34,259 bases of DNA from DHVE2 group archaeon (GCA_015523125.1 WAKX01000048.1:1-34259); one strand, 5' to 3'; positions 1 through 34,259 are shown, counted from the first letter of the stretch. Translations and numbers: made by a program. The notes: generated by a model from the sequence alone, not told the origin.

Positions 1-2
1 AC

Positions 3-1118
3 CCGCGCGCGTTGTTTGATTTTTTGTTAAAAAATAAGGAGATTTCGAAGAATTTCCAGTTGGTTTGGGAGGTGGCGGACAAAAAAGTTTTAGAGCAATT
101 GAGAAATATAAATATAAATGCGTATCTACAGACCAGTGCTAAAGGAGCATGGGAGTTCATGAGATCAAAATACATCGTTACCTCGCATGGAGATTACATA
201 AATTACAAAGCAGGAGGACAAATACTGATAAACTTAGGGCATGGAATGGCTTTAAAATCGGCGGGATTATTGGACAAAACCGAAGAAAAAGAAGTTAAAA
301 AATGGTTTTTAAAGAGATGGAGAAAGGGGTGCGACGGCATAATAGCCACTTCCAAAATCATGAAGCACATACTTTCATCTTCGTATTGGTTCGATCCCCA
401 AAAGGTGTATATTACGGGGCAACCGCGAAACGACAAATTGTTCACGGAAGACGGAAAGAAAAATCTGGAAAAAATATTGAACATGGATCTATCTAAATTT
501 GAGAAAATAGTTCTTTTCGCGCCCACCTTCAGAGTTTGGAGATCCAGAAATTCCACCGTGGGCAATCCCAGAGAAAACATTCTTGGATTTCAGGATTTCA
601 ACATGAAAACTTTCTCTTCCTTCCTAAAGGAAAATAAAATATTGTTCATACTCAGATTCCATCCGGAAGAGGAGGCTTTGTATTATAACGTGGAGTTGGG
701 AGACAATATTGTATTGCTCACCTCGGAAATGATTATAAAAAATTTGCTCACAATATACGATTTTCTCAATGCAATAGACATACTGATAACCGATTACTCG
801 TCCATTTACTACGACTTTTTGATTTTAGATAGACCCATGATCTTCGTACCCATAGATAGGGAGAAATACGCAAAGGAAAAGGGTGGTTTCTCAGTGGAGC
901 CCTACGATTTCTGGACCGCAGGGCCAAAAGTTTACACATTCAAAGATTTCATTGCAGAACTGAAAAAGTGCGTGGATGATCCGAATTATTATCACGAAGA
1001 AAGGGAAACAATCAACAAATTAACGAATAAATACAGAGATGCCAACTCGTCCGCAAGAGTCTGGGAGCTCCTTCAAAAATTGAGTAAAAAAGAATCCGTT
1101 GACGAGTTTGTTTATTAA
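3..1118 (+). CDS. TagB/TagF-like CDP-polyol phosphotransferase (5' end cut off by window)
   Basis: Glycosyltransferase-like enzyme of the CDP-glycerol glycerophosphotransferase family (TagB/TagF/TarL), which moves glycerol-phosphate or ribitol-phosphate from a CDP carrier onto a growing surface polymer at the inner face of the membrane. The frame is open to the left edge and the first residues (PRALFDFLLKN) already match the inside of the family domain, so the true start lies upstream; the TTG at 12 is not a convincing start. Family landmarks are present in order: HGMALK near base 240, YITGQPRND near 410, FAPTFR near 520, LRFHP near 650 and ITDYSSIYYDF near 790. Downstream, after 46 bases, is a CDP-ribitol-synthase-like gene, which supports a CDP-polyol donor. 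Whether the polyol is ribitol or glycerol cannot be read from sequence. Family call is confident; substrate is inference. Confidence 0.85.
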   Translation, partial: PRALFDFLLKNKEISKNFQLVWEVADKKVLEQLRNININAYLQTSAKGAWEFMRSKYIVTSHGDYINYKAGGQILINLGHGMALKSAGLLDKTEEKEVKKWFLKRWRKGCDGIIATSKIMKHILSSSYWFDPQKVYITGQPRNDKLFTEDGKKNLEKILNMDLSKFEKIVLFAPTFRVWRSRNSTVGNPRENILGFQDFNMKTFSSFLKENKILFILRFHPEEEALYYNVELGDNIVLLTSEMIIKNLLTIYDFLNAIDILITDYSSIYYDFLILDRPMIFVPIDREKYAKEKGGFSVEPYDFWTAGPKVYTFKDFIAELKKCVDDPNYYHEERETINKLTNKYRDANSSARVWELLQKLSKKESVDEFVY

Positions 1119-1124
1119 TGAAAA

Positions 1125-1160
1125 TTTTTTATATCTCCGCCTTATTGTCGTTTTCGGTGT
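1125..1160 (+). promoter_or_regulatory. TATA box and GGTGT ribosome site before the CDP-ribitol synthase gene
   Basis: TTTTTTATAT at 1125-1134 is a good archaeal TATA box; transcription would begin near 1155-1160. GGTGT at 1156-1160 lies 4 bases before the ATG at 1165. The bifunctional gene can therefore be transcribed independently of the transferase gene before it. Confidence 0.5.
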
Positions 1161-1164
1161 TTAA

Positions 1165-2559
1165 ATGAAAAACGTGGCAGTGATTTTAGCCGGCGGAGTG
1201 GGTGAGCGATTTGGTTCAGAGATTCCAAAGCAATTTATAAAGTTAGCAGGGAAACCAGTGATCATTCACACACTTAAAACATTCGAAGAGCACCCGCTTA
1301 TTCACGAGATATACGTCGTGGTTCCAAGGGAACATTACAGCTATGCAATAGAGCTCATCCACAGATACGAGTTCAAAAAAATCAAAAAAATTCTGATAGG
1401 GGGAGACACGAGGCAGGAATCTTCTAGAATTGGCGTTTTTGCATGCGGAGATGATGTGGACAACGTACTCATACATGATTCGGTGAGGCCCTTCATATCC
1501 AAGGAAATAATCACGAATGTCATCGAAGCTTTAAATAAATATCCCGGCGTTGACGTGGCAATTCCATCTCCGGACACCATAATAGAAATTTCAAATGAAA
1601 ACACCATAGAAAATATCCCTCCGAGAAACATGCTGAGACTCGGCCAAACCCCCCAGGGGTTCAAGAGAGATATCATAATGAAAGCACACCAAATGGCACT
1701 GAACGAGGGATTCAACAAGGCCACCGATGATTGCGGATTGGTTCTCAGATACAAATTGGGAGAAATCTACGTGGTAGATGGTTCCGAGTACAATATAAAA
1801 ATCACGAGGCCGCTGGATATACATCTGGCAGATAAAATATTTCAGCTAAAGCACATCAAAATCTCCGGAAAAATCGATCCTCATGTTAAAGAATATGTTA
1901 AAGGAAAGGTGATGGTAGTTTTCGGAGGCACCAGCGGAATAGGGAAAGACTTAGTGGATTTGTGGAATAATTTGGGAGGTTTCGCATATCCATTCTCCCG
2001 CAGGAATGGTGTGGATATAACTAAATCGAAAGACGTGGAAAACGCTTTGAAGAAAGTTTGCGAAGAAAAAAACAGGATAGATGTGGTGGTATGCACCGCT
2101 GGAGTTCTGAAATTGGAATTCTTTGATAGAACGAGCATGGATGAAATAATGGATGAGATTAACGTTAATTTCGTGGGCAGCATCGTTGTAGCCAAAGCTA
2201 GTATTCCCTATCTAAAAGAGAGTAGGGGAAGTTTGATTCTATTTGGTTCGAGCTCCTACACCCGAGGTAGAGCGGGATACATAATTTACAGTGCAACAAA
2301 AGCGGCACTTGTGAACTTCGTTCAGGGACTCTCCGACGAACTCAGCGACTACGGCGTTCGGGTAAATATCGTTGTTCCTGAAAGAACGGACACTCCCATG
2401 AGAAGGATGAACTTCGGAAACGAAGACAAATCCCTCCTATTGTCATCCGAATTCGTGGCAAAGGTCACAATAAATGCCATCGGAAGCGATATAACCGGCT
2501 CGGTGATACACGTAAGAAAGCAGGATGAGATGAGGGAAAGGATGAATGGTGATATGTGA
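1165..2559 (+). CDS. Bifunctional polyol-phosphate cytidylyltransferase / short-chain reductase (CDP-ribitol synthase type)
   Basis: Two fused enzymes. Residues 1 to about 230 are an IspD/TarI-type cytidylyltransferase: the nucleotide-binding motif AGGVGERFGSEIPKQF spans about 9-24 and HDSVRPF spans 104-110. Residues about 250-464 are a short-chain dehydrogenase: GGTSGIG near 254-260 binds NAD(P), and the catalytic Tyr375-x3-Lys379 pair follows a GSSS serine segment. This order and length (464) match the Acs1/Bcs1 type of Haemophilus capsule clusters, which reduces ribulose 5-phosphate to ribitol 5-phosphate and activates it with CTP. Archaea make isoprenoids by the mevalonate route (an HMG-CoA reductase gene lies at 15808), so an IspD role in the MEP pathway is unlikely. 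The neighbouring TagF-like transferase is the obvious user of the product. The stop overlaps the next start by one base (TGATG). Confidence 0.85.
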   Translation: MKNVAVILAGGVGERFGSEIPKQFIKLAGKPVIIHTLKTFEEHPLIHEIYVVVPREHYSYAIELIHRYEFKKIKKILIGGDTRQESSRIGVFACGDDVDNVLIHDSVRPFISKEIITNVIEALNKYPGVDVAIPSPDTIIEISNENTIENIPPRNMLRLGQTPQGFKRDIIMKAHQMALNEGFNKATDDCGLVLRYKLGEIYVVDGSEYNIKITRPLDIHLADKIFQLKHIKISGKIDPHVKEYVKGKVMVVFGGTSGIGKDLVDLWNNLGGFAYPFSRRNGVDITKSKDVENALKKVCEEKNRIDVVVCTAGVLKLEFFDRTSMDEIMDEINVNFVGSIVVAKASIPYLKESRGSLILFGSSSYTRGRAGYIIYSATKAALVNFVQGLSDELSDYGVRVNIVVPERTDTPMRRMNFGNEDKSLLLSSEFVAKVTINAIGSDITGSVIHVRKQDEMRERMNGDM

Positions 2560-3569
2560 TGTCACTAAAGATAGCAGCCGTGGTGGTTACTTACAACAGA
2601 AAAAAACTTCTTATTGAATGCATTAATGCATTAATAAATCAAACACGCCCTCCAGATGCAATATTTATAATAGACGGACCATCAACAGACGGAACTCCTG
2701 AAGAACTGAAAATCCATGGGTATATTGAAGAGTTGCCACCAGAAAAATATGAAGAATATTCATGGCAAACAAATAATTCAATCAACGTAAAAGATGATTT
2801 CTCTATTAATTTGCGATATGTGCGGCTTTACGAAGATGTCGGCGGAGCTGGTGGCTTTTACGAAGGAATTAAGAGAGCCTATGAAGCAGGATATGACTGG
2901 ATATGGGTAATGGACGATGACGCGGAGCCGCACTTAGACGCCCTTGAAAAATTAATAAAATATACAAATCTCCCAAATGTCGTGGCTTTGAAAAATTTTG
3001 TTGTTGATCCCAACGGAAATCCCCAAGAATACCACTGGGATCCAAACTATTCTTTTATTTTGAAAGTACCCTTTCATATAAATACCTATGAGCATGATTT
3101 TGTTGATGTCCCATATGGATCTTTTGTAGGATTACTCATTAATGCAAAAACCATAAAAAAGATTAAATATCCAAAAAAGGAGCTTTTTATATATCATGAT
3201 GACTTCGAATATAGCTTAAGATTAAAGTACTTTGGGAAAATTTATTTGATTCCTGATTCTATAATCATCCACAAAGGAGACCCGCCACATGCAAAAAAAA
3301 GAAAAGATAATCCATATTTCTGGTTCAAAACATATATTTCAATTAGAAACAAAGTATATATTGTTAAAAAGTATTATTGGAATAAAAGAGATAAAATAGA
3401 GGTGATATATTACTTAGCAAAACAATATTTATACGAAACTCTCAAAAATCGCCCGTCGAACGTCCCTTTTTTAAAATGGACAATATATATAATGCGAGCA
3501 TATACTGACGGGATTTTTGAAATATTTGACAATGAGAAGCCAAAGAGAATAATACAAAGGAGGGTTTAA
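2559..3569 (+). CDS. GT-A glycosyltransferase, family 2 (GlfT/rhamnosyltransferase-like)
   Basis: Inverting sugar transferase of family GT2, probably cytosolic at the membrane, adding a sugar to a lipid-linked or surface glycan. It opens with AAVVVTYNRKKLL, the first strand of the GT-A fold, then has DVGGAGGFYEGI near residue 93 and the metal- and nucleotide-binding WVMDDDAEP near 116-124, a combination typical of galactofuranosyl/rhamnosyl transferases of the GlfT1/RfbN type. HDDFEYSLR near 213 fits the acceptor-site (ED)xE region. Start: ATG 2559 is preferred over GTG 2556 because GGTGAT at 2548-2553 is 5 bases away. It overlaps the preceding stop (TGATG). Base composition drops clearly from here to 4746. 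The sugar donor is unknown. Confidence 0.85.
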   Translation: MSLKIAAVVVTYNRKKLLIECINALINQTRPPDAIFIIDGPSTDGTPEELKIHGYIEELPPEKYEEYSWQTNNSINVKDDFSINLRYVRLYEDVGGAGGFYEGIKRAYEAGYDWIWVMDDDAEPHLDALEKLIKYTNLPNVVALKNFVVDPNGNPQEYHWDPNYSFILKVPFHINTYEHDFVDVPYGSFVGLLINAKTIKKIKYPKKELFIYHDDFEYSLRLKYFGKIYLIPDSIIIHKGDPPHAKKRKDNPYFWFKTYISIRNKVYIVKKYYWNKRDKIEVIYYLAKQYLYETLKNRPSNVPFLKWTIYIMRAYTDGIFEIFDNEKPKRIIQRRV

Positions 3570-3571
3570 AA

Positions 3572-3688
3572 ATGATTTTTGCTATTATTAAAAATAAAAA
3601 ATATAATGTATGTTTAGATTTAATATATAAAAGATACCTCCCCCTCAGACAACTTATAAACATAACATATAAGGAGGAGCTAATATGA
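3572..3688 (+). CDS. Small 38-residue ORF between glycosyltransferases
   Basis: An ATG at 3572 lies 2 bases after the preceding stop, behind a strong GGAGG at 3559-3563, and opens a 38-codon frame (begins MIFAIIKNKKYN, ends ITYKEELI). Its TGA at 3686-3688 overlaps the next gene's ATG at 3685-3687 as ATGA, and the next gene's own Shine-Dalgarno (AAGGAGG, 3671-3677) lies within its last codons. This is the layout of a translationally coupled gene. The peptide has no motif I recognise; it could be a real small protein, a leader peptide that carries ribosomes to the next gene, or the remnant tail of a lost glycosyltransferase. Composition is as AT-rich as the neighbours. Confidence 0.4.
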   Translation: MIFAIIKNKKYNVCLDLIYKRYLPLRQLINITYKEELI

Positions 3689-4746
3689 ATTCTCAAATAA
3701 TAAAATACCTAATATGTACCTTAAAATGTCCAGAAAAAATAACTTTTAAAGATGTTTTTGTAGAATCACTAAGGAGATACTATTTAAAAACACAAAAAAA
3801 ATATAACTTTTTTATACATAAAAAATATTTTTTAGATAATAGAAAATCTTCAAAAACAAGTATCTTAGTATTAATGGGCAAATATGACTTTCTATGGGAG
3901 GTCACTCTTAGAAGAATTTATGAATATGGAGAAAAATATAATGTGATATTGGTAAATCCAGGAGGTTTAAATGGCACCAAATCAAAATTATTGGCGAAAA
4001 ATTATGACTGGAGTTATTTTGAAAGCTATCCAGCATCGCTTGAATCGGCAGAAAATTATGTCATATCAAATATTATTGAAAGCCCTTTTATAATCAAAAT
4101 AGATGATGATATTTTTATAACACCAGATACTTTTAGGAAATTAGAAGATGGCTACATAAAATTAAAGAAAAAAGATTTTGATATAAGTTTTGTTGCACCA
4201 CTTATTAATGTTAACACTATTGGATACTACTATTTTCTAAAAACAACAAACCTTATTAATGAGTTTTCAAAAATTTTTGAATACCCCAACATATTTAGAA
4301 ATTGGAAACGCCAAAAAATATGGTATGATGGAAATGCAGCAAAATGGATTTGGGAACACTCACTCCCATTAAATGAGTTGGGAAATGAAATAGCAATAAT
4401 GAATAATGGTCTCTTTGAGCCCATACCCACTAGATTTTCAATAGGATTAATTCTTTTTGAAAAATCTTTTTTTAATAAAACTAACGGTTTTATTTCAAAT
4501 CTTCCGAGAGGGATGAACAAATTATTTAAAAATATAGATAATAATACAAGCGGTATTTATGTTAATATTCCATTACTTCCAGATATTGATGAATCATCTA
4601 TAAATTTTTACAGTGATTGGGCGCATTACGGTAAATTTATGATTTTAGATTCTTTTGCTGGTCATTTTTCATATTATCCTCAAACAAATATAATGAAAAA
4701 ATGGTATGAAAATAATAAATCATCTTTGATTAAAGATCTTAATTAA
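3685..4746 (+). CDS. Putative GT-A type glycosyltransferase, AT-rich
   Basis: A 353-residue protein I cannot place in a named family. FIIKIDDDIFITPD near residues 135-148 looks like the DxD metal/nucleotide-sugar motif of a GT-A fold, and ILVLMGKYDF near 60 could be the first strand. Aromatic-rich C-terminal half with FYSDWAHYGKFM near 312 and a GHFSYYPQ segment. No signal peptide or clear membrane span. Its start is fixed by AAGGAGG at 3671-3677 and by the ATGA overlap with the 38-codon ORF. By hand count, 15 of 60 bases at 4081-4140 are G or C against 26 of 60 at 13501-13560, so this gene looks recently acquired, as surface-glycan genes often are. It ends the cluster; 149 bases of AT-rich spacer follow. 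Confidence 0.65.
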   Translation: MNSQIIKYLICTLKCPEKITFKDVFVESLRRYYLKTQKKYNFFIHKKYFLDNRKSSKTSILVLMGKYDFLWEVTLRRIYEYGEKYNVILVNPGGLNGTKSKLLAKNYDWSYFESYPASLESAENYVISNIIESPFIIKIDDDIFITPDTFRKLEDGYIKLKKKDFDISFVAPLINVNTIGYYYFLKTTNLINEFSKIFEYPNIFRNWKRQKIWYDGNAAKWIWEHSLPLNELGNEIAIMNNGLFEPIPTRFSIGLILFEKSFFNKTNGFISNLPRGMNKLFKNIDNNTSGIYVNIPLLPDIDESSINFYSDWAHYGKFMILDSFAGHFSYYPQTNIMKKWYENNKSSLIKDLN

Positions 4747-4864
4747 TGTTGTCTAATTTAAGTTAATATACGCATTTATGATTTATATATTGCGTGTTTT
4801 TAATATTTAACAAATTCAAAAGTTAAGCCATTATGGCTACTTCCCAAAACATCATAATCCAAAA

Positions 4865-4874
4865 TTTTATATAA
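4865..4874 (+). promoter_or_regulatory. TATA box for the large surface protein
   Basis: TTTTATATAA lies about 27 bases before ATG 4896 and no Shine-Dalgarno is present, so the message is probably leaderless. The rest of the spacer 4747-4895 is AT-rich and shows no gene or clear hairpin. Confidence 0.6.
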
Positions 4875-4895
4875 TTAAATTTCCTTACTACAAAT

Positions 4896-7800
4896 ATGAG
4901 AGGGAAATTGCTATCTCTGGTAATTGTGGGAACAATGATTTTCATCACTTTGCAGGGAATGGCTTCGTACGGGCAAAATTTATACGCGTCTTCCGCACCG
5001 CAGAGGCTCGACTATGGGACATGGAACGATGGCAATGATGAATACATAATGAATGGGGTCTTTGTGAGCAACAACCTTATCCTTGGGGGCTACGGACATA
5101 ACCATAATGATGCACTCTTACTCAAATACGACACAAGCGGAAATCTCCTGTGGCACAAATATTTGGATTTTGGAGGAACGAAAGAATCAATCAATAGTCT
5201 CACAGTGGATGATGACGGCAATATTGTAGTAACCGGCAATACGAATAATGGGAACAACGGAGACATGGTTATTGCCAAACTTGATTTAAATGGAAATGTT
5301 ATCTGGGAGAAAACGTATGATAGTGGTTCAACTGATCAAGGGAGGGATGTGATTTACGATTCGTCCGATTCAACATACGTGGTTGTAGGCGAGGGAAAAT
5401 TTGAAGATTCATATATCTGGAAATATGACAAAAACGGAAACCAGCTATGGGTAAAGGACATTGCACCCCCTGGGTTTAATTACGATATATTGGACTATAT
5501 AATAAAAGTTGGAAATGACTATTATGTGTATGGGTATGGTGACAACACTACCACGTACACCAAAGATTGCTTTATAGAGGAAGTGAACACCAACGGAAAA
5601 GTTATATCCACCATCTCCGTTGGAACTACCCAATATGATGACAGGCCAACGGGATTGGTATATATGGACAATTATTTATACGCAGCAGCCAGCGTAGACA
5701 TGGAATATACAAAGCTTTACAAATTCGCAACCGATGGAACAGAGATATGGACAAAGGACATCCAAGAGGATTACAAAACGTTGTTGCACCCAAGCGAAGA
5801 AAATAACACTATCCTGCTCGATGGTTTTGTGGAAGACAGTTCGGGCAACACAAAGGTAAACATGGTTGAATTCGACGAGAGCGGAAATGCACTCTGGTGG
5901 TTTAACGACACCGTCACAAATAAGGACTACATACAGAATCAGGCAATCTGGGAAAACAATTACACTTTCTACATTGCAGGGAACACTACAAACGTTTCAG
6001 ATGGTACTCAGGATGCACTGTGGGTAAGATATTCATGGATCTCGAATGACAACATTTCACCAACAGTAAATATTCAGAGCCCTACAGAAAACGCAATTAC
6101 AAATTCCACCGTGGAGCTCAAATGGACTGGAAGCGATAATGTGGGAATAGAGCATTATGAAATCTCAGACGGGGGAAGCACGTGGATTAATGTCGGAACT
6201 TCAAACAATTACACGTTCACCTCTTTATCTGGAGGGGAACACACTCTATATGTCAAAGCTTATGATTACTCCGGGAATACAGGAATGGATGAGGTCAACA
6301 TCACAGTGGATAATCAACCACCTCAAATTTCAATTATAACGCCGCAGGATGGAAGTTTTCAGAATCAAGATGTATATATGAAATGGAACGCTTCGGATAA
6401 TACAGGCATAGACCATTACGAAGTTTCGGACGGAGGTAGCACGTGGATTAACGTGGGAACCACCACACATTACACATTTACGGGTTTAACTCAAGGGAAG
6501 CACACGCTGTACCTAAAGGCATATGATATTGTAAATAATATTGCTGAGGAATCGGTGAATATAACTGTTGACAACTACATTCCCAAAGTATACATAATCA
6601 CACCAAACAACGGAGTGTGGTTAAACACCTCGGACGTGAATGTTGTGTGGGCAGGGAGCGATGACAACGGTATAGACCACTACGAAGTATCCTCCAATGG
6701 TTCATCGTGGATAAATGTAGGATTGAAAACCAACTATGAATTTAAAAATTTGAAGGAAGGAGAAAATGCGCTGTACGTCAAAGCGGTGGATGTTGCAGGC
6801 AACGCGGGAATAAGTTACGTGAAAGTAAACATTGATCAAACTCCACCCACAGGAAGCATAATAAGTCCCGCATCGGAATACATCTCATACAGAAATGTAA
6901 CATTAAAATGGAGCATGGAAGACAATTGGGGTGTGATGGATTGCCAAGTCTCCTCGGGTCAGTACTGGATTGACGTCGGAATATCCACAAACTACACCTT
7001 CAAAAATCTGAGTGAGGGAAGTTATAACCTCTCCGTCAAAATAATTGACAATGCGGGAAATTACCATATTTATTCCACGAGGATAATCGTTGATCTAACG
7101 CCGCCGCAGTTAACAATAAGCCATCCGCTCGAAGAGGAATTTTTGAATTCATCTTCAATAAATGTAAATTGGGGCATCATGGAAAAAAATGGTCTTTCCA
7201 CATTGAAAATAAAAATTGACAAAAGTGCATGGGCCAATTTAAGTCTTAACGCGAGAAACTATGAATTCAATGTGGATGATGGAATGCACAGAATAACAAT
7301 AATGGCGGTGGATTTGGCTGGAAACGAAGTCGTTAAAAGCGTAAACTTCACCGTCGATACCGTGGCACCTACGCTGTATTTCACATCTCCTTCGAATGAC
7401 GCATGGCTCAACAAGAGCACTGTAAATATAGAATGGGCATGCTCCGACACATGGGGAATAAGCAAAATGATGATAAGAATGGATAACCACAGCTGGAAAG
7501 AGCTACAGGCGAAGGTCAGAAGTTATTCCTTAAATATACCAGAAGGAAAGCACATCATCGAAATTTTAGCAATGGACCAAGCAAAGAATATTGCGGAGGT
7601 AAAAGAAACAATAGGGGTAGATTACGAGAATCCGATTGTAAAAATAAACCTCGAGAAAAATTACATATCTATTAACGCAAGCGACAACATATCCGGAATA
7701 AAGGCAATAATTTACAGCATAGACGGCGGTTCATGGGAGAACTACGATGGAAAGATTAACATGGAAGAGCTAAGCGCGGGAACACACAATATTTCAGTAA

Positions 7801-8078
7801 TCGTTGAAGATTACGCGGGGAATAAAGTGTACTTAAATAAAACATTTGAAACTAGAGAAATGCAATACTACTCCTACAATTCAGGAAATAACCTAATGCT
7901 GCTGTTGGCCCTTATCGGAATAATAATCGCGTTGGCGATTGCAATGTTCATAATGGCAGTTCGCTACAGAGAAGAAATAAGAAGATTAAAAGAGATAGCT
8001 CAGGGAACCACGGAAGAAAAAACGGAACCGCTGGAGGAAAGCAAAGAAGAAAAAGAAAATCAGAACAATTCCCCGTAA
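4896..8078 (+). CDS. Large membrane-anchored extracellular protein with propeller-like head and Ig-like repeats
   Basis: A 1060-residue secreted protein. Residues 1-25 form a signal peptide (basic MRGK, then a hydrophobic run). Residues about 35-385 hold repeated blades with patterns such as DTSGNLLWHKYL, DLNGNVIWEKTYD and DKNGNQLWVKDI, as in PQQ/SBBP-type beta-propellers. From about 388 to 985 there are seven Ig-like units of about 87 residues starting near 388, 475, 561, 649, 735, 823 and 911, with the recurring cores GSTWINVG, YTF, LYVKAYD and ITVD. A single membrane span lies near 1000-1022, followed by a charged cytosolic tail of about 40 residues rich in Glu and Lys. Many N-x-S/T sequons suggest N-glycosylation. 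Likely an adhesive or structural surface stalk; the exact role is unknown. It follows the surface-polymer cluster but has its own promoter. Its 3' end overlaps the transaldolase gene by 19 bases. Confidence 0.85.
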   Translation: MRGKLLSLVIVGTMIFITLQGMASYGQNLYASSAPQRLDYGTWNDGNDEYIMNGVFVSNNLILGGYGHNHNDALLLKYDTSGNLLWHKYLDFGGTKESINSLTVDDDGNIVVTGNTNNGNNGDMVIAKLDLNGNVIWEKTYDSGSTDQGRDVIYDSSDSTYVVVGEGKFEDSYIWKYDKNGNQLWVKDIAPPGFNYDILDYIIKVGNDYYVYGYGDNTTTYTKDCFIEEVNTNGKVISTISVGTTQYDDRPTGLVYMDNYLYAAASVDMEYTKLYKFATDGTEIWTKDIQEDYKTLLHPSEENNTILLDGFVEDSSGNTKVNMVEFDESGNALWWFNDTVTNKDYIQNQAIWENNYTFYIAGNTTNVSDGTQDALWVRYSWISNDNISPTVNIQSPTENAITNSTVELKWTGSDNVGIEHYEISDGGSTWINVGTSNNYTFTSLSGGEHTLYVKAYDYSGNTGMDEVNITVDNQPPQISIITPQDGSFQNQDVYMKWNASDNTGIDHYEVSDGGSTWINVGTTTHYTFTGLTQGKHTLYLKAYDIVNNIAEESVNITVDNYIPKVYIITPNNGVWLNTSDVNVVWAGSDDNGIDHYEVSSNGSSWINVGLKTNYEFKNLKEGENALYVKAVDVAGNAGISYVKVNIDQTPPTGSIISPASEYISYRNVTLKWSMEDNWGVMDCQVSSGQYWIDVGISTNYTFKNLSEGSYNLSVKIIDNAGNYHIYSTRIIVDLTPPQLTISHPLEEEFLNSSSINVNWGIMEKNGLSTLKIKIDKSAWANLSLNARNYEFNVDDGMHRITIMAVDLAGNEVVKSVNFTVDTVAPTLYFTSPSNDAWLNKSTVNIEWACSDTWGISKMMIRMDNHSWKELQAKVRSYSLNIPEGKHIIEILAMDQAKNIAEVKETIGVDYENPIVKINLEKNYISINASDNISGIKAIIYSIDGGSWENYDGKINMEELSAGTHNISVIVEDYAGNKVYLNKTFETREMQYYSYNSGNNLMLLLALIGIIIALAIAMFIMAVRYREEIRRLKEIAQGTTEEKTEPLEESKEEKENQNNSP
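6060..7850 (+). repeat. Seven tandem Ig-like domain repeats within the surface protein
   Basis: Period is about 260 bases (87 residues). The first two units are the most alike: near 6174 and 6435 the DNA reads almost identically (AGCACGTGGATTAA, then TGTCGGAAC or CGTGGGAAC). Later units diverge, and the last, near 7630, is shortened. The gradient suggests recent duplication at the membrane-distal end. Confidence 0.75.
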
Positions 8079-8860
8079 CCGGCTTTCTCAGCGTCTTCGC
8101 TGAATTTCTTTACCCCTTCCTCCGTTTTTGGATGAAGAAGCATATCTTCGAGAACTCCGAAGGGTATCGTGGCGATGTGCGCCCCAATCATAGCCGCTTC
8201 TCGAACCTGCCTCGCGTTGCGAATGCTGGAAGCGATGACCTCGGTTTCGTAATCGTAGTTGTCAAGAATCATAACCACTTTCTCCACTAAATCCGTGCCG
8301 CTTTTTATACCATTGTCGTCCACGTCCATGCCGTCCCATGGATAGTAATCCCCCTTCTGGAAATCCTCTCCGGGTTTCATCCCTAACTTAGTGGTGCGTA
8401 TGTAATCGTCTATGCGCCCTGCGAATGGGCTCACGTACCTCGCTCCAGCTTTCGCCGCAAGAAGCGCCTGCTCCGGTGTCATAATAAGGGTACAATTCAC
8501 CGGTATTCCTTCCTCGCTCAGCGCTTTTATCGTCTTCAATCCCTCGTAATAACCGGCGTAGGTGTTCACGGGCACTTTGATAACCACATTCTTCGCAATA
8601 TTGTTGAACCTCTCGTAGAGGATTTCGGCCTCTTTTATCATCTTCTCGGCCTTTATGCTCATGACTTCGAGGCTCACGGGCCTCTCGGGGCCTGCAACCT
8701 TCAGTATGTTTTCGATGTAATCTTCTAACTTCATGCCCTTTGCCTCTGTTTCAACCGCTTTTCGTATGAGCGATGGGTTCGTGGTCACTCCGTCCACTAT
8801 GCCCCACGATATTGCTTCTTTTATTTCGCTAATCTTGGCAGTATCGATAAATATCTTCAT
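8060..8860 (-). CDS. tal: Transaldolase, TalC/MipB class
   Basis: Transfers a dihydroxyacetone unit between sugar phosphates in the non-oxidative pentose phosphate pathway, or acts as fructose-6-phosphate aldolase, a known relative. The TIM-barrel family signatures are plain: FIDTAKISEIKEA at the N-terminus, GVTTNPSLI, VVIKVPVN carrying the Schiff-base lysine, YVSPFAGRIDDY and TEVIASSIRNARQV. At 266 residues it is about 50 longer than the usual 215-residue class members; about 28 extra residues (TTKLGMKPGEDF onward) interrupt the loop after GRIDD. The start overlaps the transketolase C-subunit stop (ATGA), behind an excellent AAGGAGGTGA. Last gene of the minus-strand operon from 12236; its end overlaps the surface-protein gene. 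Confidence 0.92.
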   Translation of the reverse strand: MKIFIDTAKISEIKEAISWGIVDGVTTNPSLIRKAVETEAKGMKLEDYIENILKVAGPERPVSLEVMSIKAEKMIKEAEILYERFNNIAKNVVIKVPVNTYAGYYEGLKTIKALSEEGIPVNCTLIMTPEQALLAAKAGARYVSPFAGRIDDYIRTTKLGMKPGEDFQKGDYYPWDGMDVDDNGIKSGTDLVEKVVMILDNYDYETEVIASSIRNARQVREAAMIGAHIATIPFGVLEDMLLHPKTEEGVKKFSEDAEKAGYGELF

Positions 8861-9804
8861 TTTTTCACCTCCTTAAGAAAGGCGAGCATTTCTTTTGCAA
8901 TTCCCTTATCGTCCATTCCGTAATGTTCAAGAAGAACATTCCATTTTCCACTTCTTCCGAACCTATCCTTCATCCCGTGGCGATGCATCCTAACTGGATA
9001 ATTCTCAACCAGAACTTCCGCAACCCTCGAGCCGAGACCGTTGTATATATTGTGGTCTTCCACGGTCATTATAGCTCCCGTATCCTTTGCAGCTTTCACG
9101 ATTATGTCTTTATCTATGGGCTTAATCGTGCTCATGTTTATCACACGAATATCGTAGCCTTCCTTCTTCAGAATTTCTGCGGCGAGGAGAGAGTAAGAAA
9201 CTTCTATTCCCAAGGCGATTATGGTGGCATCCGCGCCGTCTCGCATTAATCTCCCTTTTCCAAATTCGAATTCATCATCCTCTGATGTGAGATTTGGAAG
9301 CGCGGTGCGGGTGAGTCGCACGTAGAACGGACCATGCTCTTTCGCGACGAATCTTATGACCCTGCGAACCTCGTTGGAATCGAGAGGCGCGATGACTCGC
9401 ATATTTGGCAGACCGCTCATCAATCCGAGGTCTTCAATCATCTGGTGCGATGCTCCGTCTTCCCCTACCGTAACTCCGCCATGAGTGGCCACGATATTCA
9501 CATTCAACTTGGGGTATGCGATGCTCTGCCTCACTTGGTCGTATGCTCTTCCCGTTGCGAATACTGCGAAAGAAGATGCAAAGACAGTTTTTCCACTCCT
9601 CGCAAGGCCCGCGGCGATGCCCATCATGTTCTGCTCCTGCAAACCAACGTTGAAAAATCGATCCGGAAACTCTTTACCGAACATCGCAGTTTTCGTGCTC
9701 GTGCTTAAATCTGCGTCCATCACCACGATATCTTCTCGCTCTTTTCCTAACGCTATAAGCGTTTCCCCGTACGCTTTCCTAGGAGATTCGTATTCCCAGT
9801 TCAT
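8857..9804 (-). CDS. Transketolase, C-terminal subunit
   Basis: Carries the pyrimidine-binding and C-terminal domains of transketolase; must pair with the N-terminal subunit encoded just upstream to transfer two-carbon units between pentose and hexose phosphates using thiamine diphosphate. Seen: MDADLSTSTKT and FNVGLQEQNMMGIAAGLA, with the conserved glutamate that activates the cofactor, GEDGASHQMIEDLGLM, and the C-terminal EDHNIYNGLGSRVAEVL. Length 315 is normal for split archaeal and bacterial forms. The start ATG overlaps the N-subunit TGA as ATGA, and its stop overlaps the transaldolase start, so all three are probably made in fixed ratio. A DXPS role is less likely given the separate N-subunit and transaldolase neighbour. 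Confidence 0.93.
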   Translation of the reverse strand: MNWEYESPRKAYGETLIALGKEREDIVVMDADLSTSTKTAMFGKEFPDRFFNVGLQEQNMMGIAAGLARSGKTVFASSFAVFATGRAYDQVRQSIAYPKLNVNIVATHGGVTVGEDGASHQMIEDLGLMSGLPNMRVIAPLDSNEVRRVIRFVAKEHGPFYVRLTRTALPNLTSEDDEFEFGKGRLMRDGADATIIALGIEVSYSLLAAEILKKEGYDIRVINMSTIKPIDKDIIVKAAKDTGAIMTVEDHNIYNGLGSRVAEVLVENYPVRMHRHGMKDRFGRSGKWNVLLEHYGMDDKGIAKEMLAFLKEVKK

Positions 9805-10646
9805 ATTTTTCGCCTCTCTTCTTCAAGTTCTTTAAGCGCCCTTTCATATTCCTCCTCATTCTGCGGCGGCTTTCCGTGATATTTTGCGGTGTTCTCCATG
9901 TAGCTCACACCCTTCCCCTTCACGGTGTGTGCGATTATTACCGTCGGCCTCCCCTTCGTCTTCTTAGCTTCGTCCAGAGCTCGAATTATCTGAGTCACAT
10001 CGTGCCCGTTTATGGATATTACTCTCCACCCGAATCCGCGCCATTTCTCCTCTAATGGATCCAGTTCCACCATACGGTCCGTGAAATCGTCCAACTGAAT
10101 CTTATTGCGATCCACAATTGCCACCAAATTGTCCAGCTTTCTCGTGGCGGCGGTCATTGCCGCTTCCCAGACATTGCCCTCTTCTATTTCCCCATCGCCC
10201 AATAGAACGTAAACTCTATAGTCCCTTTTGTCCATCTTTCCAGCGAGGGCCATGCCGATCCCCGCGCTGAGTCCCTGTCCCAACGAGCCGGTGCACATGT
10301 CCACGCCGGGAACCATGAGAGAGGGATGCCCCTGAAGATAGGAATTCACATCCCTGAATGTTAGCAAATCTTCCTCGGGGAAGAATCCCCTCATTGCCAG
10401 CGCGGCATAATAAGCAGCGGATGCATGACCTTTGCTGAGAACGAATCTATCGCGATCTGGCCACTCTGGATTCTTCGGGTCAACGCGCATTTCGTGGAAA
10501 TAGAGAACGGCTAAGATGTCTGCGGCGCTCAGCGCCCCTCCCGGATGTCCGGATTGTGCGCGGTAAATCATCTTTATGCTCCACACCCTGAGGTCATTGG
10601 CAATCCTCTTCAACTCTTTTACTTTTTCGGGGTCAATTGATGACAT
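9801..10646 (-). CDS. Transketolase, N-terminal subunit
   Basis: Thiamine-diphosphate-binding half of a split transketolase (281 residues). The cofactor and Mg motif LLGDGEIEEGNVWEAA continues to LVAIVDRNKIQ, giving GDG and the following Asn. SGHPGGALSAADILAVLY, SKGHASAAYYA and GSLGQGLSAGIGMA are transketolase landmarks. It functions with the C-subunit just downstream (ATGA overlap). Only 12 bases separate it from the end of the Cas4-like gene upstream, so the three pentose-phosphate genes appear to depend on a promoter farther up, near 12260. The supply of ribulose 5-phosphate may feed the CDP-ribitol synthase at 1165; that link is inference. Confidence 0.94.
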   Translation of the reverse strand: MSSIDPEKVKELKRIANDLRVWSIKMIYRAQSGHPGGALSAADILAVLYFHEMRVDPKNPEWPDRDRFVLSKGHASAAYYAALAMRGFFPEEDLLTFRDVNSYLQGHPSLMVPGVDMCTGSLGQGLSAGIGMALAGKMDKRDYRVYVLLGDGEIEEGNVWEAAMTAATRKLDNLVAIVDRNKIQLDDFTDRMVELDPLEEKWRGFGWRVISINGHDVTQIIRALDEAKKTKGRPTVIIAHTVKGKGVSYMENTAKYHGKPPQNEEEYERALKELEEERRKI

Positions 10647-10658
10647 TATGGGTGTATT

Positions 10659-11369
10659 TCAAAGCCCCTTATTAGCGTTTTCCTTCAACTTATGATAATA
10701 CACACAAAACTCCCTGTACCTGCATCTCTCGCATTTGTTCAGAGATGGCTCAATCGAAGGAATTACCACATCCTTCAAAAGTAGGTAAATATCGTAAAGC
10801 GTTCTTTTTATTTCCTCCTCATCCTCGGATGCGAAGGTTTTCACATAGAGTATTTCCCCGGTATCTCTACCCCGCACGATTACCCTTATCTCCCTGTCTG
10901 GCTTGAATTTATCCCTGAATGCGAGGGCGTAGCCGAGCACCTGCATGATTTCTCCCTTATACACCCTATCCCCGGGCTTGTCGTCGATTATCTCCACCCG
11001 GTCGGGATATATTGCCAGCTCGTCTATCTTGCAGGATAATTGGTATTTCTCGAATTTCGTTTTGAATGCAAATTCTCTGAACACGAACCCTTTGTTCTCC
11101 ATCTTCGAAAGGAAAAGCGCATCCTCGATGCTTACTTCCTCCTTCACATTCATCTCGTGAATTATCTCCTTCACTGCGTGAGCCTTAGTACCTATTTCCA
11201 TCTCCTTCGTCGGCGGCAATTCTATCCCCTTAACCCGATACAGATACAGCTGGTACGGGCAGTAAAAATAGGTCTGAATCCAGCTGGCCCAGATGTACTT
11301 TTTGTACTGGTAAAATCTCTCGTATTCCCCCTTCTTATCTTCGGGAACCTTCGCAATTATCACTTTCAT
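10659..11369 (-). CDS. Cas4-like PD-(D/E)XK nuclease with Fe-S cluster
   Basis: A 236-residue member of the Cas4/RecB-like family (DUF83). Expected parts are visible: Cys37 in TYFYCPYQLYLYR and Cys213, Cys216 and Cys222 near the C-terminus, the four ligands of a 4Fe-4S cluster; His64 in GTKAHA; Asp116 in CKIDEL; Asp129-x-Lys131 in EIIDDKPGD; and Gln143 in EIMQVLGYALAF. All catalytic residues look intact, so a 5'-3' single-strand DNA exonuclease or related activity is expected. No CRISPR repeats or other cas genes are seen, so this is probably one of the stand-alone archaeal Cas4 homologues, perhaps in repair. AGGTGA precedes the ATG. It sits in an operon with unknown membrane proteins upstream and transketolase downstream. 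Confidence 0.85.
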   Translation of the reverse strand: MKVIIAKVPEDKKGEYERFYQYKKYIWASWIQTYFYCPYQLYLYRVKGIELPPTKEMEIGTKAHAVKEIIHEMNVKEEVSIEDALFLSKMENKGFVFREFAFKTKFEKYQLSCKIDELAIYPDRVEIIDDKPGDRVYKGEIMQVLGYALAFRDKFKPDREIRVIVRGRDTGEILYVKTFASEDEEEIKRTLYDIYLLLKDVVIPSIEPSLNKCERCRYREFCVYYHKLKENANKGL

Positions 11370-11379
11370 GATTTCACCT

Positions 11380-11931
11380 TCAACATTTCACCTCGTTCAT
11401 CACACTTTGGAAATCATTCTCGAATATGGGAGGCGCGACGAACGCCACGATTATGGATTCGTAATTCTCGTTGCAGAAAAACGCCCCGAAATAGAGCTTT
11501 AGGGTATCGGGCCTGAAGAACGAATTTTCAAAATATTTGAGATGCATGTCGTAGGTATCCATTACAACCGAATGATTTCCCACTTTCGTTTCCAATTGAG
11601 ATACGAATTGCAAATCTATATCCGCGTTGTATCTTTTCTTGGTTTCGTTCTCGATTATTCCCCCCATTGAGCGCAAAATCTTGCTGTATGTGCTATCCGG
11701 TAAGAATGGAGTTCGAACGGTAGCCACCAAAAGAATTCCCGGGTTCACGCTCCCCCGAACGTAAATTTTGTAAACCACGTAAGGCAATGTTGAATATACC
11801 TCGCTTTTGACTTCCTTGTAATTGGGCGTGTTGGCCGTTGCCGGCTGAACGGGGTAGGTGAAAAAAGCCAAGTATATTCCGAGTACGAGTAGATACGCGA
11901 TTATTCCAGTTATGATTTTCCCCTTATTCAC
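11380..11931 (-). CDS. Secreted or membrane-anchored protein of unknown function
   Basis: I do not recognise this 183-residue protein. It begins VNKGKIITGIIAYLLVLGIY, a single hydrophobic segment that could be an uncleaved anchor or signal, followed by an extracytoplasmic domain of about 155 residues with mixed strand-like sequence and a final Cys (VMNEVKC). Another Cys lies in AFFCNENYE. Start: GTG at 11931, behind GGGGTGTTCCT, overlaps the upstream stop as GTGA, indicating coupling. The frame stays open farther upstream, but that part lies wholly inside the preceding membrane-protein gene and is not protein-like. Second gene of the operon ending in transaldolase. Confidence 0.7.
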   Translation of the reverse strand: MNKGKIITGIIAYLLVLGIYLAFFTYPVQPATANTPNYKEVKSEVYSTLPYVVYKIYVRGSVNPGILLVATVRTPFLPDSTYSKILRSMGGIIENETKKRYNADIDLQFVSQLETKVGNHSVVMDTYDMHLKYFENSFFRPDTLKLYFGAFFCNENYESIIVAFVAPPIFENDFQSVMNEVKC

Positions 11932-12236
11932 AGGAACACCCCCGATAATAAAATAAGAGTTGCGATTGCAATGAAAAGCGAGCTTTTCACGATTTTCATC
12001 TTTTTCTTCTCCACCACGAAAGCATGCAGAGCGCCAATTCCTATGATTATGAATGCGATGGGCATCACCAGATTCCCGGGATAGCCGAATGTCACACCAA
12101 TTGCAGCGGATAAAGTGTAAATTCCGGCCAAAATTCCGTAGTACTCGTCCACCTCCTTCTCCCTGTAAACCCAGTATATGTTGTGGAGCAATATGGGGAG
12201 CGAGGTGAGGGAGAGAATTACCACCGCGAAGTCCAT
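11928..12236 (-). CDS. Small four-helix membrane protein, unknown
   Basis: A 102-residue integral membrane protein with about four hydrophobic segments: VVILSLTSLPILLHNIYWVY, a middle segment ILAGIYTLSAAIGVTFGY, VMPIAFIIIGIGALHAFVV and a C-terminal LFIAIATLILLSGVFL, with a basic KKKMKIVK loop before the last. No motif suggests a function. It is the first gene of the minus-strand operon to transaldolase. A TATA box on the minus strand at 12260-12268 lies about 25-30 bases before the ATG and there is no Shine-Dalgarno, so the message is probably leaderless. Confidence 0.7.
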   Translation of the reverse strand: MDFAVVILSLTSLPILLHNIYWVYREKEVDEYYGILAGIYTLSAAIGVTFGYPGNLVMPIAFIIIGIGALHAFVVEKKKMKIVKSSLFIAIATLILLSGVFL

Positions 12237-12257
12237 GATAATTGCACATCGTCAACT

Positions 12258-12300
12258 TACTTAAATTTTTTCTCCTCAACTATGAGGAAAAATTTTATAT
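12258..12300. promoter_or_regulatory. Divergent promoters of the two flanking operons
   Basis: The minus-strand box AAATTTAAG (plus coordinates 12260-12268) serves the gene starting at 12236; the plus-strand box AATTTTATAT (12291-12300) serves the RAM-domain gene. The two lie about 30 bases apart, so a regulator bound between them could affect both directions. Confidence 0.55.
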
Positions 12301-12330
12301 GTAGAAAACATTCCGAACATGGTGATTAAA

Positions 12331-12564
12331 ATGGCAGTGGGCTTTGTATTGATAAGCACGGCACCCGGTAAAGAGCATGAAGTTTACGAGAAATTGAAGG
12401 AATTACCAGAAATTGTGGAGTTGCATCCGTTGTTCGGTGAATTCGATCTCATTGCAAAGATAGAGACCAAGGATTACAACGAACTGGGAAAAATCGTAGT
12501 TGAGAAAATAAGAATGGTGGACGGGGTAATAGATACCAAGACCCTCACGGGTATAAAGTTCTAA
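12331..12564 (+). CDS. Stand-alone Lrp/AsnC-type RAM ligand-binding domain
   Basis: A 77-residue protein equal to the effector-binding half (RAM domain) of Lrp/AsnC regulators without the DNA-binding helix-turn-helix. AVGFVLISTAPGKEHEVYEK, a middle segment VELHPLFGEFDLIAKIE and C-terminal VDGVIDTKTLTGIKF match the family's beta-alpha-beta pattern, including the GxxDLI turn. Such stand-alone domains assemble into rings that bind amino acids and may modulate full-length regulators. Start: ATG 12331 follows GGTGATTAAA; ATG 12319, four codons earlier, sits about 24 bases from the TATA box and could be a leaderless start instead. The next gene starts 10 bases after the stop. Confidence 0.8.
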   Translation: MAVGFVLISTAPGKEHEVYEKLKELPEIVELHPLFGEFDLIAKIETKDYNELGKIVVEKIRMVDGVIDTKTLTGIKF

Positions 12565-12574
12565 GGTGATTCAC

Positions 12575-12895
12575 ATGTTCGTATGGGACGCAATGAACGC
12601 AGCGGGAGTCTGGGTCATCTTCTTTGAAGTTCTATTGCTAATGCTTTCGCTCACCTTCTTCGTGTTGGGCATATTAACAGCATACTTCGGAAGCGGTAAA
12701 AGCAGAGCAGCAGGGATTTCTCTGCTAGTAATTGGAATAATCATACCCATCATAATGTACTTTGTATGGTGGATGAATGAAGTGGGGCACTTCACCAACC
12801 AGCTTCTCCTGCCCGGGCTCATATATGTGGGCGGCGCTCTGGTTGGTGTGGTCATAGGTTTTGTTGTGTTCCTCGGAATAATAATGAAAACCTAA
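12575..12895 (+). CDS. Small three-helix membrane protein, unknown
   Basis: A 106-residue membrane protein with three or four hydrophobic segments (WVIFFEVLLLMLSLTFFVLG, GISLLVIGIIIPIIMYFVWW and LIYVGGALVGVVIGFVVFLG). A short GSGKSRAAG loop lies between the first two; it is not a P-loop context. GGTGAT at 12565-12570 fixes the start at ATG 12575 rather than the in-frame GTG 12566. It follows the RAM-domain gene by 10 bases and is probably cotranscribed. Function unknown. Confidence 0.65.
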   Translation: MFVWDAMNAAGVWVIFFEVLLLMLSLTFFVLGILTAYFGSGKSRAAGISLLVIGIIIPIIMYFVWWMNEVGHFTNQLLLPGLIYVGGALVGVVIGFVVFLGIIMKT

Positions 12896-12896
12896 A

Positions 12897-12907
12897 TTTT
12901 TTATATC
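12897..12907 (+). promoter_or_regulatory. TATA box for purE
   Basis: TTTTTTATATC ends about 20 bases before ATG 12926 and there is no Shine-Dalgarno, suggesting a leaderless message for purE-guaA. Confidence 0.55.
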
Positions 12908-12925
12908 TTTTTTCTATAGGCCAGT

Positions 12926-13402
12926 ATGGGAATATGCATAATTTTAGGGAGCAAATCAGACCTAGGGAAAGCTGAAAAGGCTTTCGATGTTCTTAGAGAT
13001 CTCTCTGTGGATTTTGACGTGCACGTGGCCTCGGCGCACCGCACCCCGGACCTCGTGGAGAAAATAGTGAAGGAAACAAATCATGAAGTTTTTCTGATAT
13101 TTGCGGGACTCTCAGCGGCTTTGCCGGGTTTCGTAGCCTCGCTTACTGAGAAACCTGTCATTGGGGTTCCCCTGTCCAGCAACGTGCCATTCGATTCTCT
13201 GCTCAGCATGGTGCAGATGCCGAAGGGAGTGCCAATAGCTGTGGTTGGCGTGGACAACGTGGTGAACGGGGCGCTCATGTGCGTGGAGATTTTAGCGGTG
13301 AAAAACGAAAATTTGGTGGAAAAAATAAGGGAATACAGGAAAAAGATGAGGGAGAAAGTTATAAAGGATAACGAGGAGGTTCGAAAACATGTTCAATCCT
13401 GA
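12926..13402 (+). CDS. purE: N5-carboxyaminoimidazole ribonucleotide mutase / AIR carboxylase catalytic subunit
   Basis: PurE supplies the carboxylated imidazole ribonucleotide in de novo purine synthesis. The 158-residue length and the motifs [15 protein letters not shown] (GSKSD at 8-12), VASAHRTP (SAHRTP at 36-41), [16 protein letters not shown] and [16 protein letters not shown] are those of the family. GSKSD and the altered GLSAALPG loop (not GAGGAAHLPG) are not those of typical class I bacterial PurE, so whether it uses N5-CAIR or AIR plus CO2 cannot be decided here; no purK is in the window. The last 14 bases overlap guaA-B, linking two purine genes. Confidence 0.92.
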
Positions 13403-14327
13403 GACATTCATAGAGGAAAAAGTTAAAGAGTTGCGAGAAGAAATAAAGGGAAAAGCGATAATCGCCTGCTCTGGCGGAGTGGATAGCACCGTCGCCGCGA
13501 AAATCGTTGAGATGGCAATCCATGAAAATCTCTTAGTGGTCTTCGTGGACACCGGATTCATGAGGAAGAACGAGGCGGAGAGGGTGGAAAAAATATTCAA
13601 AAATCTCGGGTTCAACTACAGAATTTTGGATTCCAAGGAAGATTTCCTATCCTCTTTGAGAAATGTGGTGGATCCGGAGAAGAAAAGAAAAATAATCGGA
13701 GCGAAATTCATAGAAATATTCGAAAAAGTTGCGAAGGAGTTTAGAGCGGAGTATTTGGTTCAGGGAACAATCGCTCCCGACTGGATAGAGAGCGGGGGAG
13801 GTTTGAGAGATACGATTAAATCACACCACAACGTGGGCGGTCTTCCGGAAGAGATGAAATTAAAACTCGTCGAGCCTTTGAGGGATCTTTACAAAGATGA
13901 GGTCCGAAAAATAGCGCGGTATTTGGGCATCGAAAACGCCGAGCGGCAGCCGTTCCCGGGCCCTGGGCTGGCCATAAGAATTTTAGGCGAAATAGACGAT
14001 GAAAAACTGGAAATAGTGAGGGAGGCGAATGCCATTGTGGAAGAAGAGGTTGAAAATTTCTACGACTTCGATTCGAGACCATGGCAGTACTTCGCAGTTC
14101 TACTACCCATAAGGAGCGTTGGAGTCCACGGAGACAAGCGAGCATACGGGTTCACAATTGCGATTCGCATGGTTGAGAGCTTAGACGGGATGACCGCAGC
14201 GTACTTCAAGCCATCATACGAGCTTCTGGACAGGATAGCAACGAGAATAACGACGGAAATTAAAAAAGTGAATCGTGTTGTGTACGATATAACGAACAAG
14301 CCGCCGGGGACTATCGAGTGGGAATAG
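13389..14327 (+). CDS. guaAB: GMP synthase, ATP-pyrophosphatase subunit
   Basis: Catalytic subunit B of the split archaeal GMP synthase, which adenylates XMP and replaces the leaving group with ammonia to give GMP. The PP-loop SGGVDST spans residues 28-34; [44 protein letters not shown] and the C-terminal dimer segment ending KPPGTIEWE are diagnostic. Length 312 is right for the free subunit; the glutaminase partner must be encoded elsewhere. GGAGG precedes ATG 13389, inside the end of purE, so the two are coupled. Its end overlaps the convergent gene by 17 bases. Confidence 0.95.
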
Positions 14328-14679
14328 ACTCCAGGAACTCGATATACTTATCCAATTTTTCCCCTATTTCACTGCTCTTTTTTATTTTGAATGTGAGGTA
14401 AAGAGGGGTTAATCTGGCGCCCGGGGGCGATTTTACCTCTCCCACATCTCTATTGTGTAATATGCTCACCTTCACCTCCGGGCGAAAAGTCACAACCACA
14501 TCGTGATTTCTGTAATTGAATTGAAGATCCCCGTCTTTTTCCTTTGCATTGAACATCTCTTTTATTTCTCTCTTCAATTTCTTCTTATCCGCAGTGAGAT
14601 GGAATATGAGGTATATCAAAATCGCAAAGAACACGAATATGGCCAGAAGAATGATGAGAGCTTCGTATGCTGGATCCAT
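14311..14679 (-). CDS. Single-span membrane protein, unknown
   Basis: A 122-residue protein with one N-terminal membrane segment ([20 protein letters not shown]) followed by a basic [11 protein letters not shown] stretch and a soluble cytosolic domain of about 85 residues with alternating strand pattern ([15 protein letters not shown]). No family recognised. ATG 14679 is chosen; a TTG five codons earlier is possible and no clear ribosome site is seen (GTGA 4 bases before the ATG is the best). Monocistronic, convergent with guaA-B and overlapping its end. Confidence 0.6.
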
Positions 14680-14780
14680 AAGTTCACATGGCAAAGAATA
14701 TATATGGTTTTTTCTATGCTCTTACGCCCACCAGCCATGCCCCTCCTGAGCAATGATGGAGGATCCACACGGTGGGCAAA

Positions 14781-14792
14781 ATTTTAATAAAA
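14781..14792 (+). promoter_or_regulatory. TATA box for the DUF389 gene
   Basis: ATTTTAATAAAA lies about 24 bases before GTG 14811 with no ribosome site between, pointing to a leaderless GTG start. Confidence 0.5.
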
Positions 14793-14810
14793 TTGAACAT
14801 ATGTGCTTTC

Positions 14811-15773
14811 GTGAAGAAGGTCACCGTATTTGCGAAGCCGCAGGATTCTGAGAAGATCGAAAAAACTCTGGGAGAGTTCGTTTATTATCGAGAAATTGTC
14901 GAAGATGCGGTGAAATACGTTGCCTATGTTCCAGACGAACTCACAGATGAAATCGTGAATAAATTGAGAAATTCCGTAGATTTGCGATTCAAGGAGAGTT
15001 CAATTGCCGTCGAATCCCAAGATTTCGTCATATCTTCCGCGCTTAAAAGAATGGACAAAAAGAAAAAAATAGGGAAACCGCCCGTAGAAAAACTGATTTC
15101 GTCGGCAAAGAAGTACTCGCGCATCGATCCCCTTTATCTTCTTCTCACCACCATCGCAGGCCTAATCGCAATGACGGGCCTATTTTTGAACAATGTTGCA
15201 ATAATAATTGGAGCCATGCTCCTCTCCCCTCTTTTAGGCCCAATATACAGCTTCGCAATAAACATCGCCGTGGGGCGCGCGGAGGATGCGGGAAGGAGCG
15301 TTGGAAACATACTCATTTCTCTCTTTTCCGTGATGCTCATATCATTCCTCCTCACATTCCTTTTATCCGTGTTTTTCCCTCTCCAACTCACCCCTGAAAT
15401 TATTCTGAGGTTCGACACGAATCCCATTTATTTGATTATGGCTTTTCTCTTAGGATTCGCCGCAGTTTTGGCCCTCTATAAAAGAATTTCGGAGAGCATT
15501 GCGGGCATTGCAATCGCCGCCGCGTTGTTGCCTCCGGCTGTTGTCGTGGGAATCTCTGCGTATCTTTATCCTCAAGAGTTTATGAAGCCTTTGATTATGA
15601 CCATGGAGAACCTCTTAGGGCTCATGGCCGGCGCGTTGGTGGCAATTCCCGTGTTAAAAATAGGGCCCAGATACTACTACGAGAGGGAGAAGGCAAAGAA
15701 ATACCTGATTCGAGTGGCAATTTCCCTTTTCCTCCTGCTCCTCCTCATATCTCTCCTCGCCGTTATGCTCTGA
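14811..15773 (+). CDS. DUF389 family membrane protein
   Basis: A 320-residue protein of the DUF389/TIGR00341 family. Residues 1 to about 105 are a soluble, ferredoxin-like cytosolic domain (KKVTVFAKPQDSEKIEKTL). From about 115 there are six or seven hydrophobic segments, including YLLLTTIAGLIAMTGLFLNN followed by VAIIIGAMLLSPLLGPIYSF, the family's best-conserved region, and AAALLPPAVVVG farther on. The function of the family is not settled; a transporter or channel is plausible. GTG 14811 is chosen over the in-frame GTG 14772 because the TATA box lies between them. Confidence 0.85.
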   Translation: MKKVTVFAKPQDSEKIEKTLGEFVYYREIVEDAVKYVAYVPDELTDEIVNKLRNSVDLRFKESSIAVESQDFVISSALKRMDKKKKIGKPPVEKLISSAKKYSRIDPLYLLLTTIAGLIAMTGLFLNNVAIIIGAMLLSPLLGPIYSFAINIAVGRAEDAGRSVGNILISLFSVMLISFLLTFLLSVFFPLQLTPEIILRFDTNPIYLIMAFLLGFAAVLALYKRISESIAGIAIAAALLPPAVVVGISAYLYPQEFMKPLIMTMENLLGLMAGALVAIPVLKIGPRYYYEREKAKKYLIRVAISLFLLLLLISLLAVML

Positions 15774-15774
15774 G

Positions 15775-15785
15775 AAAATATTTAA
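15775..15785 (+). promoter_or_regulatory. TATA box for the HMG-CoA reductase gene
   Basis: GAAAATATTTAAT at about 15773-15785 lies 23-30 bases before ATG 15808; no ribosome site is present, consistent with a leaderless message. Confidence 0.55.
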
Positions 15786-15807
15786 TTCTACAAACCGATT
15801 TCCCCCC

Positions 15808-17073
15808 ATGAAAACTTCAAAAATTTCTGGATTCTACAAAAAGAGCGTGGAAGAGCGTCTCAATATCGTGAAAGAATTCGCAGAGTTGAGCGACGAGGAG
15901 GCGGATTTTCTTCTCAAAGGGCATTTAGATATCGAATTAGCGGACAGGATGATAGAAAATGTGGTGGGAATGACCGAGGTTCCTATGGGCATAGCCACCA
16001 ATTTCCTGATCAACGGCAAGGACTACCTGATTCCAATGGCAATAGAGGAGCCAAGCGTGGTCGCCGCCGCTTCTCACGCGGCAAAACTCGCCCGCGAGGG
16101 TGGTGGATTTTACACGAGTTCCACAGAGCCCATAATGATTTCTCAAATTCAAGTTGTAGGTTTAAAGAACCCGCACTTCGCGAAGATGCAGGTTCTGGAG
16201 CACAAAGATGAGTTAATGAGGATTGCAAACGAGCAGGACCCCGTGCTGGTGAAAGTAGGCGGTGGATGCCGCGATATAACGGCGAGGGTCATCGATTCGA
16301 AAATGGGGCCAATGCTCGTAGTTCATTTGCATGTGGATGTCCGCGATGCCATGGGCGCCAATGCGGTGAACACCATGGCCGAGGCCTTAGCTCCATATAT
16401 TGAGGACATCACGGGGGGAAAAGTTTATCTCCGCATACTGAGCAACCTCGCCATATACAGATTGGCAAGAGCGCGAGCAGTGTGGAAGAAAGATGTAATA
16501 GGCGAAGAAACCGTGGAAGGAATTCTCTACGCGTACGAGTTCGCCCGCGTGGATCCGTTCAGGGCAGCGACGCACAACAAGGGAATAATGAATGGAATAG
16601 ACGCAGTTCTAATCGCAACGAGCAATGATTGGAGGGCAGTGGAGGCGGGCGCGCATGCTTATGCGGCCATGACTGGGCAGTACACCTCGATGAGTCATTA
16701 CGAAAAAGATGCGGAGGGTAACCTGGTGGGGAGCATCGAAATCCCTCTGGCAGTGGGGACCATAGGCGGGGCAACCAGCACGCATCCCAAGGCGAAGATA
16801 GCGAGGAAAATATTGAGGGTACAGAATGCGCGGGAGTTCTCGGAAATTTTGGCAGCGGTGGGGTTGGCGCAGAACTTTGCCGCCCTGCGGGCTTTAGCCA
16901 CGGAGGGAATTCAGAGAGGGCATATGAGCTTGCACGCCAGGAACATCGCGGTGATGGCCGGAGCCAAAGGCGAGGAAATTGATATAGTGGCTGAGAAGTT
17001 AGTGGAAGAGAGAAAAGTGAGGGTGGACAGGGCGAGGGAGATTTTAGAGGAGATAAGGAGGAACTCGAAATGA
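15808..17073 (+). CDS. Hydroxymethylglutaryl-CoA reductase, class II (bacterial-type)
   Basis: Reduces HMG-CoA to mevalonate, the committed step toward archaeal lipid isoprenoids. The 421-residue protein resembles class II enzymes of the Pseudomonas mevalonii type rather than the class I form common in archaea: IEEPSVVAAASHAAKLAR (catalytic Glu near 80-81), VHVDVRDAMGANAVNTMAEA, HNKGIMNGIDAV (catalytic Lys), ATSNDWRAVEAGAHAYA (catalytic Asp) and GHMSLHARNIAV (catalytic His). All four catalytic residues are present. Some archaea, such as Archaeoglobus and Thermoplasma relatives, are known to have acquired this class. Its last bases overlap pdxT (ATGA). Direction in the cell should be synthetic here since no other HMGR is seen, but NADH or NADPH preference is unknown. 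Confidence 0.93.
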   Translation: MKTSKISGFYKKSVEERLNIVKEFAELSDEEADFLLKGHLDIELADRMIENVVGMTEVPMGIATNFLINGKDYLIPMAIEEPSVVAAASHAAKLAREGGGFYTSSTEPIMISQIQVVGLKNPHFAKMQVLEHKDELMRIANEQDPVLVKVGGGCRDITARVIDSKMGPMLVVHLHVDVRDAMGANAVNTMAEALAPYIEDITGGKVYLRILSNLAIYRLARARAVWKKDVIGEETVEGILYAYEFARVDPFRAATHNKGIMNGIDAVLIATSNDWRAVEAGAHAYAAMTGQYTSMSHYEKDAEGNLVGSIEIPLAVGTIGGATSTHPKAKIARKILRVQNAREFSEILAAVGLAQNFAALRALATEGIQRGHMSLHARNIAVMAGAKGEEIDIVAEKLVEERKVRVDRAREILEEIRRNSK

Positions 17074-17645
17074 TAGGTGTCCTCGCAATCCAAGGAGATG
17101 TGAGCGAGCATTACGAAGCGGCGAAGAAGGCATCGAAGGAGTACGGAATAAACGAGGAAGTCAGGCTCGTTAGAAGGCCCAATGATATGGAAGGAATAAC
17201 GAGATTGATAATCCCTGGAGGAGAAAGCACCACCATTTCTCGAATCATGGTGAAAAACGGCCTTTATGATTTAATCTTGGATAAGGCTTCAAAGAATGAA
17301 TTAGCGATTATGGGCACATGCGCCGGCTCGATTCTCATGGCGAAGAACATCATCGACGATGATCGTGTGAAAAGCTTGGGATTGATTGATATAGATATTC
17401 GCCGCAACGCCTTCGGAAGGCAAAAAGACAGCTTTGAGGCGGATGTGGAAATCGAAGGAATTGGCAAATACCACGCCGTCTTCATTCGCGCCCCTTTAAT
17501 TGAGAAATGCCACGGAGATTGCAGGGTTCTGGGGAAAATAGAAGATAGGATAATTATGGTGCGTCAGGGGCGCTTCATGGCGCTGGTGTTCCACCCGGAG
17601 CTCACGGAAGATCTGAGGATTTATAGGGAGTTTTTCAAGCTCTAA
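17070..17645 (+). CDS. pdxT: Pyridoxal 5'-phosphate synthase glutaminase subunit
   Basis: PdxT splits glutamine and passes ammonia to PdxS, which builds PLP from ribose 5-phosphate and glyceraldehyde 3-phosphate. Residues: IGVLAIQGDVSEH at the N-terminus, GGEST at 50-54, nucleophile Cys84 in GTCAGSILMAK, and His175/Glu177 in VFHPELTED, completing the triad. Length 191 is normal. Start overlaps the HMG-CoA reductase stop as ATGA, so translation is coupled to an unrelated pathway. pdxS is not in the window, although the two are adjacent in many genomes. Confidence 0.95.
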   Translation: MIGVLAIQGDVSEHYEAAKKASKEYGINEEVRLVRRPNDMEGITRLIIPGGESTTISRIMVKNGLYDLILDKASKNELAIMGTCAGSILMAKNIIDDDRVKSLGLIDIDIRRNAFGRQKDSFEADVEIEGIGKYHAVFIRAPLIEKCHGDCRVLGKIEDRIIMVRQGRFMALVFHPELTEDLRIYREFFKL

Positions 17646-17665
17646 AAATATCAACATTAAACCCG

Positions 17666-17686
17666 TAGGGGTGGGAGACCCCCCTA
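17666..17686 (+). terminator. Hairpin between convergent pdxT and gcvT
   Basis: TAGGGG (17666-17671) can pair with CCCCTA (17681-17686) around a 9-base loop, followed by TTTCTA. It lies 21 bases after the pdxT stop and 33 bases before the gcvT end, so it could end both transcripts. Strength is modest and the T-run is short. Confidence 0.4.
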
Positions 17687-17718
17687 TTTCTACTGGAATG
17701 GGAAAATGAAAAAAGAGT

Positions 17719-18837
17719 TCAGACGAGGCGGGGTTTACGAACCTCGGCCTTTATTCTTTTACCTCTGACCTCTACCTCCACCTCGGTACCTACCTTTATG
17801 TACGGGCGCTTGATGTATCCCAATCCAATTCCAACGTTCAGCACTGGTGAGAGAGTACCGCTTGTTAAGTAACCCACCTGCTCCTCACCCACGTATATCT
17901 TATCTCCGTGCCTCGGTATTCCACGTCCTTTCAAAATGATTCCACGGAAAAGCTCATATTTCTTTTCTTTCTTCATCGCCTCTATTCTCTCTTTCCCTAT
18001 AAAATCATGGTCCCAGCTGATAATCCAAGACACTCCTGTCTCCACTGGCGTTCTGGGTTCATGGTGCGGATCGAAGTCCTGACCGCTGAGCAAAAGGCCC
18101 TTTTCCAAGCGTAAAGAATCCCTTGAAGCGAGACCGCATGGCTTTAACCCGAATTCCTTTCCTTCTTCGAGAAGCTTATTCCATATAGCTATCGCATTTG
18201 AATTAGGGAATATCAGCTCAAAACCATCTTCACCAGTGTACCCGGTGCGGGAGATGTACAATAAATCCCCGGATAATTCATTGTGCTCTATTTTTATTCC
18301 TTTCATGTTTCCCATGGTTGCATGGAAGAACGGAACTATATCCTTAGATATATCTACATCAACCATGCTCTGAAGAACTTCCTCAGCTTTCGGGCCCTGT
18401 ACTGCTATGCTTGAGAATTTATTGCTGACGTTCTTCACTTCCACATTATAGCCGGCAGAGAGGGAATAAAGCCAGTGATAAATTATATCCGCAGTGGCGG
18501 CGTTTGGGACAACAAGGTACCTGTTCTCTTCCAATCTGGTCACAATTGTATCGTCAATCATTACTCCGCGATGGTTCACGAATGCGCTATAGGACGCTTG
18601 CATTATTTTCTTCTTCGAAACATCCGTGGGAAGAGCAAAGCTCAGAAACTCAGTTGCATCGGGCCCCTCGATGATCAAATCACCCATGTGGGAAACATCG
18701 AAAATTCCAACGGCTTGACGAACTGCCATGTGCTCCTCCCTGATTTTCGTGTACCAGAGTGGCATGTGGTATCCCGCAAATTCCGTCATCTTCGCGCCCA
18801 TCTTCTCGTGAACATCATGCAATGCTGTGTATTTCAT
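17719..18837 (-). CDS. gcvT: Aminomethyltransferase, T-protein of the glycine cleavage system
   Basis: Transfers the methylene group from aminomethyl-lipoyl H-protein to tetrahydrofolate (or an archaeal pterin), releasing ammonia. The 372-residue protein matches GcvT throughout: ALHDVHEKMGAKMTEFAGY, GIFDVSHMGDL, catalytic Asp in RGVMIDDTIV (95-96), ISRTGYTGEDGFEL, GLASRDSLRLEKGLLLSGQD and GYLTSGTLSPVL near the end. The other parts (gcvH, gcvP) are not in the window. AGGTGA stands 5 bases before the ATG. The gene is 72 bases downstream of the M50 protease gene on the same strand; small hairpins flank it on both sides. Confidence 0.95.
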   Translation of the reverse strand: MKYTALHDVHEKMGAKMTEFAGYHMPLWYTKIREEHMAVRQAVGIFDVSHMGDLIIEGPDATEFLSFALPTDVSKKKIMQASYSAFVNHRGVMIDDTIVTRLEENRYLVVPNAATADIIYHWLYSLSAGYNVEVKNVSNKFSSIAVQGPKAEEVLQSMVDVDISKDIVPFFHATMGNMKGIKIEHNELSGDLLYISRTGYTGEDGFELIFPNSNAIAIWNKLLEEGKEFGLKPCGLASRDSLRLEKGLLLSGQDFDPHHEPRTPVETGVSWIISWDHDFIGKERIEAMKKEKKYELFRGIILKGRGIPRHGDKIYVGEEQVGYLTSGTLSPVLNVGIGLGYIKRPYIKVGTEVEVEVRGKRIKAEVRKPRLV

Positions 18838-18897
18838 TCATATCACCTATGTGTGCATGGCAAACATGAAATAAACATTTCCGCTCCACAGGAAATG

Positions 18898-18911
18898 GAG
18901 GGGTCTCCCTC
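18898..18911 (-). other. Small GC-rich hairpin at the end of the M50 protease gene
   Basis: GAGGG (18898-18902) and CCCTC (18907-18911) form a perfect 5-bp stem with a 4-base loop, overlapping the M50 stop codon. It may act as a weak terminator or RNA-processing site between the protease and gcvT. The 10-mer GGGGTCTCCC at 18900-18909 is the reverse complement of that at 17673-17682. Confidence 0.35.
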
Positions 18912-19500
18912 ATAGGATGTACGAGAGAACTATCCCCACTATGCTTAAAATCATTAGAATAGCGTATATTCCTGAGTTCCAATGTATAACCTTCAGACCA
19001 TCCATCTGGGGGATTGGCAGGAGATTGAAAAACGCCAGAAAGAAGTTGAAATATGCGACGTACCAGAAAACGACTCCCATGTTATATGGCACGAATGGAA
19101 GCATACCGATAAGAATGAATCCTAATACTATGTTCGTCGTGGGTCCAGCGGCTGAGATTATTCCATTTTCCCTTTTTGAAGGATACCCGTATACCATAAC
19201 CGCTCCGGGCGCTGCGAAGAGAAATCCTACGAAGGAGCTGGCCAGAGCGATGCCCAAGCCGAGATACCATGCCTTGAACGCCGCCGGAAACCCATATTTG
19301 AACGCCATGTACTTGTGAGCCATCTCATGCAGGAAGAACCCCGTGAGAACGGCCAGGGTTGATAAAGGAAGCATGGAAGCGAAATGGGAGTAAGAGCCCA
19401 TTAAAATAGATAAAGAGAGGATGAGGACGCCCAAAGCGATTATTATATCCACTATTTCCCGGGGATAAAACCTGAATTTCGGCTTCGCGTAGTAGGTCAT
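18910..19500 (-). CDS. M50 family intramembrane zinc metalloprotease
   Basis: Site-2-protease-like enzyme cutting peptide bonds inside or near the membrane. The zinc motif HEMAHK (His58, Glu59, His62) lies in a membrane segment, and LLPIPQMDGLKV near 160-171 supplies the third ligand aspartate (Asp167) of the NxxPxPxxDG signature. Around six hydrophobic segments in 196 residues and no PDZ domain, the compact archaeal form. Its ATG overlaps the TPR gene's stop as ATGA, implying coupling to the giant TPR protein; whether they work together is inference. Substrates unknown. Confidence 0.9.
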   Translation of the reverse strand: MTYYAKPKFRFYPREIVDIIIALGVLILSLSILMGSYSHFASMLPLSTLAVLTGFFLHEMAHKYMAFKYGFPAAFKAWYLGLGIALASSFVGFLFAAPGAVMVYGYPSKRENGIISAAGPTTNIVLGFILIGMLPFVPYNMGVVFWYVAYFNFFLAFFNLLPIPQMDGLKVIHWNSGIYAILMILSIVGIVLSYIL

Positions 19501-22500
19501 AGCCTCAAATCCTCCTCTTGCTCGCGCTCTTCTTCCTCCACGAGTTCCTCTTCGCTGTAATCCACTTTTTCTTCTCTATCCTCTACATTTTTTTCCTCAG
19601 CCGCATCTTCTTCGAAATCCTCCTGCTCTTCTTCTTCGTCTTCCTCTAAGTCCTTCAGTATTTTTCTTATCTTTTTGGCCGTGCAAATTCCTATGTCGAG
19701 ATTTAGCATGAGGTTCAGTAGCGATTTGTTCTTAATGTCCATTTCGATTGCCCTTTTAACGAGTTTTTCCTCCTCTGTGCTTATTTCCTCAGGCACTCCG
19801 TGGGACATACAATAATCAATGTATTTCAGTAGGCGCTTGGCTTTACTCACGGAGAGGTTGGTATTTCCTACGATATCTCCAAGGGACAGGTTCTCTATCT
19901 TATGTATTTTTTTAGCCAGCACATAGGTGGCCTTTTCGAATTTCTTCTTTTCCTCGTCGCTCAATTCCCCAACGTTCAGGGGTTCTTCTTCCTGTATGTA
20001 TTTGAACACCCTTGGGAGTATGGCGAGGGGGATGTCCAGCTTCTTGAACGCCTCTTTCTTCGTTATTTTCTTTCCCGTCTTGAACTCTAAGACCAGTATA
20101 TCGCGTGCGTATTTCTCGATTTCTTTGTTTTCTATTATTCTTTCGGTGTCCTTCAAACCTTCAACTGCCGGCTGGAACTCAGCATCTAGCGAAACTGCTT
20201 TTTCGAACGCTCTTTTCGCGTCTTCGTATTTTTCCAATTTCATGAGAAGTTGACCCTTCGTGGTCCACAGATGCTTGTTCTCGGGCTCCATCTCAATAGC
20301 CAGATCTACGTATTTCAACGATTCGTTCAAATCTCCCAGCTTCTCGTATACGAACGCTAAGTTTTCGCAGAGCTCCCTGTTATGCGGGTTGATTTTGTAA
20401 GCCATTAAGTAAGCATCCTTCGCATCTTCGTATTTTTCGTTGGCCATGTTTATTCTTCCCAGCCCCAAATAAGCGTTAATATTCTCTTTATTCTTTTCCA
20501 GTATTTTTCTGTAAATTTCCTTAGCATCTTCCTGCCTGTTCTCTTTCTCCAGCGCATAAGCTAGAAGCTCCATGGCCCTCTCGTTCCCCTCCTTTGCCGG
20601 CGCCTTGAGGGTGCTTATTGCCTCCGCGTATTCACCGGAATCTACCAAAATCTTGCCCAGAAGTACCCTTATCTCCGGAGTATCATCGATATTCAGAGCT
20701 TTCTTTCCGTATTTTAGGGCATTGTTCATATCTCCTCTCTCGGAGTAAATCTTTGAAGCCATGAGATAGTATTTCGCGGCTTTCTTCATCTTAATTGCCT
20801 TACGTATTGATGTGAGGGCGAAATCCATCTCCCCTATTCTGTACTGTGCCAAAGCCATTTTGTAGTAAATTTCCGGATCCTCTTCGATTTTTAGGGAATC
20901 GGCGTAATACTTAATTGCTCCCTGGTAGTCCTTCTTCTTGTAATAGAGCTCTCCGAGGGAATCGTAGACTTCCTTTGTCATCTTCACGTTCAGGGCTCGA
21001 AGTAGATAATCTTCCGCTTCGTCGTATCTCTGCATCTCCATGTACGCTTTCCCCATATCAAGCAGGGTTTGGAAATCTTCAGGTTCGATGGATAAAATTT
21101 TCTTCCCGATGTCTATGAGGTCCGGATATCTCCTCTCTTTGATGAATATGTCTTTGAGCTCGTACATGAAAGAAATGTTGTCGGGGAAAATCTCCAGAGC
21201 GCGGCGATAAGTGGTAACTGCGCTATCAACCTTTCCTAAGTTAATGTATGCCATGGCTAAATCGCGATATGTGTTCATGTTTCTGCCGTTTATGTCCAGT
21301 ATGCTCCTCGATACTTCCACCACGCAGTCCCAATTTTCAACGCTCTTGCAGCAATCTTTCTTCAACTCCAAGTACTTCTCGTCCTTCTCGTATTTGAGCG
21401 CTTCCTCGATGTCCTTCTCGCATGCCTCCCGCTCCCCCTTCTTGAATTCTATGAAAGCCCTCTTATATAGGGCAAGATGATTCGCCGGCTCTAATTTCAG
21501 GAGAGAATTGAAAGCCTTCAGCGCCTCGTCCAGATGCTCCAACTGGAGGAGAACTTCGCCCTTCTCCATGAGCGCTTTGGTGAATTTTGAATCAATCTTG
21601 AGCGCCTCGTCGAAGCATTTTAGTGACTCTTCCCATTCTCCAAGCTTTTCGAGGCACAAGCCCTTCTCGTACCATATTCTCATATCCTTAGGGTCTATCT
21701 CAATCGCTTTATCGAAAGCTTTGAGGGCCTCCTCGTACTTTTCCAATTTCTCCAGAACCCAGCCTAAGTTGCTCCAGTACTTCTTAACCCCTCCCTCAAT
21801 CTCGGTTGCTCTCTCGAAGGATTTCTTAGCTCCTTCCAAATCGTTGAGTTTGTAGTTTATCATTCCATTGAGGTTCCACGCGTTTCCGGTTTCCTTTATT
21901 CTGAGAGCCTTGTCCATTGCCTTCTTCGCTTCGGCAAAGCGTCCGAGGGTGTAATATGCCCTGGCCATATCGTAGTAAGCGTCAAAATCTTCCACAATTC
22001 CGGTTATTCCGACGCAAGCGTTAACGACCTCATTGGGCTTGTTCACCTTCTTCGCCATCTCCTTCTGCATCTTCCAGAGCTCAACGTTTTTGGAATCTAT
22101 CTGGGTGGCTTTTTTGAGGAAATGAAGAGAACTTTCGTACTTCTCCATGTTTTCGTATGCCTTTGCTATGTCTACCATGGTCTCCACGTTCTTTGGATCA
22201 ATCTCCAAAATCTTCTCGCATGTCGTTATAACCTTCTCCCACCGACCCATGGCTATCAGTGTGTTCTTTTGAAGAATCAATGTGGGAAGATGATGCGGTG
22301 AGGAGTTAAGGATGGAATCTATAACCTGCAGCGCCATCTCGTAATTTTTCATTTTGAAATACGATTCCGCCAAATCGTAATATATATCCAAATCTCTCTT
22401 CCCAATGTCGATGAGATCGTGGCATGTTTTCGCCATCTCCTCCTCCACGTACTTCTTTTTCAAAATATCCCTTTTTAAGAGAAGAACCTTCACATCTTTT

Positions 22501-23426
22501 TTAAGCGAGAGTGCCTGATTCACACTTTCAAGGGCATCATCGTAATTTTCTGTGTCGTATTCTATCTCTGCCCGCAGGGCCCATGTGTTGGGATCGTTGG
22601 GGTCTATCTTTATTCCCTCTTTCACCGCTTTTAACGCGTCTTCGTATTCGCCCCTCTTTTTGTATATCACCGCGAGGTTCACCCATGCGTGCTTGTCCTC
22701 TGCATCTATCGATATAACCTTTTTGAATGCGTTTATGGCCTCTTCGTACTTCTCAATTTTCTCGTACGCTGCCCCCAGGTAAAGGTACGCTTCCTTGTTG
22801 TTGGGATTGATGTTGACCACCGTCTGAAGTGTGGTGGCGGAGGAATCAAAGTTTCCCTTGTCGTATAGCAGAATTCCTTTCTTCAGGAGTATTTTTTCGT
22901 CGTTGGGCTTGTACTTCAGATATTTCTCGTAATATTTCAGCTCCTCCGGATAGAGATTGATTAAATTCAGGTATATTTTAAGCGCCTCATCCACATCTCC
23001 CATGGCCTCGTAAATCTCCGCCTTTGTCTCCCATGCGCCCTTGCTCTTTCTGTTCATGGCTATTGCCTTGTCCACGGTGCTTAATGCCAGATCATAGTTT
23101 TTCCTGTTTTTGAGGGCCCGGGCGTAAAACACATATGCGTTAATGTTTTTAGAATCCAGATTTATCGCCATCTTCAACGCGTATTCCCCGTTTTTGAAAT
23201 CGTCCAGGGAGTTAAGCTGATTTCCTAAGTTGGCCAGCAGCTCTGAGAAATCTTTCTTTTTATCCTTTATTAAACTGCTATTGGCTTTTATATTCTCCAG
23301 CGATTCTAAAAAAAGGGAATGGGCCTGAGATGAATCCTTAGGGAGAGTCTTCTCCCCCTTGACATATAATTTTTCGGATTTTTTGAGCAATCTAACCTCT
23401 TTGTTGAGCAGGGAATCGAAGACCAT
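19497..23426 (-). CDS. Giant TPR-repeat protein with C-terminal helix-turn-helix-like repeats and acidic tail
   Basis: A 1309-residue protein without signal peptide or membrane span, so cytosolic. From about 35 to 1085 it is almost entirely tetratricopeptide repeats, roughly 30 units with patterns such as AYLYLGAAYEKIEKYEEAIN followed by AFKKVISID, and KYWSNLGWVLEKLEKYEEAL followed by KAFDKAIEIDP. From about 1100 to 1253 come three similar helical units (YARDILVLEFKTGKKITKKE; ATYVLAKKIHKIENLSLGDI; LVKRAIEMDIKNKSLLNLML), each ending in a KxxRxIL/RLLKYI-like helix and resembling small helix-turn-helix domains. The last 55 residues are mostly Glu and Asp. TPR arrays bind protein partners; this is likely a scaffold, possibly contacting nucleic acid. 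GGTGATT puts the start at ATG 23426, not TTG 23429. First gene of the operon with the M50 protease. Confidence 0.88.
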   Translation of the reverse strand: MVFDSLLNKEVRLLKKSEKLYVKGEKTLPKDSSQAHSLFLESLENIKANSSLIKDKKKDFSELLANLGNQLNSLDDFKNGEYALKMAINLDSKNINAYVFYARALKNRKNYDLALSTVDKAIAMNRKSKGAWETKAEIYEAMGDVDEALKIYLNLINLYPEELKYYEKYLKYKPNDEKILLKKGILLYDKGNFDSSATTLQTVVNINPNNKEAYLYLGAAYEKIEKYEEAINAFKKVISIDAEDKHAWVNLAVIYKKRGEYEDALKAVKEGIKIDPNDPNTWALRAEIEYDTENYDDALESVNQALSLKKDVKVLLLKRDILKKKYVEEEMAKTCHDLIDIGKRDLDIYYDLAESYFKMKNYEMALQVIDSILNSSPHHLPTLILQKNTLIAMGRWEKVITTCEKILEIDPKNVETMVDIAKAYENMEKYESSLHFLKKATQIDSKNVELWKMQKEMAKKVNKPNEVVNACVGITGIVEDFDAYYDMARAYYTLGRFAEAKKAMDKALRIKETGNAWNLNGMINYKLNDLEGAKKSFERATEIEGGVKKYWSNLGWVLEKLEKYEEALKAFDKAIEIDPKDMRIWYEKGLCLEKLGEWEESLKCFDEALKIDSKFTKALMEKGEVLLQLEHLDEALKAFNSLLKLEPANHLALYKRAFIEFKKGEREACEKDIEEALKYEKDEKYLELKKDCCKSVENWDCVVEVSRSILDINGRNMNTYRDLAMAYINLGKVDSAVTTYRRALEIFPDNISFMYELKDIFIKERRYPDLIDIGKKILSIEPEDFQTLLDMGKAYMEMQRYDEAEDYLLRALNVKMTKEVYDSLGELYYKKKDYQGAIKYYADSLKIEEDPEIYYKMALAQYRIGEMDFALTSIRKAIKMKKAAKYYLMASKIYSERGDMNNALKYGKKALNIDDTPEIRVLLGKILVDSGEYAEAISTLKAPAKEGNERAMELLAYALEKENRQEDAKEIYRKILEKNKENINAYLGLGRINMANEKYEDAKDAYLMAYKINPHNRELCENLAFVYEKLGDLNESLKYVDLAIEMEPENKHLWTTKGQLLMKLEKYEDAKRAFEKAVSLDAEFQPAVEGLKDTERIIENKEIEKYARDILVLEFKTGKKITKKEAFKKLDIPLAILPRVFKYIQEEEPLNVGELSDEEKKKFEKATYVLAKKIHKIENLSLGDIVGNTNLSVSKAKRLLKYIDYCMSHGVPEEISTEEEKLVKRAIEMDIKNKSLLNLMLNLDIGICTAKKIRKILKDLEEDEEEEQEDFEEDAAEEKNVEDREEKVDYSEEELVEEEEREQEEDLRL

Positions 23427-23459
23427 CAATAATCACCCGTGTCAGTATTTACTCCCTGT

Positions 23460-23467
23460 AATTAAAC
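23460..23467 (-). promoter_or_regulatory. TATA box for the TPR-M50 operon
   Basis: On the minus strand GTTTAATTA lies about 35 bases before ATG 23426, allowing a short leader that includes GGGTGATT (plus coordinates 23431-23438). Confidence 0.45.
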
Positions 23468-23548
23468 CTTTTCCCATTATTAAAACCAAAAATTTCCTCT
23501 CTGTTTGAGTTTTTGGCGGAGCGAAAAATTTTTAAGTGTTTCGAAAAT

Positions 23549-23556
23549 CTTAAATA
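23549..23556 (+). promoter_or_regulatory. TATA box for gar1-tfb
   Basis: CTTAAATA lies about 27 bases before ATG 23580 with no ribosome site between, suggesting a leaderless message. The spacer 23430-23579 otherwise holds only AT-rich, TATA-like tracts (for example AAATTTTTAAG at 23526-23536) that could serve either direction. Confidence 0.5.
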
Positions 23557-23579
23557 CTATGAAGTCATAAATTCAATGG

Positions 23580-23828
23580 ATGGAAGAAGTGGAAATTGTT
23601 TGTAAGATGCAAAACTTTGTTGTGGGGCGCGTGCGAAAGGCGAAAGTTTCAAATCCTGTGTTAGACGAGAAAAATCGCATAGTGGGTCGCGTGGTTTCTG
23701 TTTTTGGTCCGGTGGAACGCCCCTACGTGAAAATCAGGATTCAGAGGAAATGGGGGAGGAGATTGTATTTAGGAGGTGAGAAAAAATGGGAGAAGAAGAA
23801 AAAAAGAAAGAAAAGAAGAAGTGGATAG
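23580..23828 (+). CDS. gar1: H/ACA ribonucleoprotein protein Gar1
   Basis: An 82-residue protein with the Gar1 beta-barrel core: [20 protein letters not shown], then [20 protein letters not shown], then YVKIRI. Gar1 binds Cbf5 and promotes substrate turnover in H/ACA guide-RNA pseudouridylation and rRNA maturation. The C-terminal 18 residues are nearly all Lys, Arg, Gly and Trp, a basic tail likely to touch RNA. The gar1-TFB pairing recurs in archaeal genomes. The last 43 bases overlap the TFB gene in another frame, so the basic tail and TFB's charged N-terminus are encoded by the same AAG/GAA-rich DNA. Confidence 0.88.
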
Positions 23829-24736
23829 ACGAAATTACTCGCTGTCCAGAGTGCGGTTCCACGCATTTGGTGAGGGATTACGAGAGGGGAGAGCTAGTTT
23901 GCATGGATTGCGGCCTCGTTATAGATGAGGCATATATTGATCAAGGTCCGGAGTGGAGGGCCTTCGATTCGGAGCAGCGCGATTCCCGCTCCAGAACGGG
24001 AGCGCCCATGACTTACACCATACACGATAAAGGATTGAGCACCGAAATATCGTGGAAGAACAAGGACTCTTTCGGGAAGAGCATCCCTACGAGGAGCAGG
24101 GCGCAATTGTATCGCCTGCGCAAGTGGCAGAAGAGAATAAAGGTGAGCAACGCCGCCGAGAGAAACCTCACGCAGGCGCTTCAGGAGCTGGAGAGAATAT
24201 CCTCCAATTTAGGATTACCTCAGGATGTCCGCGAGACCGCCGCTTTGATTTATCGGAAGGCTGTTAAGGAGAACATGATACGGGGGAGGAGCATAGAGGG
24301 CGTGGTGGCCGCGAGCATATACGCAGCTTGCAGGATGCTGGACATCCCGCGCACCTTAGATGAAATATCTTCTGTGACGAGGGTGAAGAAGAGGGAAATA
24401 GGGAGGGTGTACAGAATCATGGCCAGAACGCTCAAATTGAACATTCTGCCCAGCAAGCCCGAGGATTACATCGATCGCTTCTGCGCGAAGCTGAAATTGA
24501 GTGGCGAGGTGAAGAAGAAGGCTTACGAAATTTTAAGAATGGCCGCTGAGAAGCACATTCTATCCGGGAGAGGGCCCACGGGCGTGGCGGCGGCGGCAAT
24601 ATACATCGCATCCATAATGGCTGATGAGCGCCGCACCCAGAGGGAAGTGGCGGAGGTGGCGGGAGTTACGGAAGTGACAATAAGGAATCGTTATAAAGAA
24701 CTCGTTGAGAAATTGAATCTGCCGGTGGAAGTTTAA
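23786..24736 (+). CDS. tfb: Transcription initiation factor TFB (TFIIB)
   Basis: Bridges TBP-bound promoter DNA and RNA polymerase. The zinc ribbon has Cys20-x2-Cys23 and Cys39-x2-Cys42; the B-reader/linker region follows ([11 protein letters not shown], then [19 protein letters not shown]). Two cyclin folds span about 118-205 and 212-305, with [17 protein letters not shown] in the first and [16 protein letters not shown] in the second; the second ends in a DNA-recognition helix ([13 protein letters not shown]) that reads BRE. Length 316 is normal. The perfect Shine-Dalgarno GGAGGTGA lies before ATG 23786, within gar1. Confidence 0.97.
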
Positions 24737-24739
24737 ATC

Positions 24740-24753
24740 AAAAAATATAAATA
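24740..24753 (+). promoter_or_regulatory. TATA box for the FG-GAP surface protein
   Basis: AAAAAATATAAATAA at about 24740-24753 lies 35-45 bases before ATG 24787; GGGGTG at 24775-24780 would be the ribosome site in a leader of about 12 bases. A pyrimidine-rich run (24755-24774) may also end the tfb transcript. Confidence 0.5.
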
Positions 24754-24786
24754 ATTCTTTTCCTTTCTTTTTTCGGGGTGTAAAAC

Positions 24787-27370
<2,584 letters not shown>

Positions 27371-27422
27371 TTCGGAGAAAAGATTAATACGCATGAGGCA
27401 TAAAGAGAGGCAGGTGATGATA

Positions 27423-28388
27423 ATGGCCAAGAAAAAAGAGGAAAAGAAAGAGTACACGCTCGAAGATTTGCCTGGGGTCGGTTCTGCTACTGCGGAGAAA
27501 TTGAGGGATGCCGGATACACTGATTTGATAGAACTCGCCGTCGCATCTCCCAAGGATTTGGCGGACATAGCGGGCATAGGGGAAGGGGCGGCTCAGAAAA
27601 TAATCGCTGCCGCGAGAAAATACGCGAATGTGGGGCAATTCGAAACGGGTGACATCATTTACGAAAGGCGCAAGAAGATGACAAAGCTCACCACTGCCTC
27701 CAAGAACTTCGATGAGCTTCTTGGCGGAGGTTTAGAAAGTCAATCTATAACCGAGCTTTTCGGAGAGTTCGGCTCCGGCAAGACGCAGATTGTTCATCAG
27801 CTCGCGGTTAATGTTCAATTGCCCGTTGAAAAAGGAGGATTGGATGGTCATGTGATATTCATAGACACCGAGAATACATTCCGGCCCGAGAGAATTGCGC
27901 AGATGGCAGAAGCGCTTGGTCTAAACCCGGAGGAAGTTTTGAAGAAGATTCATGTGGCTAGGGCGTTCAATTCGCATCACCAGATGCTCATGGTTGATAA
28001 AGCAATGGAGCTTGCGAAGGAGTACCCGGTGAGGCTTTTAATCGTAGACTCATTAACCGCTCATTTTCGCGCCGAATATGTGGGCCGCGGCTCCTTAGCG
28101 GAGAGGCAGCAGCTTTTGAACAGGCACATGCATGATCTTCTCAAATTCGCCGACATAAACAATGCAGTCGTCGCAGTCACCAATCAAGTTTCATCGAAGC
28201 CGGATATGTTCTACGGAGATCCCACGACGCCAATAGGAGGAAACATAGTTGCCCACAACGCCACCTATCGACTTTACATAAGGAAAAGCAGGGGAAATAA
28301 GAGAATAGTTCGCCTGATAGATTCTCCGGCGCTTCCCGATGGTGAAGTGGTCATAAATATAACCACCGAGGGAATCAGAGACCCGTGA
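27423..28388 (+). CDS. radA: DNA repair and recombination protein RadA
   Basis: Archaeal RecA/Rad51-family recombinase that forms filaments on single-stranded DNA and exchanges strands. N-terminal helix-hairpin-helix domain ([20 protein letters not shown], 13-32, and second [10 protein letters not shown]), polymerisation motif region ([13 protein letters not shown]), Walker A GEFGSGKT (114-121), Walker B LLIVDSL near 200, and L1/L2 loops with the conserved FRAEYVGRG and NQVSSKPD. Length 321 is typical. Start is ATG 27423 behind GGTGAT (27413-27418); a TATA-like AGATTAATA lies at 27381-27389. It ends 2 bases before the end of the convergent sufB gene. Confidence 0.97.
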
Positions 28389-28390
28389 GC

Positions 28391-29716
28391 TTACATTCCT
28401 CCGCTCACTGCCATCTCTATTATTTTCCTTATTTCTATGACAAATTCTAGAGGAATATCTTTGAGGAGAGGATTAACAAAGCCCTTTACGATTAGTTGCG
28501 TTGCTTCTTCTTCCTTCAGTCCGTGGGCCATCAGGTAGAAAAGCTCTTCCTCGCGAATCTTTCCGATGGCTGCCTCATGACTCAGCTCCGCGTCGTCCAC
28601 CTCCGATGCAAGCCCGGGATACGTTTCCATCTTCGCTTCTGAATTGAGTATTAAAGCGTCGCAGCTTATGTGCCCCTTCGTCTTCGGCGCCTTCGCTCTG
28701 ATTAAACCACGGGTTATTACGGTGCTTTTGTCCATAATCACGCTCTTGCTTGCATTCATCCCCCTTGCTCCTTTACCCTCGAGTTCCATCTCTCCTCCTA
28801 AGTCCACGTAGTAATCTTTCTGACCCAGGATTATGCCATTCAATTCCACGTATCCCCCTTCTTTCACTATGTACTTGGGATTCGCGATGTTGCTCTTTCC
28901 CGTTCCGAGACCCACGGTGGTGTTTATGAACTCTCCGTTTTCCTCGACGATTGCCCTCGTCATGGGCCTCGTGTGCACGTACTCGGGCCAGTTTTGCAGC
29001 ACGCTCAACTTAACATTTGCATTTTTTCCAACGTAAACCTCGCTCATGTCCAGGTGGAGAGAATGGCGCACAAGCACCGGCGAGGTGCATCCTTCAATGA
29101 GATGAACTTCGCTACCCTCCCGAGCGTCGATGATTATGTGCGGAGCCTGCGCCATTGCGCTGTTCTGTATGAGAAAGAACAGGTGCAGGGGCATGGGAAC
29201 CTTCAGCCCCGGATCCACGTGCAAGAACACGCCCCCGTTCCAGACAGCGGTGTGATACGCAGCCATCTTGCTCTCGTAGGGATTGAACTGTCTCATAAAC
29301 AGATTCTTCATATGCGGGTGATTTCGAACCGCGTCCTCCATGGACTCCATTATCAATCCCTTTTTCCTCCACTCTTTCAGGAAATCGTTGAGCACTATGC
29401 TCGTGTCGCTCTGAACAGCCAGGCCGGCGATGTATTTTTTCTCCACCTCCGCAATTCCCAACCTATCCAGAAGGGCCAGCATCTCTGGAGGCAGGTCATC
29501 CAAGCTCTTTACCTCTGGGTACATCTCCTCCTCCGCCTTTGCAATATAATCCAAAGGATTCTTTATGATTGGGTCGTTGTGGGGCGCCTCGAAGAATGCT
29601 TTGAGCCCCTTGTATCTTAGTTCAGTTACCCATTCCGGCTCTTTATTCCTTTTTTTGAGAGTTTCTATTTGCTCCTCTATCATGCTCTTTGCATCTTGAA
29701 CCGTGAGCTCACTCAT
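28391..29716 (-). CDS. sufB: SufB/SufD-family Fe-S cluster assembly scaffold
   Basis: Partner of the SufC ATPase in building Fe-S clusters. The 441-residue protein has the family core: HTAVWNGGVFLHVDPGLKVP, beta-helix strands (EGCTSPVLVRHSLHLDMSEV), and the C-terminal GHISCDALILNS, SHEAAIGKIREEELFYLMAHG and IVKGFVNPLL. It is the only SufB/D gene next to sufC, as in many archaea, so it may form the SufB-type homodimer alone. The segment where bacterial SufB has Cys-Gly-Ala-His reads EAKMET here, as in SufD-like archaeal forms, so cluster ligands may differ. Start ATG 29716 overlaps the sufC stop by 8 bases. Confidence 0.88.
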   Translation of the reverse strand: MSELTVQDAKSMIEEQIETLKKRNKEPEWVTELRYKGLKAFFEAPHNDPIIKNPLDYIAKAEEEMYPEVKSLDDLPPEMLALLDRLGIAEVEKKYIAGLAVQSDTSIVLNDFLKEWRKKGLIMESMEDAVRNHPHMKNLFMRQFNPYESKMAAYHTAVWNGGVFLHVDPGLKVPMPLHLFFLIQNSAMAQAPHIIIDAREGSEVHLIEGCTSPVLVRHSLHLDMSEVYVGKNANVKLSVLQNWPEYVHTRPMTRAIVEENGEFINTTVGLGTGKSNIANPKYIVKEGGYVELNGIILGQKDYYVDLGGEMELEGKGARGMNASKSVIMDKSTVITRGLIRAKAPKTKGHISCDALILNSEAKMETYPGLASEVDDAELSHEAAIGKIREEELFYLMAHGLKEEEATQLIVKGFVNPLLKDIPLEFVIEIRKIIEMAVSGGM

Positions 29717-30467
29717 TGCAACCACACTCCTCGAAAACCTTCTTGAATCCTTTCTCTTCGATCTCCTTCACCAATTTCTCGCGGCCGTGCATAACTATTT
29801 TGCCCTCTTTTATTATGTGAACCTGCACCCTGCTCGGGTCCACATGCTGCAGAATCCTGCCGTAGTGCGTGATTAATAGTATGGTTTTCCCCTCCTTTTG
29901 CATTTCGTGGAGCTTTAAGGAAATAAGCGAGAGAGAGTCAACATCCACGCCGCTGTCCGGCTCATCTAAAATCACCAATTTCGGATCCAACAGAAGTGCT
30001 TGGAGAATTTCAAATCTTTTTCTCTCTCCTCCCGAGAACCCAACGTTTATGTCCCTCGCCAATTCCTTCTCGGTGAACCAAACTTCCTTCGCTTTCTCCA
30101 TCACCATGTCGTGTGATTTCAGCCTATCCACGCCCTTAACTTTCTCCAAGAGGAGGCGCAGGTAATCGAGAATTTTCACACCCTCTATTTCCTCCGGGCT
30201 CTGAAACGCCATGAATATGCCCCTTCTCACCCTTTCATCCGGCGGCAGCTCGTTGATTTCTTCCCCTTCGAATACAAGTTTTCCCTCGGTGATCTCGTAG
30301 TTTGGATGCCCCATTATCGTGAGCCCCAGAGTCGTTTTGCCCGAGCCGTTGGGACCCATTATCACGTGAAACTCTCCGGGATTGAGAACTAAACTCAGAC
30401 CGCGGAGTATTTCGCCCCCGTTTTTCACCCTTACGTGTAAGTTATTCGCGTTTAGCAAAGGATTCAT
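29709..30467 (-). CDS. sufC: Fe-S cluster assembly ATPase SufC
   Basis: ABC-type ATPase that drives conformational changes in the SufB/D scaffold; it is soluble, not a transporter. Walker A GPNGSGKT (38-45), the family-specific signature FSGGERKRFEILQALLLDP (about 147-165), Walker B LVILDEPDSGVDVDSL and the switch histidine in LLITHYGRIL are all present. Length 252 is right when ATG 30467 is used. The in-frame ATG at 30500 is rejected because the TATA box (GCTTAAAAATA) lies between the two, about 25 bases before 30467, giving a leaderless start. First gene of the sufCB operon. Confidence 0.95.
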   Translation of the reverse strand: MNPLLNANNLHVRVKNGGEILRGLSLVLNPGEFHVIMGPNGSGKTTLGLTIMGHPNYEITEGKLVFEGEEINELPPDERVRRGIFMAFQSPEEIEGVKILDYLRLLLEKVKGVDRLKSHDMVMEKAKEVWFTEKELARDINVGFSGGERKRFEILQALLLDPKLVILDEPDSGVDVDSLSLISLKLHEMQKEGKTILLITHYGRILQHVDPSRVQVHIIKEGKIVMHGREKLVKEIEEKGFKKVFEECGCNE

Positions 30468-30487
30468 GGGTGTGGGGACTGAAGCAT

Positions 30488-30498
30488 TATTTTTAAGC
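30488..30498 (-). promoter_or_regulatory. TATA box for sufCB
   Basis: GCTTAAAAATA on the minus strand, about 22-31 bases before ATG 30467, no ribosome site in between. Confidence 0.55.
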
Positions 30499-30519
30499 AT
30501 TTCTGGACAAAAATGGGGA

Positions 30520-31344
30520 TTAGAATACGCAGCACATATCTTTTCTCTCTATTTTTTCCCCTTTTTCCCTCATCATTTTGAGAGTTCGAAGCGAGGGAAT
30601 AACCATGCCCCTGCATCCTTTTTCCACGCAGAGTTCTTCTATTTCGTGGAAATCCCGGGGCCGCATGCACCCCAGCACAACCTTTTCTGGAGGAATCGAG
30701 GAGAGGGCGTAATCAAAGAAATTCAATATTTCCTCACGATCCAATTTCACGTTCTCCATGTCCGTACCCTTTGTGGGTATGAGCACGATAAGAACGAGAT
30801 TGCTATATCTCCGCAATTCTCTTATTTTGTTCACTGCATCGTATTCGCCGACGATTTCCCCGAAGTCAAGGCCCGCGATTACATGCGGGGAATAATTCAG
30901 AGAGGAATCGTCCAGAAGGTCAAGAGCATGAAAATAGTCCTCCTTCGTTCTGTTCGTTCCCAGAACTCTTTTAATTGTATCCGTGGAGCCAATCACATCG
31001 AAGGATATGTGGTGCGGGTGCATTTCTTCCAAATATTCTATGTCCTCATCGTCGATTATTCCGGTGTGAATGTTCACAATTAACGATGTGTTTTCCACGA
31101 TCCACCGCACCGCCTTGGTGAATCTTTTAAGCGGAACTTTTCCCTCCTTCGTTGAGCCGCCGCTGAGCAGGAAGCCGTGAATCTTCCCCTCGTTATCCTT
31201 TGCGAATTCGAGCAGTTTTTCCGGAGTGGTTATTGGGAGCATTCCTTTGAGGTAATACCCGTTGCAGTGCTTGCACTTCAGGGCGCAGAACTCGCCGGTC
31301 ACGGAAATTGAGGGAAACGCTTTACCGGGGTAGTAAATGAACAT
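30520..31344 (-). CDS. Radical SAM enzyme, unknown substrate (lipoyl-synthase-like candidate)
   Basis: Uses a 4Fe-4S cluster to split S-adenosylmethionine and start radical chemistry. The cluster motif is CALKCKHC (Cys20, Cys24, Cys27), followed by LLSGGST near 60, the GGE-type SAM contact, then NIHTGIIDDED and HISFDVIGS. Further Cys at 226, 239, 244 and the pair 271-272 (KDMCCVF, the very end) could hold a second cluster. The general look is that of the BioB/LipA-related radical SAM group; a LipS1/LipS2-type archaeal lipoyl synthase is possible because gcvT is nearby, but I cannot confirm this. Minus-strand TATA at 31366-31374 lies about 25 bases before the ATG; leaderless. Confidence 0.75.
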   Translation of the reverse strand: MFIYYPGKAFPSISVTGEFCALKCKHCNGYYLKGMLPITTPEKLLEFAKDNEGKIHGFLLSGGSTKEGKVPLKRFTKAVRWIVENTSLIVNIHTGIIDDEDIEYLEEMHPHHISFDVIGSTDTIKRVLGTNRTKEDYFHALDLLDDSSLNYSPHVIAGLDFGEIVGEYDAVNKIRELRRYSNLVLIVLIPTKGTDMENVKLDREEILNFFDYALSSIPPEKVVLGCMRPRDFHEIEELCVEKGCRGMVIPSLRTLKMMREKGEKIERKDMCCVF

Positions 31345-31365
31345 GGGTGGAAAAAAGCAGCGCGG

Positions 31366-31397
31366 GTAATAACTTTTTTCGAAAAACGATAAATAAC
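31366..31397. promoter_or_regulatory. Divergent promoters of the two radical SAM genes
   Basis: Minus-strand AAGTTATTAC (plus 31366-31374) faces the gene starting at 31344. Plus-strand CGATAAATAAC (31387-31397) faces the gene starting at 31429. The boxes are about 15 bases apart, so the genes may be co-regulated. Confidence 0.45.
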
Positions 31398-31428
31398 TTC
31401 AGAAATATGGGGGAAAGGGTGCGAGGAT

Positions 31429-32172
31429 TTGAAGTACCGCGAGATATATGTGAAGAATGCGCTATCCCACTCGAAGATAAAGAGCGTTGAGTATTCTCTT
31501 AATCCATATCGGGGATGCGAGCACCGCTGCTCCTACTGCTACGCTCCTTTTGTTCTCCATATTCCCACGGAGAAGTGGAATTCAGAAGTACTCGTTAAGA
31601 TAAATCTTCCCACCGTTCTCGACAGGGAGCTCAAAAAAATTGGATCTAGGGTTCATGTTCTAATAGGATCCGTAACCGACGGGTATCAACCAGCGGAGAA
31701 GAAGTACGAGATAACAAGAAAATCTTTGGGAATTCTCCTCAAACATGGGGCTAGGGTGAACATCCTCACGAAATCATCGCTTATCGTTCGAGATAAAGAG
31801 ATAATAGAAAAATTCAAAGATGTAGAGGTTGGAATAAGCGTCTCAACTCTTGATGAGAAAATGAGAAAGAAAACGGAGCCATTTTCATCGGATGTGGAAG
31901 AGAGATTCAACGCCATTTCTCGATTCTCAAGTAAGGTGAGAAAATACGTGTTTTTGGGGCCGATATTCACGCATACTTTGAACGAATTGGATTCTATCTT
32001 TTCAAAAGCTTCAAAAATTGGGGTTAATTACATTATCGCCGATAGGTTCAGGCGACGCGAGGGAATGAGAGTTCCCGCTGCTTTCTACGAAGGAATCGAT
32101 TACGGAGAATTAGGGGAGAAATTGAAAAATTTAGAAAAAAGATACGATTTACCGGTATTTTTCTCTTTTTAA
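31429..32172 (+). CDS. Radical SAM protein, SplB-like (COG1533)
   Basis: A 247-residue radical SAM protein with Cys30-x3-Cys34-x2-Cys37 in NPYRGCEHRCSYCYAPF, the typical opening of the SplB/COG1533 group, which includes spore photoproduct lyase relatives but mostly proteins of unknown role. IGSVTDGYQPAEKKYEITRK, the segment ARVNILTKSSLIVRD and VGISVSTLDEKM continue the family barrel. No extra Cys cluster, and shorter than true SplB, so DNA photolesion repair is not shown. The start is TTG 31429, supported by the conserved N-terminus and by GGTG 10 bases upstream. Divergent from the other radical SAM gene; its end overlaps the convergent gene by 4 bases. Confidence 0.82.
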   Translation: MKYREIYVKNALSHSKIKSVEYSLNPYRGCEHRCSYCYAPFVLHIPTEKWNSEVLVKINLPTVLDRELKKIGSRVHVLIGSVTDGYQPAEKKYEITRKSLGILLKHGARVNILTKSSLIVRDKEIIEKFKDVEVGISVSTLDEKMRKKTEPFSSDVEERFNAISRFSSKVRKYVFLGPIFTHTLNELDSIFSKASKIGVNYIIADRFRRREGMRVPAAFYEGIDYGELGEKLKNLEKRYDLPVFFSF

Positions 32173-32411
32173 TGCGCCGTTTTGGACAGGGCCATAATGT
32201 CTTTTCTAAGGCCCTCTGCCCTTGCCCTGCCGATTATTATCACAGCGGTATTCGAAGCTTCATTTGCGAGCTTCTCTAAATCCTGCGAGCTTAGATTATT
32301 GATATCGATGTTCAATCTCTCGCACTGTCTCTCTATGAATTGTCCACCCCAATCGCCCAAATGCTTTTGCGAAATACGAATCAATTTTGATTTCAGCGCA
32401 TTGTTGTTCAT
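32169..32411 (-). CDS. Small helical protein of unknown function
   Basis: An 80-residue soluble, probably all-alpha protein (KLIRISQKHLGDWGGQFIER, a Q-C-E-R turn, then SQDLEKLANEASNTAVIIIG and RARAEGL). I cannot assign a named family. The phased Leu/Ile/Ala pattern suggests three or four helices. Its ATG overlaps the stop of the membrane-protein gene upstream (ATGA), with GGTGGTGA just before it, so it is translated with two membrane proteins and could be their cytosolic partner; that is inference. Confidence 0.65.
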   Translation of the reverse strand: MNNNALKSKLIRISQKHLGDWGGQFIERQCERLNIDINNLSSQDLEKLANEASNTAVIIIGRARAEGLRKDIMALSKTAH

Positions 32412-32737
32412 TTCACCACCACGTAATTATGAATTCTCCAGAATGAGTATATGAACGCGAATATGCTCGCAATTCCCACTAGGCCGGAGGAGACCAAGAA
32501 CACGTAAGAGCCGGTGTTTGGGAAGAAATAAACCATTATATTTCCCACCGCTATGAGAAACATTGTGAGCCCTAAAAGTATGACTGAATTTGCGAGGATT
32601 TTAAGGAAGTTTGTAATGTTTACCTTCTGTGTTTTGGTTACGAATGCTAGCGCTCTGCTTCCGCCGAGCCAGCAGAAAAACGCTCCTGCGAAAAGAACTA
32701 TGGCGCGAATGATTAGGAGGGTGAAGAGATCAAGCAC
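32408..32737 (-). CDS. Small membrane protein, unknown
   Basis: A 109-residue protein with about three membrane segments (LFTLLIIRAIVLFAGAFFCW; FLKILANSVILLGLTMFLIA followed by VGNIMVYFF; YVFLVSSGLVGIASIFAFIY). No functional motif. GTG start at 32737 with GGTGAT 5 bases upstream; it overlaps the end of the preceding gene by 8 bases and the start of the following gene by 4. The middle gene of a three-gene operon. Confidence 0.65.
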   Translation of the reverse strand: MLDLFTLLIIRAIVLFAGAFFCWLGGSRALAFVTKTQKVNITNFLKILANSVILLGLTMFLIAVGNIMVYFFPNTGSYVFLVSSGLVGIASIFAFIYSFWRIHNYVVVK

Positions 32738-33053
32738 CGAGCATCACCCCCATAACACCCACCAATTTTTTCAACATTCTGTACGAGAAAAACGCGGCTA
32801 TTACCCAAAAAACGTTCCCGAAGGTGTTGATCATCTCTCTGTTCAGCGGATCGTAGAAGAACGCCGTGGAAAAGGTGATAACCATTCCCAGCGTGAAGAA
32901 AGCAGCCGCAAGAGATATGTTGTACCCGGCTTCCGCCCAAGCCTGCGCCTCGTTCTTTTTCATCTGGGTGTAAAACATAAATGAGAGGATAAGAAGAATC
33001 AATCCCAAAATTAGGCCGAGCACATCGGCCACGTTGTCCGGTCTGAAATACAT
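32730..33053 (-). CDS. Small membrane protein, unknown
   Basis: A 107-residue protein with three hydrophobic segments: VLGLILGLILLILSFMFYTQ, ISLAAAFFTLGMVITFSTAF and FGNVFWVIAAFFSYRMLKKL. The shape resembles the next gene, so the pair may be related subunits or a duplicated unit, though identity is low by eye. First gene of the operon 33053-32169. A TATA box on the minus strand (plus 33074-33085) lies about 25 bases before the ATG; leaderless. Confidence 0.65.
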   Translation of the reverse strand: MYFRPDNVADVLGLILGLILLILSFMFYTQMKKNEAQAWAEAGYNISLAAAFFTLGMVITFSTAFFYDPLNREMINTFGNVFWVIAAFFSYRMLKKLVGVMGVMLGA

Positions 33054-33073
33054 GGGGGCGGTATGAGAAATCG

Positions 33074-33119
33074 ATTATTTAAATCTGTCTGAATTTTGCC
33101 TATAAAAGTTTAAATATTG
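33074..33119. promoter_or_regulatory. Divergent promoters between the membrane operon and the GNAT gene
   Basis: Minus-strand GATTTAAATAAT (plus 33074-33085) serves the gene starting at 33053. Plus-strand GTTTAAATATTG (33108-33119) serves the GNAT gene, with its GTG about 24 bases beyond. Confidence 0.55.
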
Positions 33120-33137
33120 CTTTTTCGCTATACACCC

Positions 33138-33947
33138 GTGAATAAAATAATTCGCCCCATTCGTGAGGAGGATTACGTATTTGTGGAGGAAATTTCCAAA
33201 GCCACGTGGGATGGCGAGGATTATATCCATAGCGTTTTTCACTCATGGTTAGAAGATGGAAATTTTTACGCGCTGGAAATTGATGGTCGAGTTGCAGGCA
33301 CGGTAAAATTAACCATTCTTCCGGACGGGGTGGCATGGCTCGAAGGGCTCCGGGTTCACCCGGATTATAGGGGTAAAGGATTTGGAAAAGAATTGCATGA
33401 TTTCATTGTCTCCGTGGGGAAAAGGATGAGGGGCGAGGGGAAAATAAATTTCATAGAGTTTGCCACGCATCTGCACAATGAGAAAAGCAGAAAGATGGCC
33501 GAAAAAACAGGTTTTAGGGTTGTTAAGAAATATTACTTCTCCTTTCGGGAGCGCAGTGAAAGCGTGAAATTCGAAAAAACCAAATTGAATTCGCTGGACG
33601 AAATTGTTTGCTCCGATTACATCCCGTACGGCTGGAAATTTCTACATTGCGGGGAAGAGGCGTTGAACTGGCTCAACGAAAACGCGGGCATCGGAAAAAT
33701 TGGGAATTACAAATTCATTTATCCCCTAAAAAACACCGAACCTTCTTTCTTCCCTCTCAATCCGGAGGAAGAAGCGCTCCGCGAGGTGGTGAAGGCGATG
33801 AGCTATTACGCAGAGAAAATGAACAAGGAACATGTGGCCACAATGGTGCCCGAGGAAAAGAAAAAATTATTGAAAACTCTTCAATCTATAGGATTCCAAA
33901 GCGTTGTGGATTTCAGCGTTCCCGACGTATTAGTTTATCGTCTCTGA
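33138..33947 (+). CDS. GNAT-family N-acetyltransferase with extra C-terminal domain
   Basis: Transfers an acetyl group from acetyl-CoA to an amine. The GNAT fold fills residues 1 to about 140: IRPIREEDYVFVEEI, then VAWLEGLRVHPDYRGKGFGK, the acetyl-CoA-binding motif A (RxxGxG/A), and HNEKSRKMAEKTGF, the motif B helix. Residues about 150-269 form a second domain with no motif I recognise, possibly a degenerate second GNAT unit, as in two-domain members. The start is GTG 33138, which fits the TATA spacing and the family N-terminus better than TTG 33117. Substrate unknown. Its end overlaps the convergent transporter gene by 18 bases. Confidence 0.82.
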   Translation: MNKIIRPIREEDYVFVEEISKATWDGEDYIHSVFHSWLEDGNFYALEIDGRVAGTVKLTILPDGVAWLEGLRVHPDYRGKGFGKELHDFIVSVGKRMRGEGKINFIEFATHLHNEKSRKMAEKTGFRVVKKYYFSFRERSESVKFEKTKLNSLDEIVCSDYIPYGWKFLHCGEEALNWLNENAGIGKIGNYKFIYPLKNTEPSFFPLNPEEEALREVVKAMSYYAEKMNKEHVATMVPEEKKKLLKTLQSIGFQSVVDFSVPDVLVYRL

Positions 33948-34259
33948 GCTCCATTTCTTCTCTAAATTTCTCACCACCGCGCGCCCCCAGAAAAACGCGA
34001 ATATTGAAGCGGTCCAGTTCGCAACCACGATTCCAATCCAGATTCCGGGAAGTCCTAAGTTGAGGTAAATGCCCATGAAATACGCGAAGAGAATTTGGAG
34101 AACCAGCGTTCTTAAGATTGTTTGAGCGAGGGAATAATTTCCCTTTCCTATTCCTCTAAACATGCTCGATGTGAGCATTCCCGATGCCACGCCGGGGAAG
34201 TAGAGAACGATGTAACGCAAAAATTCAATTATGCCTGGCGCGAGATGCGCAGAGCTTGA
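33930..34259 (-). CDS. MATE-family transporter, C-terminal part (cut by right edge)
   Basis: Last 109 residues of an integral membrane protein whose frame is open through the right edge, so the gene begins beyond the window. Hydrophobic segments include LRYIVLYFPGVASGMLTSSM, ILRTLVLQILFAYFMGIYLN and PGIWIGIVVANWTASIFAFF, and MFRGIGKG resembles the conserved turn before the last helices of MATE multidrug/Na+ antiporters, with GLPGIWIG typical of their C-terminal half. Polysaccharide flippases of the same MOP superfamily are the main alternative. Too little is present to predict substrate. Confidence 0.65.
   Translation of the reverse strand, partial: SSSAHLAPGIIEFLRYIVLYFPGVASGMLTSSMFRGIGKGNYSLAQTILRTLVLQILFAYFMGIYLNLGLPGIWIGIVVANWTASIFAFFWGRAVVRNLEKKWSSETIN

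Follow-up and report, generated by a model that had tools for sequence, protein, structure and literature searches.

Do the genes at one end of this archaeal contig direct the synthesis of a teichoic-acid-like polyol-phosphate polymer, as an earlier note on this DNA proposed, or of a surface glycan of another kind? The DNA analysed (34,259 nucleotides; the window) is the entire contig C48 of a 62-contig, 1.54-Mb genome (completeness 95%, contamination 0.5%) of a DHVE2 (Aciduliprofundaceae) archaeon. As judged from gene content, the genes at its left end probably form an exchangeable cassette, within a genomic island of DHVE2/Aciduliprofundaceae, for the addition of at least one ribitol-5-phosphate to a lipid-linked surface glycan.

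Gene organization and genomic origin of the island

Four same-strand ORFs lie side by side at the left end, in agreement with the earlier description, and are followed by a gene for a surface protein and by core genes.

3..1118, plus strand: gene 1, TagF/TarF-like CDP-polyol phosphotransferase (PF04464); 5' end lost at the edge of the contig
1165..2559, plus strand: gene 2, IspD-SDR fusion (PF01128 and short-chain dehydrogenase)
2556..3569, plus strand: gene 3, GT2-family glycosyltransferase, weakly GlfT1/rhamnosyltransferase-like; starts within the end of gene 2
3685..4746, plus strand: gene 4, orphan with a DDD motif, possibly a glycosyltransferase of the GT-A type; below all family cut-offs
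4896..8078, plus strand: Ig-like repeat surface protein, secreted and membrane-anchored; possible glycan acceptor
8060..10646, minus strand: transaldolase and split transketolase, core genes; right-hand boundary of the island

Gene 3 shares its first 4 nt with the end of gene 2. The surface protein carries 28 N-X-S/T sequons, as compared with 17.2 +/- 3.7 in shuffled sequences, and is a possible candidate acceptor of the glycan.

The GC content of the island (0.355) is below that of the remainder of the contig (0.466) and the island genes are bacterial-like, both in line with bacterial contamination at the contig end. Archaeal core genes, however, share this contig, TFIIB and RadA being found on it as expected from the archaeal context described earlier. 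Furthermore, the first 2165 bases are 95.8% identical in DNA to a contig of a second DHVE2 MAG (G003), the proteins of genes 1 and 2 being 98% and 96% identical, respectively, and the G003 contig continues into the MTA phosphorylase (MTAP) gene and further genes of the family. The equivalent slot is also occupied in the same-family genome G011, a single contig of 1,486,778 bases, which we take to be probably Aciduliprofundum boonei, and in each of the four genomes compared (the C48 genome, G011, G009 and G004) the island has a higher AT content than the flanking DNA. Given the copy in G003 and the synteny of the G011 slot, contamination is excluded in practice, and this extremely improbable reading, against which the earlier note had cautioned, was dropped.

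With respect to the two glycosyltransferases claimed for the cluster, gene 3 was supported by its match to Glycos_transf_2 (74.9 bits), but gene 4 stayed below the cut-offs, the match to Galactosyl_T reaching 16.3 bits (E 0.009) where 23 are required; a GT-A glycosyltransferase is no more than suggested, by a DDD motif at residue 140. For gene 4, no convincing relative was found among solved structures and no homologue among 295 Thermoplasmatota genomes, and a single-sequence structure model (pLDDT 33) was worthless. A GT2-fusion gene pair shared with Parabacteroides was considered and rejected as generic GT2 similarity only (27% over 150 residues).

The IspD-SDR fusion and its predicted product

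Gene 2 encodes in one ORF an IspD domain (PF01128, 172 bits) and a short-chain dehydrogenase domain (105.7 bits), and the motifs of both halves are complete (LAGGxGxRFG, PKQF, QTPQ and TDD for IspD; GGTSGIG, SSSY and YSATK for SDR), confirming the CDP-ribitol-synthase-like fusion recognized previously. Structure and family matches were to MEP and ribitol-5-phosphate cytidylyltransferases; the score against the NCBIfam D-ribitol-5-phosphate cytidylyltransferase (166.5 bits) is barely over its cut-off of 166, and the IspD domain cut-off is also exceeded. IspF is absent from the genome assembly (95% complete) and HMG-CoA reductase is encoded on contig C48, so that a role of gene 2 as the IspD of the MEP pathway was ruled out within the limits of the assembly.

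The full-length identity of gene 2 is 53% to the G011 protein, 48% to that of Parabacteroides and 45% to that of E. coli O118/O151, the latter two, designated "bifunctional cytidylyltransferase/SDR family oxidoreductase", being the nearest full-length non-archaeal relatives found. As in the bifunctional enzymes of the Acs1 type and of E. coli O118/O151, Proteus and Parabacteroides, IspD is followed by SDR in one polypeptide with all the catalytic motifs; the sequences compared, those of E. coli, Proteus and Parabacteroides, are 45-48% identical to gene 2 over the full length, and the likeness to Haemophilus Acs1 is one of architecture. Gene 2 differs from the bacterial fusions in its archaeal setting, both genome and island, and in its neighbouring transferase, which is TagF-like; the loci of Parabacteroides and E. 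coli O118/O151 have LicD instead, along with Wzx or a sugar transporter and with a Wzy polymerase. On an IspD tree without Haemophilus sequences, gene 2 sits with fusions of O-antigen/capsule loci, apart from the IspD of E. coli and Collinsella; the fusions are not united in a single clade, and support is weak at several forks.

Glycans with ribitol phosphate are known in bacteria and, among animals, on dystroglycan. In the human ISPD/FKTN/FKRP system of dystroglycan, as is predicted here, CDP-ribitol is synthesized by an IspD-type enzyme without the MEP pathway and ribitol phosphate is placed on a glycan, but the C-terminal part of human ISPD has no demonstrated reductase activity, and the transferases FKTN and FKRP belong to a LicD-like family and are not TagF-like.

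No glycerol-phosphate cytidylyltransferase exceeded the cut-off in the genome (best match, 49.5 bits vs 165.4), which points to ribitol as the likeliest polyol and, as predicted from sequence, to CDP-ribitol as the likeliest donor. The SDR half could act on another ketose phosphate, in which case the fusion might make another CDP-polyol such as CDP-arabinitol and the glycan would bear that phosphopolyol: IspD-like enzymes activate several polyol phosphates, the specificity of the SDR is unreadable from sequence, and gene 2 is over the cut-offs of both IspD and ribitol-5-phosphate cytidylyltransferase. We regard this as quite unlikely in view of the architecture, which is that of the Acs1-type enzyme described as ribulose-5-phosphate reductase/CDP-ribitol pyrophosphorylase (PMC4873967), and of the 45-48% identity over the full length to bifunctional enzymes of bacterial polysaccharide loci.

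The distribution was surveyed among the 295 Thermoplasmatota genomes (completeness at least 80%). IspD matches were detected in 176 of them; strong matches (E < 1e-30) were confined to 12 and stand well apart from the weak ones, which make up most of the matches and which we take for other nucleotidyltransferases. Fusion-sized frames are present in five of these 12 genomes (the C48 genome, G011, G184, G208 and G193), and PF04464 was over the cut-off in 27 of the 295.

The variable slot in related genomes

The MTAP gene is followed by a Wzx-like flippase gene (PF01943) in G011, G009 and G003, and transaldolase/transketolase genes are located beyond the cargo in G011 and G009, as on C48. The order of the slot is thus MTAP, flippase, variable cargo and transaldolase in G011 and G009, and flippase, variable cargo and transaldolase in G004. 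In G011, a TagF-like gene (32% over 354 residues) and an IspD-SDR fusion (53%) stand next to each other in the slot that is used on C48. The IspD and SDR genes of G009 are unfused and are accompanied by a TagF-like gene and a gene for a sulfatase-family protein, and G004 carries genes of the dTDP-sugar type together with an asparagine-synthase-like gene and a different TagF-like gene. For G003, the contig covers the left side of the slot, with MTAP, flippase, GT2, GT4, a 405-aa TagF-like protein and the beginning of the fusion gene. BLAST against the loci read, together with inspection, placed an asparagine-synthase-like gene after the flippase in G006, and an unrelated gene, without glycan cargo, beside the flippase in G002 and G007. 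The flippase was not found in the assembly of C48 itself but was seen in G003, G004, G009 and G011 with variable glycosyltransferase cargo. The picture is of an exchangeable surface-glycan island, and a slot whose cargo differs between species resembles, in an archaeon, the switching of O-antigen/capsule loci.

The TagF-like gene adjoins the fusion in G003, G011 and, divergently, G193, and the fusion of G208 is located beside LicD. TagF-like genes are also present without strong IspD in G004, G005 and G013, indicating that donor and transferase need not be coupled. A coupling of the transketolase and transaldolase to the cassette through the supply of ribulose-5-phosphate was considered but is weak, since the transaldolase bounds the slot also in G004, where no IspD was found, and is thus to be taken as a boundary gene and not as evidence of a coupled pathway.

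Two further features of the relatives may be added. The sulfatase/alkaline-phosphatase-family protein of G009 (L032:9244-10596) is perhaps phosphoglycerol-transferase-like or sulfate-removing. In G004 and G013 (L034:10519-13716 and L033:9997-13915), a second type of TagF-like gene lies beside the asparagine-synthase-like gene, possibly forming another phosphopolyol or phosphosugar cassette.

The TagF-like transferase and the nature of the glycan

In the profile search against PF04464 Glyphos_transf, gene 1 gave 220.9 bits (cut-off 22.1), as expected if the first gene is TagF-like. About 34 N-terminal residues are missing at the contig end; the full-length homologue in G003 (L031:1048-2265) is 405 aa in length with 98% identity. 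Matches among PDB structures include TarL, TagF, Cps3D and Bcs3. Residues 80 and 220 of the ORF in the window, both His, are equivalent to H444 and H584 of S. epidermidis TagF, both known to be catalytic; entry 3l7m has Ala at the position equivalent to H584. Gene 1 shares with TagF/TarF/TarL and Bcs3 the family (PF04464), both catalytic histidines and the DYSS motif, but differs from them in being short and single-domain, with remote alignments only, and in scoring under every equivalog cut-off (TarF, 80 bits against 550; TarL, 73 against 1000; TarB, 44 against 500). No relatives of gene 1 were found in viral contigs.

These properties bear on whether the product is a true teichoic-acid-like polymer, in which the TagF-like enzyme polymerizes many ribitol phosphates into a chain anchored to lipid or wall. 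PF04464 includes the polymerases TagF and TarL, the catalytic histidines of gene 1 are kept, and, as no Wzy-type polymerase was recognized in the stretches read, a TagF-like enzyme could take over polymerization, for which reason we leave this reading a small probability. It is nevertheless doubtful. With its length of about 405 aa and its low equivalog scores, gene 1 falls outside the TagF/TarL polymerases; no TagO-type PNPT primer (PF00953) was found in the 95% complete genome by a search that gave positives in two of the archaeal control genomes; no TagGH ABC exporter was noticed in the island, the relatives having a Wzx-type flippase at this place; to our knowledge, archaea are without peptidoglycan, and an anchor of this kind is thus lacking; and the island resembles a Wzx-dependent O-unit or N-glycan island, with regard to the Wzx-type flippase, GT4 and GT2 of the relatives and to an AglB encoded in the genome. 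The polymer proposed in the earlier note was therefore not upheld. Its more specific form, a poly(ribitol phosphate) of DHVE2 as a teichoic acid without peptidoglycan, made by a polymerase resembling TagF and passed from species to species in the manner of a serotype cassette, is likewise unlikely.

Decoration of a lipid-linked glycan with ribitol phosphate, the reading that we prefer, accounts for the parts with the fewest assumptions. The SDR half of gene 2 would reduce D-ribulose-5-phosphate to D-ribitol-5-phosphate, perhaps with NADPH, a cofactor guessed from Arg-Arg after the second strand, and the IspD half would convert D-ribitol-5-phosphate and CTP into CDP-ribitol. The gene 1 product would then add ribitol-5-phosphate to a lipid-linked glycan that the neighbouring GT2/GT4 glycosyltransferases are assembling, and a Wzx-type transporter, of the kind encoded at the island's left margin in the relatives, would flip this glycan for delivery to the surface, either to S-layer protein via AglB or as a glycolipid. 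Ribitol as the substrate, the pairing of this donor with this acceptor, the number of ribitol-phosphate units, the carrier and the final attachment are what we infer within this scheme.

An AglB-type STT3 ligase is encoded in the genome. Its ORF (contig C20, L092:2119-8412) is 2097 aa in length, unusually long for AglB; the STT3 part is followed by carboxypeptidase-regulatory-like domains, and the protein has a membrane helix at its C-terminus.

A phosphopolyol glycan on an archaeal surface had been considered unusual. This stands in so far as no archaeal CDP-ribitol synthase or ribitol-phosphate glycan was found in the literature searched, the coverage of which was incomplete; the archaeal reports appear only as gene annotation. 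TagF-like genes have, however, already been noted in an archaeon, Methanobrevibacter ruminantium M1, which is reported to carry homologues of teichoic-acid genes, including CDP-glycerol-type glycerophosphotransferase genes, and to have a wall as high in phosphate as teichoic-acid walls (PMC2812497, 2010); its transcriptome lists one transferase of this kind (PMC5816558). Methanobrevibacter differs from the present case in its pseudomurein wall, no such wall being expected in DHVE2, and in that a predicted CDP-ribitol synthase is adjacent here, whereas no statement on ribitol or CDP-glycerol was found in the main text of its genome paper. With an intact CDP-ribitol-synthase-type enzyme, no IspF and a likely cultured relative (G011), the question of an archaeal phosphopolyol glycan is now directly testable.

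Several other genes of the window were recorded. Searches for anti-phage defence families gave no matches, and a Cas4/PD-(D/E)XK nuclease-like gene (10659-11369) adjoins the transketolase genes. A 1310-aa protein consisting nearly entirely of TPR repeats (19497-23429) is encoded beside an M50-type peptidase gene, and the GAPDH encoded at 26201-27370 is of the bacterial type (type I; 452.6 bits against the TIGR01534 cut-off of 367) and not of the archaeal type II.
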